A DNA stretch of 64,000 bases, taken from assembly GCA_030840335.1 (NCBI GenBank), contig JAUZFR010000077.1, forward strand, positions 1-64,000. The letters are read 5' to 3'. The stretch's first letter is position 1; the number at the start of each line of letters is the position of its first letter. The position numbers were made by a program, and so were the translations under genes. Positions 1-64,000 of this stretch are shown here, one piece after another. Source of the DNA: Actinomycetota bacterium. GTDB taxonomy: Bacteria > Actinomycetota > Actinomycetes > Actinomycetales > Microbacteriaceae. The notes under the pieces are model-generated. The model was given only the letters and a program-made list of their open reading frames with translations. It had not been told where the DNA came from and ran no database searches.

Positions 1-2
1 CC

Positions 3-1124
3 GACCTGTCGATCTGGGCGACTCTCCCGGGGCTGACGCTTCCGCCCGACCTCAGTTCAATTCCCGGAATGTCGCCCAAGCCGGCGCTTCCGATGCCGGA
101 ATTCGACCAGCCCGCTCGTGAGATGCCACCCGGCCCGACCGATCCCGTGTTTACCGAGCCGGTCTTCACCGAACCGGTGGTGATCGAACCGGTCGTGATC
201 GAAGCCACATTCACAGATCCCTTGGCTGAACCGACTGATTCAGAGGCAGCTGACAGCGTCCCACCCACTTCGACAGACTCGGGCGGTGCTGAGACGCGCC
301 GCACGCGCAGGCAGATGCGAGACAGTCGCGCTCCGGCGGACGACCTTCGCGACACAGATGAAGTGCCGACACATCCAGGCCGCGCTCCGAGCGCGCCGTA
401 CGCTCCCCCGCCGGCGGGTGTTCAATACATCGCTCCGCTTCCCCCGGGAGTCGCCAGCGTCGAACCCGCTCCAAACGCGTACCCCGCGTCATCTTTCGGA
501 AACAGGATCACGCCATCGTGGACGGATTCGAAGGCGGTCGATTCCCCAGATGTTCCGCCGGTCGGGGCCGCGCCGACGGCACCATCACCGTTCCCCGCGA
601 CGCCGCTTTCGCCATCGGCCGCGCCTCTGCCGCCCACTCAGCCGCAGGTCGATCCGGCGGCGCGTGTCGCACGGCCGATGGGTGTGCCGGAGCCAACGGG
701 ATCGAGCACGCTGGGGGTATGGCTCATCGCCATTCTTCCGCTGCTTCAATTCGCAGCGATCTACTATGCCTTCGGACTTCTTGCCCAGCCTCTCCTCCCC
801 GGCGTGCAGTGGGGTGTGCTGCTCGCGCCCGCGGTGTTCTCATTGATCTTTGCCGCGCTCGACGGGCGAAAATTGCGAGAACAGGGGCACGACAGGGTGC
901 CGAGCACGCTGTGGGCGATTATCCCGCCGCTCTATCTGTTTGTTCGGTGCTTCCGGATCGGGCCTCGATCGATCAGTGCTCTCCTTCTGTGGCTGATCTT
1001 CCAGGCGGCCGCAGTGGCAGGGGCCTACCTATTACTGCCAGACGTGTTGGCGGAGGCCATGGGAACCGTCGCACTAACCGCGGCGGTCGTCTCGACCGCT
1101 GCGACGATGACGGAGCAAAAGTAG
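3..1124 (+). CDS. Proline-rich membrane protein, 5'-truncated by the window edge (C-terminal multi-TM region)
   Basis: The frame of ORF 69..1124 stays open upstream to base 3 (..DLSIWATLPGLTLPPDLSSIPGM..). Pro/Thr-rich linker followed by hydrophobic segments (LGVWLIAILPLLQFAAIYYAFGLL..). Confidence 0.6.
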   Translation, partial: DLSIWATLPGLTLPPDLSSIPGMSPKPALPMPEFDQPAREMPPGPTDPVFTEPVFTEPVVIEPVVIEATFTDPLAEPTDSEAADSVPPTSTDSGGAETRRTRRQMRDSRAPADDLRDTDEVPTHPGRAPSAPYAPPPAGVQYIAPLPPGVASVEPAPNAYPASSFGNRITPSWTDSKAVDSPDVPPVGAAPTAPSPFPATPLSPSAAPLPPTQPQVDPAARVARPMGVPEPTGSSTLGVWLIAILPLLQFAAIYYAFGLLAQPLLPGVQWGVLLAPAVFSLIFAALDGRKLREQGHDRVPSTLWAIIPPLYLFVRCFRIGPRSISALLLWLIFQAAAVAGAYLLLPDVLAEAMGTVALTAAVVSTAATMTEQK

Positions 1125-1130
1125 TAGGGG

Positions 1131-1505
1131 TCACCGACTAGCGAATGTCGCCTGTAACACGATGCCGTTGCCATCCGGATCAGTGAACTCTACGTACCGC
1201 CCCCACGGGGCATCCTCGGGGTCGCTGAGTGACACGCCCAAACTCGATAGGCGGGCGATCGACTCGTCGAGATCATCGGTTTCGAGGACGAGTCCCTTGA
1301 GCGATCCCGCCGGCATGGTGTCGAACCAGGTCACCAGGGTGATCGCGGTCTGAGCGTGTGGGGGCGCGACCGACACCCAGCGCATGTCGGAGCCCATTTG
1401 GGTATCCGAGAGCAGGTCAAACCCGAGCGTGTCGACGTAGAAGTCGCGTGCCCTGTCCTGATCGCTGACCGGAATGGAAAAGACCTGTACCTGAGTTATT
1501 GCCAT
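1131..1505 (-). CDS. VOC (glyoxalase/bleomycin resistance) family protein
   Basis: MAITQVQVFSIPVSDQDRARDFYVDTLGFDLL...YVEFTDPDGNGIVLQ, typical VOC fold sequence. Confidence 0.9.
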   Translation of the reverse strand: MAITQVQVFSIPVSDQDRARDFYVDTLGFDLLSDTQMGSDMRWVSVAPPHAQTAITLVTWFDTMPAGSLKGLVLETDDLDESIARLSSLGVSLSDPEDAPWGRYVEFTDPDGNGIVLQATFASR

Positions 1506-1537
1506 GACTCATGGTGGCCCCGCGAGTAGCCGGTGCG

Positions 1538-1603
1538 CTAATCGGTGTTGTACCAGGATGGATCGTCGTACTCTTGCTCATCCTCGGCTTCCAGAGGGTC
1601 CAT
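1538..1603 (-). CDS. Candidate 21-aa acidic microprotein (MDPLEAEDEQEYDDPSWYNTD)
   Basis: Not in the ORF track. ATG at 1603 preceded by a purine-rich RBS-like AAGGAGAAGGTC; TAG at 1538-1540. Confidence 0.35.
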   Translation of the reverse strand: MDPLEAEDEQEYDDPSWYNTD

Positions 1604-1787
1604 GACCTTCTCCTTCCCTTCGGCTGTGTACGGGTGCTGACACTTCCTGTGGTGTCTTACTCTGGTTGCGAACACTTGGATCAGCCATGCCCCGTCTTAT
1701 GAACTCTCGGTGAATTCCCTGCCTCTGGTGAGGGCAGAACGGCCAGCGGGCTTTCCACTGTCGGACCCCCCACGGCAGACTGGGCGT

Positions 1788-2492
1788 ATGGCTCAACGGA
1801 GATATCCCGCATCGCAGGTGCAGTCCAGAACCTTTGGCGAGTCAATGCTGGAGACGCTCCGGCGAGTGCCATTCGGCTCCCTTCCGAAAACTGAACTCGA
1901 CCTCGCACTGTTCCGTGCTCTCATCGATTCGGGGCTGCTCGAAGTGAACCTGCCGGTGTTCGAAATCGCGCGACGACTCGAAATCACCCCGTCACGGGTG
2001 CGCGGCCTTCTGTATCGCTATCGACTCGAGAACCAGGATGGCGACGCCGCGGTGATCGACGAAATCACCGCGGCACTCACGAAGACCCGATTCGAGATCA
2101 CTGCTGATCGCATTGTGTTCGGCATTGAAGACCCCTATCTGCGCGACTCACTTGCTGCACTCCTCAAAGAGCAGGGCATTTTCGCCGACAGCAGCTTCAA
2201 TCCCGAAACGGTCACTCTGACGCTCGAGGCGTTCGTCGATTTCGCAGACAAGCGGCTCACCGATGACGACCGCAGGCTTATTCTTCGCGCGTTGCAGAAT
2301 GACACGCACGTCGAGCTCAACAAGTTCAAGCGAGTGCTGAAGGGCACCTTGACGCAACTGGGAAAGCGGGTGATCGGGGCGGCAGCGGAAGACGCGGCCG
2401 CCGGGCTCATCGATGCTGCGTGGGACTTCACTACCGGACTGCTGCGGGGCGATGCGTCGCGCGTCGAGAAGGCGGCGACCCGACTCGGCTAA
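1788..2492 (+). CDS. Hypothetical protein with HTH-like N-terminal region
   Basis: ORF 1710..2492; the more likely start is ATG 1788 (MAQRRYPASQVQ..). Contains FEIARRLEITPSRVRGLLYRYRL, resembling an HTH. Confidence 0.7.
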   Translation: MAQRRYPASQVQSRTFGESMLETLRRVPFGSLPKTELDLALFRALIDSGLLEVNLPVFEIARRLEITPSRVRGLLYRYRLENQDGDAAVIDEITAALTKTRFEITADRIVFGIEDPYLRDSLAALLKEQGIFADSSFNPETVTLTLEAFVDFADKRLTDDDRRLILRALQNDTHVELNKFKRVLKGTLTQLGKRVIGAAAEDAAAGLIDAAWDFTTGLLRGDASRVEKAATRLG

Positions 2493-2800
2493 CGGTCGTC
2501 CTGAACCAGGTACCACCGCCCGCCGACCCGCTCAGTGACCTTCGCGGCGACAATCTCCGCGAGAGGCCGCAGGGTATTCGCGACATGCCTGCCGATCTGA
2601 AGGGCGACCTCGCCATCATCCGCGGTAAATCGCACGGTGATGCGAGCCGTGCCCGAAACCACGCCCACATCGAATGCCTCGACAGTGGTGAACTCGCGAA
2701 CCGCCGCTGCCGCGCGCGGGAGGATGGACGACGGATCCACATTCGGGTCCACTGCCCCGATGGTCAGAGTGACGCGAAACGACGGCACTTCGAACTCCAT
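2489..2800 (-). CDS. Hypothetical protein
   Basis: ORF 2489..2887; likely start MEFEVPSFRVTL at 2800. Convergent with the preceding gene (stops overlap). Confidence 0.55.
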   Translation of the reverse strand: MEFEVPSFRVTLTIGAVDPNVDPSSILPRAAAAVREFTTVEAFDVGVVSGTARITVRFTADDGEVALQIGRHVANTLRPLAEIVAAKVTERVGGRWYLVQDDR

Positions 2801-2988
2801 TTCGCGGCATTCCGGGAGAATTGTTCTCGTTTCGAATGTAGTCGACCGGCTCGGGCAGCGTCTTTTGTGTCGCCGATCGGCTGACACGTCTTCGAATTAC
2901 ACGGCGGTAGTTCGCCCCCCACTTGCGGGACTGGGAAACCGAGCCATGCTTCCGTAGCGTCGAAGCTGAAGCTGTTCGGGGGAAATTC

Positions 2989-4269
2989 ATGCTTACATCG
3001 CGCAAAATCGGCGCTGGTGCGCGGGTCATCGTCGCGGGTATTGCCGCGCTTGCCATCATTGCGGGAGGGCTCATTGCGGCTCCCGCCGCGTTCGCCGGCG
3101 TTGACAACTACCCAAGCAAGTGGAAGTCGGTCCCACGGGACTCGATGTTCGATGACTGGGGCGAGTACAACCGTGAGTGCACCTCGTGGGTAGCCTGGCG
3201 GCTTCACAGCAACAATCACTTCGAGATGCCCTTCCATGCGAATGCCGACAAATGGGGCCCGCGCGCCAAAGCGCTCGGATACACCGTGAACACGACTCCG
3301 GCTGTCGGCGCTGTCGCCTGGTGGTCGTCCATGCACGTCGCCTGGGTCGAGGCCGTCAATCCGGACAAGACGATCACCATCGAGGAATACAACATCGGTG
3401 GCAAGGGCAAGTACGACGAAACGACCATTCCCGCGAGTCGGCCAACCGGCTACATCCACTTTCAGGACATCGCGACGAGCTTCGTTAACGGCGCCTACGT
3501 TTCATACAGCGGCAACGTCTATCGAATGGCTGGTGGCGCGCCGATCTATGTGTCGACCTGGGCCAAGTGGGGCAAGAAGCCCGTTGGACTGGCCACCGCG
3601 AAACAGTGGGCCGCACTCCGCGTGACGCCCGCCGATGGAACCTATCTGCGCACCCGGACGAGCAACAAGAACTATCAAGTTGTCGGCGGCGCTCCCGTGT
3701 ATATCAGCTCATGGGACGTCGTGGGCGGCAGGAAGCCGGTTGTAGTCATCTCGGATGAGGCAGTTGCGAACGGGGGCAAGGTCGGCTCCGTCTGGCGGCA
3801 CCTGAACTTCTTCCCGGCCGGCACACCATACGTGGTCGCGAGCCCGAGCAACAAGATCTACAAGCTCGCCGACGGCGCAGCCATGCCTGTCGCGGACTGG
3901 GCTTCTGTGGGGGGCAAGCAGCCGTCCGTCACCATCGGCGACGACAACATCGCGAAGGCCGGCGCCGAGCTCACCAGCCCATACGGTCACCTCCACGGCG
4001 TTCTGGTCCCCACCGTTCCGACGATCACGGGTATCGCGAAGCAGGGTCACACGCTCAAGGCCGTTCCCGGGATCTGGGCACCGACTGACGTGACATTGTC
4101 ATATAGGTGGATGCGGAACGGGGTGTCGATCAAGAATGCGACCGCCGCCACCTACCTGCTCAACGCTCACAACCACGGTGCCGTCATCACCGTGCGCATC
4201 ACTGCAACCAAAACCAACTATCTCCCAGCGGTCGTCATCAGCGCGGGTACGGCCAAAGTCATCCGGTAG
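2989..4269 (+). CDS. Secreted CHAP-domain protein (amidase/endopeptidase-like) with C-terminal repeats and Ig-like segment
   Basis: Signal-peptide-like N-terminus from ATG 2989; CHAP signatures NRECTSWVAWRLH and GAVAWWSSMHVAWVEAV; then degenerate repeats YRMAGGAPIYVSTW / YQVVGGAPVYISSW / YKLADGAAMPVADW. Confidence 0.85.
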   Translation: MLTSRKIGAGARVIVAGIAALAIIAGGLIAAPAAFAGVDNYPSKWKSVPRDSMFDDWGEYNRECTSWVAWRLHSNNHFEMPFHANADKWGPRAKALGYTVNTTPAVGAVAWWSSMHVAWVEAVNPDKTITIEEYNIGGKGKYDETTIPASRPTGYIHFQDIATSFVNGAYVSYSGNVYRMAGGAPIYVSTWAKWGKKPVGLATAKQWAALRVTPADGTYLRTRTSNKNYQVVGGAPVYISSWDVVGGRKPVVVISDEAVANGGKVGSVWRHLNFFPAGTPYVVASPSNKIYKLADGAAMPVADWASVGGKQPSVTIGDDNIAKAGAELTSPYGHLHGVLVPTVPTITGIAKQGHTLKAVPGIWAPTDVTLSYRWMRNGVSIKNATAATYLLNAHNHGAVITVRITATKTNYLPAVVISAGTAKVIR

Positions 4270-4291
4270 GGCCGGTCGCACCGGCTGACAG

Positions 4292-4684
4292 CTACTGCTT
4301 GCTGGTGTGCTCCACGCTCATCACCAGAATGACCCGGTCGGCGCTGTCGCGAGGCGGCTCCTGGGTGGCGTTGCCGTACCGCTTGCCGAGCACCACATAG
4401 AACGCGCCAGTGGGGTCCGGAACTACCTCGACGAGCTTTCCCCGAACCTCAAGGTAGCGAAACGGATTGTCGGGGTCGATGAGCGAGACACTCATCGAGG
4501 GATTGTGCTGAAGATTGCGGTACTTCGCGCGCTTGGTCGTGTGCGTAAACCGCAGGTATTTCCCGTCGAACTGGAACCACATCGGGTTAACCTGCACCGT
4601 GTCATCCGGACGGATGGTGCCGAGGTGCGCGTAGATCGGCTGTTCGAGGAGGTTGGCATAGTCGGCGGGGATGATGTCGTTCAC
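4292..4684 (-). CDS. PPOX class (pyridoxamine 5'-phosphate oxidase/F420-binding fold) protein
   Basis: IPADYANLLEQPIYAHLGTIRPDDTVQVNPMWFQFDGKYLRFTHT..KYRNLQHNPSMSVSLID. Confidence 0.88.
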   Translation of the reverse strand: MNDIIPADYANLLEQPIYAHLGTIRPDDTVQVNPMWFQFDGKYLRFTHTTKRAKYRNLQHNPSMSVSLIDPDNPFRYLEVRGKLVEVVPDPTGAFYVVLGKRYGNATQEPPRDSADRVILVMSVEHTSKQ

Positions 4685-4752
4685 TCTTCAATTATCGTCT
4701 CAGCCCAGCCGCCCGGCAGCCCAGCCGTGTCGAAGCCGAGTACCGTCGTGGG

Positions 4753-5025
4753 ATGGGCATCGTTCGGCGACAGGTCATCGTTCGCGGCGAGGTGCAGGGC
4801 GTTGGTTTTCGCATGAACGCGCGCGCCGAGGCGCGCCGATTGGGCCTGAGCGGTGTCGCGCTGAATCGCAGGGACGGATCCGTCGAGGTGCAGGTCGAGG
4901 GCCCGGATGCCGCAGTTGCCGAGATGGTCGCCTGGCTGCGGCGGGGCCCCCGATATGCGCGCGTAACGTCAGTCACTGTCGAGGACAGCGAACCGCTCGG
5001 CGACACCGAATTCACGGTGCATTGA
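4753..5025 (+). CDS. acyP: Acylphosphatase
   Basis: VRGEVQGVGFRMNARAEARRLGLSGVALNRRDGSVEVQVEG signature. Confidence 0.95.
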   Translation: MGIVRRQVIVRGEVQGVGFRMNARAEARRLGLSGVALNRRDGSVEVQVEGPDAAVAEMVAWLRRGPRYARVTSVTVEDSEPLGDTEFTVH

Positions 5026-5027
5026 AG

Positions 5028-6584
5028 CTACCCGGCCGTGCGCAGAGCCTCGAGAAGTGCGGCGCCATCCGGTACGCCGAGGCCGGTGCAGGCGTCCCAT
5101 CCCTTTGCTGCGTCAAAGCTGCCGTTCGACCCTGACGTCACGTCTCGAAACCCGCTCGACACCTCATAGAGCTTCGGCTGCACAAGACCGAGCGGAGTGC
5201 CGAGCGACTGGACCATCCGTGCGACAAGCGCCGCCCAGAGCGGTGCGACGGCGCTGGTGCCGCCGAAGACCACTCGCGTACCGTCGACCAGTACCTGGTA
5301 GCCGGTTTCGGGGTCGGCGTTTGCGGCGACATCGGGCACTCCGCGACCTCCGGATGAAGACGAGGCCGAGGGCACGCCCGCGTTCGCCTGCCAGGTCGGA
5401 AGGGCGAAGACGTCGCTCACTCCCCCACCTGTGGCTCCCCCGCCCTGCCCGTTGTTCCAGACGGTCTCCGAGGCAACCGAACCGTTTGTGGCCTTCAGTG
5501 AGGTGCCACCACACGCGAGCGCGTGCGGGCTCGAGGCCGGAAAGTCTGCATGATCAGAACCATCGGAGCTGCCATCGGAGCTGCCGTTGTCCCCGGCAGC
5601 CGCGGTTACCGTGACCCCGAGCGCGGCGGCGTCGAGGAGGGCCTCGTCGAACGCGTTTCGCGCCTGCGCGGTCCACTGGTCTTCGCTCTGCCCCCAGCTG
5701 ATGCTCATCGCCGTCGGTGTCGGCGTGGCGTGAGCGGCATCCGAGATCGCGTCGACGAACCCGGCGTCGGTATTGGGCGCAAAATAGACGACGATAGCGG
5801 CCGCCGGACTGAGAGCTCCTACCACCTCGATGTCCAGGAGGACTTCGCCGTCGGCGCCGCTGGGATCTTTCCCTGGCTCATTGACGGCGCCATCGACGCC
5901 GACTGCGGTGACCGATGGCGAGCCCACACCGAGCCCGCCGAAGTAGGTGTCCAGGTCTTGCTGTGCGTATCCCCCGCCGAGTTCGATGATCGCGATGGTC
6001 TGGCCCGCGCCGTCGGTGTCGGCCGGAAAGTTGTAGATCTGCCCGAGTTGCACGGGTGTGTAGCTCACGGATGCCGCGTGCGCCTGCGCGATGCGAAATT
6101 GCGCGCGAGCCTGCGGACGGTCGTCGAGCCCGAGCACTGCTGTCACGACGCCGGCGAGGGCAGCGGGGATGCTCAGGCCGCCCGTGCGATGGCGGTGCTC
6201 GGCACGGGAACCGCTCGTGCCGCTTGTCACCGCCTCGAGGGAGGTCCCGAAGACTCGGCTCAACGCTGCCGCCGAGCCGGATACGCGGACACGACGGGAA
6301 ACCGGATCGGTCGAGATCACGGACAGCCCGAGGGCGGTCAGGGTGGACACGACGAGCGAGACATCCGCGGGGTCCGCGCCGTACTGAACCTCGAGTTCTT
6401 CGCGCGTGAGCACCTTCGCTAACACGTCAGCCGAATCGATCGGCGCACGACGGCGCAGGACCACCGTCGCTTCGATCGTGCCGTCTTTGTCGAGCTTGTG
6501 GCCGGCGGGCTGGATGCCTTCTGCCGGCGGTCGTTCGCTGCCTGGCAGTGGGACGAGGTCGAGGGGTTCGTTTTCTGACGTCAT
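5028..6584 (-). CDS. S53 family peptidase (sedolisin/kumamolisin-like) with pro-domain
   Basis: Pro-kumamolisin-like N-terminus; catalytic-site motif VFGGTSAVAPLWAALVARM; GDNGSSDGSSDG segment. Confidence 0.92.
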   Translation of the reverse strand: MTSENEPLDLVPLPGSERPPAEGIQPAGHKLDKDGTIEATVVLRRRAPIDSADVLAKVLTREELEVQYGADPADVSLVVSTLTALGLSVISTDPVSRRVRVSGSAAALSRVFGTSLEAVTSGTSGSRAEHRHRTGGLSIPAALAGVVTAVLGLDDRPQARAQFRIAQAHAASVSYTPVQLGQIYNFPADTDGAGQTIAIIELGGGYAQQDLDTYFGGLGVGSPSVTAVGVDGAVNEPGKDPSGADGEVLLDIEVVGALSPAAAIVVYFAPNTDAGFVDAISDAAHATPTPTAMSISWGQSEDQWTAQARNAFDEALLDAAALGVTVTAAAGDNGSSDGSSDGSDHADFPASSPHALACGGTSLKATNGSVASETVWNNGQGGGATGGGVSDVFALPTWQANAGVPSASSSSGGRGVPDVAANADPETGYQVLVDGTRVVFGGTSAVAPLWAALVARMVQSLGTPLGLVQPKLYEVSSGFRDVTSGSNGSFDAAKGWDACTGLGVPDGAALLEALRTAG

Positions 6585-6683
6585 GCATCCGGTCTACCGT
6601 GAACGACCGACCTAGACAACTCGTTCTCGTCGAATGACACTGTGTGTCTTTATTGTGGTTCCTATTGTGAAGGAGTGGACAAT

Positions 6684-7270
6684 ATGGTGACGGTTCGCGA
6701 CGTCAGCAGCGTCGACTGGGCGGACGTCGAACGCGTCTTCGGCACACGCGGTGACCCCGCGGCTGCTGGTGCCAGTTCTACAAGGTCTCGAACAAGGAGA
6801 TGTTGGACATGGGCTCAGCCGGATGCAGCTCGCGACTGCGCCAACAGGTGCTCGCGACATCCCGCACGACGCCCAGCCCCGGTCTTGTTGCGTATCTTGA
6901 CGATGAACCGGTGGGCTGGATCGCCGTCGAACCGCGCACCAGTTATCCGACGGCTCTCCGAGGCAAGGTCGTGTCAGCTGGCAGCACAGAGGATCCCGAG
7001 GATGCCACCGTATGGGCGGTCGTGTGCTTCGTGGTGCGCGTCGGTTTTCGGCGCCGCGGAATTGGGGCGAACCTGCTTGAGAGCGCGGTGCTCCATGCCC
7101 GCGACAAAGGAGCCCGCCTGCTGGAGGGTTATCCGGTGGATGTCGGGGCGAGGACGAAAGTGAGTTCGGCAGAGCTCTATCACGGCACCCTGAGCATCTT
7201 CGTGCGGGCGGGATTCGAGGTCGTGTCGCAGCCCGCTCCGGGTCGCGCGGTGGTGAGTCTTCGACTGTAG
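6684..7270 (+). pseudogene. GNAT family N-acetyltransferase, frameshifted
   Basis: Frame from ATG 6684 encodes MVTVRDVSSVDWADVERVFGTRGDPAA; the expected continuation CWCQFYKVSNKEMLDM..RLRQQVLA..VGWIAVEPR is in the -1 frame (ORF 6800..7270). One base is missing near 6760-6763. Confidence 0.8.
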
Positions 7271-7308
7271 TGCCGCATCATGCAACATTCAGGAGAATGT
7301 CGTAGCGT

Positions 7309-7800
7309 GTGAATATGGATCTCACCACTATCTCCGTCAACACGATCGACGGAGACCAGACCACACTCGCCCCCTACGCGGACAAGGTGGTTCTCGTCGT
7401 CAACGTAGCTTCGCGCTGCGGCCTCGCCCCCCAGTACGAGAAGCTCGAGCAGCTTCAGAAGACTTACGGCAAAGACGGTTTCACCGTGCTCGGCTTCCCG
7501 AGCAACCAGTTCCTCCAGGAACTGGGGAAGAACGAGGCGATCAAGGAGTACTGCTCGACCACCTGGGGCGTCACGTTCCCGATGTTTGATCGCGTTCACG
7601 TCAACGGCAGGAAGCAACACCCCCTGTATACGGAGCTGACGAAGACCGCGGACGCCGAGGGTAAGGCAGGCAAGGTGACCTGGAACTTCGAGAAGTTCGT
7701 CATCACCCCGAACGGCGAAGTCCACCGTTTCCGCCCGCAGACTGAGCCGGACGCCCCCGAGATCGTCGCGCTGATCGAATCAGCACTGCCGAGAATCTAG
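7309..7800 (+). CDS. Glutathione peroxidase family protein (Cys type)
   Basis: NVASRCGLAPQYEKLEQL, GFPSNQFLQELG, WNFEKFVI motifs. Alternative start ATG 7315. Confidence 0.95.
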   Translation: MNMDLTTISVNTIDGDQTTLAPYADKVVLVVNVASRCGLAPQYEKLEQLQKTYGKDGFTVLGFPSNQFLQELGKNEAIKEYCSTTWGVTFPMFDRVHVNGRKQHPLYTELTKTADAEGKAGKVTWNFEKFVITPNGEVHRFRPQTEPDAPEIVALIESALPRI

Positions 7801-8639
7801 TCTTCAGACGCTTCAGGGCTGCCGAGAGCGCGAACGATTGCGGCCTCATTGGCCAGCAGCCATTCACCTCGGCGCCGGATGAGATCGCCGACACCCTCAT
7901 TCCACATGCGTGCCCAGCCACCGCCCTCGCTCGCGGCACGCTCCCGCATGCGATCCCAGCTTCGCGACGCGGCATCCGCACCGAAACGAGGCAATGACGC
8001 GCGTTCGTCGGCCGACCAGCCGTACGCATCCGCGAACACCCGAAGTCGCCGCAGCTGGTCGCCGAGTTCGACACCGGTTCGCACGTCCGTCGGATGCAGC
8101 AGCGGTACCCAGTGCATCGCCGCGTTATAGGAGTCGCGAAACTTCGAAGTCGGGCCGGCGAGGTCGAAATCGATCAGCGCGAATGCCCGGCCGTCCCGCA
8201 CAACCACATTTTGCGGCGTCACGTCGAGATGGCTGATGATCTCGGGCTGATCCTCCGCCCCGATCCGTCGCGGAAACGGTTCGTCGCGCGCAAGGTACCC
8301 CGCGGAGGCGTCGTGCAGTCGCCGTACCAGGTGACCGACGGATGCCAGAAGATCGTCCCCGAGGAACCGGTCGTCGATCACAGCCCCGGCCACATCGCCT
8401 TCGACAAATGTCAGCACGTCACGACCGAGCCTGTCGCGTCCGAGATACCGCGGGGATCCATCAAAGGAGGCCCGCTGCAGGTGATCCAGATAGGCCGCGA
8501 CCGCGTACGACTGGGATTGATGCGGGCGCCGCACGGTATCGCCGACTCGCACCACGCCCTCGGTGACATCACCGGCGGGAAGCTGGATTTCCCGCGCGGA
8601 AGAGTCATCGAAATGGCGGCGATCACGAAGCTCAGACAC
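7797..8639 (-). CDS. Phosphotransferase (APH family)
   Basis: ISHLDVTPQNVVVRDGRAFALIDFDLAGPTS, kinase catalytic loop. Confidence 0.85.
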   Translation of the reverse strand: MSELRDRRHFDDSSAREIQLPAGDVTEGVVRVGDTVRRPHQSQSYAVAAYLDHLQRASFDGSPRYLGRDRLGRDVLTFVEGDVAGAVIDDRFLGDDLLASVGHLVRRLHDASAGYLARDEPFPRRIGAEDQPEIISHLDVTPQNVVVRDGRAFALIDFDLAGPTSKFRDSYNAAMHWVPLLHPTDVRTGVELGDQLRRLRVFADAYGWSADERASLPRFGADAASRSWDRMRERAASEGGGWARMWNEGVGDLIRRRGEWLLANEAAIVRALGSPEASED

Positions 8640-8718
8640 AGCGGACGACCTTAGCAGGGCACACCTCGACGAGCCAGCGACCGCGTCTGCGCGGGAGTCG
8701 GCGACAACGTAGGCTCGA

Positions 8719-9006
8719 ATGGTGTCAAAAACGATCGTTCATGAGCCCGACGCCAACCGCTACGTTCTGCGCATCGACGACGAGCTCGTCGCCGTTGCCG
8801 ACTACGTCATCAATGGCACGTCGATCTCGTTCAATCACACGTACACCAACCCCTCGCTGCGGGGACACGGCTACGCCGGCGAGGTCGTGCAATTCGCGGT
8901 CGATGACGTCGAGACGACCACGGCCCTGCGCATCCTGCCGATGTGCTGGTATGTCGGCGAGTGGTTCGACAAGCATCCGGAGCGTGCGGGGCTTCTGACC
9001 CGCTAG
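8719..9006 (+). CDS. Small GNAT-like N-acetyltransferase (YjdJ-type)
   Basis: SFNHTYTNPSLRGHGYAGEVVQFAVDDV..LPMCWYVGEWFDKHPE. Confidence 0.85.
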   Translation: MVSKTIVHEPDANRYVLRIDDELVAVADYVINGTSISFNHTYTNPSLRGHGYAGEVVQFAVDDVETTTALRILPMCWYVGEWFDKHPERAGLLTR

Positions 9007-9033
9007 CCGTAGCTGGTCAGGTACGGCTGGTCG

Positions 9034-9846
9034 CTACTCGTCCGGCGCGGCAAACCAGGGCGGGTAGACCGCGACCTTCGGAGAATGTGCTGCCCCTGCA
9101 AGAAGTTGCCTGACGGCTGCGCGAGCCTTGTCGTGCGCCACTCCGATGAGCGTGATCGACTCGAACGGGATCGACTCGCGTACGAGGAATTCAGCGTGCT
9201 CGAGGGCATCAGAGGTCTGATCCGCGCGAAGTCGACGCAGCGAGCGCTCCACGTCGTCGCGGGTTGTGGCGAACCGCGTGAGCACATGGGCGGCGTCGGC
9301 ATCGGAGACTACGTACGACGCATCCGAATCGGCCACCGTCTTCACCGTGCTCACCAAAAGCACGAAGTCGGCCGCGTCTGCACCCGCGATGTCGCGGCTG
9401 AGCTGGCTGTCGGGCTCGCCCGAACGGATGCTCTGCCAGAGGCGCGCGTTCGGCGAGAGAAAGAACGGCACGAAGCCCGCGACGGTCGCGTCGCCCGAGC
9501 CCGCGACGGGCGTCGTGCGTCGATCCGCTCGCGTTGCAGGTGATGCGATGTCGACTGTCGGCCGAGCGTGCCAGGCCGGATTCTCATCCGCGAACAGGAT
9601 GCCCAAATCAAGGATCGCGGGCAGGTTGCGAACGTGCGTCAAATGATAGATGCGCTGTTCACCGACATTGTCGAGTCGTGCCGCGCCCGCGACGGACTTG
9701 GTCCTCGCGGGAGCCGAACGGACAGCCGTCGCTGTACGCGCTCGGGTCGCCTGCTTAGTCGCGCCGACCGCGACCTCGGGCGCTGGCTTTGGGTAGCAGC
9801 TGGCGCAGAGCCCAGGCTGGAAACCATGGATGCATTCGTCGCTCAC
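9034..9846 (-). CDS. DarT/DUF4433-like ADP-ribosyltransferase with N-terminal Cys/His knuckle
   Basis: ORF 9034..9915; likely start GTG 9846 (VSDECIHGFQPGLCASCYP) with upstream GAAAGG. DarT-like motifs: IYHLTHVRNLPAILDLGILFAD, VPFFLSPNARLWQSI, LEHAEFLVRESIPFESITLIGV. Confidence 0.75.
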   Translation of the reverse strand: MSDECIHGFQPGLCASCYPKPAPEVAVGATKQATRARTATAVRSAPARTKSVAGAARLDNVGEQRIYHLTHVRNLPAILDLGILFADENPAWHARPTVDIASPATRADRRTTPVAGSGDATVAGFVPFFLSPNARLWQSIRSGEPDSQLSRDIAGADAADFVLLVSTVKTVADSDASYVVSDADAAHVLTRFATTRDDVERSLRRLRADQTSDALEHAEFLVRESIPFESITLIGVAHDKARAAVRQLLAGAAHSPKVAVYPPWFAAPDE

Positions 9847-10053
9847 GTGCTGCCTTTCACAATGTTGCCAAACCTCTAGGTTACGCGGCATCCGGTCTTC
9901 TCGTCGGTGAGGCAATCACTTAGATGACCCCCAACCGGGGGAAATCCCTTATAAACCCCGCGTTTTGGGGCGAGCGGAGCCCATCCGAGCGCGCGTAGCT
10001 TCTTAGTCGGGGGAACGTTTGATGTTCCAAATCGAGTACCACTGGGAGGGGCA

Positions 10054-10350
10054 ATGGCAATCAGTAACGCGATCGTGCATCGCATTCCCGCTGGCTGGTA
10101 CCCGGATCGCTTCGACCGCTCTCGTCGCCGCTGGTGGGATGGCACCGAGTGGACTGACTACTACTCCGCCGTGCCGGCCTCACGTCTTCGACTGGTCGAA
10201 AACGAAACAGATGCGATCGATATCGACGAAACCACGACACCCCACACGCTCTCGGGCGCGCTTCACTTCTCCGACCGCCTGCCGGCCTTCATTCTTCTTG
10301 GCCTCGTCGTCGCCAACATCATTGTCGTCGTCATCCTGACGAGAATCTGA
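10054..10350 (+). CDS. DUF2510 domain membrane protein
   Basis: IPAGWYPDRFDRSRRRWWDGTEWTDYY plus one C-terminal TM helix. Confidence 0.85.
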   Translation: MAISNAIVHRIPAGWYPDRFDRSRRRWWDGTEWTDYYSAVPASRLRLVENETDAIDIDETTTPHTLSGALHFSDRLPAFILLGLVVANIIVVVILTRI

Positions 10351-10357
10351 GTTCGAC

Positions 10358-11245
10358 GTGACCATCGAAGCAATTGCGACCATCCCGCCCGGGTGGTACA
10401 CCGATCCCGCGGATGCCAGGGCCCAGCGCTGGTGGAATGGCACGCAGTGGACCGAACACGTGTCAGTGCCCACGCCGCCTGCGCCCGTCGAGGAACAGCC
10501 GACGCAGCCCATGCAGCCTTTGCAGCCACTCCAGCCGCTCGCCCAGACTGGCCCGATTCAGCAATTTCGTTCGGGCACATATTCGTCTGCATCAGAGCTG
10601 GCGCAGTTCTCGTCGAAGTCCGCGGGGAGAAGTCACATCGGCTTCGCCACGGTCATTCTCGGCGCGATTTCGCTCGGCCTCGCGTTGTCTCATCTTGAGT
10701 TGCTCGTCGTCACGATCGTCGCCGCGGTCAGCGGGATTGCGGCCGTCGTGTGCGGCATTCTCGCGGTTCGCCGGATCAGGGGTGGCTCAGCAGGCAACGC
10801 CATTGCCGCGGTAGCCGGGCTAATGGTCGGACTCGCTGGAACGGGCATCATCGCGTTCGGTCTTTACACCGTGCTCGTGTCGCCAACCATCGCCAGCGCC
10901 GACCAGCCGGTAACGACAAGCCACATCAGCAAGCCGACACCGGTATCAGCGGCAACTGCTGCTCATGCCCGCAGCGTGCTGATCAATGATGTGAAGCGCC
11001 TCACTCGGTCAATGACGGCCGCAAGGGGACATTCGACGCTGTGGCCCTCGATCCTTAAGGTCGATCCCCGCGAGGGAAGCGTGCTTTCGGCAACGGGCAG
11101 GAAGCTCGGCGCGATTCCGGCTGGCGCAGTGGTCGCGTACAGCACGTCCGCGGACGGTACCGGGTACACACTGACAGTGAGCGATCCGAGCACCAACGTG
11201 GGTGTGCGCTACAGCAGTGCGACACTCGAATACACCTCGTTCTAG
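10358..11245 (+). CDS. DUF2510 domain membrane protein
   Basis: IPPGWYTDPADARAQRWWNGTQWTEHV, then two TM helices and an extracytoplasmic-like C-terminus. Confidence 0.87.
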   Translation: MTIEAIATIPPGWYTDPADARAQRWWNGTQWTEHVSVPTPPAPVEEQPTQPMQPLQPLQPLAQTGPIQQFRSGTYSSASELAQFSSKSAGRSHIGFATVILGAISLGLALSHLELLVVTIVAAVSGIAAVVCGILAVRRIRGGSAGNAIAAVAGLMVGLAGTGIIAFGLYTVLVSPTIASADQPVTTSHISKPTPVSAATAAHARSVLINDVKRLTRSMTAARGHSTLWPSILKVDPREGSVLSATGRKLGAIPAGAVVAYSTSADGTGYTLTVSDPSTNVGVRYSSATLEYTSF

Positions 11246-11289
11246 CGACACGGCCGCATACTCAAGGCAGCAGATGGGCGGGAGTCTCC

Positions 11290-11940
11290 ATGGATGCGGA
11301 TGACGCGGGCCGCTCCCCTGTTCCCGCCGGCTGGTTCGCCGATCCCGCGGGCTCCGACAATCTGCGCTGGTGGGATGGCGCAGCCTGGACCACGCAGCTT
11401 CGCTCAGTGCCGCTGGTTCCCGCGTTTGCGCCTGCGCCGGGATACCTCGCGCCGACCGTCACGCATCCAGCTACACAGCAAGAGCCGGTCTACGTGCCGT
11501 TCCAGTCGGAACAGAGGCAGGTTCACTCGATGCCGGTCAGGGGCATTTCGTACACGCGAGCCGTGTGGTGGATCGCGACCTACCCCATCTGGGCATCCGT
11601 ACCCCAGGTCGTAGTGTTGGCGATTCTGTCGTCGTTCGTTGCCAGGCCCGGAATGCAGCTGGTTCTCGCCCTGGTCGCGATCAATTTCGTTGACTGGCTG
11701 ATCCTGATCCGTCTTGCTTTCGCGGACCACACGGCGCTCATTCGCGGCGGGAATCGGCAGGCGGCGTCACCGTGGTGGACTCTGTTGTCACCACTCGCCT
11801 ACCTGATCGCGCGAGCCGTCGAGATCAAGAACTGGGATTCGTCCGGCTGGGGCGCACTCATCTGGTTTGTCGTGGCCTCGGTTGTCGCCCCGCTGCTTGC
11901 CTTAGTCGCCTTCTTCGGCGCGCTTGGAATCCTGCCGTAG
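11290..11940 (+). CDS. DUF2510 domain membrane protein
   Basis: VPAGWFADPAGSDNLRWWDGAAWTTQL plus multiple TM segments. Confidence 0.85.
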   Translation: MDADDAGRSPVPAGWFADPAGSDNLRWWDGAAWTTQLRSVPLVPAFAPAPGYLAPTVTHPATQQEPVYVPFQSEQRQVHSMPVRGISYTRAVWWIATYPIWASVPQVVVLAILSSFVARPGMQLVLALVAINFVDWLILIRLAFADHTALIRGGNRQAASPWWTLLSPLAYLIARAVEIKNWDSSGWGALIWFVVASVVAPLLALVAFFGALGILP

Positions 11941-11954
11941 CGCTGCCCGAACGA

Positions 11955-12869
11955 CTAGACGAACCGGATCGCGGCCTGGAGCCGTGTGCGCACCTCGAAC
12001 AACTCGCCACCGCCGACCGGAGGCGTTCCGGGAAGGCCATCTCGCAGCAATTCGGGCAACCGCGAGTGCTGCACGAGGGCCGCGGGGACACCGCGCAGTC
12101 GACCGACCAGGGTGAGGCCGGCATCCGTCGCTTCATCCGGAACCACGATTACCATGGCGTCGAACCTCACTCGGGCCGCGCGGGAGACCTGTCGCGTGCG
12201 TCCGGAGAGCGAATGCATCGGATGTTCGCCGCCGAGCACCTCGCCAATCAGTTCGCCCTTTCGCACGCGCACCGGGCCGCCCCAGTCCTCGGACAGTAGC
12301 GCGAAAAGGCCGGTCGGCCCGAGCACGATGTGATCGATCTTCTGCTCGGGACCACCCGCAGTCGCCACGTCGTGCCAGACGGTGAACGCGATTCCGAGTT
12401 GTGCGAGCTCGCGCGCCGTCGCCTCTTCGGCAAGCGCGTCGGCGAGGATGTGACGGATGTCTCGCGGCGCTGACCGAACAAGAGCGGGATCGTAGGGGTT
12501 TTCCACGGTCGTTCCCCGACCAGCCCATTCGCGGATCAAGGTGAGGTAGCGCTCTCGGCGCCAGCCGCCCGGATGCCCATACGCGCGCGCGGTTGGACGC
12601 GTGTCCCGGCGCGGCTTCGCAGTCTGGGCCTCGAACGTTTCGTGCACGGGCGCGGTGCTGCGTCCGCCGTCGTACGCGGCGCGGGCGGTCGCCGTGCCGA
12701 CTTTCTCCCAGGCGAGCTGCACGGCGGTGAACTCGGTCGCGCGTCCGCCAGTGTCCGGGTGGGTCTCGCGCAGCCGTTTGCGATATGCGCGTCGCAACTC
12801 ACTCTCCGAGGCCGTCGCGCGCACTCCCAGCACCTCGTAGGGCGTCGCGGAGATAGGACTGTCAGGCAT
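11955..12869 (-). CDS. DnaJ (J-domain) protein with C-terminal NERD-like domain
   Basis: ATPYEVLGVRATASESELRRAYRKRLRETHPDTGG (HPD motif); C-terminal KIDHIVLGPTGLFALLSEDWGGPV. Likely start ATG 12869; the ORF track extends to 12962. Confidence 0.8.
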   Translation of the reverse strand: MPDSPISATPYEVLGVRATASESELRRAYRKRLRETHPDTGGRATEFTAVQLAWEKVGTATARAAYDGGRSTAPVHETFEAQTAKPRRDTRPTARAYGHPGGWRRERYLTLIREWAGRGTTVENPYDPALVRSAPRDIRHILADALAEEATARELAQLGIAFTVWHDVATAGGPEQKIDHIVLGPTGLFALLSEDWGGPVRVRKGELIGEVLGGEHPMHSLSGRTRQVSRAARVRFDAMVIVVPDEATDAGLTLVGRLRGVPAALVQHSRLPELLRDGLPGTPPVGGGELFEVRTRLQAAIRFV

Positions 12870-12947
12870 CCGCTCGCTTTCAACTCCTACGGCGAGCACG
12901 ATCGTCGCAAGCCAGAATTCGAGAATACTTGCTTGGAGCCGAACTTC

Positions 12948-12978
12948 ACTGACGGCGAGCACTGACGGCGAGCACTGA
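12948..12978. repeat. Short tandem repeat, two perfect 13-bp copies (ACTGACGGCGAGC) plus partial third
   Basis: actgacggcgagc-actgacggcgagc-actga read directly. Confidence 0.8.
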
Positions 12979-13022
12979 GGCGTCTAGCTGTACGGCACTA
13001 CCCGTGCCGCACTACCTACCCC

Positions 13023-13088
13023 GTTAAATCCGAAAGGCCCCTTTCGCCCGAGAGCGTCTGGAGCCTTTCTTCTACGGTTCGGTTTAAC
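13023..13088. other. Structured intergenic element with nested inverted repeats
   Basis: Outer arms GTTAAATCCGAA / TTCGGTTTAAC (one bulge); inner CGAAAGG-CC-CCTTTCG and alternative GAAAGGC..GCCTTTC pairing. Confidence 0.45.
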
Positions 13089-13186
13089 CCTTGCCGTGAA
13101 GAAGACAATACTCCGACTTCGCGACCGCGCAAGGGGTGAAGTATCGCTAGATAGTTGAAGGTTCAGTCAGGGCGTGGTAGCCACCG

Positions 13187-13534
13187 CTAGAAGACGACTT
13201 CACCCTGTCGCGCCGCCACAACACCGACACAGATCAGCCCGACGACGGCGATCGCGATCATGAACGTCGCGAGCAGCGCGAGCATCTGTCGACCCGGCTG
13301 GGCATTGAGTCTTGCCACGATCATTGCGGTGTAGAGCGCGATCACCACGCAGATCCCCGTCAGCGCAACGCCCGCGGGCTCGAGCGGCAGCATGGGGATG
13401 AGCACTCCGATGGCAATGAGCGACAGCAGCCCGCCCAGCAGCAGCCAGCTTCGGCCGGATGAGGTAGTCAGCGACGGTTGGTCGCGCACGCGCGGCGAAG
13501 TACCGATGGGTACTTTTCTGCGGTCGCGAGTCAT
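13187..13534 (-). CDS. Small membrane protein, hypothetical
   Basis: Three predicted TM segments (SWLLLGGLLSLIAIGVLIPML.., VALTGICVVIALYTAMIV, MLALLATFMIAIAVVGLICVGVV). Confidence 0.7.
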   Translation of the reverse strand: MTRDRRKVPIGTSPRVRDQPSLTTSSGRSWLLLGGLLSLIAIGVLIPMLPLEPAGVALTGICVVIALYTAMIVARLNAQPGRQMLALLATFMIAIAVVGLICVGVVAARQGEVVF

Positions 13535-13673
13535 GACTTCACGCTACGCGCCTGGCGCGCTCCACGGGGGTCAATGCACAGCGGCCAAACAGAAAGCGGG
13601 CAAGCACAAAGCCCCTCCGCACCGCGAGTGAACAGCAATGGGAGAGGCTTGCGCTTGTTGCCAGCCGGTGGTG

Positions 13674-13844
13674 CTACTTGAACGCATCCTTGACGTTCTC
13701 GCCAGCCTTCTTCAGGCTCGCTTCCGTCTGGTCCGCCTGGCCGTCCGCCTGAAGGTTTTCGTCACCGGTTGCATTACCGATGCCCTCCTTCACGTGGCCA
13801 ACCGCATCCTGCGCAGCATTGCGCGCCTTGTCATCCGTTCCCAT
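13674..13844 (-). CDS. CsbD family stress protein
   Basis: MGTDDKARNAAQDAVGHVKEGIGNATGDENLQADGQADQTEASLKKAGENVKDAFK. Confidence 0.9.
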   Translation of the reverse strand: MGTDDKARNAAQDAVGHVKEGIGNATGDENLQADGQADQTEASLKKAGENVKDAFK

Positions 13845-13973
13845 GTCTCGCCTCCTTGCGTGCGTGCGGTCTGCACACCGCACTGTTGATGCACTCCAGC
13901 TAACCCGGGCATGCCTGTGAATTCAGGTGCTTGTGTCGACAGAAGCTGCAGGTGTATTGAACCTGACTTCCGA

Positions 13974-14360
13974 CTAGCGGGCGGCCCGCTCCGCGTTGCG
14001 GGCTTTCACGCGCTTCTGTTCCTCGCGGACCCCTGCCTGCACGGCGCGTTCCTGAACCAGCCACTGTGGTGGGTCGGCGAGCAGTTCCTTGATTTCGACG
14101 GTTGTCAGCGGCTCGGTCACGCCGGCGCGAGCAAGTCCCGATGCGGAGACACCCAGCTTGCCCGCCACAATCTGTTTTGGATGCGGGCCGTGCAGCCGCA
14201 GCTCCACCAGCCATTCCGGAGGCGACTCGAGGAGCGCATTCAGCTGCGCCCGAGTGATCGGCTGCTCCTGGAACCCGGCGGGTGCCGCGGTGAGCAGGAT
14301 TCCCAGCTTCTGGGCCGCGGTCGCGGGCTTGAGGGACTGCGGCGACTTCTCGGAGCTCAT
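13974..14360 (-). CDS. DUF5997 family protein
   Basis: MSSEKSPQSLKPATAAQKLGILLTAAPAGFQE..ITRAQLNALLESPPEWL; two internal TRAQLNALLESPPEWL / TTVEIKELLADPPQWL repeats; divergent from a LysR-substrate-domain gene. Confidence 0.8.
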   Translation of the reverse strand: MSSEKSPQSLKPATAAQKLGILLTAAPAGFQEQPITRAQLNALLESPPEWLVELRLHGPHPKQIVAGKLGVSASGLARAGVTEPLTTVEIKELLADPPQWLVQERAVQAGVREEQKRVKARNAERAAR

Positions 14361-14383
14361 GGTCACAGCGTAGCCTGAGCGTC

Positions 14384-15082
14384 GTGACCGACTCCCCACC
14401 GCAGCCCGGCCTCCGCGTTGCCTTCGTGCCCGGTGTCACGCTTCGCAAGTGGACTCGCGCCTGGGAAGAACGCCACCCCGAAATCCCGCTGGAGGTGACA
14501 CCGACCGACAATTCGGATGCCGTCGCCGCGCTCCACGGCCGAGCTTCCGACCTGAGCTTTGTGCGGTTACCCATCGACCGCGAAGGACTCAGCGTGATTC
14601 GCCTCTACGGTGAAGTCGCGGTCCTCGTTGTGCCGAGGGACTCCGAGCTGGCGGGTCGTGAGTCCCTGTCCCTTGCCGACGTCAGTGGCCTTGATGGCGT
14701 GGTCGAGTATCCGCCGAGTGCCCCCATCAAGGATGCGGTCGCCCTCGTCGCGGCCGGAGTCGGCGCCCTCAGGCTCCCCCACTCTCTCGCGCGACTGCAC
14801 GCCCGCAAAGATGTCGCAGCCGTCCCGATTTCGGATGCTGCCGAGACCGAAATCGCTCTTGCTTGGATCGCCGAGCTCACCACCGCCGACATCGAAGAAT
14901 TCGTCGGAATCGTGCGTGGTCGAACCGCGGCGAGCTCTCGAAGTGGCGGAGCGGGGGCCAAAGACCCGGCAGTGAAGCCGAAGACCGAGGCTACGAAGCC
15001 GAAGGTGGGCGCGCGGAAAGCCCATCGAGTCACCGGCAACCGCGCCCAGGCCCGTAAGCGCAAGGGTCGCGCGGGGCGTTAG
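14384..15082 (+). CDS. LysR-type substrate-binding domain protein lacking the HTH
   Basis: LRVAFVPGVTLRKWTRAWEERHPEIPLEVTPTDNSDAVAALHGRASDLSFVRLPID; basic Lys/Arg-rich C-terminal tail. Confidence 0.8.
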   Translation: MTDSPPQPGLRVAFVPGVTLRKWTRAWEERHPEIPLEVTPTDNSDAVAALHGRASDLSFVRLPIDREGLSVIRLYGEVAVLVVPRDSELAGRESLSLADVSGLDGVVEYPPSAPIKDAVALVAAGVGALRLPHSLARLHARKDVAAVPISDAAETEIALAWIAELTTADIEEFVGIVRGRTAASSRSGGAGAKDPAVKPKTEATKPKVGARKAHRVTGNRAQARKRKGRAGR

Positions 15083-15100
15083 ACCTATCGTGTTTCACCC

Positions 15101-15155
15101 GACTTGACGCAAATGGCTGCCTGGCGATGGCGATAACAACCATTTGAGTCAAGTC
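15101..15155. terminator. Inverted repeat, 16-bp arms (15/16 paired) with 23-nt loop between convergent genes
   Basis: GACTTGACGCAAATGG ... CCATTTGAGTCAAGTC. Confidence 0.5.
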
Positions 15156-15207
15156 AGTGAAGGTAGAAGGCCGAAGGTCGGAGCTCGTGCTCAGTGAAAG
15201 GCCGGGC

Positions 15208-15498
15208 TTATCGGCCCACGAACAGCAGTTCGGGAACCAACGCGTCGATCGCGGAACTCCATTCGGCGGCGGTGCGCCGCGATGAGCGATTCGGTCCGGC
15301 CTCGGACAGGAAGTCGATCAGGCCACGGATGTCGCTCTCACCCAGTTCGTGCGGTTGACGCGGGTCGAGAACATCCAGCCAGCGATCCCGCGCGGCACGC
15401 CACTCCTCGGATGTTCCGGCCGCACCATTCGGGAGATCGGCTGCCCGCAGCAGGCTGCGCAGCCGTGCCGCGAGTGATTTGGAGAGTGCCTGTGCCAC
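15208..15498 (-). CDS. Hypothetical protein
   Basis: 96-aa ORF MAQALSKSLAARLRSLLRAADLPNG..; coding-like composition. Confidence 0.55.
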   Translation of the reverse strand: MAQALSKSLAARLRSLLRAADLPNGAAGTSEEWRAARDRWLDVLDPRQPHELGESDIRGLIDFLSEAGPNRSSRRTAAEWSSAIDALVPELLFVGR

Positions 15499-15531
15499 TC
15501 CTCGAGGGTATTCGACGCGAGCGGGTCTGCG

Positions 15532-16107
15532 TCAGCCACCGATGGTGCGGTACAGGTCGCGCAGGAGTGCGACCTCGGCAAGATGGTGGATGATCTCGCG
15601 GTTGACCCACCAGATGATGCCGAGAAACGGGATGTTCGGGTCGAGACCCCACGGATACTGGCCGAATCCGGGCTGATCGAGCTGTTCGTCCGTGAGAGTG
15701 AGGAGGCCAGCGCGCCAGCGGTCCATCCAGTCGGAAAGCTCGACGAGGGCGTTGTGGGCGCTCGACGAAAACTCGACGAGGTCGTTCGGGTCGGCTTTGC
15801 GCTCGCCGAAGGTGTACTCCCAGCGTCCGGCCAGTCCGCTGGTGATGTGGCCGAGACGCCAGGCGATGGTGGTGAGTGGCGCGGGTTCCGGTTCGTCGTC
15901 GGGCAGGTCGTTGTCGAGTTGCCACTCCCCCGGGCCGAACGGATGTTTGCTCGTTACCGATCCCCGGCGCCGGATCGACCACATGCCCGGCCATGGCTCC
16001 CAGCGGTACTCTCGATCGGTCAATCCGGCAAGACGTTCACCGCCGATGTTCCAGGAAGTGTCGAACTGGTCGACTAGTGCTCCGAGTCGGTCGAGTGCGA
16101 TATCCAT
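15532..16107 (-). CDS. DinB superfamily protein
   Basis: MDIALDRLGALVDQFDTSWNIGGERLAGLTDREYRWEP..WRLGHITSGLAGRWEYTFG..NREIIHHLAEVALLRDLY. Likely start 16107. Confidence 0.85.
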   Translation of the reverse strand: MDIALDRLGALVDQFDTSWNIGGERLAGLTDREYRWEPWPGMWSIRRRGSVTSKHPFGPGEWQLDNDLPDDEPEPAPLTTIAWRLGHITSGLAGRWEYTFGERKADPNDLVEFSSSAHNALVELSDWMDRWRAGLLTLTDEQLDQPGFGQYPWGLDPNIPFLGIIWWVNREIIHHLAEVALLRDLYRTIGG

Positions 16108-16156
16108 GGTTCCAGTCTGCGACACGCCGCACGGATGTCGGCGGCAATTGACACTA

Positions 16157-16172
16157 TCGAATGTATGTTCGA
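16157..16172. promoter_or_regulatory. Actinobacterial-type LexA/SOS box
   Basis: TCGAATGTATGTTCGA with palindromic TCGAA..TTCGA arms, just upstream of the imuA'-imuB-dnaE2 genes. Confidence 0.8.
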
Positions 16173-16182
16173 ATATGGGGAG

Positions 16183-16893
16183 ATGGCCCCTGCAGCAGCG
16201 ACCCTCGAAGAGTCCGTCTCTTCCGTCGATGCCGTGCGCGACCTGCAGGCGCGCATCCGGTCCATGCAGGCCACGAAGCTGGATTCCCGGCTCATTCCCA
16301 CGCATCCGGCGATCGCCGACCTGCTGCCCGGCGGCGGGCTAAAGCAGGGCGCGACCTACTCGGTCGAGCATTCGGCGACGCTGCTCATGGCAGTGCTCGC
16401 CGGTCCATCGGCTGCGGGTTCGTGGTGCGGGGTCGTCGGGGTTCCCGAATTCGGCGTGGAAGCGGCATCCTCGTTCGGCATCGATCTCGAGCGCCTGGTG
16501 CTCGTCCCTCAGCCGGGCGACCAGTGGCTGGCCGTCACAGCGGCGATTGCCGACGTCATGGGTGTGGTGGTCACCCGGCCGCCCAAGCGAGCCTCAGACG
16601 GCAATCTCGCGCGTTTGGCGGCCCGACTGAGGCAGCGCGGTTCCACGCTCATCGTGCTGGGCAACTGGCCGCAGAGCGAGGCGATGCTGACGCTCTCCGA
16701 AAGCAGCTGGAGCGGCATTGGCAACGGATTCGGTCACCTCGCGGCTCGCCAGGTCACCGTGACCGTTTCGACTCGGCTGGGCGGGCGTCCCCGCTCGGCA
16801 CGGTTGTGGCTGCCAGATCCAGAACTGAAGTTCGTGGCAGTCGAGGCGCCGGGTAACGCAGAATCCCAGAGCGAATACCTGCGTGCGGTATGA
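16183..16893 (+). CDS. imuA': ImuA'-like mutasome accessory protein
   Basis: SRLIPTHPAIADLLPGGGLKQGATYSVEHSATLLMAVLAGPSAAGSWCGVVGVPEFG; adjacent to imuB and dnaE2. Start ambiguous (16135/16165/16183). Confidence 0.78.
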   Translation: MAPAAATLEESVSSVDAVRDLQARIRSMQATKLDSRLIPTHPAIADLLPGGGLKQGATYSVEHSATLLMAVLAGPSAAGSWCGVVGVPEFGVEAASSFGIDLERLVLVPQPGDQWLAVTAAIADVMGVVVTRPPKRASDGNLARLAARLRQRGSTLIVLGNWPQSEAMLTLSESSWSGIGNGFGHLAARQVTVTVSTRLGGRPRSARLWLPDPELKFVAVEAPGNAESQSEYLRAV

Positions 16894-18467
16894 ACTCAGT
16901 TCCCACCATCCTGCGGAGCATGGTGCTCTGGGTGCCCGACTGGCCGATCGTCGCCGGGGTGCGCATGGCGAAGCTGCCGGCGGATGCCCCGCTCGCCCTC
17001 ATCGAGAAGGGTCTCGTTTTCGCCTGCTCGGCTGCCGCTCGCGCCGAGGGCGTCAAGCGCGGGCTCCGGGTGCGTGAAGCGCAGGCACGATGCCCGGAGC
17101 TGATCGTGAAGCCGTATGAGCAACAGCTCGACCAGAGGGCGTTCGAGACGATCGTGACCGCCATCGAAGAACTGGTGCCGGGTGTGGCGCTCGTGCGGCC
17201 GGGTATTTGCGCGATGAAGGTGCGCGGGCCTGCCCGCTACTACGGCGGGGAGAAGCCGGCGGGGCTCGCCCTCGTTGGATTGCTCGACCAGCTGGGTATT
17301 CCCGGGGCACGAATTGGCATCGCCGACGGACCGTTCACGGCCGAGCAGGCCGCACGCACCGCGACGGCGGCAAAGCGGGTGCGCATCGTCCCGGAAGGGG
17401 CATCCGCACAGTTCCTCGGGCCGCTTCCCATCCGGCTGATCGAGATCCCCGCGCTCGTCGTGCTGCTCAAGCGGCTCGGAATCCTGACCCTCGCCGACTT
17501 CGCGGCGCTGCCCGCAGACGATGTGCTCGGTCGGTTCGGCGAAGAGGGCGCCCACCTGCACGCTCTCGCCGGAGGGCTCGACAGCAGGCCGATCACTCCG
17601 CGAGTCCCGCCAGAAGAACTCGATGTCTCCATCGCGTTCGAACCCCCGCTCGACAGGGTCGACCAGGTGACGTTCGGCGTGCGTGCCTCCGCAGACGATT
17701 TCATCCAGGCCCTCGTCGGGCATCGGCTCGTGTGCACGAGTCTTCGCGTCGAAATCGACACGGAACTCGGCGACTACTCCGAGCGCAGCTGGTTGCACCC
17801 CAGGTCTTTTACCGCTGCGGATGTGGTCGACAGGGTTCGCTGGCAACTGCAGGGCAGCGGTGAGGTCGATACCGGCCTGCGTTCGGCCGTGACCGTCGTG
17901 CGAATCGTGCCCGAAGCCGTTGACGCGATCGGCAACCACGAGGTGGGGCTGTTCGGCGCCGGTCCCGACGAGCGAATCCACTCAGGGCTCTCCCGCGTGC
18001 AGAGCATGCTCGGTCACGCGGGTGTACTGACCCCGGTCGTGAGCGGCGGGCGAACGCTCGCCGACCGGCAGACCACGGTGCCGTGGGGCGATCGTGCGCT
18101 GCTTGTGCGGCAGCCGTCGCAGCCGTGGCCAGGGCAACTCCCCCAGCCAGCGCCGGCAACGGTCTTTCCCACGCCACATCCCGTGCACGTCTTCGGCCCG
18201 AAGGGCGAAGCAGTCGAGGTGAGCGAGCGCGGGGTGTTGTCGGCACCGCCCGCGCAGTTCTCGCCCGTGGCATCCGGCCGCAATCTTCGACGAATCACGG
18301 CGTGGGCCGGGCCGTGGCCCGTCTCGGAGCGATGGTGGGATGCCGATGCTGCTCGGCGTGCAAATCGGTTCCAGGTCGTGGATGCCGACGGGGTGGCCTG
18401 GCTTTTGGTGCTGGAGAGCATCGGTGCGGCCGGTGCCGAGTGGTCCGCAGAAGCGAGATACGACTGA
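16890..18467 (+). CDS. imuB: ImuB, Y-family polymerase-like protein (probably catalytically inactive)
   Basis: LWVPDWPIVAG..ARAEGVKRGLRVREAQARCPEL..YYGGE..; overlaps imuA' and precedes dnaE2. Confidence 0.9.
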   Translation: MNSVPTILRSMVLWVPDWPIVAGVRMAKLPADAPLALIEKGLVFACSAAARAEGVKRGLRVREAQARCPELIVKPYEQQLDQRAFETIVTAIEELVPGVALVRPGICAMKVRGPARYYGGEKPAGLALVGLLDQLGIPGARIGIADGPFTAEQAARTATAAKRVRIVPEGASAQFLGPLPIRLIEIPALVVLLKRLGILTLADFAALPADDVLGRFGEEGAHLHALAGGLDSRPITPRVPPEELDVSIAFEPPLDRVDQVTFGVRASADDFIQALVGHRLVCTSLRVEIDTELGDYSERSWLHPRSFTAADVVDRVRWQLQGSGEVDTGLRSAVTVVRIVPEAVDAIGNHEVGLFGAGPDERIHSGLSRVQSMLGHAGVLTPVVSGGRTLADRQTTVPWGDRALLVRQPSQPWPGQLPQPAPATVFPTPHPVHVFGPKGEAVEVSERGVLSAPPAQFSPVASGRNLRRITAWAGPWPVSERWWDADAARRANRFQVVDADGVAWLLVLESIGAAGAEWSAEARYD

Positions 18468-18473
18468 TGATCG

Positions 18474-21400
18474 GTGACCCGGATGGGCTATAGCAACCCG
18501 CCGATCTCCTGGTCGGAGTTCGAGCGAGCACTTTCGACGGGCCGACGCCCCGGTGCGCCACCAGTCGGGGCAGATGGCGGAGACAGTCCGGCGTGGTCGA
18601 ACAAGCGCATGCCGTACGTTCCGCAGCAGATCGAGGATGCCGCTGCCGGAGCCGTCCCCTATGCCGAGCTGCACGCCCACTCCAACTTCAGCTTTCTCGA
18701 TGGGGCAAGCTCGCCCGAGGCACTGCTCGAGGAGTCGAAGCGCCTCGGCCTGCACGCTCTTGCGCTCACCGATCACGACGGCTTCTACGGAATCGTTCGC
18801 CTGGCCGAAGCTGCGGAGAGCCTCGGAGTCAAAACGGTGTTCGGTGCCGAACTCTCCCTCGGACTGACCAAGCCGCAAAACGGTTCGGCCGATCCGGAGG
18901 GCAGTCATCTCGTGGTGCTCGCGCGCGGCGAGGAGGGCTATCACCGGCTTGCCGGTGCACTGACGTCTGCCCAGCTCGCCGGTGAAGAGAAGGGTCGTCC
19001 GCTCTACAACCTCGGTGAGCTCTCCGAGAGATCTGGCGGTAACTTCACGGTGCTGACGGGATGCCGAAAGGGCCGGGTGCGGCAGGCGCTGGCCACATCG
19101 ACGAGTCCTTCGACAAGCTCAGGGGGTTTTTCGGGGAGCGTGGCGGCAACGCGCGAGGTCGACCGGCTCGTCGACCTGTTCGGCCACGACAACGTGCTGG
19201 TCGAACTCTTCGACCAGGGTGACCCGCTTGCCAGCACCCACAACGACGCCCTGGCCGAGATCGCGGCCCGACGCCGCCTGCCGGTGGTTGCGACGGGAAA
19301 CGTGCACTACGCAACACCCGACCAGCACCACCTCGCCACGGCGCTGGCCGCGGTGCGCGCCCGCAGGAGTCTCGACGAGCTGGATGGCTGGCTCCCGGCA
19401 TCCTCGGGGGCGCATTTGCGCAGCGGCGCAGAGATGGCGGCACGTTTCGCCCGCTACCCCGGTGCGGTTGACCTCACCGTGGCGATCGCGGATGCCCACG
19501 CCTTCGAACTGCGCAAGGCTCGGCCCGGTCTCCCCAGGCAGGAGGTCCCGGAGGGATATACGCCGATGACCTGGCTGCGCAAGCTCGTCTGGGACGGGGC
19601 TGCCGAGCGCTATCCCAATCTCGACGAAGATGGCAGGGCGCGCATCGAACGTGAACTCGGAGTGATCGAGGCCAAAGACTTTCCCGGCTACTTTTTGATC
19701 GTCTACGACATCGTGCGGTTTGCCCGGGAGCACGGCATCCTCTGTCAGGGTCGCGGTTCTGCAGCCAATTCCGCGGTCGTCTATCTGCTCAAGGTCACGG
19801 CCGTCGACCCGATCCGCTATGACCTGCCCTTCGAACGATTCCTGTCGAGCATGCGCGATGAGGAGCCGGATATCGATGTCGACTTCGATTCGGATCGTCG
19901 AGAGGAGGTCATCCAGTACGTCTACGAGAAGTACGGCAGGCACAATGCGGCACAGGTCGCGAACGTGATCAGCTATCGCCCGAAGAACGCGGTACGCGAC
20001 ATGGCCAAGGCGCTCGGTCACAGCCCCGGCCAGCAGGATGCCTGGTCGAAGCAGGTCGAGCACTGGGGTGCGCTGACCGAGAGCCAGGACCATGACATTC
20101 CCGATGCGGTCGTCGACCTGGCGCACGAGGTGCTCAAGTTTCCGAGGCACATGGGCATCCACTCCGGCGGAATGGTTCTCACGGATCGCCCGGTCGGCGA
20201 AGTATGCCCGATCGAGCATGGACGAATGGATGGCCGCACGGTACTGCAGTGGGACAAAGACGACTGTGCATGGATGGGGCTGGTCAAGTTCGACCTGCTG
20301 GGTCTCGGCATGCTCGCCGCCCTTCAGTACACCTTCGACATGGTGCGGGATCATCTCGGCGAGGAATGGGATCTCAACAGCATTCCCAAAGAGGAGGCAG
20401 GCGTCTACGACATGTTGTGCCGCGCTGATTCGGTCGGGGTGTTCCAGGTGGAGTCCCGCGCGCAGATGGGACTGCTCCCCCGGCTCCAGCCGCGCCGGTT
20501 GTACGACCTTGTGGTCGAGATCGCGATGGTGCGACCCGGACCGATCCAGGGTGGCGCCGTACATCCGTTCGTTCGGCGCAAACTCGGCCAGGAACCGGTG
20601 ACCTACCTTCATCCGAAGCTCGAGGAGCCGCTGAAGCGCACGCTCGGCATACCGATTTTCCAGGAGCAGCTCATGCAGGTGGCCGTCGCTGTCGGGGGTT
20701 GCAGCGCCGAGGACGCCGACCTGTTGCGTCGCGCCATGGGATCGAAACGCGGGATCGAACGCATCGAGTCCCTGCGCGAGAAGCTCTACGCGGGAATGAA
20801 GAGCAACGGCATCGAAGGCGAGATCGCCGATGAGATCTACGGCAAGATCCAGGCTTTTGCCAACTTCGGTTTCGCCGAGAGCCACAGCCAGAGTTTCGCG
20901 CTGCTCGTCTATGCGAGTGCATGGATGCGCCTGCACTATCCCGGTGCCTTCCTTGCCGCGCTGCTGCGTGCCCAGCCCATGGGGTTTTATTCGCCGCAGA
21001 CTCTCGTCGCGGATGCCCGGCGGCATGGGGTGCAGGTGTTGCGCCCCGACATCCAGCTGTCGGGAGTCGGTGCCGGACTTGAACCGAGTGCGGATCGAGT
21101 TGGTAGCGCGGATCGAGCCTGTCGAGATCTCCCCGCCCCGGATTCCTGCCTCGACCCCAATCAGCCCGCCGTACCCGAGTTCGATCGCAGCATTCCGTTC
21201 GACTCCGATGACCATCGCCGCGATGGCCACTTCGTGGTGAGGCTCGGTCTCGACGAGGTTGGCGGAATCAGCACGGCGATGGCAACCAGGATCGTCGAGG
21301 AACGTGAGCGCGCGGGTGCCTTCTCCGACATGAACGACCTGGTGCGGCGCGTCGGTCTCACCACCCCGCAACTCGAGCTGCTCGCCGCGGCCGGAGCCTT

Positions 21401-21935
21401 CGACTGCTTCGGCCTTACTCGCCGGGAAGCGATGTGGAATGCCGGCAACGCGGCCCAGGATCGCGCGGAGTTTCTCGCCGGAACGGTGGTCGCCGTACAG
21501 CCGCCGCTGTTCTCGATGCCATCAGAGGTCGACGAACTCATCTCGGATCTCTGGGCAACGGGCATGTCGACAGACAATCATCCAGTTCGCCACCTGCGTG
21601 AGCAGCTCGATTCGCGCGGTGTGCTTTCTGCGGCGGCGCTCCGGCAGGCCGAGTCCGGGCGACGCGTCGAGGTGGGCGGTATCGTCACCCACCGGCAGAG
21701 ACCCGCGACAGCCAGCGGCATCACTTTCGTGAACCTCGAAGACGAGACCGGGCTGGTCAACGTCATCTGCGGGGTCGGTGTCTGGAATCGCTACAGGCGA
21801 GTGACTCGGGATGCGACGGCGATGATCGTGCGCGGCATCCTCGAGCGGTCACCCGAAGGCGTTACCAATCTGCTTGCAGACAAATTCGAGGTACTGAGCA
21901 TGACGCCGCAGACCAAATCGCGCGACTTCCGCTAG
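18474..21935 (+). CDS. dnaE2: Error-prone DNA polymerase DnaE2
   Basis: PHP motif YAELHAHSNFSFLDGASSPEALLEESKRLGLHALALTDHDGFYG; DEEPDIDVDFDSDRREEVIQYVYEKYGR; MVRPGPIQGGAVHPF. Confidence 0.96.
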   Translation: MTRMGYSNPPISWSEFERALSTGRRPGAPPVGADGGDSPAWSNKRMPYVPQQIEDAAAGAVPYAELHAHSNFSFLDGASSPEALLEESKRLGLHALALTDHDGFYGIVRLAEAAESLGVKTVFGAELSLGLTKPQNGSADPEGSHLVVLARGEEGYHRLAGALTSAQLAGEEKGRPLYNLGELSERSGGNFTVLTGCRKGRVRQALATSTSPSTSSGGFSGSVAATREVDRLVDLFGHDNVLVELFDQGDPLASTHNDALAEIAARRRLPVVATGNVHYATPDQHHLATALAAVRARRSLDELDGWLPASSGAHLRSGAEMAARFARYPGAVDLTVAIADAHAFELRKARPGLPRQEVPEGYTPMTWLRKLVWDGAAERYPNLDEDGRARIERELGVIEAKDFPGYFLIVYDIVRFAREHGILCQGRGSAANSAVVYLLKVTAVDPIRYDLPFERFLSSMRDEEPDIDVDFDSDRREEVIQYVYEKYGRHNAAQVANVISYRPKNAVRDMAKALGHSPGQQDAWSKQVEHWGALTESQDHDIPDAVVDLAHEVLKFPRHMGIHSGGMVLTDRPVGEVCPIEHGRMDGRTVLQWDKDDCAWMGLVKFDLLGLGMLAALQYTFDMVRDHLGEEWDLNSIPKEEAGVYDMLCRADSVGVFQVESRAQMGLLPRLQPRRLYDLVVEIAMVRPGPIQGGAVHPFVRRKLGQEPVTYLHPKLEEPLKRTLGIPIFQEQLMQVAVAVGGCSAEDADLLRRAMGSKRGIERIESLREKLYAGMKSNGIEGEIADEIYGKIQAFANFGFAESHSQSFALLVYASAWMRLHYPGAFLAALLRAQPMGFYSPQTLVADARRHGVQVLRPDIQLSGVGAGLEPSADRVGSADRACRDLPAPDSCLDPNQPAVPEFDRSIPFDSDDHRRDGHFVVRLGLDEVGGISTAMATRIVEERERAGAFSDMNDLVRRVGLTTPQLELLAAAGAFDCFGLTRREAMWNAGNAAQDRAEFLAGTVVAVQPPLFSMPSEVDELISDLWATGMSTDNHPVRHLREQLDSRGVLSAAALRQAESGRRVEVGGIVTHRQRPATASGITFVNLEDETGLVNVICGVGVWNRYRRVTRDATAMIVRGILERSPEGVTNLLADKFEVLSMTPQTKSRDFR

Positions 21936-23158
21936 GCACGCTCCGCCTGCGCGAGCAGAACGCAGGTGCTCAACCCGTCGATGGCCGCCGTCAGGTCGTC
22001 AAGGCTCGGGAAGCTGGGTGCGATCCGAATGGTCGAATCGTGCGGATCGTCGCCGTAGGGATACGGCGCGCCCGCACCGGTGACCGCGATGCCCGCTTCC
22101 TTTGCCAGCGCGATGGCACGCGTGGCGCACCCTTCGCCCGCCTCGAGAGTAATGAAATAGCCACCCTTCGGTACTGACCACTCTGCGACTCCGGACAGTC
22201 GGCGCGCGAGAATCTCCAGCACCGCGTCGAATTTGGGAGCGAGCAGCGCCCGCTGATTGCGCATGTGCGCCCGCACACCGTCCGCGCTCTTCAGGAACCG
22301 AACGTGACGCAACTGGTTGATCTTGTCGGGGCCGATCGACCGTACGGATGCGCGCAGCTTCACCCACGCGATGTTGGCGGGGGAAGCGCCAACGAACCCG
22401 ACGCCACCACCCGCGAGGGTGATCTTCGACGTGGACGCGAACACGAAGGGGCGGTCGGGGTTGCCGGCGGCGGCCGCGAGACCGAGCACGTCGATCACGG
22501 GCGCTTCGTCGTCGGTGAGGTGGTGAACGGCATAGGCGTTGTCCCAGAACAGGCGGAAGTCGTCTGCTGCCGGCATCGACACGAGCGCCCGCACCTCGTC
22601 TTCGGTGTAGCTGTAGCCGGTGGGGTTCGAGTAGGTCGGCACGTTCCACATGCCGCGGATACCGGGGTCATTGGCGAGATGCGCTGCGATGGCCTCAAGA
22701 TCGAGAGCACCGTTCACGGGTGGAACGGGGATCATCCGGATGCCGAGTGCCTCGCAGATCGAGAAATGGCGGTCGTATCCCGGTACCGGGCACAGGAACG
22801 CGAGGCCCGCGACATCCCGCCACGGTCCGGAACCGCCCGGAACCCCGTGCAGCAGAGCGTTCACGATCGTGTCGTGCATGATCGGGAGGCTCGTGGTGTC
22901 AAGGGCGAGCAGCTGTTCGACCGGAATGCCCAGAAGCTCGCCGAAGATCGACCGTAGCTCGACGAGCCCGTCCGCGCCTCCATAATTGCGAAGGTCGGTG
23001 TCGCTTGCATCGCGGAAATCCGTCGCACCGGGCAACGCAAGCAGCGCGGATGAGAGGTCGAGCTGGCTCGGCGACGGCTTGCCACGGGTCAGGTCAAGCG
23101 AGAGCTGTCGGTCGCGGAGTTCGTCGTGAGCTTTCCTGAGGTCGTCGATCGTAGTCAC
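21932..23158 (-). CDS. Aminotransferase class I/II (aspartate aminotransferase Ic-like)
   Basis: LSLDLTRGKPSPSQLDLS..WNVPTYSNPTGYSYTEDEVRAL..FVFASTSKITLAGGGVGFVG. Confidence 0.9.
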   Translation of the reverse strand: MTTIDDLRKAHDELRDRQLSLDLTRGKPSPSQLDLSSALLALPGATDFRDASDTDLRNYGGADGLVELRSIFGELLGIPVEQLLALDTTSLPIMHDTIVNALLHGVPGGSGPWRDVAGLAFLCPVPGYDRHFSICEALGIRMIPVPPVNGALDLEAIAAHLANDPGIRGMWNVPTYSNPTGYSYTEDEVRALVSMPAADDFRLFWDNAYAVHHLTDDEAPVIDVLGLAAAAGNPDRPFVFASTSKITLAGGGVGFVGASPANIAWVKLRASVRSIGPDKINQLRHVRFLKSADGVRAHMRNQRALLAPKFDAVLEILARRLSGVAEWSVPKGGYFITLEAGEGCATRAIALAKEAGIAVTGAGAPYPYGDDPHDSTIRIAPSFPSLDDLTAAIDGLSTCVLLAQAERA

Positions 23159-23167
23159 GCCTTAACG

Positions 23168-24949
23168 CTACTGCCCGGCGTGCATTCGCTTGCGCAGGTA
23201 ATCGATGCGTGCCTGAAGCTGCGTTACCGTCGCCTGGGCAACCGCAGGGCCACCGCACACTCGCCGCAGTTCGGCATGGATGAGGCCGTGCGGCTCGTTG
23301 CCGAGCTTCGCGCGCATGCCTACGAGGCTGTTGAGCAGCGAACGCTGCTCTTTCAGGGTGCGGTACATCGGTTTGTTCTCGGGCTGGGCTTCGGCCGGCC
23401 TGCCGGAAGCTCGCCTGGACTGGCGAGCCTGCCGCTGCTTCAGCAGATCTCGAACCTGGTCGGGCTCGAGGATGCCGGGGATGCCCAGGAAGTCAAGCTC
23501 TTCATCGCTGCCGGTCTCGGCCGCAAAACCGAACTCCGAGCCCTCATACAAAACCCGATCAAAGTTTGCATCGGACTCGAGCGCCTGCCAGGTGAATTCG
23601 TCCTGCAGCGCCTCGGATGCCTTCTCGGACCGGTTGGCTTCATCGAGCAGTTCATCATCGAGTGTGTCGTCGTCGGGACGCTCCCGGTCGAGCGCATGGT
23701 CGCGCTCGAGTTCGAGCAGCGCGGCGAGCGACATCAGCGATGGCACGCTGGGGACGAAGATCGATGCGGTCTCTCCACGTCTGCGTGCGCGCACGAACCT
23801 GCCGATGGCTTGTGCAAAGTAGAGCGGGGTCGCGGCCGATGTCGCGTACACGCCGACAGCGAGCCGCGGCACGTCGACGCCCTCTGACACCATTCGCACC
23901 GCGACCATCCACCTGCTGTCACTCGTCGAGAACTTCTCGATGCGGTCGCTGGCTTCCTTCTCGTCGGAGAGCACGATCGTCGGGGCCTCGCCGGTGAGCT
24001 CGTGCAGCACTTTCGCGTAGGCGCGCGCGGCAAAGTGGTCGGTGGCGATGACGAGCCCGCCGGCATCCGGGATCGAGTGCCGAACCTCGGTCAGCCTGCG
24101 ATCAGCTGCGCGCAGGACCGCGGGAATCCATTCGCCCTCCGGCGCGAGGGCCGTACGCCAGGCCTGTGCGGTGACGTCTTTCGTGTCGTCCTCGCCGAGT
24201 CGCGCCTCGAACTCTTCACCCATCTTCGTGCGCCAGCGCATCTTGCCCGCATAGGCGAGAAACAGCACTGGGCGAACGACGCCGTCGGCAAGGGCGCGAC
24301 CGTACCCGTAGTTGTAGTCGGTCTGGGACAACCGGATGCCGTGCTCGTCGCGAAGGTACGTGACAAACGGGATGGCGGCGGTGTCGGACCGGAAGGGTGT
24401 GCCGGTGAGCGAAAGCCGCCGCGTCGCGGGCTCAAACGCCTCGCGGATCGCGTCTCCCCAGCTGAGAGCATCGCCACCGTGGTGAACCTCATCGAGAATG
24501 ACCAGAGTTCGGCCCGATTCGGTCAGCTGGCGGTGCAGGGCGGCGCGCGTCGCGACCTGCGCGTAGGTGACCACGACGCCGTTGAACCGTCGACCGCCGA
24601 AGCCGTGGCTGTTCTTGAACTCGGGATTGAGCCGGATGCCCGCGCGGTGCGCGGCGTCTGCCCACTGACGCTTGAGGTGCTCCGTTGGTGCGACGACTGT
24701 AATGCGATCGACCACGCGCCGAGCCAGCAACTCGGCTGCCAGCCGCAGAGCGAAGGTGGTCTTGCCAGCACCCGGAGTCGCGGCCGCGAGGAAGTCGCGA
24801 GGCTCCGTCTCGAAGTAGCGATCCAGCGCTTCGGCCTGCCAGGCGCGAAGCTTGTCTGCTGTTCCGCGCGCGGCACGCTCGGGGTACGACGGCGAAAGAT
24901 GCTCGGCGGCAAAGGTGCCGACCGGGCGTTCTTCAGAAGGAGTCGTCAC
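23168..24949 (-). CDS. DEAD/DEAH box (SF2) helicase
   Basis: RAWQAEALDRYF..AATPGAGKTTFAL..LVILDEVHHGGDA..VSEGVDVPRLAVGVYATSA..IGRFVRARR. Likely GTG start at 24949. Confidence 0.9.
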   Translation of the reverse strand: MTTPSEERPVGTFAAEHLSPSYPERAARGTADKLRAWQAEALDRYFETEPRDFLAAATPGAGKTTFALRLAAELLARRVVDRITVVAPTEHLKRQWADAAHRAGIRLNPEFKNSHGFGGRRFNGVVVTYAQVATRAALHRQLTESGRTLVILDEVHHGGDALSWGDAIREAFEPATRRLSLTGTPFRSDTAAIPFVTYLRDEHGIRLSQTDYNYGYGRALADGVVRPVLFLAYAGKMRWRTKMGEEFEARLGEDDTKDVTAQAWRTALAPEGEWIPAVLRAADRRLTEVRHSIPDAGGLVIATDHFAARAYAKVLHELTGEAPTIVLSDEKEASDRIEKFSTSDSRWMVAVRMVSEGVDVPRLAVGVYATSAATPLYFAQAIGRFVRARRRGETASIFVPSVPSLMSLAALLELERDHALDRERPDDDTLDDELLDEANRSEKASEALQDEFTWQALESDANFDRVLYEGSEFGFAAETGSDEELDFLGIPGILEPDQVRDLLKQRQARQSRRASGRPAEAQPENKPMYRTLKEQRSLLNSLVGMRAKLGNEPHGLIHAELRRVCGGPAVAQATVTQLQARIDYLRKRMHAGQ

Positions 24950-25007
24950 TTGATGAAACTTTACCGGGTGGGTCTGACGTGCCCGTTCGACTGTGGACAA
25001 CCGGCAG

Positions 25008-25100
25008 CTACATGATCGTGCGGAGGAGAAGCACGATGGCCACGGCGGTTGCGCTGAGAATCGCCGCAATGAGTGCAATTGCCCGTACCCGCAAGCTCAT
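25008..25100 (-). CDS. Candidate 30-aa single-TM microprotein (MSLRVRAIALIAAILSATAVAIVLLLRTIM)
   Basis: Not in the ORF track. ATG at 25100 preceded by GGGGGTAAGAA (RBS-like); TAG at 25008-25010; lies between dinB and helicase on the same strand. Confidence 0.5.
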   Translation of the reverse strand: MSLRVRAIALIAAILSATAVAIVLLLRTIM

Positions 25101-25122
25101 TTCTTACCCCCTGGCCCACACT

Positions 25123-26388
25123 CTATTGGCTGGATGGCTCCGATGGCGGCTTCTTCACCAGCGCGGCAGGTCGCACGAGGCCGCGACCGAAACGCTCGGC
25201 GACGGCGTCCATGGCCTGTTCCGCCTCTCGCCAACCCTCGTTTTCTTCCCAAAGGCCGAGTGCGGCGTCTGCGGAGGGCACCAGTTGTTCCATGCGCACC
25301 CCCACCAGCCGGATGCGCGATTCGGGCTTGTCGACGGCCCGATAGATCTCGGCGACCTCCTCGTAGATGCGGCGCCCGAGATCGGTGTGCTCGGTCAGCG
25401 TGCGGGAACGGGTGATCGTGGTGAAATCACCGAAGCGCAGCTTCAGCACGACCGTTCGGCCGACCAGGTCTGCGCGCCGAAGTCGCACCGCCACCTGGTC
25501 GCTCATTCGCAACAGCTCGCGCCGGATGGTCGCGGGATCGGTGACGTCGTGTTCGAACGTCACCTCGTGTCCAACGCTCTTCTCCTCGCGTGACGTCGTC
25601 ACTGATCGTGCGTCCCTCGCCCAGGCGAGTGCGAACAGTTTTTCGCCCGCGGCCTCGCCGAGCATCTTCGTGAGGGTCGGCAGCGGCGTGTTTGCGACGT
25701 CGCCAACCGTTCGAAGACCTAGTCGAGTGAGGGATTCGGCGGTCTTCGCACCCACACCCCACAACGCGGAGATCGGCAGCGGATGAAGGAAGTCGAGCGT
25801 GTCGGCAAGCGGAACGACGAGAAGACCGTCGGGCTTGGCCAGCCCGGACGCGAGCTTCGCGATGAACTTGGTCGCCGCGACCCCGATCGAACAGTTCAGC
25901 CCGGTTTCCGCGAGAACCCGCCGACGAAGTGCTGTGCCGATCTCCCACGGTGTGCCGAGCAGCCGTCTCGACCCCGTGACGTCCAGGAAGGCCTCATCGA
26001 TGCTGAGGGGCTCGACGAGCGGCGTCACGTCGTTGCAGATGGCCATCACCGCGCGGGAGAAGTGCTGATATCGCTCGAAGTGCGGCTCGAGCACGATCGC
26101 ATTCGGGCATCGCCGTAGTGCGATCGACATCGGCATGGCCGAGTTGACGCCATATTTACGAGCCTCGTAGGTTGCCGCGGTCACGACCGATCGCGCTCCG
26201 CGACCGCCGACGATAACAGGCAGGCCGCGCAGGTCGGGTCGCTCGAGAAGTTCGACGGACGCGAAGAACGCATCCATATCGAGGTGCATGATGTTCGCGG
26301 CATCATCGATGACGGGCTCAGCGGAAACCTGTCGCCCACGCCCATCCTGCTTGCTCACAGAGCAAGTCTCGCAGCAACCGCCGACCAT
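25123..26388 (-). CDS. dinB: DNA polymerase IV
   Basis: IMHLDMDAFFASVELLERPDLRGLPVIVGG; PLSIDEAFLDVTGSRRLLG. Confidence 0.95.
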   Translation of the reverse strand: MVGGCCETCSVSKQDGRGRQVSAEPVIDDAANIMHLDMDAFFASVELLERPDLRGLPVIVGGRGARSVVTAATYEARKYGVNSAMPMSIALRRCPNAIVLEPHFERYQHFSRAVMAICNDVTPLVEPLSIDEAFLDVTGSRRLLGTPWEIGTALRRRVLAETGLNCSIGVAATKFIAKLASGLAKPDGLLVVPLADTLDFLHPLPISALWGVGAKTAESLTRLGLRTVGDVANTPLPTLTKMLGEAAGEKLFALAWARDARSVTTSREEKSVGHEVTFEHDVTDPATIRRELLRMSDQVAVRLRRADLVGRTVVLKLRFGDFTTITRSRTLTEHTDLGRRIYEEVAEIYRAVDKPESRIRLVGVRMEQLVPSADAALGLWEENEGWREAEQAMDAVAERFGRGLVRPAALVKKPPSEPSSQ

Positions 26389-26420
26389 CCCCCCGGCTGG
26401 CCGAGTGGCAGGATGGAATC

Positions 26421-27188
26421 ATGGCTCAGCAACATCCGTGGACTCGTTATGTCGCGATTGGCGACTCGTTTACTGAGGGAATCGGCGATCCGGAATCTCG
26501 CAGCCCCGGCGGTTTTCGTGGCTGGGCAGATCGGGTCGCCGAAGTTCTGAGCGCGAAGACCGGCGATTTTGCCTACGCGAACCTCGCCATTCGCGGACGC
26601 CTGATGGACCAGATCTTCGACGAACAGATCGAGCCGGCGCTCGCGCTTCATCCCGACCTCGTCTCGATCTCGGCGGGCGGCAACAACATCATCCGTCCGG
26701 GCAGCGATCCGGATCTCATCTCGGCCCGCCTCGAGGAGGCAGTGTCGCGGCTGCGTGCGGATGGTGCGACTGTTGTCGTCTTTACAGGCCCCGACATCGG
26801 CATGACCCCGGTGCTCGGTCGCTCGCGCGGCAAGGTCGCGATCTTCAATGAGAACATCCACGCTCTGGCCCTTCGCCATGACGCGGTCGTCGCAGACATG
26901 TGGGCGCTTCGCGAACTGCAGGATACCCGGATGTGGGCTCCCGACCGCCTGCACTTCTCCCCCATCGGACACAACACGATCGCCCGAATGGTGCTGAATT
27001 CGCTGGGCGTCGACAACGACCTCGAACCCTATGAGCCCGAGCCGATGCCCCCGGTGTCATGGCGCCAGGCACGATCGGAGGACCTCGGCTGGGCGCGCGA
27101 GCACCTCGTGCCGTGGGTTATCCGGCGCATCCGTCACCAGTCGTCCGGCGATCACGTCACGCCGAAGCGCCCGGACTTCACGCCCTAG
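26421..27188 (+). CDS. SGNH/GDSL hydrolase
   Basis: YVAIGDSFTEGIGDPE..FRGWADRVAEVL..ISAGGNNIIRP..DRLHFSPIGHNTIA. Confidence 0.93.
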   Translation: MAQQHPWTRYVAIGDSFTEGIGDPESRSPGGFRGWADRVAEVLSAKTGDFAYANLAIRGRLMDQIFDEQIEPALALHPDLVSISAGGNNIIRPGSDPDLISARLEEAVSRLRADGATVVVFTGPDIGMTPVLGRSRGKVAIFNENIHALALRHDAVVADMWALRELQDTRMWAPDRLHFSPIGHNTIARMVLNSLGVDNDLEPYEPEPMPPVSWRQARSEDLGWAREHLVPWVIRRIRHQSSGDHVTPKRPDFTP

Positions 27189-27218
27189 CCGGGCTGGGCC
27201 CGCAGGTCGTGGAGCGGG

Positions 27219-28316
27219 TTACCGCCCCGCCGAAGCCGCTGTCGGGCAGTAGAACGTCGGCCGCGCGGCCAGCCCGACCTTGTGCAGATAGCGGGTCACA
27301 ATGCCGTAGGCCTCGCCGAGTCCGGTCTGCGTGTACAGGATTCCGCGATCCTCGCAGTATTCGCGCACGATCTCGCTGGCGCGTCGAAGGTGCGGTCGCG
27401 CCATACTCGGGAACAGGTGGTGCTCGATCTGGTAGTTAAGGCCACCCATGTAGACGTTCATGAACGCCCCGCCGCGGATGTTGCGGCTGGTGAGAACCTG
27501 GCGGCCGAGGAAGTCGACCTTGGCGTCGCGGGCGAGGATCGGCATTCCCGTGTGATTCGGTGCGAACGACGCACCCATGTACACGCCGAAGACGGCGAGC
27601 TGAACTCCGAGAAACGCGAAAGCGAGACCGGGCGGCAGCAGTGTGAACAAGACTGCGAGGTACCCGAGGTTACGGATGGCGAGCAGCACGATCTCGAGTG
27701 CCCGCTTGTCGACCTTGCCCGGGCGGAAAACGGTCTTGAACGCGTGGATGTGGAGGTTGAGACCCTCGAGGGTCAGCGCGGGGAAGAACAGCCAGCCCTG
27801 GCGCTGCACCAGTTTGCCGTAGATGCCCTTGATGCCCACGGCGTCTTCCTCACGGAAGATGATGTAGTCGGGTTCGATGTCGGGGTCTTTGTCAACCGTG
27901 TTCGGGTTTGCGTGATGGCGCGAGTGCTTGGACATCCACCAGGAGTAGCTGATCCCCACGATCAGGTCGGCGATGAATCGACCGGTGTGGTCGTTTGCCT
28001 TGCCCGAATTGAAGATCTGGCGGTGGGACGCCTCGTGAGCGAGGAACGCGTACTGGGTCAGCAGAATTCCGAGTACGCCGGCGATGAGCAGCTGGTACCA
28101 CGTGTCATGCAACATCGCGAAGCCCACCCACGCGGCGCCCATGGCTGCGCTGATGGACAGAAACGTCACGATGTAGAACCCGCGCCGACGGCGCAGAAGG
28201 CCAGCGTCACGAACCGTGCTGAGGAGGGCCGAAAACTCGGACGTCGGGTTTGCCAGTCCGCGGGGTCCGGTGCGGACGATGCGAATTGACGGTGCGGCGG
28301 AGCCGGGACTGGTCAC
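27219..28316 (-). CDS. Fatty acid desaturase (acyl-CoA desaturase family)
   Basis: Histidine boxes HEASHRQ, HSRHHANPN, YQIEHHLFPSMARPHL. Likely GTG start 28316; track ORF to 28619. Confidence 0.92.
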   Translation of the reverse strand: MTSPGSAAPSIRIVRTGPRGLANPTSEFSALLSTVRDAGLLRRRRGFYIVTFLSISAAMGAAWVGFAMLHDTWYQLLIAGVLGILLTQYAFLAHEASHRQIFNSGKANDHTGRFIADLIVGISYSWWMSKHSRHHANPNTVDKDPDIEPDYIIFREEDAVGIKGIYGKLVQRQGWLFFPALTLEGLNLHIHAFKTVFRPGKVDKRALEIVLLAIRNLGYLAVLFTLLPPGLAFAFLGVQLAVFGVYMGASFAPNHTGMPILARDAKVDFLGRQVLTSRNIRGGAFMNVYMGGLNYQIEHHLFPSMARPHLRRASEIVREYCEDRGILYTQTGLGEAYGIVTRYLHKVGLAARPTFYCPTAASAGR

Positions 28317-28416
28317 ATTACCCCTGAGATCAGGTTGACTTCCCAGTCCTTGAAATGAGCGGATGCTCGATAGATGTCCACAGCCTATGTGGGTTTCGCC
28401 GCGAATCCGTTCTTTG

Positions 28417-29640
28417 TCAGAGCTTTCCCGGGTGAGTGAGTCGCCACCACATTCCCGGATCGGCGACGGAGCTCGACAGCGCGAGCGGGACAGTGATGGT
28501 CTGCCCGGCGACGGTGAAGATGGCGGAGCCGACGACCGTTCCCTTAGCTGCCAGAACGATGGAATCCGTATGCACGCTGGCCCGCACCGGGGTACCCGCC
28601 CACACCACCACGGAGGCATCCCGGGTCGCCACCGCGGTCGTCTTTGCGCCCCACCTGGTCGAATATGAGCCGAATCTCTGGCCGATCGTTGACAGAGTTA
28701 CTGACGAGAATCCCTTTCGCACGCTTGCGACCAGCCGACGGATCTGTTTGTCGATCGCCGGATGATTCGGGCCGTCCAGAATTACGCCGACGAGGGTGAT
28801 CTTCTGGTCGCCAACGGTGAACGAACTCGCGAAAAGCAGTGAAGCGCCCGCCGAATCCAGTGTCCCGGTCTTGATCCCGTTGATGCCCTCGATTCCCAGC
28901 AGCTGGTTCGTGTTTTCTATCAATCCGACCACGGGCAGCCGGGTGTGGCGAATCGCGATGATCCTGGACACGAGCGGGTTCGCGAGAGCAATCTTCCCCA
29001 ACGCGATGAGATCGCTCGGTGTGCTTCGGTTCGCCGAATTGAGCCCGGTCGAGTCGGTGAGCGTCGTCGACTTCATACCGTGCTGAACGAGCCAGGCTTT
29101 GGCTGCGGGAAGAAAATTCTTCTCGGAGCCGAATGCCCAGTCGGCGAGGGCCCGCGCGTAGTTGTTCGCAGATGCAACGAGCGCAACGGTGAGCACGTCG
29201 CGCTCCGACATCGTCCCACCGACCCGGATCGGATAGACGTCGCCGTTGCGGGCGAGGTACGCCTTGCGAATCGCTTCATCTGCTGCGGTGAACGGGATGG
29301 ACGGGCCTGCCTTGCCGACAGCCAGCGGTTTCTTCTCAAGCACGACGAGCGTGGTGATGATCTTCGTGATCGAAGCGATCGGCAGCGGGTTCGTGCTTCC
29401 GCCCTCGGTCAGCACCTCGGGGAACCCGATCGCACTGATAGCGCTGGCGCCGTACGTGGGCATTGACAGCACCGGAGCGACGGTCGCCGGAAACGCGACC
29501 GCGGGACCGCTGGCGGCAATGGCGGGGATGGGCGCAAGAAGCGTCACCGGAAGGTAGATCGCGACCGCGAGAACAAAGGTGAGGATGCCCAGAACCGTCA
29601 CTCGTCGGCGCGCGTATACCTGCTTTCGGGTTTTGGGCAC
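28417..29640 (-). CDS. D-alanyl-D-alanine carboxypeptidase family protein
   Basis: PBP motifs ASITKIITTLV (SxxK), SANNYA (SxN), GIKTGTLDSAG (KTG). Confidence 0.92.
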   Translation of the reverse strand: MPKTRKQVYARRRVTVLGILTFVLAVAIYLPVTLLAPIPAIAASGPAVAFPATVAPVLSMPTYGASAISAIGFPEVLTEGGSTNPLPIASITKIITTLVVLEKKPLAVGKAGPSIPFTAADEAIRKAYLARNGDVYPIRVGGTMSERDVLTVALVASANNYARALADWAFGSEKNFLPAAKAWLVQHGMKSTTLTDSTGLNSANRSTPSDLIALGKIALANPLVSRIIAIRHTRLPVVGLIENTNQLLGIEGINGIKTGTLDSAGASLLFASSFTVGDQKITLVGVILDGPNHPAIDKQIRRLVASVRKGFSSVTLSTIGQRFGSYSTRWGAKTTAVATRDASVVVWAGTPVRASVHTDSIVLAAKGTVVGSAIFTVAGQTITVPLALSSSVADPGMWWRLTHPGKL

Positions 29641-29711
29641 CTAGGAATACTAAACAGATCGGGCGCTGCGGTCCTGTCAAAACCATGACTTCGGCGAACG
29701 ATCCCTAGGCT

Positions 29712-30641
29712 GTGCCCATGGATACTGCGCCGTTCGAGCATGCGGCAATGGATCGATATCCGACAATTTCGACCTGGCAGGCCGATGCTCCAACCCTTGT
29801 CGCAACCATGCTGTCGCGCTGGCACCTGGAGCCCCGCGGAGCTTTCATCGGTGGTGTGGCCGCCTCTGTTCTTGAGGTCAAGACGCGGGACGGTTTCCCC
29901 GCGATCCTGAAGGTCGGCTACCCGCACCCCGAGGCCATCTGGGAGGCCGTGGGGCTGACGGCCTTTCCGCCGGGCACGGCTCCGGAGGTACTCGACCAGG
30001 ACGCGTGGACCTGGTCGATGCTGTTGGAGCCGATTGTGCCGGGCACTCCGCTGTCGAAGACAACTCTCGACTCACGAGAGGCCATGAACTCCGCAGGCGC
30101 GCTGTTGGCCAAACTCTCCACGGGCGTCGTCCCGAATGGACTACCCACACTCGCAGACGCGATGACGGCCTATGCGACCGACGCGATGCTTCGCCTTGAC
30201 AGCCAATCGGCTGCCCTCGACTCGTTTGGCGTTCGGGCGCTGGTGGTCGACGCGGTCGAGACGCTCATGGTTCTTGCCGCATCTGCCTCGGAGCATCGAC
30301 TGCTCCACGGTGACTTCAATCCGGGCAACATCCTGCTCGGTCCGGACGGGCGCTGGTTGGCCGTCGATCCGAAGCCACTCGTCGGCGATCCGGCGTTCGA
30401 CCTGTGGCCGCTCGTGAGCCAGGTGGGCAGCCCCTTCGAGGCCGCGCATCCGGCGAGCGTCCTGGCAGAGCATCTCGAGCTTGCCGCCGCGGCCGCTGGA
30501 GTGGACCGGGATCGCGCGGCGAGCTGGGCGTACGCTCGCGCTGGGCTCAATGTGAGCTGGTATCTCGCCGACGGACTTCCCGCTCAGGCCGCGACCGAAG
30601 CTGCTGAGTTCGTGGCCTGGGCTACCGTCGCCGGGCGGTAA
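29712..30641 (+). CDS. Aminoglycoside/streptomycin phosphotransferase-like kinase (APH6/hur type)
   Basis: LLHGDFNPGNILLGPDGRWLAVDPKPLVGDPAFDLWPLV. ATG alternative at 29718. Confidence 0.88.
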   Translation: MPMDTAPFEHAAMDRYPTISTWQADAPTLVATMLSRWHLEPRGAFIGGVAASVLEVKTRDGFPAILKVGYPHPEAIWEAVGLTAFPPGTAPEVLDQDAWTWSMLLEPIVPGTPLSKTTLDSREAMNSAGALLAKLSTGVVPNGLPTLADAMTAYATDAMLRLDSQSAALDSFGVRALVVDAVETLMVLAASASEHRLLHGDFNPGNILLGPDGRWLAVDPKPLVGDPAFDLWPLVSQVGSPFEAAHPASVLAEHLELAAAAAGVDRDRAASWAYARAGLNVSWYLADGLPAQAATEAAEFVAWATVAGR

Positions 30642-31446
30642 GCGCGTAGAGCGCTACGGCGCTCGCCGACGCCACGTTGAGCGAGTCGACGCCGTGCAGC
30701 ATCGGGATCGTCACGACGCTGTCGGCTTCGCGCAGCGCAGCGCGGCTCAGGCCATCACCCTCTGTGCCGAGCACTAGCGCGACCTTGGTGGGCGCGGATG
30801 CGGCGAAAGCGTCGAGCGTGATCGCATCCTGAGCAAGCGCAAGCGCGGCCAGGTGGAATCCGAGATCGTGAAGGACGGTGGCGCCCTCCGGCCAGTCCGG
30901 GAGCCTCGTCCATGGCACCTGCAGGACCGTCCCCATACTGACCCGCACGCTGCGACGGTAGAGCGGATCGGCGCATCGCGGGGTGATCAGCACCGCGTCG
31001 GCGCCGAGACCGGCTACAGAGCGGAAGATGGCCCCGACGTTGGTGTGGTCGACGATGTCTTCGAGCACAACGATGCGTGTGGCACCCGCGACGATGTCGG
31101 CGACGGACGCGAGCGGCGGTCTCTCCATTGACGCAAGAGCACCGCGATGCATGTTGAAACCGGTGAGGCTCTGCAGCAGTTCGTTGTCGCCCACGTAGAT
31201 CAAACCGTCGTAAGGGGCAAGAAGCGGCTCGACCTCGGGCAGCCACTTCTCGAGCGTCAGCACCGAACGCGGGCGGTGACCCGCGGCGAGGGCACGTTCG
31301 ATCACTTTGCCGGACTCGGCGATGTAGAGTCCGCCCGCCGGTTCGGAGACTCGCCGCAGCGCGACGTCCGTCAGGTCGCGATAGTCGCGCAGATCGGGCG
31401 AATCAAGCGAAGAAATCGGAACTACCTGCACGCGCTTTGCTCCCAA
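30622..31446 (-). CDS. TrmH/SpoU family RNA methyltransferase
   Basis: IVVLEDIVDHTNVGAIFRSVAGLGADAVLITPRCADPLYRRSVRVSMGTVLQVPW..VLGTEGDGLS. Confidence 0.94.
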   Translation of the reverse strand: MGAKRVQVVPISSLDSPDLRDYRDLTDVALRRVSEPAGGLYIAESGKVIERALAAGHRPRSVLTLEKWLPEVEPLLAPYDGLIYVGDNELLQSLTGFNMHRGALASMERPPLASVADIVAGATRIVVLEDIVDHTNVGAIFRSVAGLGADAVLITPRCADPLYRRSVRVSMGTVLQVPWTRLPDWPEGATVLHDLGFHLAALALAQDAITLDAFAASAPTKVALVLGTEGDGLSRAALREADSVVTIPMLHGVDSLNVASASAVALYALTARRR

Positions 31447-31544
31447 GGGTTGCGCCGGGAGCGGACACTGCCAGCATTCCGAAACATATCCGAAAACTTT
31501 GTTGTTTAGTCTGGCGTACAGGTCGCAGAAAAAGAGGAGGCACG

Positions 31545-32405
31545 ATGTCGCAGCCCCTTGTGGACACCGCGCCCACGCTCGAGGCGGAAACGTCGGCGCT
31601 CGTGGATGCTGCGGTCGACATTCTGCGCGGTCGAAAGGTCGCTGTTCTGACCGGGGCGGGTGTGAGCACCGACTCGGGAATTCCCGACTATCGAGGCGAG
31701 GGCGCGCCGGTGCGCACCCCTATGACCTTCCAGCAATTTCTTGACGACCTCGATTACCGCAAGCGTTACTGGGCCGGCAGCCAGCTCGGTTGGCGGCGAT
31801 TCGACACTGCTATCCCCAACGAAGGCCATCGCGCGCTCGCCGAACTCGAGCTTGCCGGGCACGTCAACGGTGTCATCACCCAGAACGTCGACGGCCTGCA
31901 CTTGCGCGCCGGATCGCAGCGCGTCGTCGATCTCCACGGAACCATGGATCGCGTGCGCTGTCTTCGTTGCGGCCAGCTCTATGCCCGCTCGGCGATCGCG
32001 AAGCGCATCGTCGACCTGAACCCCTGGATCGCGGAGGCGTCCGCGACACAGCTCGGCCCCGATGGCGACGTGGAAATCGCGTCCGTCGACGAGTTCGTGA
32101 TCCCCGAATGCGCCAACTGCAGCGGCGTGCTGAAGCCCGATATCGTGTTTTTCGGCGAATTCATCCCGCGCGAGAAGTTCATCGAGGCAAGCGCGCTTGT
32201 TCAGAAGTCTGACGCTCTGATCATTGCCGGGTCATCTCTCGTGGTGAACTCCGGCATCCGCCTGCTCGACCACGCGACCCGGCGCCACTTGCCGGTGGTC
32301 ATTATTAACCGAGGCATTACCAAAGGCGATCCCCGCGCGACCCTGAAGATCGATGCGGGAACCACCGAGACACTCGCCGCGCTGCGCAACAGACTCCTTT
32401 CCTGA
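31545..32405 (+). CDS. Sir2 family NAD-dependent deacylase
   Basis: VLTGAGVSTDSGIPDYRGEGAP..ITQNVDGLHLRAGS..CLRCGQLY..CANCSGVLKPDIVFFGE. Start ATG 31545 with AGAGGAGG upstream. Confidence 0.95.
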   Translation: MSQPLVDTAPTLEAETSALVDAAVDILRGRKVAVLTGAGVSTDSGIPDYRGEGAPVRTPMTFQQFLDDLDYRKRYWAGSQLGWRRFDTAIPNEGHRALAELELAGHVNGVITQNVDGLHLRAGSQRVVDLHGTMDRVRCLRCGQLYARSAIAKRIVDLNPWIAEASATQLGPDGDVEIASVDEFVIPECANCSGVLKPDIVFFGEFIPREKFIEASALVQKSDALIIAGSSLVVNSGIRLLDHATRRHLPVVIINRGITKGDPRATLKIDAGTTETLAALRNRLLS

Positions 32406-32459
32406 GCTCTTCATCCCCGAGTACCGGGGCCGTACGTGCGACGCCTCTAGGATGAGGCA

Positions 32460-33095
32460 ATGACCTCGCTCTACCTCGTTCGCCATGGAGAAACCGACTG
32501 GAATGCACAGCGGAGAATCCAGGGCAGCACCGACATTCCCCTGAACGAAATGGGCTGGCTGCAGGCCGAGACCACGGGGCGACTGCTTGCCCGCCGCGAA
32601 TGGGACGGGGTGTTCACGAGCCCACTGTCACGCGCGTACGACACCGCCAGCGTGATTGCGCGTGAGATCGGGATGCCGGCGCCCAAGGTCGTCGACGGAA
32701 TCGTCGAGCGCAACTACGGCGCGGCCGAAGGCCTCGACTGGAACGAGATCGAGGCCCAGTTCCCCGGAGACGCGCCCGTTCCTGGTCGCGAAACCCATGC
32801 GGAAGTCGCCGCGCGCGCTATTCCCGCGCTGATCTCCCTGGCGAAGGCCAACCCGTCGACGTCCCTCGTTGTCGTCAGCCACGGAGGGGTCATCCGATCG
32901 GTACTGAACGCCGTGGCGCCGAGCGACTCGCACGGGCCGATCACCAATGGCTCCGTGCACAGCTTCGAATACGTCGACGGAGCCCTCGAGCTGATCGAGT
33001 TCAACGATCCGATCGACGAACTCTCACTCGAATACGGCACGGAAGATCTCGACGAGCAGAACGCAGTCGAGAGTCGCGACGCCCTGCACGCCTAA
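32460..33095 (+). CDS. Histidine phosphatase family (phosphoglycerate mutase-like)
   Basis: LYLVRHGETDWNAQRRIQGSTDIPLNEMG; VVVSHGGVIRSVL. Confidence 0.94.
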   Translation: MTSLYLVRHGETDWNAQRRIQGSTDIPLNEMGWLQAETTGRLLARREWDGVFTSPLSRAYDTASVIAREIGMPAPKVVDGIVERNYGAAEGLDWNEIEAQFPGDAPVPGRETHAEVAARAIPALISLAKANPSTSLVVVSHGGVIRSVLNAVAPSDSHGPITNGSVHSFEYVDGALELIEFNDPIDELSLEYGTEDLDEQNAVESRDALHA

Positions 33096-33119
33096 GCTCG
33101 CTTCTCCCCGCTTGGGGAC

Positions 33120-34454
33120 GTGCGCGGAGGCCCGCATCGGTCTAGCGTTGCTGAGAGACGGCATCGTCCCAGACTGACGATGCAGTGCGACGGGGGTCCA
33201 GGCTTGATACGTCAATGGGTGAGGCGGTGCGTCGGTCTGGCCTCGAGGAGGCTCGTACCGCTCGGACAGGACTTGTCGAACGGTCCGCGTCCTCCCGCTC
33301 GAACCGTTGTGCATGCGTCGGGCGAGACTCCACAGCGCATCCTGTTGCTCGGCGGCGGGCCAGCTGTCGGATACGGCGTCGGCACCCACGACCTCGCTCT
33401 CGGCGGCCAGCTCACGAGAGCTATTGCCGCGGCAACAGGGCGCGGGGCTGACACCGAAGTGTTTGCGCGGGCCAATCTCTCCGCGGCCGGAACTCTGCCG
33501 CTCGTCACATCCATCTCCCCCGAGCGGTTCGACGCCGTCGTTCTCACGATCGGGCTGCAGGACGCGCTCGCGTTCGCCAGTACGGACCAATGGCTGAGCG
33601 AGATGCAGTCCGTTCTGACCGCCATCCTGTCGCGCGCGAAGTCGCGAACCGTGATCTTTCTGGTCGCTGTTCCTCCCGTCTCCCACCTGGTCGCGTTGCC
33701 CCGCATCTCCGCAACTCTGCTGGATCGGTCTGCCGCCCGCCTGAACCGCGCGCTCGTCAGTCTCAGTGCGAGCAACGACGCGGTCTTCTTCGTTCCATTC
33801 ACGGCGCCCTCCGCACAGGATGGCCTTCATCACCATGGACAGTCGACTTACCGCCTCTGGGCCCAGGAGCTCGCGAAGACCATTGGACCCGTCATGCTCG
33901 GCCGCATCGGTCGCGGTCGCCCTGCGCTCGACGAGCATGCGCGACAGAGCGCGCTCGATCGGCTGAACATCCTCGACACCGAGCCGGAGGACCGCTTCGA
34001 CCGGATTACCACGCTGGCCCAGCGCTACTTCGGAGCCGCGGCGGCCGCGATCACGCTCGTCGATCGTGACAGGCAGTGGTTCAAGTCAAGTCGCGGAATT
34101 GCCGTCACCGAAACCTCTCGGAGCGTGGCAATGTGCGATTACACGATTCGCGGCAGCCAGAGCTTCGTGGTGAGCGACCTCCTCGAGGATCCCCGATTCG
34201 CTAACGCGTACAAGGTGAACTCGGGGCAGAACTTTCGCGCCTACGCCGGATTTCCGCTGGAGAGCCCCGAAGGACACAGGATCGGTGCGCTGTGCGTGTT
34301 CGATACGAAACCGCGCATCTTCACGGCAGAGGACATCGTCTTTCTCCGCGAATTGGCTTATCTCGCTCAGGAGCAGCTGTGGCTTGGTGCCCCAGCGCCA
34401 GGTGAGCTTGTCCGCGGCGAGGTCACTCAGAGACCGACGGTGCGAGCCTCATAG
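33120..34454 (+). CDS. SGNH-hydrolase-like domain fused to GAF domain
   Basis: N-terminal SGNH-like (RILLLGGGPAVGYGVGTHD..LTIGLQDAL..DGLHHHGQSTYRLWA); C-terminal GAF (LDTEPEDRFDRITTLAQRYFGAAAAAITLVDRDRQWFKSSRG..GFPLESPEGHRIGALCVFD). Confidence 0.83.
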   Translation: MRGGPHRSSVAERRHRPRLTMQCDGGPGLIRQWVRRCVGLASRRLVPLGQDLSNGPRPPARTVVHASGETPQRILLLGGGPAVGYGVGTHDLALGGQLTRAIAAATGRGADTEVFARANLSAAGTLPLVTSISPERFDAVVLTIGLQDALAFASTDQWLSEMQSVLTAILSRAKSRTVIFLVAVPPVSHLVALPRISATLLDRSAARLNRALVSLSASNDAVFFVPFTAPSAQDGLHHHGQSTYRLWAQELAKTIGPVMLGRIGRGRPALDEHARQSALDRLNILDTEPEDRFDRITTLAQRYFGAAAAAITLVDRDRQWFKSSRGIAVTETSRSVAMCDYTIRGSQSFVVSDLLEDPRFANAYKVNSGQNFRAYAGFPLESPEGHRIGALCVFDTKPRIFTAEDIVFLRELAYLAQEQLWLGAPAPGELVRGEVTQRPTVRAS

Positions 34455-35500
34455 ACGGCCGTGATGGCGCCAAGGAGAGCCTCAGCGGACCGATTCCAGC
34501 TGAAGTCCGCCGCACGGGTGCGTGCGCGGGCTGATCGGCGATCCCACTCGGCGCGATCATCCAGCTCGTGAACGGCTGCCGCGACCGACTCGGGCGACGT
34601 CGGGTCGAAGAAAATGGCCGCGTCGGCGCCGATTTCTCGAAAGATGTCGATATCGCTTACGACGATCGGTGTTCCCCCCGCCATCGCTTCGATGAGCGGA
34701 AGCCCGAATCCTTCATTGAGGGATGCCGACACGAGTGCGGTCGCGGTCGACAGGATCTCTGCATACTCTTCGTCACTCACGCCCTGATGGAACCGGAGTG
34801 ATCCCGTGGGCGCCAAAGCGGACAGCGTCTCGACGGTCTCTTTCGATGCCCGGCTCAGCAGGTGAAGGGTGTAGCCCGGAAGGAGGTGCATCGATCGCGC
34901 AAGCAGCTCGACGTTCTTGTAGGGCATGAACGACCCCATGTATACGAGGGCGTGGCCGGGCGCGGCGTCCCTGCCGACGAAGTCGGAATCGACGGCGTTC
35001 GACACGATGGTGATCGGATGTCTCGTCAGCCTGTGCCGCAGCATGAGATCCCGCGTCGTCGCCGAAACCGTTGCGTGCGCATCCGCACGTTTGAGTAACG
35101 CTCGCTGCGGCGCCCAGGACAGGTGATACAGGCGCCAGAGGATCCGGATGTGCCAGGCCAGGTCTCGTGGCGGCGTGCGGTTCTCGTAGTAGATCAGGTC
35201 GTGCACCGTCGTGACAAGACCGAAGCGGCGTCCAAACGGGCCCATCGTCTGCATGGGTGTGAAGACAACGTCTGGTGAGTATTTGTTAAACCGCCGCGAC
35301 ACGAACGGCTCTGTGACCGCGGTCGGCGACGGCCCGAGCACCCACGGAAGGTCGGGGAGCATCTCGAGCTGGCGTTCATCCGACACGATCATCGTCACCG
35401 GGTGCAGCTTGCCGAAAGCGCCGACGAGTCCGGCCGTGTAGCGACTGATTCCGTCATGCCGATCGAGGCGGGTGTAACGGCAATCGAAGAGGACCTTCAC
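34427..35500 (-). CDS. Glycosyltransferase family 1/4
   Basis: MKVLFDCRYTRLDRHDGISRYTAGLVG..HDLIYYE..SASLNEGFGLPLIEAMAGGTPIVVSDI. Confidence 0.93.
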   Translation of the reverse strand: MKVLFDCRYTRLDRHDGISRYTAGLVGAFGKLHPVTMIVSDERQLEMLPDLPWVLGPSPTAVTEPFVSRRFNKYSPDVVFTPMQTMGPFGRRFGLVTTVHDLIYYENRTPPRDLAWHIRILWRLYHLSWAPQRALLKRADAHATVSATTRDLMLRHRLTRHPITIVSNAVDSDFVGRDAAPGHALVYMGSFMPYKNVELLARSMHLLPGYTLHLLSRASKETVETLSALAPTGSLRFHQGVSDEEYAEILSTATALVSASLNEGFGLPLIEAMAGGTPIVVSDIDIFREIGADAAIFFDPTSPESVAAAVHELDDRAEWDRRSARARTRAADFSWNRSAEALLGAITAVYEARTVGL

Positions 35501-36417
35501 CGCGACGTTGCGCTCAGTCGACCGACCCCGAGGAAGTCGATGATGTACCCGGCGGCCTGCCGCGGGGTCTCGTAGTGGATGAGGTGCCCCACCCCTGGGA
35601 TCACGTGCAGAGTCGAATCCGAAAGCAGCGAAGCGAGTTTCTGCTCGTCAGCCACGCTGGTGATCGGATCGTCGCTCGCTGCGATCAACAGGGTCGGAAC
35701 GTGGATGTCCGGAGCGAACTGGATGACGTTGTTGCTCGTCGATGCCCTGAAGGCGTCGAGTACCGTATCGCGATCGGAGAACCGGCTGAAGTAGGTGAGG
35801 TGCTGGTCGTGGATCCAACGACGCAAACCCTTGTCCCGAGTCTTCGCCATGGTCTCGGTCATGAAACGAACGACCAGCCTGCTGCCCAGCAGGCGAAGTC
35901 CGAGTTTCTCCGGCAGCCAGGTTGCGGCCCGGTAGTAGAAGACCGCGAGTGCGGTGAGAATTGCCTTCGGTCCCGCCAAAGCGGGCGCGGCAATCGGATT
36001 GACAAGGATCAGGCGCGGAGTCGCAAGCCCTCCGGCGACAGCGGCCGCAGCGACGATCGACCCGAACGAGTGGCCGAGTATGACGGGCCGCTCCGCAAGC
36101 TCAAGCGAGTCGACGAACGCAGCCAGCCAGGCCGCGTATCCGTGGATGTCATGTGAGCCCTTTGCCATCGGCGTCGAGTCGCCGAAACCCGGCAGATCGG
36201 GACTCACGATACGGATGCCCTCGAGCTGTGCGACCACCGGCTCAAGGCCGTGGTGCTCGCCTCTGAATCCGTGGACCACGACGATCGTGGTCGGCGCATC
36301 CAGCGGACCGTAGTCCCAGTAACCGGTGTCGCTTCCGAGCACAGAGACTCGCGCATCGCGCACGGGCGTCGCTGCGATTTGCGCGGCATAGGGATTCGTC
36401 ACAGGCATCTCGAGCAA
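35497..36417 (-). CDS. Alpha/beta hydrolase
   Basis: TIVVVHGFRGEHHGLEPVVAQLEGIRIVSPDLPGFGDS..VILGHSFGSIVAAA..GVGHLIHYETPR. Confidence 0.92.
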   Translation of the reverse strand: MLEMPVTNPYAAQIAATPVRDARVSVLGSDTGYWDYGPLDAPTTIVVVHGFRGEHHGLEPVVAQLEGIRIVSPDLPGFGDSTPMAKGSHDIHGYAAWLAAFVDSLELAERPVILGHSFGSIVAAAAVAGGLATPRLILVNPIAAPALAGPKAILTALAVFYYRAATWLPEKLGLRLLGSRLVVRFMTETMAKTRDKGLRRWIHDQHLTYFSRFSDRDTVLDAFRASTSNNVIQFAPDIHVPTLLIAASDDPITSVADEQKLASLLSDSTLHVIPGVGHLIHYETPRQAAGYIIDFLGVGRLSATSR

Positions 36418-36473
36418 TTCTACGAGTGCCCATGCACTACAAGCGCTTACAGCCCTGCACCTAGACTCGAAAA

Positions 36474-38195
36474 GTGACCTTCACCGCGCCAATCCAATTG
36501 CCAGGACTTGCCCTCGACAACGAGTGGTATCGTCGCGCCGTCTTTTATGAAGTCATGGTGCGCAGTTACGTCGATAGCAATGGCGACGGCTCCGGTGATC
36601 TCAGTGGACTGATCTCCCGTCTCGACTACCTGCAGTGGCTTGGAGTGGATGCGCTCTGGCTTCCGCCCATCTATTCATCACCGTTGAAGGACGGTGGCTA
36701 CGATGTCTCCGACTTCCGCACGATCCTTCCCGAATTCGGCACAGTCGAAGAATTTCGGGAACTCGTCACCAAGGCGCACGAGCGCAACATGCGCATCGTC
36801 ATCGACTATCCGCTGAACCACACTTCGGATGCTCACGACTGGTTCCAGCAGTCGCGATCAGACCCTGAGGGTCCGTACGGCGATTACTACGTTTGGAGCG
36901 ACACCGACGAGAAGTACGAAAACATCCGCATCATCTTCGTTGACACCGAAGAGTCGAACTGGACGTTTGATCCGGTGCGGCGCCAGTTCTTCTTCCACCG
37001 CTTCTTCTCGCACCAGCCAGACCTGAACTTCGAGAACCCCGCCGTTCGCGACGAGGTCATGGGGATCGTGCGTTTCTGGCTCGACATGGGCGTGGATGGC
37101 ATCCGGCTGGATGCGATCCCGTACCTCTTCGAGACTGAGGAAGGCAACGGCGAGGGCGAGCCCGCCACCCACGCGTACATCCGCGAGTTGCGGGCGATGA
37201 TGGATCGGGAGTACCCGGGCCGCATCCTGATCGCCGAAGCGAACCAGTGGCCTCAGGAGGTGGTGTCGTTCTACGGCACCGAAGAGGAGCCGGAATGCCA
37301 TATGGCCTTCGACTTCCCGGTGATGCCTCGCATTTTCTACTCACTCCGGGCTCAGCAGGCTGGCGAGCTGACGCGAATCCTCGCCGAGACGACCGACGTG
37401 CCGCCTGGGGCCGGCTGGGGCGTATTCCTGCGCAATCACGACGAGCTGACGCTCGAGATGGTTTCCGAGGAGTACCGGCAGGCGATGTACGGCTGGTACG
37501 CCTACGACCCGCGGATGCGATCGAACATCGGCATTCGCCGTCGACTCGCTCCCCTGCTCGACAACTCACGTGCAGAGCTCGAACTCGCCCACGCGCTGCT
37601 GTTCGCGCTCAAGGGCAGCCCGTTCCTGTACTACGGCGACGAAATCGGCATGGGTGACAACATCTGGCTCCCCGACCGGGACAGCTCTCGTACCCCGATG
37701 CAGTGGAATCCAGACCGCAATGCCGGCTTCTCCAGTGCAGATCCGGGCAAGCTGTATCTACCCGTCGTGCAGTCGCTCGTCTACAACTACAACCTCATCA
37801 ACGTCGAGTCACAGCTTGCGCAGTCCCGCTCGCTGCTTCACTGGATCCGCAACGTGATTCACGTGCGCAAGGCTCATCCGACCTTTGGCCTCGGTTCGCT
37901 GACGATCCTGTCGACCAACCACGAATCGGTTCTCGCGTTTGTTCGCGAGTACGAGGGATCGGGGTCGCAGTTCGGGGATGCCGCGGAGCGCATCCTCTGC
38001 GTGTTCAGTTTCTCGCACAACCCCGTATCGGTGGAGATCTCCGCTGAGGCGCTCGCGGGAGCCCCACTGTTCGACCTGTTCGGCGGCGGCCAGTTCCCCA
38101 CGGTTGCGGACGACGGCAAGCTCACGCTCACGCTCGGAACGCAGAGTTTCTACTGGCTCCACGTGGGCGAGCAGCAATTCGGCGTTGGTCGCTGA
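36474..38195 (+). CDS. treS: Maltose alpha-D-glucosyltransferase / trehalose synthase (GH13)
   Basis: WYRRAVFYEVMVRSYVDSNGDGSGDLSGLISRLDYLQWLGVDALWLPPIYSSPLKDGGYDVSDF; GVDGIRLDAIPYLFE; LRNHDELTLEMV. Confidence 0.95.
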   Translation: MTFTAPIQLPGLALDNEWYRRAVFYEVMVRSYVDSNGDGSGDLSGLISRLDYLQWLGVDALWLPPIYSSPLKDGGYDVSDFRTILPEFGTVEEFRELVTKAHERNMRIVIDYPLNHTSDAHDWFQQSRSDPEGPYGDYYVWSDTDEKYENIRIIFVDTEESNWTFDPVRRQFFFHRFFSHQPDLNFENPAVRDEVMGIVRFWLDMGVDGIRLDAIPYLFETEEGNGEGEPATHAYIRELRAMMDREYPGRILIAEANQWPQEVVSFYGTEEEPECHMAFDFPVMPRIFYSLRAQQAGELTRILAETTDVPPGAGWGVFLRNHDELTLEMVSEEYRQAMYGWYAYDPRMRSNIGIRRRLAPLLDNSRAELELAHALLFALKGSPFLYYGDEIGMGDNIWLPDRDSSRTPMQWNPDRNAGFSSADPGKLYLPVVQSLVYNYNLINVESQLAQSRSLLHWIRNVIHVRKAHPTFGLGSLTILSTNHESVLAFVREYEGSGSQFGDAAERILCVFSFSHNPVSVEISAEALAGAPLFDLFGGGQFPTVADDGKLTLTLGTQSFYWLHVGEQQFGVGR

Positions 38196-38244
38196 CGCCA
38201 CTCCGGGGAGGCGGCGCGTCAGCGTCGGACGCCCGATCTAAAGT

Positions 38245-38940
38245 GTGTGCATGAGCAATTCCTGGTTCGACACCCTCGGCGTATTCGATCTTGAGACGAC
38301 GGGAATTGACGTCGAAACGAGCCGCATCGTCTCCGCCCACGTTGGCGTGCTCGACACCGCGGGCGAGTTGGTCGAGGAGTGGAACTGGCTCGCAGACCCC
38401 GGCATCGAGATCCCCGAGCAGGCCAGCGCGGTACACGGCATCTCGACAGCGCGTGCGCGGGCCGAGGGCAGGCCGGCCGCCGAAGTCGTGGCAGAGATCA
38501 TCCTCGTTCTGAGTCGCTTGTTCGACCGTGGCCTCGCGGTCACCATCTACAACGCGCCGTACGACCTGAGCCTCCTGCACTACGAGGCACTTCGCTATAA
38601 CCTCGAGCCGCTGACGGAGCCTGCGCCGATCATCGACCCGCTGGTGCTCGATCGTGTTGTCGACCGCTACCGCAAGGGCAAGCGCACACTCGAAGCCGCC
38701 GCGGTCGCTTACGGAGTCGACCTGACGGATGCGCACGATGCCAGCGCCGATGCGGTCGCCGCGGGGCGGGTTGCGCAGGCCATGGCTCGTAAGTTTCCCG
38801 CCCAGTTGGCCATCGAATCCACGATCCTTCACACGCAGCAAGTCGCGTGGTGCTCGGAGCAGGCCATCGACTTCCAGGCCTACATGCGCCGCACACACAA
38901 CCCCGAATACACGACATCAGGCGTGTGGCCCATTCGCTGA
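38245..38940 (+). CDS. 3'-5' exonuclease (DnaQ-like, DEDDh)
   Basis: LGVFDLETTGIDVETSRIVSAHVGVLD; YNAPYDLSLLHYE; HDASADAVAAGRVA. Confidence 0.92.
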   Translation: MCMSNSWFDTLGVFDLETTGIDVETSRIVSAHVGVLDTAGELVEEWNWLADPGIEIPEQASAVHGISTARARAEGRPAAEVVAEIILVLSRLFDRGLAVTIYNAPYDLSLLHYEALRYNLEPLTEPAPIIDPLVLDRVVDRYRKGKRTLEAAAVAYGVDLTDAHDASADAVAAGRVAQAMARKFPAQLAIESTILHTQQVAWCSEQAIDFQAYMRRTHNPEYTTSGVWPIR

Positions 38941-38981
38941 TCAGGCCCATTCGCTGAGCAAGCCTCTGCGCTGAGCAAGCC
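38927..38981. repeat. Patch of short direct repeats at the 3' end of the exonuclease gene
   Basis: GGCCCATTCGCTGA at 38927-38940 and 38944-38957; CGCTGAGCAAGCC at 38952-38964 and 38969-38981. Confidence 0.8.
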
Positions 38982-39094
38982 ACAGGGTCGGTCGAAGTAG
39001 GCCAGCGCGTCGACAACCACCGCCGCCGCCGACATCACACGCCCGCTACTCGCGGCTCGCTAATATGGGGCACCCCAAAGCAAAGGAGGGCCCC

Positions 39095-39592
39095 GTGGGC
39101 AAGGTGGTCATGTACGGCTCGGTGTCGGTGGACGGCTTCGTCGCGGACGAGAACGACCAGCCCGGACCGCTGTTCGACTGATTGTCCAGCGGTGACGTCC
39201 GGCTGGACGAGAGCGGCGAGTTGAAGGTGTCGCAGACGTCCTACGACTACACCCGGCCGGTCGACCACATGGTCCTCGTGACGCACCGGCCAAAGCCTGC
39301 AGGCTGGGACCCAGAGGCGCCGTTTCACTTCGTCGACGGCGTCGAGGCAGCCGTGGCCAGGGCGCGGGAGCTGGCTGGTGACCGCATCGTCGAGGTCGCA
39401 GCTGGCGACGTCGGTGGCCAGGTGCTTGCCGCGGGCCTGGCCGACGAGGTGCGGATGGACGTCGTACCAGTAGTGTTCGGGTCCGGCAAGCGCTACTTCG
39501 GGTCGGTCCACGCACAGCACCTGTTGGAGGATCCCGATGCGGCGGTTCAGGGCAACCGGGTGCTTCACCTGCGCTATCGGGTGCGGCGTTGA
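39095..39592 (+). pseudogene. Dihydrofolate reductase/RibD C-terminal-like family remnant
   Basis: GTG 39095 with AAGGAGGG upstream: VGKVVMYGSVSVDGFVADENDQPGPLFD-stop(TGA 39179-39181)-LSSGDVRLDESGELKVSQTSYDYTRPVDHMVLVTHRPKPAGWDPEAPFHFVDGV..VVPVVFGSGKRYFG. Same frame on both sides of the stop; an internal segment also appears deleted at YTRP/VDHM. Confidence 0.82.
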
Positions 39593-39612
39593 CCGATCTG
39601 AGCGGGTACTCA

Positions 39613-39646
39613 CAAAAGGCGACCGGCTCGAGCCGATCGCCTTGTG
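39613..39646. terminator. Probable intrinsic terminator between convergent pseudogene and rpmE2
   Basis: CAAAAGGCGACCGGCT-CG-AGCCGATCGCCTTGTG stem-loop with T-run on the minus strand. Confidence 0.6.
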
Positions 39647-39665
39647 TAGAGCTTGTGTGTACTGC

Positions 39666-39914
39666 TTACTTGCCGAAGCCCTTGTAGCGCGAGTTGAACT
39701 TCTCGACGCGGCCGGCGGAGTCGAGGATGCGCTGCTTGCCCGTGTAGAACGGGTGCGATGCCGACGAGATTTCGACATCAATGACGGGGTAGGTCACGCC
39801 GTCGAGCTCGATCGTCTTGTCGCTGGTTGCGGTCGAGCGCGTCAGGAAGGTCTCACCGGAGGCCAGGTCGCGGAACACGATCGGCGCGTACGTGGGGTGA
39901 ATGTCTGTCTTCAT
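39666..39914 (-). CDS. rpmE2: 50S ribosomal protein L31 type B
   Basis: [68 protein letters not shown]; Cys-free. Confidence 0.97.
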
Positions 39915-40048
39915 GGCGAATCCTTGAGTTTGGAGAGTGTTAGGAAAGAAAACCTGCGGCGGAAGACAACGCTCCCAGAGCCGACTCGATAGCTTATCAG
40001 ACCTCTACTGCGGGGTCGAGCTATGACCGACCGGCCTGCGGGCGCGGG

Positions 40049-40831
40049 TCAGCTGGCGCGTGCGGTGAAACGGCCGTTGTCGCTGGTCAACTCGAGCGGA
40101 AGTCCGAACGTCTCGGTCAACTTCTCCGACGTGAGTACTTCATCCAGCGGGCCGGCCGCGGCGATCTTGCCGTTGGACAGCAACAGAGCGTGGGTGAACC
40201 CCTGCGGGATCTCTTCCACGTGGTGCGTGACCATCACGATTGCGGGTGCCGTCGGAGCGCTCGCGAAGCCGCTGAGCAGCTGCAGCAGTTCCTCCCGCGA
40301 TCCGAGATCAAGACTCGCGGCCGGCTCATCGAGCAGGAGGATTTCGGGGTCTGTCATCACGGCGCGGGCTATTTGCACCCGTTTCTGCTCGCCGTCGCTG
40401 AGCGCCCCGAACTTGCGGCCGGACAGCGCGCCGAGTTTCCATTCGTTCAACACTCGTTCAGCGCGCCGCACGTCGACATCCTCGTACTCCTCGTTCCAGC
40501 GACCGGTCACGGAGTATGCGGCGGTCAGCACGACGTTGAGAACTGTCTCGGTGCTCGGGATGCGCTTGCTCATGGCCGACGAGGCAAAGCCGATCCTCGG
40601 TCGCAGTTCGAAAACGTCGACCGCTCCGAGTGTGTCATCGAGGAGAAGGGCCTTGCCCTTGCTCGGGTGAATCAGTGCGGCGGCAATCTGCAGCAGCGTC
40701 GTCTTGCCTGCGCCGTTCGGTCCGAGGATCACCCAGCGCTCCGCGTCATCCACCTCCCAGTTGATGCCGTCGAGGATGCGGTTGCCATCGCGAACGATGG
40801 ATACGTCGGTGAGCTGCAGAACGCGTGCCAT
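40049..40831 (-). CDS. ABC transporter ATP-binding protein
   Basis: VILGPNGAGKTTLLQIAAAL; LSDGEQKRVQIARAVMTDPEILLLDEPAASLDLGSRE. Confidence 0.94.
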   Translation of the reverse strand: MARVLQLTDVSIVRDGNRILDGINWEVDDAERWVILGPNGAGKTTLLQIAAALIHPSKGKALLLDDTLGAVDVFELRPRIGFASSAMSKRIPSTETVLNVVLTAAYSVTGRWNEEYEDVDVRRAERVLNEWKLGALSGRKFGALSDGEQKRVQIARAVMTDPEILLLDEPAASLDLGSREELLQLLSGFASAPTAPAIVMVTHHVEEIPQGFTHALLLSNGKIAAAGPLDEVLTSEKLTETFGLPLELTSDNGRFTARAS

Positions 40832-40862
40832 GATTTGTCCAGCTTAGGGGAGTGAAATCGGG

Positions 40863-42047
40863 TCAGACGAGCGAGGCGTAGATCTCGTTGGTGCGTGTGG
40901 CGATGTGTTCCCAGCTGAATTGCTGCTCGGCGCGAGCGCGCCCGGCTGCGCCCATCTTCTTCGCCAGCTTCGGGTCGCTGACCACCTCGATGAGAGCCGC
41001 AGCGAGGTCGGCGACAAATCGATCCGGATCCAGGGGCGTACCCGTGCCATCCTGCGCTTGCTCGATGGGAACGAGCCGGCCAGTGACGCCATCGTCAACG
41101 ACTTCGGGGATGCCCCCGGTTGCAGTGCCGACGACCGGTGCGCCGCATGCCATGGCCTCGAGGTTGACGATGCCGAGTGGCTCATAGATCGAAGGGCACA
41201 CGAAGGTGGTTGCGGTTGTGAGTACCGCGCGAAGCTCGGTCTGGCTCAGCAGGCGATCAATCCACACGACTCCGTTGCGGAGTTTCTGGAGCGCGGCTAC
41301 GCCATCCCGCACTTCTTCGAGGATCTCGGGAGTATCCGGTGCCCCCGCGCAGAGCACCAGCTGTACGTCGGGCGGGAGCAGCGCTGCTGCGCGCAACAGG
41401 TATGGCAGACCCTTCTGGCGGGTGATGCGGCCGACGAAGACCACGGATGGGCGGCTCGGGTCGATCCCGAGCGCTTTGACGAGGTCGGGGTCCTTGTTCG
41501 GCTTCCAGTGCGCAAGATCGATGCCGTTGTAAACCACTTCGACTTTGCTCTCATCAAGGAGCGGATAGGACCGCAGGATGTCGCGACGCATTCCCTCACT
41601 CACAGCAATGACCTTCGCCGCGCCAGCGAACGCGGTTTGCTCGATCCAGCTCGACAGACGGTATCCCCCGCCGAGCTGTTCGGCCTTCCACGGGCGAAGA
41701 GGTTCGAGGCTGTGCGCCGTCACCACGTGAGGGATTCCATAGAGCAGCGACGCCACATGGCCCGCGGCGTTCGCGTACCAGGTGTGCGAGTGGACGATGT
41801 CGGCACCTTCGACATCCCGGGCGATTTGAAGATCGACGCCGAGCGTGGAGAGGGCGGGATTGGCCCCGGCGAGCTCCGCGGGAACGAGGTAGGACTTCAC
41901 GCCGTCTTCTTCGCGCGGCATGCCAAACGCTCGTACCTCGACCTTGGTGTCTTGCCTGCGAAGCGCCTTGACGAGCTCCGCAACGTGAACTCCGGCCCCT
42001 CCATAGACTTCGGGAGGATATTCACGCGTTATTAGATCGACTCGCAT
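40863..42047 (-). CDS. glgA: Glycogen synthase / glucosyltransferase (actinobacterial GlgA/GlgM type, GT4)
   Basis: MRVDLITREYPPEVYGGAGVHVAELVKALR..VVTAHSLEPLRPWKAEQLGGGYRLSSWIE..CPSIYEPLGIVNLEAMACGAPVV; divergent from glgC. Confidence 0.93.
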   Translation of the reverse strand: MRVDLITREYPPEVYGGAGVHVAELVKALRRQDTKVEVRAFGMPREEDGVKSYLVPAELAGANPALSTLGVDLQIARDVEGADIVHSHTWYANAAGHVASLLYGIPHVVTAHSLEPLRPWKAEQLGGGYRLSSWIEQTAFAGAAKVIAVSEGMRRDILRSYPLLDESKVEVVYNGIDLAHWKPNKDPDLVKALGIDPSRPSVVFVGRITRQKGLPYLLRAAALLPPDVQLVLCAGAPDTPEILEEVRDGVAALQKLRNGVVWIDRLLSQTELRAVLTTATTFVCPSIYEPLGIVNLEAMACGAPVVGTATGGIPEVVDDGVTGRLVPIEQAQDGTGTPLDPDRFVADLAAALIEVVSDPKLAKKMGAAGRARAEQQFSWEHIATRTNEIYASLV

Positions 42048-42093
42048 GCTCTAGACGCTAGTACAGCGTCGACCGCTGTCCTACTCTGGTCAA

Positions 42094-43332
42094 ATGGCGT
42101 CAAAGAAGATCTTCGGCATTGTCCTAGCTGGCGGAGAGGGCAAGCGTTTGATGCCTCTCACTGCAGACCGCGCAAAGCCCGCGGTCCCATTTGGCGGTGG
42201 TTACCGCCTCATCGACTTTGCGCTGAGCAACCTGATCAACTCGGGGCTTCGACAAATCGTGGTACTGACCCAGTACAAGTCACACAGCCTGGACCGCCAC
42301 GTCTCGCAGACGTGGCGCCTCGACGGCATCACGAGCTCGTACGTCGCATCCGTTCCCGCACAGCAGCGTCTCGGTAAGCGCTGGTTCAGCGGATCGGCCG
42401 ACGCCATCCTGCAGAGCCTCAATCTGCTGCGGGACGAGAAGCCGGACATCGTCGTCGTCGTGGGTGCGGACCACGTCTACCGCATGGATTTTGCCCAGAT
42501 GATCGAAGCGCACATCGAGGCTGCGACGGGCGTCACGGTTGCGGCCATCCGCCAGCCGATCGCACTCGCCGACCAGTTCGGGGTGATCGAACTCGACAAG
42601 GTAGACCCGAATCGGATCGCCGCGTTCCTTGAGAAGCCGAAGAATGCGGTCGGACTCGCCGACTCCCCCGGCGAGGTGCTCGCTTCCATGGGTAACTACA
42701 TTTTCGACGCGGACATCCTGATGGATGCCGTGATTCGTGACGGCGAGAACGCCGATTCGAACCACGACATGGGTGGCGATATCGTCCCGGACTTCGTGGC
42801 ACGCGGCGAGGCCGCGGTCTACGACCTCAATCGCAACGATGTGCCGGGGTCGACTGAGCGCGACAAGTTCTACTGGCGCGACGTGGGAACCATCGACTCG
42901 TTCTTCGATGCGCATCAGGACCTGATTTCGGCGCTTCCGATCTTCAACCTGTACAACCGCGACTGGCCGATCTTCAGCCAGCAGCTCAACTCGCCGCCCG
43001 CGAAGTTCGTGCGCGATGCGAAAGGCAACCTGGGTACGACGATCGATTCGATCGTGTCGCTGGGCACTCTGATCTCCGGAGGCCACCTCGAGCGAAGCGT
43101 GATCGGGTCATGGTGCGTCGTCGAATCGGGGGCAACAGTCGTCGATTCTGTGGTGTTCGAGCGGGTTCGAATCGCGCCGAACGCCGTTGTTCGTCGGGCT
43201 ATCCTTGACAAGGATGTGGTAATCGCCGAGGGCGCGACTGTCGGAGTAGATGCCGACGCCGACCGTGCGCGGGGTTTTACTGTCACCGACTCCGGCATCA
43301 CAGTTGTGGGCAAGGGAGTGCACGTCTCCTAG
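42094..43332 (+). CDS. glgC: Glucose-1-phosphate adenylyltransferase
   Basis: [56 protein letters not shown]. Confidence 0.97.
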
Positions 43333-43361
43333 ACAGAAGCTGACGGAAGGTTTCTCCCGCG

Positions 43362-44003
43362 ATGGCCCGGTTCCTTGTGGTGCTCGACGTCGATTCGACT
43401 CTCATCGAGAACGAGGTGATCGAGCTTCTTGCCGAAGAGGCCGGGGCACTTGACGTTGTCGCTTCGATCACCCGGGACGCAATGAACGGGTTGCTCGACT
43501 TCGAGCAGAGCCTTCGGTCACGCGTCGCCACGCTTGCCGGGCTGCCCGAGAGTGTCTTCGCAACCGTTGGCGCGAAGGTGCTTGTGACGAAGGGTGTCGA
43601 GCGGATGATCGCGGGCATCCATGCCGCAGGAGGTCGCGTTGGTGTCGTTTCGGGCGGCTTCCACGAAGTGGTCGATCCGGTGGCCGAGCGGCTCGGGCTG
43701 GACTACTGGCGCGCGAACCGGCTCGCGGTGGATGCCGAAGGAACGCTGACCGGCGGACTGACCGGGCCGGTCATCGATGCGGACGCGAAGGCATCCACTC
43801 TTCGCGAGTGGGCGGATGACTTCGGGGTGCCCCTCTCGCAGACCGTTGCGATCGGTGACGGGGCAAATGACCTGCCGATGATGGCCATCACGGGACTCTC
43901 GGTCGGGTTCGACGCCAAGGCGCCCGTGCGCGATGAAGCGAACCTGATTATGGACAACCGCGACCTGTCCCAGGTACTGGCGCTGTTGGGCCTCCGCGGC
44001 TAG
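43362..44003 (+). CDS. serB: Phosphoserine phosphatase
   Basis: LDVDSTLIENEVIELLAEEAG..GVVSGGFHEVVDPVAERLGLDYWRANRL..VAIGDGANDLPMM. Confidence 0.94.
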   Translation: MARFLVVLDVDSTLIENEVIELLAEEAGALDVVASITRDAMNGLLDFEQSLRSRVATLAGLPESVFATVGAKVLVTKGVERMIAGIHAAGGRVGVVSGGFHEVVDPVAERLGLDYWRANRLAVDAEGTLTGGLTGPVIDADAKASTLREWADDFGVPLSQTVAIGDGANDLPMMAITGLSVGFDAKAPVRDEANLIMDNRDLSQVLALLGLRG

Positions 44004-44095
44004 CTGCACTCGGTGATTGCGCCCGCACGAAGCAATTGCGCTCTGTCGCGCACGCGCAAATGGTTCGGGAGGGCGCATTCACTCAGGCGCGCAGG

Positions 44096-44806
44096 CTAGT
44101 GGCCCATCCCGAGGCCGCCGTCGACCGGGATCACAGCGCCGCTGATGTAGCCAGCGTCGTCGCTCGCCAACCAGGTGATGACCTTCGCGACTTCCTCGGC
44201 GGTCGCAAAACGCCCGGCAGGGATCGACTTCTTGTAGTCGGCCTGCTGCTGCTCAGGAAGCTCGGCGGTCATGTCGGTCTCAATGAAACCCGGTGCAACA
44301 ACGTTTGCCGTGATGCCGCGGGAGCCGAGCTCGCGAGTAATCGATCGTGCGAGCCCGATGAGCCCGCTCTTGGACGCAGAGTAATTCACCTGTCCGGCAG
44401 AGCCGAGCAGGCCGACAACGCTCGAGACCAGGATGATGCGGCCGAACCGGGCCTTCAGCATTCCCTTCGATGCACGCTTGACGACGCGGAACGCGCCCGA
44501 CAGGTTGGTGTCGATCACATCCGTGAAGTCTTCCTCGCTCATTCGCAGAAGCAGGGTGTCGCGGGTGATTCCGGCGTTGGCGACGACGACCTCGATCGGA
44601 CCGAGAGCGGCTTCGACCTCGCTGAACGCGGCATCCAGAGCCTCGGCATCCGTGACATCCGCTCGCACCGTGAGGGAGCCCTCAGGACCTTCGCCCGACC
44701 GGGCGGTGACGGCAACCCGGTGACCGAGTGCGACGAATTGTTCGGCGATGGCATAGCCGATGCCCCTGTTTCCGCCGGTGATGAGGACAGTGCGCTGAGT
44801 GGTCAT
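44096..44806 (-). CDS. fabG: 3-oxoacyl-ACP reductase (SDR)
   Basis: VLITGGNRGIGYAIAEQF..VVANAGITRDTLLLRMSEEDF..YSASKSGLIGLARSITRELG. Confidence 0.93.
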   Translation of the reverse strand: MTTQRTVLITGGNRGIGYAIAEQFVALGHRVAVTARSGEGPEGSLTVRADVTDAEALDAAFSEVEAALGPIEVVVANAGITRDTLLLRMSEEDFTDVIDTNLSGAFRVVKRASKGMLKARFGRIILVSSVVGLLGSAGQVNYSASKSGLIGLARSITRELGSRGITANVVAPGFIETDMTAELPEQQQADYKKSIPAGRFATAEEVAKVITWLASDDAGYISGAVIPVDGGLGMGH

Positions 44807-44857
44807 GGCTCACAAGCCTATAGTCGCAACCGCGGCGACGTAGGCTGGTCATTGCCG

Positions 44858-45151
44858 ATGAAGAACCAGCCGCAGCAGACCGTAACATCGCTCCCGATGT
44901 CGCCAGACCAGGAGCGACACATCCGCATGCGGAAGTACACGATCGCGATGTCCATCCGACTCGTCTGCTTCATTCTGTGCATCTTCGTCACCGGCTGGTG
45001 GCAGTTGGTTTTCATTGCCGGCGCGGTCGTCCTTCCCTATATCGCGGTCGTTCTCGCCAACACCGCCACTCGCGGCAGCGCGCTCGATGTCGTCAGCCCG
45101 GGCGGCATCGTTCTGTCGCGTCCGGTCGATCACCCGGGCGAGCACGAATGA
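44858..45151 (+). CDS. DUF3099 domain membrane protein
   Basis: SLPMSPDQERHIRMRKYTIAMSIRLVCFILCIFVTGWWQLVFIAGAVVLPYIAVVLANTATR; start ATG 44858 within track ORF 44036..45151. Confidence 0.85.
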   Translation: MKNQPQQTVTSLPMSPDQERHIRMRKYTIAMSIRLVCFILCIFVTGWWQLVFIAGAVVLPYIAVVLANTATRGSALDVVSPGGIVLSRPVDHPGEHE

Positions 45152-45378
45152 TCGGGATCGGCCCGGATGAGCTGGCCCCGAGGTGTTCGAGGGCCGGATG
45201 CGATGCCGAGGCGACAATGAGCGTGAACTGGCGCAATCCGAAGATCCACTCGGTCGATCGGGTCAAGGTCTGGCTGGCCTGTGACGAACACAGCGAGTAT
45301 CTGCGCGAGTATCTCGACGCTCGGGATTTTCCGGTGATCGTCACACCGTTCGGCGTGAGCGTTGAGGCGGTTCCGTGA
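45148..45378 (+). CDS. Small conserved hypothetical protein with Cys/His knuckle
   Basis: MIGIGPDELAPRCSRAGCDAEATMSVNWRNPKIHSVDRVKVWLACDEHSEYLREYLDARDFPV; overlaps the starts/stops of its neighbours. Confidence 0.75.
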   Translation: MIGIGPDELAPRCSRAGCDAEATMSVNWRNPKIHSVDRVKVWLACDEHSEYLREYLDARDFPVIVTPFGVSVEAVP

Positions 45379-46250
45379 ACAACTGGCGTTTCGCCCTCAC
45401 CCGCCGATGGTTCACGTACCTGGGTATGGCCGTTGTGTTCGCGATCGCATGCGTGCTGCTCTCGCGCTGGCAGATCGGTCGCAATGACGAGACCGTCGCC
45501 GCGAACACGCTCATGACGCGCAACTATGCCGCGGCCGCAGAACCTGTTTCGGTTCTGTTGCCGAACGTCCACTCGTTTTCACCGAAAGACATCTGGCGAA
45601 AGGTCGATCTCGAGGGCACGTACCTTTCCGACAAGCAGATGCTGGTTCGCGGGCGCTCACTCGGAAGTAATCCGGGGTTCGAAGTGCTCACTCCCCTGAA
45701 ACTCAGCGACGGCACGGTTTTCGTCGTCGATCGCGGCTGGCTGCCAGTCGGCTCGAAGCAGGACACTCCGGATGTCGTCCCCGCCGCCCCGATTGGACCC
45801 GTGCACGTAACGGCGCGCCTGCAGGCCAGCGAGACGATTCTGCCCGGCCGCTCGGCGCCGGCCGGCCAGATCCCGGAGATCAACCTACCGATGGTCGCCA
45901 GCCACGTTGGCGCGACCACCTACACGGGCGCTTACGGTCTGCTCGCGTCGGAATCCCCCGCGCCCGCGACCCGGCCGATTGCCGCAGTCAAGCCCACGAT
46001 CGACCCCGGGCCGTTTCTGTCCTACGCCTTCCAATGGATCCTGTTCGCGGTCTTCGGCTTCGGTGGACTCGCGTGGGCGCTGCGTCAGGAATACCGCATC
46101 CGCAACGCCGAAGACCCCGAGGAACGCGTGCGTGCCGCCACGCGTGACCGAAAATCGCGCGCGAAAGCACCGACCGACTCGGAGGTCGAAGACGCGATCA
46201 TCGAGCGCGCCGACGTTCGCAACGACGCGCAGCTGATCTCGCGCAGTTGA
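45375..46250 (+). CDS. SURF1 family cytochrome oxidase assembly protein
   Basis: VVFAIACVLLSRWQIGRNDE..WRKVDLEGTYLSDKQMLVRGRSLGSNPGFEVLTPLKLSDGTVFVVDRGWLPVG. Confidence 0.93.
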   Translation: MNNWRFALTRRWFTYLGMAVVFAIACVLLSRWQIGRNDETVAANTLMTRNYAAAAEPVSVLLPNVHSFSPKDIWRKVDLEGTYLSDKQMLVRGRSLGSNPGFEVLTPLKLSDGTVFVVDRGWLPVGSKQDTPDVVPAAPIGPVHVTARLQASETILPGRSAPAGQIPEINLPMVASHVGATTYTGAYGLLASESPAPATRPIAAVKPTIDPGPFLSYAFQWILFAVFGFGGLAWALRQEYRIRNAEDPEERVRAATRDRKSRAKAPTDSEVEDAIIERADVRNDAQLISRS

Positions 46251-47855
46251 TCAGTCGAGGCTGACGAGCTCCGCGTAGTCGGGGTTCCAGTGGTCTTCAG
46301 TGCCATCGGGCAGGATGAGTACCCGCTCGGGGTTGAGGGCCTCCACGGCGCCCTCGTCGTGGCTGACGAGCACGACCGCGCCGGAGTAGTTGGCCAGCGC
46401 ATCCAGGATCTCCAGGCGGCTGGCGGGGTCGAGGTTGTTGGTCGGTTCGTCGAGCAGCAGCACGTTCGCGCCCGAGACGACGATCATCGCCAGAGCGAGA
46501 CGCGTCTTTTCGCCCCCGGACAGCACGCCCGCGAGCTTGTGCGAATCGTCGCCAGTGAACAGGAACGATCCGAGAACGCGGCGCGCCTCCATTTCGGTGA
46601 TGTTCGGCGAAGACGACACCATGTTCTGCAGCACTGTGCGCTTGACGTCGATCGTCTCGTGCTCCTGCGCGTAGTAGCCGATACGCAGCCCGTGTCCGGG
46701 CTCAACCTGTCCGGTATCCGGCTTGTCGACGCTCGCGAGGATGCGCAGCAGTGTCGTCTTTCCCGCACCGTTGAAACCGAGGATGACTACTTTCGAGCCC
46801 CGATCGATCGCCAGGTCGACCGCAGTGAAGATCTCGAGAGACCCGTAACTCTTCGACAGGTTGGACGCCATGAGTGGCGTGCGGCCGCAGGCGACGGGCT
46901 CGGGGAAACGCAGCTTCGCCACGCGGTCAGAGACGCGCACGTCGTCGAGACCGGCGAGAAGTTTCTCAGCGCGGGCGACCATCTGATGCGCGGCGGCCGC
47001 CTTCGACGCCTTCGCGCCGAACTTCGCGGCCTGCATTGTCAGCACACCCGCCTTCTTCTCGGCGTTGGCACGTTCCTTTTTACGGCGTTCCTCGTCGGCA
47101 GCACGTTGCTTGTGATAGTTGCGCCAGCCCATGTTGTACTGGTCGATCGTCTGGCGGTTGGCATCCAGGTAGAAAACCTTGTTGACCGTTTCGGAGACGA
47201 GCTCCTCGTCGTGGGTGATCACGATCAGGCCACCGGAGAAGTTCTTCAGGAATTCGCGCAGCCAGACCACCGAATCGGCGTCAAGGTGGTTGGTCGGCTC
47301 GTCGAGAAGCATCGTGTCTGCGCCGCTGAACAGGATGCGCGCGAGCTCGATGCGTCTGCGCTGTCCGCCCGACAGCGTGGAGAGCTGCTGGTCGAGAATG
47401 CGATCCGGAAGGCTCAGGTTGCTCGCAATCGACGCGGCTTCAGCTTCCGCCGCGTATCCGCCCAGCGCCGTGAAGCGTTCCTCGAGATCGCCGTACTTCT
47501 TCATCGCGGCGGCGCTGACCTTAGGGTCATCGCTGGCCATCGCGAGCGTCGACTCTTCCATGCCCAGCAGCAGCTGGCCGAGTCCGCGGGCGTCCAGGAT
47601 GCGCGTGCGGGCGAGGTCTTCCGGGTTGCCGGAGCGTGGATCCTGCGGAAGGTAGCCGATTTCGCCCGTGCGGTCGATGGTGCCGCCGGCAGGCTGCAAC
47701 TCCCCCGCCAGGGTCTTCGTCAGGGTCGTCTTGCCCGCGCCATTGCGGCCGACGAGGCCGATCTTGTCCCCGCGGTCGACTCTGAAGGTGACCTCATCCA
47801 TGAGCAGTCTTGCCCCGACACGCAGTTCGAGGTCTTGCACAGACAGCACAGGCAT
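46251..47855 (-). CDS. ABC-F family ATP-binding protein
   Basis: Two ABC domains (GLVGRNGAGKTTLTK, ILGFNGAGKTTLLR) with LSGGQRRRIELARILFSGADTMLLDEPTNHLD and LSGGEKTRLALAMIVVSGANVLLLDEPTNNLD; no TM region. Confidence 0.96.
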   Translation of the reverse strand: MPVLSVQDLELRVGARLLMDEVTFRVDRGDKIGLVGRNGAGKTTLTKTLAGELQPAGGTIDRTGEIGYLPQDPRSGNPEDLARTRILDARGLGQLLLGMEESTLAMASDDPKVSAAAMKKYGDLEERFTALGGYAAEAEAASIASNLSLPDRILDQQLSTLSGGQRRRIELARILFSGADTMLLDEPTNHLDADSVVWLREFLKNFSGGLIVITHDEELVSETVNKVFYLDANRQTIDQYNMGWRNYHKQRAADEERRKKERANAEKKAGVLTMQAAKFGAKASKAAAAHQMVARAEKLLAGLDDVRVSDRVAKLRFPEPVACGRTPLMASNLSKSYGSLEIFTAVDLAIDRGSKVVILGFNGAGKTTLLRILASVDKPDTGQVEPGHGLRIGYYAQEHETIDVKRTVLQNMVSSSPNITEMEARRVLGSFLFTGDDSHKLAGVLSGGEKTRLALAMIVVSGANVLLLDEPTNNLDPASRLEILDALANYSGAVVLVSHDEGAVEALNPERVLILPDGTEDHWNPDYAELVSLD

Positions 47856-47967
47856 AGTCCAATTCTTTAGTCGCGTATCGACAACGCAGGAGGAGGGGGT
47901 CAGCCAGATAGTCTACTTTCATACCCCCTTCGTCGCTGACGATCGCACACGACCCTCGAGGAGTTTC

Positions 47968-48597
47968 ATGACCACCCTTCCCCTGGCGTACGGACGCCCG
48001 ACCCTTGCCGATCGACTGTTCACTCGCAGTCTGGCGACCGACATCGTGCTCGTTGTGGCAGGTGCAGGGCTCACGTCGATCCTCGCGCAGATCGCTATTC
48101 CGCTGTGGCCCGTTCCCGTCACCGGCCAGACGCTCGCCGTACTGCTCGTGGGCAGCGCGCTCGGAGCTGTCCGCGGCGCGGTGTCGCTGGCCCTCTACGC
48201 GGTGCTGGGCATCGTTGGGCTTCCGGTATTCAGCGACGGTTCATCGGGCTTCGGAGTCATCAGCGGATTCACTGGCGGCTACATCATCGGTTTCATCTTC
48301 TCGGCCGCGCTGATCGGATGGATCGCGCAGTCCGAGTGGGACCACAAGATCTGGCGCGCGGTGCTGTCGGCACTCGCGGGCACCGTACTCACGTTCGTCT
48401 TCGGCCTCGTCTGGCTGTGGGCGGCACTGGGCAAAGCCGGGTACCCGAACGATCTCAACACGGTGCTGACGGGCGGGCTTTACCCGTTTATTCTCGGCGG
48501 ACTCGTCAAGGCGGCGATCGCCGGTCTGATCATCGGCGGATCCTGGTGGTTCATTGAGCGCAACGATCGCCAGCGCGCTGCGCGAACCAACGCCTAG
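47968..48597 (+). CDS. bioY: Biotin transporter BioY
   Basis: AQIAIPLWPVPVTGQTLAVLLVGSALGAVRGAVSLALYAVLGIVGLPVFSDGSSG; start ATG 47968. Confidence 0.95.
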   Translation: MTTLPLAYGRPTLADRLFTRSLATDIVLVVAGAGLTSILAQIAIPLWPVPVTGQTLAVLLVGSALGAVRGAVSLALYAVLGIVGLPVFSDGSSGFGVISGFTGGYIIGFIFSAALIGWIAQSEWDHKIWRAVLSALAGTVLTFVFGLVWLWAALGKAGYPNDLNTVLTGGLYPFILGGLVKAAIAGLIIGGSWWFIERNDRQRAARTNA

Positions 48598-48622
48598 CCC
48601 ACACGCTCTCGTGTAATAGCGA

Positions 48623-48653
48623 AGCCCCCGACCAGCATCTGGTCGGGGGCTTT
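48623..48653. terminator. Strong intrinsic terminator hairpin (14-bp stem, 3-nt loop)
   Basis: AAGCCCCCGACCAG-CAT-CTGGTCGGGGGCTT between convergent bioY and the SufT-like gene. Confidence 0.88.
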
Positions 48654-48671
48654 CGCGTTGCCGAGGGGTTT

Positions 48672-49001
48672 TTAGATCGAGAACCCAAGGGCGCGCATCA
48701 TGTCGCGGCCGTCTTCGGTGATCTTCTCCGGACCCCACGGCGGCATCCACACCCAGTTGATGCGAAAGGCGTCGACGATGCCGTCCAGCGCCTGTGCCGT
48801 CTGCTCTTCGAGGACATCCGTCAAGGGGCATCCCGCCGAGGTCAGCGTCATGCTGATGATGAGCGCGTTGTTCTCGTCGTCCCACGACAGGTCGTAGATG
48901 AGTCCGAGGTCGACGATGTTCACGCCGAGTTCCGGATCGACGACTTCCTTCAGCCCCTCCTCGACGGTGTCGAAGAGCGCCGGTGCGAGCGCTGTAGCCA
49001 T
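48672..49001 (-). CDS. sufT: Metal-sulfur cluster assembly factor (DUF59/SufT-like)
   Basis: EEGLKEVVDPELGVNIVDLGLIYDLSWDDENNALIISMTLTSAGCPLTDVLEEQ. Confidence 0.92.
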   Translation of the reverse strand: MATALAPALFDTVEEGLKEVVDPELGVNIVDLGLIYDLSWDDENNALIISMTLTSAGCPLTDVLEEQTAQALDGIVDAFRINWVWMPPWGPEKITEDGRDMMRALGFSI

Positions 49002-49005
49002 GGTC

Positions 49006-49785
49006 TTAGCCTACGCTCGTGCCGTTGAGTTCTGCCTGGCCGGTATACCGGTCGTAACCCTCATCTTCGAGGCGGTCGGCCAGCTCGGGGCCGCCCTCTT
49101 CAGCGATGCGGCCGTCGACGAAGACATGCACGAAGTCCGGGTGAATGTAGCGCAGGATGCGCGTGTAGTGCGTGATCAACAGCACACCGAGCCCGCTGTT
49201 GGCGTGGGCGCGGTTGACGCCTTCGGACACGACCTTGAGCGCGTCGACGTCGAGGCCGGAGTCCGTCTCGTCGAGGATCGCGAACTTGGGCTTGAGTAGT
49301 TCGAGCTGAAGGATCTCGTGGCGCTTCTTCTCGCCACCCGAGAAGCCCTCATTGACGTTACGTTCCGCGAAGGTGCTGTCCATACGGAGCGCCTCCATCG
49401 ACTCGCGCACCTCTTTGCCCCAGCCACGGATGGCCGGCGCGGTACCGTCAATGGCCGTCTTGGCAGTGCGGAGGAAGTTCGTGACCGTGACGCCGGGGAT
49501 CTCGACCGGGTACTGCATCGCGAGGAACAGGCCGGCCCGGGCGCGCGCGTCCACGGTCATCGCGAGCACATCCTGGCCGTCGAGCAGAATCGAGCCGCCT
49601 TCGACGTGATACTTCGGATGTCCTGCGATCGTGTACGCGAGGGTCGACTTTCCGGAGCCGTTGGGGCCCATGATCGCGTGGATCGAACCCTGCTCGATGC
49701 TCAGGTCGACACCCTTGAGGATGTGCTTGGTGCCCTGGTCGGTTTCGACGCTGACCTTGAGGTCGCGAATTTCGAGAGTTGCCAT
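49006..49785 (-). CDS. sufC: Fe-S cluster assembly ATPase SufC
   Basis: MATLEIRDLKVSVETDQGTKHILKGVDL..IMGPNGSGKSTLAYTIAGHPKY..NEGFSGGEKKRHEILQLELLKPKFAILDETDSGLDVDAL. Confidence 0.97.
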   Translation of the reverse strand: MATLEIRDLKVSVETDQGTKHILKGVDLSIEQGSIHAIMGPNGSGKSTLAYTIAGHPKYHVEGGSILLDGQDVLAMTVDARARAGLFLAMQYPVEIPGVTVTNFLRTAKTAIDGTAPAIRGWGKEVRESMEALRMDSTFAERNVNEGFSGGEKKRHEILQLELLKPKFAILDETDSGLDVDALKVVSEGVNRAHANSGLGVLLITHYTRILRYIHPDFVHVFVDGRIAEEGGPELADRLEDEGYDRYTGQAELNGTSVG

Positions 49786-49828
49786 TGCGGTAGTAGTCCT
49801 AAGTTCTTTGATTGATGTAGGTCAGAAG

Positions 49829-50155
49829 CTAAACAGAGATGATGTCGGTCGGGTCGATGTAGATGTCGCCATCCACGATCGATACCCGGTAGACGGGCAC
49901 AGGTTCGTATGCGGGCAGGGACAGCGGCTTGCCCGTCTCGAGGGAAAACTTCGAGCCGTGCGCCCAGCATTCGATCGTGTCGTCTTCGACGAAGCCCTCG
50001 GAAAGCGAGATATCGCCGTGGGTACAGGTGTCACCGATGGCATGAACGGTGCCGGTCGAGTCCTTCACGATCGCGATCGACAGGTCGTCGATGTCGACGC
50101 GCAGCGCCTGGTCCTGTCCCAGTTCGTCTTCGGCGCAGATGCGAATCGCGCTCAT
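49829..50155 (-). CDS. Rieske 2Fe-2S ferredoxin subunit
   Basis: IGDTCTHGDISLSEGFVEDDTIECWAHGSKFSLETGKPLSLPAYEPV (CxH..CxxH). Confidence 0.95.
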   Translation of the reverse strand: MSAIRICAEDELGQDQALRVDIDDLSIAIVKDSTGTVHAIGDTCTHGDISLSEGFVEDDTIECWAHGSKFSLETGKPLSLPAYEPVPVYRVSIVDGDIYIDPTDIISV

Positions 50156-51378
50156 GCAGCGACTCCTGCGAGTTCGGCCTCGATTGCGATCTTCAGGCGG
50201 TCCCGCAGTGCTCCGGCATCGACCTTCTGCACGATTTCGCTCAGGAAGCCGAGCACCACCAGGCGTCGTGCTTCACGCTCGGTGATGCCGCGCGCCTGCA
50301 GGTAGAAGAGCTGCTCGTCGTCGAATCTGCCGGTCGCGCTCGCGTGGCCGGCGCCGAGGATGTCCCCTGTCTCGATTTCGAGGTTCGGAATCGAATCCGC
50401 GCGCGTGCCCTCGCTGAGCACGAGATTGCGATTCTGCTCGTAGGTGTCGGTGCCCGCGGCCTTCGGGCCGATCAGCACGTCGCCGACCCAGACGGTGTGT
50501 GCGCCGTCGCCGTTCAGTGCGCCCTTGTAGTTCACCCGGCTGCGCGTGTGCTCCGCCACGTGCTCCACATACACACGCTGCTCGAGGTGTTGTCCGGCAT
50601 CCGCGAAGTAGAGGCCGAAAAGCTCCGCTTCTGCGCCCGAGGAGATGAGGTGGGTCGACGGATTGACTCGCACGACCTTGCCACCGAGGGAGACGATGAT
50701 GTGCTTCAGACGCGCGTCACGGCCGACGGTCGCGAAGTGGCTCGCGAGATGTACCGCATCCGCGTCCCACTCCTGCACGCTGACCAGCGTGAGCTGGGCG
50801 CCCTCTTCGACAATGATTTCGACGTTTTCGCTGAGCAACGCCGAGCCGCTGTTCTGCAGAACGACCGTCGCGCGGCTGTTTGGCTTCGCGATAACGAGTG
50901 TGTGGCCCGCGCGTGCCGCGGATCCGAGAGCAGACCTGGCAACTGTCAGATCGACGTGCTCGTCACTGGTCACCGTAATCGCCAGCGCCCGATCAAATGT
51001 CGACCACGCGTTCGCGGAAGCCTTCTCCTCGGGCGTTCCCGTGCTGCCGATGCGAGAATCCGTGCGGTCCACCCACTCGACGGTCGCGCCAGCGGCATCC
51101 GTTGCGGAGAACTCGTAGGTCGAGCCGTCGAGGGCGTCGTCGATCAACGGTCGGAAGAGCTTCACCGGCGACAGTTTCCACTCGGCTTCGATGCCGGTGA
51201 CCGACGGAAATTCGGTCGGATCGGTCGACTTGAACCGGCCCGAGCGGGTCTGGACGGGAATGAAGCCCTTCTGGGTCGCGTCCCATCCCCCATCGCTGTG
51301 AGCTTTGTTTCCGTGTTGCACTGTTTCCGTTGGCGCGCTGCCGGTTGGTGCGGTGTTCTCTGTCGTTACGGCAGACAT
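50152..51378 (-). CDS. sufD: Fe-S cluster assembly protein SufD
   Basis: SufD family C-terminal core: RDARLKHIIVSLGGKVVRVNPSTHLISSGAEAELFGLYFADAGQHLEQRVYVEH..GHASATGRFDDEQLFYLQARGI. Confidence 0.96.
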   Translation of the reverse strand: MSAVTTENTAPTGSAPTETVQHGNKAHSDGGWDATQKGFIPVQTRSGRFKSTDPTEFPSVTGIEAEWKLSPVKLFRPLIDDALDGSTYEFSATDAAGATVEWVDRTDSRIGSTGTPEEKASANAWSTFDRALAITVTSDEHVDLTVARSALGSAARAGHTLVIAKPNSRATVVLQNSGSALLSENVEIIVEEGAQLTLVSVQEWDADAVHLASHFATVGRDARLKHIIVSLGGKVVRVNPSTHLISSGAEAELFGLYFADAGQHLEQRVYVEHVAEHTRSRVNYKGALNGDGAHTVWVGDVLIGPKAAGTDTYEQNRNLVLSEGTRADSIPNLEIETGDILGAGHASATGRFDDEQLFYLQARGITEREARRLVVLGFLSEIVQKVDAGALRDRLKIAIEAELAGVAA

Positions 51379-52797
51379 TTAGCCGACGGATCCTTCCATG
51401 CTCATCTCGATGAGCTTGTTGAGTTCGAGTGCGTACTCCATCGGAAGCTCGCGCGCGATCGGCTCGATGAAGCCGCGAACGATCATCGCCATGGCTTCGT
51501 CTTCGGGCATCCCGCGGGACATCAGGTAGAACAGCTGCTCCTCGCTCACCCGCGAGACTGTGGCCTCGTGACCGAGTTGCACGTCATCCACGCGGATGTC
51601 GATGGCGGGGTACGTGTCAGATCGCGAAATCGTGTCGACCAGCAGCGCGTCGCACCGCACGGTGTTTGCGGAGTGGTGAGCCTTCTCATCCACTCGAACC
51701 TCACCTCGGTAGCCTGCCCGACCGCCACCGCGGGCGATCGACTTCGAGACGATGGATGACGTCGTGTAGGGCGCCATGTGGATCATCTTCGCTCCGGCAT
51801 CCTGGTGCTGCCCCGGTCCCGCGAACGCGACGGAGAGCGTTTCGCCCTTGGCGTGCTCACCGACGAGGTAGATCGACGGGTACTTCATCGTCACCTTCGA
51901 GCCGATGTTGCCGTCAATCCACTCCATGGTCGCGCCCTCGTGGGCAATCGCGCGCTTGGTGACCAGGTTGTAGACGTTGTTCGACCAGTTCTGGATCGTG
52001 GTGTAACGAACTCGCGCGTCTTTCTTGACGATGATCTCGACCACTGCGGAATGCAGCGAGTCGCTCTTATAGATCGGCGCGGTGCAGCCCTCGATGTAGT
52101 GAACGTACGAGCCTTCGTCTGCGATGATCAGGGTGCGCTCGAACTGGCCCATGTTCTCGGTGTTGATGCGGAAGTAGGCCTGCAGGGGAATGTCGACGTG
52201 AACCCCCGGCGGCACGTACACGAACGATCCGCCCGACCAGACGGCGGTGTTCAGCGCCGCGAACTTGTTGTCGCCCGCGGGGATGACCGTGCCGAAGTAC
52301 TCGTCGAAGAACTCAGGGTGTTCACGAAGTGCCGTGTCGGTGTCCATGAAGATCACACCCTTGGCTTCGAGCTCCGCATTGATCGAGTGGAAGACGACCT
52401 CGGATTCGTACTGTGCGGCCACGCCGCCGACGAGACGCTGTCGCTCAGCCTCGGGAATTCCGAGCTTCTCATACGTGTTTCGGATGTCTTCGGGAAGGTC
52501 TTCCCATGACTGGGCCTGGTTCTCGGTCGACCTGACGAAGTACTTGATGTTGTCGAAATCGATGCCGGAAAGGTCTGCGCCCCAGGTGGGCATGGGCTTC
52601 TTGCGGAACAGCGCGAGTCCCTTGAGCCTGTTCTTCAGCATCGACTCGGGTTCGTGTTTGAGGTTGGAGATGTCAGTGACGACTTCCTCGTTGATTCCGC
52701 GGCGCGCGGAGGCGCCGGCGGCATCCGAATCGGACCAGCCGAACTCGTACTGGCCCAGCTTGCTGAGCTCAGGACGGTCAATGAGTACGTCAGACAT
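51379..52797 (-). CDS. sufB: Fe-S cluster assembly protein SufB
   Basis: [66 protein letters not shown]. Confidence 0.97.
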
Positions 52798-53044
52798 GAA
52801 TTACCTTCTCCCTGCCATAACCAACCGATGTGTTACCGGCGGCATTCCCTGTACAGCACGATGCTGTTCACGCTGCCAAGGGGTTACGAGCCGGACACTG
52901 ACCTCGCGCGGCCCAACCTAAACTGGAGCAGGACACGCGCTCGGACGAACCATCGTCGTCGCTGACTCCCTGGCTGGCGCAAGTTCTGGGGAACCCGTCA
53001 ATCGTACAGGGCGAGACTGGAAAAGTAACGAAAGGCACCGTACC

Positions 53045-54025
53045 GTGACCCGACCGGACCCGAGCGTCAGTAGTCTGCCGTCGCGTGTTACGGGGTGGTT
53101 CCCGCGCACCGTGACCCGTCCGGTACGGATACTCGCGTGGGCATCCTTTGTACTACAAGTGGTGCTGATCGGTACCGGCGGGGCCGTTCGGCTCACCGCA
53201 TCCGGTCTCGGCTGCCCGACCTGGCCGCAATGCACGGCGGGGTCTCTCGTGAACACGCCCGAGCTGGGTTTCCACGGGATCATCGAGTTCGGCAACCGCC
53301 TGCTCACCGTCGTCCTTACACTCGTTGTGATTGCGATGTTCCTCGCGGTCCTGCGGCTCCGAGTGGCTCGCCGTGACCTGTTCTGGCTGGCGCTCGTCCA
53401 GGGGCTGTCTATCCCCTTCCAGGCCGTGCTCGGTGGCCTGACCGTGTTGAGCGGGCTCAACCCGTACGTGGTGGGGCTGCACTTCGTGGTCTCGATCGGC
53501 CTCGTCATCCTCACCGTCGTCCTGGTCTATCGCGTCTATCACGGAAGGCGCATAGCGGGCACTGTCGTGCCCCGCTGGTTCGGGGTGGTTACCGCGATTA
53601 CGGCGGTGTTTGCCGCGATCACCGTGGTCTTCGGCATCCTCACCACCGGATCCGGCCCACACGCGGGTGACAATTCGGATGCGAAGGCCCTTGCTCCCCG
53701 AAACGGACTGGATCCGTTACTGCTGCAACACATTCACAGCTGGCCGGCATACGTCACTTTCGGGTTGACCGTAGTGCTCGTCATCGGCAGTCTCGTGCTT
53801 GGCAACCGCATCGGCAACCGAAGCGTTCGTCGGTTCGCGATCGCCCTTCTCGTCGTCGAGATCCTTCAGATCATCGTGGGCATCACACAGGCAGAGAATG
53901 GGCTGCCGATCGTGCTCGTGAACATCCACCTCGTTCTGGCGGCCATGCTCATCGCGGCGCTTGCTGCACTGATCCTGTCGCAGCAAAGGTCGACAGAAGA
54001 ATCAGTGCGCCCATTGAAGGGCTAG
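53045..54025 (+). CDS. ctaA: Heme A synthase (COX15/CtaA family)
   Basis: LIGTGGAVRLTASGLGCPTWPQCTAGSLVNTPELGFHGIIEFGNRLLT..LLLQHIHSWPAYV. Confidence 0.95.
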   Translation: MTRPDPSVSSLPSRVTGWFPRTVTRPVRILAWASFVLQVVLIGTGGAVRLTASGLGCPTWPQCTAGSLVNTPELGFHGIIEFGNRLLTVVLTLVVIAMFLAVLRLRVARRDLFWLALVQGLSIPFQAVLGGLTVLSGLNPYVVGLHFVVSIGLVILTVVLVYRVYHGRRIAGTVVPRWFGVVTAITAVFAAITVVFGILTTGSGPHAGDNSDAKALAPRNGLDPLLLQHIHSWPAYVTFGLTVVLVIGSLVLGNRIGNRSVRRFAIALLVVEILQIIVGITQAENGLPIVLVNIHLVLAAMLIAALAALILSQQRSTEESVRPLKG

Positions 54026-54978
54026 AACAGCACGAAGTGCAAGGGCGGCAGCGGATCGAGGCCGATCGCGACGAACAGGAGCGTCAGATAGGTGATCGAG
54101 CTGTGGAACACCCGCATCGGCTTCGCGTCATTGTGCCGAATGGCCCGACCGTACAGGCGATGTGACTCAAAGATGAACCAGCCGCCTGTCCCCAGCGCTA
54201 CGGCCGTGTAGACAAGGCCCATACCGGCGATCGGAATGAGCAAGAGGGAACACGCGACGGTCGCCCACGCGTACAGGATCACCTGAAGGCCGACGACAGT
54301 GCGGCCGCGCACGACCGCGAGCATCGGAACGTGAACAGCCTGATACTCGGCGCGGTACTTCATCGACAGCGGCCAGTAGTGCGGCGGCGTCCACAGAAAC
54401 ACGATGCCGAACAGGATCAGCGGCGCCCAGCCGAGCGAGCCGGTCACGGCGGCCCAGCCGATCAGCACCGGCATGCAGCCCGCGGCCCCGCCCCAGACGA
54501 TGTTCTGGGGTGTGCGGCGCTTGAGCAACAGTGTGTAGATGAGCACGTAGTAGAGCACGGCGACGACCGACAGCGCCGCCGCGACCCAGTTGACGAGGAG
54601 CCCCAGCCACAGAATGGATGCGAGGCCGGAGATCCACGCGAAGGCCAGCGCCTCGCCGTCGCTGAGTTCGCCGGTCACGAGCGGGCGTTTCTTCGTGCGC
54701 GCCATCACGCGATCGATGTCCCGGTCGATGTAGCAGTTGAACGCGTTGGCCGAGCTCGCACTCAGGGTGCCGCCAATGAGGGTCCCAAGCACTAGCCAGA
54801 GATTCGGAATGGGGCTTGACACCCCGGGCAGCGAGTGTTGCGCGAGGATCATGACGGGTGCCGTTGTCACAAGAAGTAACTCGATAACCCGCGGCTTGGT
54901 CAGGCCGATGTACGCGCGAGCCTTGCGGACGAACCCGATCCGCCCCTGAGTTTCCGGGGTCTCGACGGCTAAATCCAT
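54022..54978 (-). CDS. ctaB: Protoheme IX farnesyltransferase (heme o synthase)
   Basis: ARAYIGLTKPRVIELLLVTTAPVMILA..ANAFNCYIDRDIDRVMARTKKRPLVTG..WTPPHYWPLSMKYRAEY. Confidence 0.96.
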   Translation of the reverse strand: MDLAVETPETQGRIGFVRKARAYIGLTKPRVIELLLVTTAPVMILAQHSLPGVSSPIPNLWLVLGTLIGGTLSASSANAFNCYIDRDIDRVMARTKKRPLVTGELSDGEALAFAWISGLASILWLGLLVNWVAAALSVVAVLYYVLIYTLLLKRRTPQNIVWGGAAGCMPVLIGWAAVTGSLGWAPLILFGIVFLWTPPHYWPLSMKYRAEYQAVHVPMLAVVRGRTVVGLQVILYAWATVACSLLLIPIAGMGLVYTAVALGTGGWFIFESHRLYGRAIRHNDAKPMRVFHSSITYLTLLFVAIGLDPLPPLHFVLF

Positions 54979-55259
54979 GGCTCCTCAATCGATTACGTTT
55001 CGCGTTCGATCCTAGGTGATGTCGGCTGACGCCTTTCCCGGCAGCTGGTCGCGCTCGTCATCCGGAACAGGCACCGTCGTTCAGCGTTCTCTATACTTGA
55101 TGGTGCTTGCCAATCGCGGCTGCGCCTGTCCCCGCCTCTTAGAGATGAGAGAAATGGGCGCTGCGATTTGTGCCGATGACGTCCAGGCAGGTTCCACCAC
55201 CCAAGTGGTTCCGACATTCTCGTTGGGCCGCTCAGTACTAAGAAGGGTCATCACTCTCT

Positions 55260-57359
55260 ATGTCAACACTCCAGTGGGATCCGATCGACAGCAAGGCAGT
55301 CGACACAGTTCGCGTTCTCGCGGCGGATGCGGTGGAGAAGGTGGGGAACGGCCATCCTGGTACAGCGATGAGTCTCGCGCCCGCCGCGTACCTGCTGTTC
55401 CAGAGGATCATGCGCAGGGACCCGAGTGACAGCCGTTGGCTCGGTCGCGACCGGTTCATTCTCTCCGCAGGGCACAGCTCGCTGACGCAGTACATCCAGT
55501 TCTATCTGGGCGGCTACGGCCTCGAACTGGAAGACCTCGAGCAACTGCGCACCTGGGGTTCGAAGACCCCCGGTCACCCCGAGTACGGACACACCGATGG
55601 CGTCGAGATCACCACCGGCCCGCTTGGCCAGGGGCTCGCCGCGGCGGTTGGCTTCGCCTATGCCTCTCGTTACGAGCGCGGCCTGTTCGATCCGGACGCC
55701 GAGCCGGGCAAGAGCCCGTTTGACCACAACATCTACGTGATCGCCGGCGACGGCGACATGCAGGAGGGCATCACCAACGAGGCGTCCTCGCTCGCAGGTC
55801 ACCAGGAACTCGGCAACCTCGTCGTCATCTACGACTCCAACCAGATCTCGATCGAGGACGACACCAATATCGCCTTCACCGAGGATGTCCACGCGCGCTT
55901 TGTCGCGCTGGGCTGGGACGTACAGGTGGTCGACTGGAAGAAGACCGGCCAGTACGTCGAAGATGTCGCCGAACTGAACGACGCGATCGAGGCGGCACAG
56001 GGCGTTACCGACAAGCCATCGCTGATCATCCTCAGGACGATCATCGGCTGGCCGAGCCCGAAGAAGCAGAACAGTGGAAAAATCCATGGTTCTGCGCTCG
56101 GAGCCGAGGAGGTCGCAGGGCTGAAGAAGGTTCTGGGCTTTGACCCCGAGAAGACGTTCGACGTCGATCCCGCGGTACTCGAGCACACCCGCAAGGCGGT
56201 CGACCGTGGCCGGGCCCAGCACAAGGAGTGGCAGGTCGGGTTCGACGCGTGGGCTGCCGCGAATCCCGACCGCAAGAAGCTGCTCGATCGCCTGCTGACC
56301 GGTGAACTTCCGGAAGGCGTCGAAGACGCGCTCCCGGTTTTCGAGGCAGGCAAGGATGTCTCCACTCGCGCCGCATCCGGCAAGGTCATCAACGCTCTCG
56401 CGGCCGTCATTCCGGAGTTGTGGGGCGGGTCGGCCGACCTGGCCGAATCAAATCTGACAACCATCGACGGCGGCGGCTCGTTCGTCCCCGAGAAGTGGTC
56501 GACACACGAGTGGGCCGGCAATGTGTACGGACGCGTGCTTCATTTCGGCATCCGGGAGCACGCGATGGGCGCAATCCTCAACGGAATCGTGCTCCACGGC
56601 AACACCCGCCCGTTCGGCGGTACGTTCCTGATCTTCAGTGACTACATGCGGCCGGCGGTTCGTCTCGCCGCCCTCATGAAGGTACCGACCATCTACGTCT
56701 GGACTCACGACTCCGTCGCGCTGGGTGAAGACGGTCCGACTCACCAGCCGGTCGAGCAACTGACCGCACTTCGTGCGATCCCGGGCCTTGACATCGTTCG
56801 CCCTGCGGACGCCAACGAAACCGCCTACGCGTGGAAAACCATCCTCGAGCGCCGCGAGGGCCCCGCGGGAATCGCGCTGAGCCGTCAAAACCTGCCCGTC
56901 TTTGAACGCGGCGACGGTGAGGCCAGTGGCGACACCTTCGCCTCCGCGAGCAACGTCTCGAAGGGCGCGTATGTGCTCGCAGAGGCACCAGGCGGAACCC
57001 CGGACGTGATTCTCATCGCGACGGGCTCAGAGGTGCAGTTCGCGGTTGCGGCACGTGAGGTCCTGAAGAGCGAAGGCGTCAATGCCCGCGTCGTCTCGGC
57101 CCCGAGTCTCGAGTGGTTTGCCGAACAGGATTCGGACTATCGCGAAGCGGTGCTGCCGACCGCGGTCAAGGCTCGAGTATCGATCGAAGCCGGCATCGGC
57201 CTCGGCTGGAGGCCGTACATCGGCGACGCCGGCCGAAGCGTCTCGATTGAGCACTTCGGAGCGTCCGCGGACTACAAGACACTCTTCACCAAGTTCGGAA
57301 TCACCACTGAGGCAGCAGTCGCCGCCGCGCACGAGTCGCTCGCAGCGGCCAAGAACTAG
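55260..57359 (+). CDS. tkt: Transketolase
   Basis: [70 protein letters not shown]. Confidence 0.98.
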
Positions 57360-57385
57360 TTCGCAACAAGGAAGAAGATCCACAC

Positions 57386-58501
57386 ATGACCGACACCACC
57401 AGCCCGACCGCAGAGCTCTCCGCGCTCGGCGTAAGCATCTGGCTTGACGACCTCTCGCGCGAGCGCATCAACTCCGGCAGCCTTCAGCGGCTCATCGATG
57501 AGCGCAATGTCGTCGGTGTGACGACCAATCCGACGATCTTTGCCGCAGCCCTTGCCAAGGGTGAGGCCTACGACGCGCAGGTCGCAACCCTCGCCGGCAA
57601 CAACACGAGCGTCACCGACGCGGTCTTCGAGATCACCACCGACGACGTCGCTGCGGCGAGCGACATCTTCCGTCCTGTGTACGACGCCACCAAGGGCTTC
57701 GACGGTCGGGTGTCGATCGAGGTCGAGCCCGGCCTCGCGCACGACTCGGCGGGCACCGCAGCAGAGGCACAGCGTCTGTGGGCAAAGGTCAACCGACCGA
57801 ATGTGATGATCAAGATTCCCGCGACCGTCGAGGGTCTTCAGGCCATCACCGACACGATCGCCGAGGGGATCAGCGTCAACGTCACGCTGATCTTCAGCCT
57901 CGAACGTCACCGTCAGGTCATCAACGCGTACCTGACGGGCCTCGAGAAGGCCAGGGCCGCGGGCCGCGACCTGTCGACGATCCACTCGGTTGCGTCATTC
58001 TTTGTTTCCCGTGTGGACACCGAGGTCGACAAGCGCCTTGAGGCGATCGGTACGGATGAGGCGCGGGCGCTCAAGAGCAAAGCTGGCGTCGCGAACGCGC
58101 GGCTGGCCTACGAGGTCTTTGAACAGGAGTTCGCGAGCGAACGCGCCAAGGTGCTACTCGAGGCCGGCGCGAACAAGCAGCGACCCCTGTGGGCGTCCAC
58201 CGGTGTCAAGGATCCGAGCCTCCCCGACACGCTCTACGTCGTCCAGCTCGCCGTCAAGGACGTCGTCAACACGATGCCGGAGAAGACACTCGAAGCGACG
58301 TTCGACCATGGTGCGATCGTGGGCGATCAGGTGACCGGCAACTACGCCGCAGCCAACAAGGTGCTTGATGAGCTCGCCGAACTGGGTGTCTCGTATGACG
58401 AAGTGACGGCGTTGCTCGAGAAGGAAGGCGTCGAGAAGTTCGTCGTGTCCTGGAACGAACTCCTCGACACCGTCTCGGCAGCGCTCGAGGCCGCAAAATG
58501 A
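57386..58501 (+). CDS. tal: Transaldolase
   Basis: [72 protein letters not shown]. Confidence 0.98.
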
Positions 58502-60096
58502 GCATCAAGATCACGGCAACGGGCGACGCTCTCGACGCGGTGCGCCGTCTCGTACCAACCCTCGTCAAAGACCTGGTCGCGAGCCGCATTACGAACCTCG
58601 ATGAGACCCTGTGGGGACCGGATGCCGAAGCCGAGGCAGCGAAACGCCTCGGCTGGACGCAGTCTGTCGAGATCTCCCGTGCACTGATCCCGCAGATCAT
58701 CGCGCTGCGCGACAAGCTGCACGCCCTTGGCGTGAACCACATCGTCCTCGGCGGAATGGGCGGATCCTCGCTTGCCCCTGAGGTCATCACTCGCACGTAC
58801 GGGGTGGAACTCACAGTTCTCGACTCGACCGAGCCGGGGCAGGTGCTCGCCGCCCTGGATGACAGGCTCGAGACGACCGCGGTGGTCATTTCGTCCAAGT
58901 CGGGCGGCACCGTCGAGACCGACAGCCAGAAGCGGGTCTACGAGAAGGCGTTTACCGAAGCGGGAATCGACCCAACGGAACGCATCGTTGTCGTCACCGA
59001 CCCCGGATCCCCGCTGGATGTCTCGGCTCGCGCAGACGGATACACCGTGTTCAACGCGGACCCCAACGTCGGCGGCCGCTACTCGGCGCTTACCGCGTTC
59101 GGCCTCGTGCCATCCGGTCTCGCGGGCGTTGACATCGATGCGCTGCTGCGCGAAGCCGAGGTCGAATCGCTCGAACTCGCACTGGACATTGAGAGCAACC
59201 CCGGCCTCGTCCTCGCCGCAGCGATCGCCGGAACCAAGCCGCTCAGGGACAAGCTCGGCATCGTGGCTGACGGCACACACATCGTCGGTTTCGCCGACTG
59301 GGCCGAGCAGCTCATCGCCGAGTCGACCGGAAAGCTCGGAAAGGGCATCCTTCCGGTCGTCCTCGGTCTGTCTGCCCCCGAACTGACTGAGAACCTGCCC
59401 GACGTGCAGATCATTCGCCTGGTTGGAAGCGCTGCGGAAGAACGTGACGTTGCGCAGGGCGACATCGAGATCACCGGAACTCTCGGCGGCCAGATGATTA
59501 CCTGGGAGTATGCGGTTGCCGTCGCCGGGATCATCCTCGGCATCAACCCGTTCGACCAGCCGGACGTCGAATCCGCGAAGGTCGCGACCCGTGCTCTTCT
59601 CGACTCCCGTCCGGCTCCGACCGAGCCGGTTTTCGTCGAAGAGGCCGTCGAGGTGCGTGCAACCGGCGACTTCCTCGACGGAGCCACCGACTTGAACTCC
59701 GCAGTCGATGCGCTGCTCGCTCAGCTTGGTGACAACGGCTATGTCTCCATCCAGGCGTATGTGGATCGCGTCGCGCATCCGAAGTTGGCGGAGCTCCGCG
59801 ATCTGCTTGCCGCAAGATCGAAGCGTCCGGTGACTTTCGGTTGGGGACCTCGATTCCTTCACTCGACCGGACAGTTCCACAAGGGCGGCCCGGCCATCGG
59901 CGTGTTCCTGCAGATCACGCAATCGCCTGTGACCGATCTCGAGATCCCTGGTCGCCCGTTCACCTTCGGCCAGTTGATCCAGTCGCAGGCCGCGGGCGAT
60001 GCGAGTGTCCTTGCGGCGCACGGTCGCCCGGTTCTCACCTTCACCCTCACCGACCCGGCATCGGGCGTTGCGGTGGTCGCCGGCGCGGTGCGCTAG
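58498..60096 (+). CDS. pgi: Glucose-6-phosphate isomerase (actinobacterial type)
   Basis: [47 protein letters not shown]; overlaps tal (ATGA); between tal and zwf. Confidence 0.94.
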
Positions 60097-60143
60097 CGAC
60101 AGCCGCCACAGACAACACAGGTTAAAAGCTACCAAGGAGCCGA

Positions 60144-61685
60144 ATGTCCCCCGTGGATATCACGCCCGATTTCAACCCGCTCAGGTTGCCTTCGGATCGT
60201 CGTCTAAACCGAATTGCCGGTCCGAGCGCCCTCATCATCTTCGGCGTCACCGGCGACCTCGCACGTAAGAAGCTGATGCCCGCGGTCTACGACCTCGCAA
60301 ACCGCGGACTGCTTCCACCCGGCTTCGCTCTCGTCGGATTCGCGCGACGCGACTGGGTCGACCAGGACTTCGCCAGGGTTGTGCACGACGCCGTCAAGGA
60401 GTACGCGCGAACGCCTTTCGATGAGGATGTCTGGAAGCAGCTCGCAGAAGGCATCCGGTTCGTGCAGGGCGAGTTCGACGACGACAAGGCGTTCCTCGAG
60501 CTCAAGTCGGTTCTCGAAGACCTCGACACGACGCGCGGAACAATGGGAAACCACGCGTTCTACCTGTCGATTCCGCCGAAGTCGTTCCCCCAGGTCACCG
60601 AGCAGTTGCGCCGGTCCGGTCTCGCCGACCAGGTCGAGGGCCAGTGGCGTCGGGTAGTCATTGAGAAGCCGTTTGGCAGCGACCTTAAGTCAGCGCGCGA
60701 ACTGAACACGGTGGTCGAGGCGATCTTCCCGCCCGACAGCGTCTTCCGCATCGACCACTACCTCGGCAAAGAGACTGTGCAGAACATCCTCGCGCTGCGC
60801 TTCGCGAACGAGATGTACGAGCCGATCTGGAACGCCAACTACGTCGACCACGTACAGATCACGATGGCCGAAGACATCGGCGTCGGAGGTCGGGCGGGGT
60901 ACTACGACGGCATCGGCGCAGCGCGCGACGTCATCCAGAACCACCTGCTCCAGCTGCTTGCCCTGACTGCCATGGAAGAGCCGATCTCGTTCAACGCCGC
61001 GGATCTTCGCGCTGAGAAAGAGAAGGTCCTTGCCGCGGTGCGGCTGCCAAAGGATCTTGGTGTCGCGACCGCGCGTGGCCAATACTCCGGCGGATGGCAG
61101 GGCGGTGAGAAGATCGTCGGATTCCTCGAAGAAGACGGTATGAACCCCAAGTCGCTCACGGAAACGTTCGCGGCGATCAAGCTCGAGGTTGGTACTCGCC
61201 GGTGGGCCGGCGTGCCGTTCTATCTCCGTGCGGGCAAGCGTCTCGGTCGACGGGTTACCGAAATCGCCGTCGTCTTCAAGCGCGCGCCGCAGTTTCTGTT
61301 CGCCGAGAGCCAGACCGGCACGCTCGGACAGAACGCACTCGTGATTCGCGTTCAGCCGGATGAGGGTGTCACGCTGCGTTTCGGCTCGAAGGTGCCGGGA
61401 GCGGGCATGCAGGTGCGCGACGTCACGATGGACTTCGGATACGGCCACGCATTCACCGAAGCAAGTCCGGAGGCATACGAACGCCTCATTCTCGACGTGC
61501 TGCTCGGTGATCCGCCGCTCTTCCCGCGTCATGAAGAGGTCGAGCTCAGCTGGAAGATCCTCGACCCGATCGAAGAATTCTGGACGACCCAGGGCCAGCC
61601 CGACCAGTATCGTCCGGGAACCTGGGGACCGGATTCTGCCAATGAACTGATGGCCAGAGACGGCCGAACCTGGAGGCGTCCATGA
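60144..61685 (+). CDS. zwf: Glucose-6-phosphate 1-dehydrogenase
   Basis: ALIIFGVTGDLARKKLMPAVYDLANRGLLPPGFALVGFARRDW; FRIDHYLGKETVQNILALRFAN. Confidence 0.98.
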   Translation: MSPVDITPDFNPLRLPSDRRLNRIAGPSALIIFGVTGDLARKKLMPAVYDLANRGLLPPGFALVGFARRDWVDQDFARVVHDAVKEYARTPFDEDVWKQLAEGIRFVQGEFDDDKAFLELKSVLEDLDTTRGTMGNHAFYLSIPPKSFPQVTEQLRRSGLADQVEGQWRRVVIEKPFGSDLKSARELNTVVEAIFPPDSVFRIDHYLGKETVQNILALRFANEMYEPIWNANYVDHVQITMAEDIGVGGRAGYYDGIGAARDVIQNHLLQLLALTAMEEPISFNAADLRAEKEKVLAAVRLPKDLGVATARGQYSGGWQGGEKIVGFLEEDGMNPKSLTETFAAIKLEVGTRRWAGVPFYLRAGKRLGRRVTEIAVVFKRAPQFLFAESQTGTLGQNALVIRVQPDEGVTLRFGSKVPGAGMQVRDVTMDFGYGHAFTEASPEAYERLILDVLLGDPPLFPRHEEVELSWKILDPIEEFWTTQGQPDQYRPGTWGPDSANELMARDGRTWRRP

Positions 61686-62677
61686 TCGTCGACCTGCCGA
61701 ACACCACGACGAGCAACATCTCGAAGGCGCTCGTCAAGATCCGCGAAGAAGGTGGAGCGGTCGCCCTCGGTCGAGTGCTGACCCTGATCATCTCGACTCG
61801 CCTTGGCGAAGAAGAAGAAGCGATCGAGGCCGCAAACGACGCCTCGCGTGAGCACCCGATGCGGGTCATCGTCGTGTCGACGAGCGGCGATGAGAACAAT
61901 CACAGCGATTCGCGCGTCGACGCCCAGATTCGCGTGGGCGGTGACGCCGGGGCCAGCGAGGTCATCGTCGTGCGTGCCTACGGCGACACTGCGAGCGACA
62001 AGGAGGGGCTGGTCACTGGCCTGCTCCTGCCTGACGCCCCCGTGGTCGCCTGGTGGCCGGGCGAGGCGCCAACAATCGCCTCCCAATCGGCCCTTGGACG
62101 CATCGCTACCCGTCGCATCACGGATGCCGCAGCCGCGAAGAACCCCCAGGCAGCCCTGCAGCACCTCGTGAACACCTACGAACCCGGTGACACCGATTTC
62201 GCGTGGACACGACTGACGCTCTGGCGCGCACAACTGGCCGCAGTACTCGATCAGCCGCCTTACGAACCGATCACTGCGGTCGAAGTGCACGGGGCGGCGG
62301 ACTCACCGTCCACCGCACTCCTCGCGGCGTGGCTGCAACTTCAACTCAAGGTTCCCGCGAAGCTCGAGGTTACGAACCCCGCGCACGGCTCCAGCGGTAT
62401 CCAGGGTGTTCGCCTGCACCGCGCATCCGGTGTCATCGAGCTGGAGCGGGCGCTTCCCAACATCGCGACCCTCGTGCAGCCGAATCAGCCGATCCACGAC
62501 ATTGCCCTGCCACGACGCAGTCTTCGCGACTGTCTTGCCGAGGAGCTCCGGCGTCTCGACCCCGATGATCTCTTCGGAGACGTTATCCACTACGGGCTCG
62601 ACCAGCTCGCCGAACCGAGCAGGATGACGCGGCACGTGGCATCCCCCGCGGCGCCGGGCAAGGCGAAGAAGAAATGA
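61682..62677 (+). CDS. opcA: Glucose-6-phosphate dehydrogenase assembly protein OpcA
   Basis: MIVDLPNTTTSNISKALVKIREEGGAVALGRVLTLIIST..LPDAPVVAWWPGEAP; ATGA overlap with zwf. Confidence 0.95.
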   Translation: MIVDLPNTTTSNISKALVKIREEGGAVALGRVLTLIISTRLGEEEEAIEAANDASREHPMRVIVVSTSGDENNHSDSRVDAQIRVGGDAGASEVIVVRAYGDTASDKEGLVTGLLLPDAPVVAWWPGEAPTIASQSALGRIATRRITDAAAAKNPQAALQHLVNTYEPGDTDFAWTRLTLWRAQLAAVLDQPPYEPITAVEVHGAADSPSTALLAAWLQLQLKVPAKLEVTNPAHGSSGIQGVRLHRASGVIELERALPNIATLVQPNQPIHDIALPRRSLRDCLAEELRRLDPDDLFGDVIHYGLDQLAEPSRMTRHVASPAAPGKAKKK

Positions 62678-63465
62678 CAACGGAACGCCGGGTTCTCGTT
62701 CATCCCGACAAGGCTTCGCTCGCGGCAACCATTGCCGCTCGATTTCTGATCAAGGTAGTCGACATCATCGACCAGCGTGGTGAGGCGACCGTCGTGCTCA
62801 CTGGCGGGACCATGGGGTACGCGACCCTCGCGGCAATCAACAGCTCCGCCGCCCGCGACAGCGTCGACTGGACAAAGGTGAATTTCTGGTGGGGTGACGA
62901 GCGCTGGGTCCCGGCCGGCCACGAAGACCGCAATGACACGCAGGCACGCGAGGCGCTTCTCGATCACATCGGCCTCGATCCCGCTCGCGTACATCCGTTC
63001 CCGGCCTCTGACGCGGGAATCGATCTGGATGAGGCCGCTGCGGCCTACGCGGCCGAGCTCGTGGAATACGCAGAAGACGGCGCAGAGCTGCCCAACTTCG
63101 ACATCACATTTCTCGGTGTCGGTCCAGACGGACACGTCGCCTCGCTCTTCCCGGAACGAGGCGGCATTCGCGAAGCAGCGAAGACTGTCATTTCGGTGCG
63201 CAACGCACCCAAGCCTCCGCCGGAGAGACTGAGCCTTACCCTTCCGGTCATCAACTCGTCGGCACGCGTCTGGCTCGTCCTCGCCGGAGCAGACAAAGCG
63301 TCAGCCCTCGGTCTCACACTCGCCGACGCCAGCGTCTTCGAGGTGCCCGCCGCGGGCGTTCAGGGGCGCAGACGCACTCTGTTCTTCGTCGATCAGGACG
63401 CAGCGGCCGAGGTTCCGGAGAACCTGACAACGCCTGGCCTCTTCTGGACGGGCGACGACGCCTAG
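62674..63465 (+). CDS. pgl: 6-phosphogluconolactonase
   Basis: VVLTGGTMGYATLAAI..VNFWWGDERWVPAGHEDRNDTQAREALLDHI..FLGVGPDGHVASLFPE. Confidence 0.96.
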   Translation: MTTERRVLVHPDKASLAATIAARFLIKVVDIIDQRGEATVVLTGGTMGYATLAAINSSAARDSVDWTKVNFWWGDERWVPAGHEDRNDTQAREALLDHIGLDPARVHPFPASDAGIDLDEAAAAYAAELVEYAEDGAELPNFDITFLGVGPDGHVASLFPERGGIREAAKTVISVRNAPKPPPERLSLTLPVINSSARVWLVLAGADKASALGLTLADASVFEVPAAGVQGRRRTLFFVDQDAAAEVPENLTTPGLFWTGDDA

Positions 63466-63508
63466 CCAGCAGCCGAATTACGACCCTGGTTGACTACCGA
63501 CCGGCCGG

Positions 63509-63871
63509 CTACTGCGTAACGCGCCCGCGGCGCGCGCGAAGCTGTTCGAGCGCTTCATCGAGCAGGTCGGCCGCTTCCTTCTCGGTGCGGCGTTCCTTCA
63601 CATAGGCAAGATGAGTCTTGTATGGCTCGAGCTTCGTCACCGACGGCGGGTTGTCTTTGTCCCGACCCGCCGGGAGACCGGTCGACGGTGAGTCGATGGT
63701 CTCGGGGATTTCGTCTTCGGGCAGGTTCGCCGCAAAGTTGCGAACCGTTTCGTTGCCCATCTCGTCCCAGTAGGAGACCTGGATGCGCTCCGCGTGGTAC
63801 CCGCGATCCTGCTCCCCCATTGGTCCTGCGCCGACGCGCGAGCCGCGAATTGCACTGCCGCCTGAAGCCAC
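63509..63871 (-). CDS. rbpA: RNA polymerase-binding protein RbpA
   Basis: AIRGSRVGAGPMGEQDRGYHAERIQVSYWDEMGNETVRNFAA..PPSVTKLEPYKTHLAYVKERRTEKEAADLLDEALEQLRARRG. Confidence 0.95.
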   Translation of the reverse strand: MASGGSAIRGSRVGAGPMGEQDRGYHAERIQVSYWDEMGNETVRNFAANLPEDEIPETIDSPSTGLPAGRDKDNPPSVTKLEPYKTHLAYVKERRTEKEAADLLDEALEQLRARRGRVTQ

Positions 63872-63915
63872 GGTGTCTCTCTTCTGTCTGAACCGATTGG
63901 GAAAAGTACGAGGGC

Positions 63916-64000
63916 CTAAGCGGCCGTGAATTTGGTGATAAGTCCGAGCACGACGATCGATGTGATCCAGACGACGCCGAGGATGACCGTGATGCGGTTC
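63916..64000 (-). CDS. secG: Preprotein translocase subunit SecG, C-terminal part (truncated by window)
   Basis: Minus strand reads ..NRITVILGVVWITSIVVLGLITKFTAA-stop. Confidence 0.85.
   Translation of the reverse strand, partial: NRITVILGVVWITSIVVLGLITKFTAA

Follow-up and report, generated by a model that had tools for sequence, protein, structure and literature searches.

To our knowledge, DarT enzymes have been described almost exclusively as toxins paired with an antidote, and a chromosomal DarT gene with no antidote beside it raises the question of what its product does in the cell. Such a gene lies at positions 9034 to 9846 of the reverse strand in a 64,000-nucleotide stretch of DNA (the whole stretch analyzed, referred to as the window) from a soil bacterium of the Microbacteriaceae (Actinomycetota). 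Its product, referred to as knuckle-DarT, carries a short Cys-His knuckle ahead of a DarT domain. On balance, sequence comparison leads us to lean towards an active, domesticated, stand-alone ADP-ribosyltransferase, not one half of a toxin-antitoxin pair.

The open reading frame and its DarT motifs were present as an earlier note on this DNA had described them, and the assignment made there to a DarT/DUF4433-like ADP-ribosyltransferase was borne out by profile and fold searches. The protein matched Pfam DarT (PF14487) with E = 8e-25 and 88.2 bits (curated cut-off 22.5 bits) and the PADLOC DarT profile with 108 bits, while the NCBIfam equivalog toxin_DarT (NF048013) gave 99.8 bits, under the equivalog cut-off of 150 bits. 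A comparison with DarT structures, also proposed in the note, was made with an AlphaFold2 model built on the family alignment (pLDDT 89). Foldseek matched this predicted model to the Thermus DarT 7omv (E = 2.5e-16, TM 0.81), with further matches to 7omy and 7yk3 and a weaker one to Escherichia coli DarT1 8baq (E = 4e-6), which supports a DarT fold. Knuckle-DarT belongs to the DarT domain family (PF14487) and falls outside the DarTG toxin-antitoxin systems.

The gene starts with a GTG codon at 9846 and encodes 270 aa opening with VSDECIHG. A Shine-Dalgarno sequence, GAAAGG, is located just upstream (9853 to 9858, reverse strand), and AAGG-type sites precede the same start in many homologues. 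Given this GAAAGG before the GTG, and given that homologues open with a matching M/V/L-x-(x)-ECxHG at the same place, the protein begins with the knuckle at its very N-terminus. All three parts of the protein are encoded on the reverse strand: the CxHG-x5-CxxC-x-P knuckle (residues 4-19, positions 9790 to 9837), an Ala/Pro/Arg-rich linker of low model confidence (residues 20-64, positions 9655 to 9789, pLDDT about 48-70), and the DarT-type ADP-ribosyltransferase (ART) domain (residues 65-265, positions 9052 to 9654), recognized by PF14487 and alignments and containing H68xTH71, R109, W137, D184 and E219. The knuckle region was modeled with pLDDT blocks of 83 and 91, and the linker varies from 33 to 78 aa across the family (median 53).

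Residue conservation was counted over 104 distinct knuckle-DarT sequences. Knuckle residues C5, H7, G8, C14, C17 and P19 were identical in 104/104, and this includes four potential metal ligands arranged as C-x-H plus C-x2-C (C5, H7, C14 and C17), in agreement with the small zinc-knuckle-like motif that the note had read at the N-terminus. The knuckle is predicted to bind zinc. In the ART domain, R65, H71, R109, W137, E219 and P263 showed zero variation in the same sequences. The idea that the knuckle is a common domain in its own genome was rejected, as the other 7 of 8 pattern matches were unlike the gene-start knuckle and a control pattern was equally frequent. Elsewhere, an unrelated family of small proteins (~130 aa, no Pfam match) opens with the same type of knuckle (ECIHGMDHSWCSTC); members were seen at L272 (G025:C23:146207) and L251 (G113:C1:187445), the former near an N6-methylase-like gene. 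In genome G023 (L282:about 5885, G023:C39), a 148-aa remnant still has the knuckle and the C-terminus of DarT but is missing the ART core, and no CGTA box is seen upstream of it.

Matches were found in 37 of 119 relative genomes, nearly all in single copy and including 5/5 congeneric relatives. Within this set, 36 of the 72 Microbacteriaceae genomes (own genome included) were DarT carriers, and knuckle-DarT was present in about half of the Microbacteriaceae genera sampled. Because roughly half of the family sampled is without the gene, knuckle-DarT is not essential. A scan of 84,980 species genomes, seeded with a C-terminal motif that may miss more distant knuckle forms, returned 202 relatives. 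The best 80 of these 202, all from Microbacteriaceae or from MAGs named near Microbacteriaceae, had the knuckle in 80/80 cases. As to synteny across the family, which the note had suggested examining, the flanking genes changed between genera. The knuckle was not found in readable DarTs outside Microbacteriaceae in wider order- and class-level samples searched with PF14487, and as far as searched this branch is confined to the family. In the literature searched, which left out most subscription journals, no paper on a knuckle or orphan DarT in Microbacteriaceae was found.

Knuckle-DarTs grouped in a single clade (98/86) that nests next to the DarG-linked type. Most sequences from Cryobacterium and Glaciihabitans clustered by genus, and inheritance is largely vertical within genera. 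The gene is under purifying selection, with core dN well under dS in 15 close pairs. In Lacisediminihabitans changchengi G11-30 the knuckle-DarT region occurs twice, as identical copies of 16,750 bases on separate scaffolds (L189 and L190), either an assembly duplicate or a recent large duplication. Mobility by phage or plasmid was considered and rejected: matches on mobile elements were to distant canonical DarT only, without the knuckle region, and the knuckle form was absent from the phage and plasmid records in the collections searched.

This pattern bears on whether the gene serves in defense. As a one-gene abortive-infection effector, the protein would sense a phage product through its knuckle, unlock the ART domain, and ADP-ribosylate DNA or RNA until the cell is arrested. 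DarT is a known anti-phage effector family, as reflected in the PADLOC match, and N-terminal knuckles recur on proteins, among them the second DarT of one relative, which is linked to UvrD. However, the absence of the knuckle form from phages and plasmids searched, together with housekeeping-type neighbors that vary by genus and no defense islands seen, makes this explanation unlikely; it would also be unusual for a defense gene to be inherited largely vertically and mostly in single copy, and to have a private promoter-like element that is conserved.

The missing antitoxin was then a matter of neighbors and of the whole genome. No DarG macrodomain adjoins the gene in the window, as the note had stated, and beside the gene in 118 knuckle-DarT loci (1.83 Mb) no DarG/MacroD motif was present, bar one spurious match in a 66-residue frame. 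The same motif test detected DarG in the single canonical DarTG locus (G281), and DarG adjoins 10 of 16 DarT loci drawn from the wider class. The note had also called for a genome-wide search for macrodomain and NADAR proteins. NADAR gave 1 match in 119 genomes and none in Microbacteriaceae. Macrodomains did turn up, in 19/36 carriers compared with 6/36 non-carriers (Fisher p = 0.003, with no correction for phylogeny or genome reduction), those inspected being of the MacroD/YmdB type; the own genome has one, of 185 aa and the same type, on contig C65. An ADP-ribosylglycohydrolase (ARH) was found in 11/36 carriers. Eleven carriers had none of the three eraser classes searched (macrodomain, NADAR and ARH), and 9 of these 11 genomes are at least 97% complete.

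These counts were weighed against the possibility, already raised in the note, of a toxin with an unlinked antitoxin, that is, a DarT2-like toxin held harmless in trans by an eraser, for instance the own genome's macrodomain on contig C65, which is of the MacroD type. The higher macrodomain frequency among carriers counts against a stand-alone enzyme, and the unlinked Streptomyces macrodomain SCO6735 can neutralize DarT (PMC9411070). As evidence of partnership, though, the co-occurrence is nominally significant and confounded, and was rejected. Moreover, 17/36 carriers have no macrodomain, the nine carriers noted above with at least 97% completeness have no eraser of any class searched, and the macrodomains inspected are MacroD-type, whereas SCO6735, DarG and TARG1 are ALC1-like macrodomains (PMC9411070). 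An antitoxin acting in trans is disfavored on these grounds, and we regard it as the least probable of the explanations considered.

A conserved neighbor of another kind was also sought. The GNAT (PF14542, 8719 to 9006, forward strand) and DUF2510 (10054 to 10350, forward strand) genes that the note had named were confirmed by Pfam. The former is convergent and downstream and the latter divergent and upstream, and both are context, not partners; the GNAT is found next to it chiefly in Glaciihabitans-like genomes, with a few cases elsewhere. No candidate partner recurred among ORFs of at least 90 aa in 60 loci, and no ORF of at least 30 aa within 1.2 kb recurred in more than 8 of 52 loci. The neighbors were housekeeping-type genes that differed between genera. 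Further out in the window, a DnaJ domain fused to a NERD nuclease-related domain (11955 to 12962, reverse strand) is syntenic in the genus and lies near the gene in some other genera, and a large protease-like protein, sedolisin/S53-like by eye (5028 to 6584, reverse strand), is syntenic in the genus.

Upstream of the gene, a promoter-like element, CGTAACCTAGA (9875 to 9885, reverse strand), is the only match in the window to the family consensus CGTAnCGTTGA, which contains a -10-like TAnnnT. This box (CG-TAnnnT-nGA) was present in 49 of 57 non-redundant upstream regions and in 8 of 1084 control windows; as it was derived from the same upstream sequences, a leave-one-out count was made and gave 47-48/57. 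The box is more degenerate in some other genera. At its closest spacing, in about ten species, it begins exactly 15 nt before the start codon, the position expected of a -10 box for a leaderless mRNA. Three matches occurred in 800 kb of genome G042, and only the one before the knuckle-DarT gene leads into an ORF. Since the box is conserved and almost private, the gene is most likely transcribed as a unit by itself, with the box as its dedicated promoter-like element, in which case +1 would fall a few bases past CGTAACCT. SOS (CGAAC-N4-GTTCG) and RecA-NDp/PafBC boxes were also sought upstream and were not clearly above shuffled sequence. Of the two readings offered by the note, the domesticated chromosomal DarT relative with a knuckle has good support: the gene is conserved, passes largely vertically within genera, has a promoter-like element of its own and shows no linked partner.

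Whether such an enzyme could still be active depends on its catalytic center. By PDB profile alignment, R109 corresponds to the Arg of the QExR/KExR motif (DarT2 R51) and E219 to the E160 position of DarT2, where the crystallized Thermus protein has Ala; the catalytic Glu picked out in the note is this E219, unvaried in 104/104 sequences. The roles of catalytic residues have been described for DarT2 and DarT1, with H119 and N104, respectively, as the base-coordinating residue (PMC11543638). In DarT1 the base-coordinating position is essential, and so is M71 (PMC11543638). The base-reading position, placed by sequence alignment and not by superposed coordinates, is Asp in 98/104 knuckle-DarTs (Asp184 here). 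The column of the RSPM Met, equated with DarT1 M71 by motif, holds V/L/R/I/M beside the invariant Trp137 in the 104 sequences. With the catalytic Arg, Glu and His unchanged, the base reader altered and the RSPM Met position variable, the enzyme seems to have kept its handling of NAD+ and changed that of the acceptor.

Through these same two substitutions, transferase activity could be lost. The protein would then be a pseudo-ART that binds NAD+ or ADP-ribose, or hydrolyzes NAD+, without transfer, serving as a scaffold or sensor via its knuckle. An Asp base reader and a variable RSPM Met position (V/L/R) agree with this, as does the retention of knuckle and C-terminus in the reduced genome G023 after loss of the ART core. 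Most of the core varies among the 104 sequences, yet none departs from the catalytic Glu, the catalytic Arg or the His of HxTH. This speaks against a pseudo-ART, which we consider quite unlikely.

For the favored stand-alone transferase, homology and residue invariance suggest the following course. The ART domain would bind NAD+ via the HxTH strand and R109, and E219 would transfer ADP-ribose. Thymidine, the acceptor of canonical DarT2, is probably not the acceptor here, because the base reader is now Asp and the RSPM segment is now N/D-A-x-x-W; another base, RNA or protein seems likelier. The most likely role of the Cys-His-Cys-Cys knuckle, on its flexible linker, is to anchor the enzyme at its target or to keep it inactive until a signal. 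As the gene appears to form its own transcript from the promoter-like element, and no eraser dedicated to it is linked, the enzyme would be a modifier that is conditional or intrinsically mild, and not the toxin of a toxin-antitoxin operon. A fuller version, which we put forward tentatively and at less than even odds, is an antitoxin-free host system for ADP-ribosylation, found specifically in Microbacteriaceae, in which the Asp base reader would set a new acceptor specificity and the zinc knuckle would target or gate the enzyme, with a dedicated promoter and no dedicated eraser. If true, DarT chemistry would have been turned into a physiological modification of nucleic acid or protein. A clade without an antidote and with catalytic residues kept would allow DNA/RNA ADP-ribosylation to be tested in normal physiology, and could help to show how base specificity evolves and how a small metal-binding fusion tames a lethal enzyme.

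Several known or related systems can be set beside knuckle-DarT. Outside Microbacteriaceae, genome G218 has a consecutive row of protein kinase-like, UvrD-like helicase, divergent DarT and ADP-ribosylglycohydrolase/glyoxalase genes (L242:3676-9430), possibly a DarT-ARH system. The Microbacteriaceae genome G448 encodes a second, different DarT (L244:6370-7341, forward strand); a UvrD-like helicase gene ends about 20 bp ahead of it, and the two together span L244:4112-7341. Like knuckle-DarT, it has a CxHG-x5-CxxC knuckle before the DarT domain, and in the tree it is the sequence closest to the clade, although its branch is long; it differs in an extra Cys-rich stretch and in its place directly behind the helicase gene. 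SCO6735, a stand-alone DarG-like macrodomain of Streptomyces, is likewise a part of actinobacterial DNA ADP-ribosylation that stands unlinked (PMC9411070), but it is an eraser and ALC1-like, whereas the macrodomains inspected in knuckle-DarT genomes are MacroD-type. The guanosine-specific toxin DarT1 (E. coli C7, 8baq; DarT-NADAR) shares the superfamily fold with a weaker match; its N104 base reader is replaced by Asp, and no NADAR occurs in the Microbacteriaceae searched. DarT2, the thymidine-specific DarTG toxin (Thermus sp. 2.9, 7omv-7omy; Mycobacterium tuberculosis, 7yk3), shares the ART fold, the HxTH strand and the catalytic Arg and Glu. In contrast to DarT2, knuckle-DarT stands without DarG, adds an N-terminal knuckle and linker, has Asp in place of the His119/Asn base reader, exchanges the RSPM segment for N/D-A-x-x-W, and mostly has Phe at DarT2 Tyr71.
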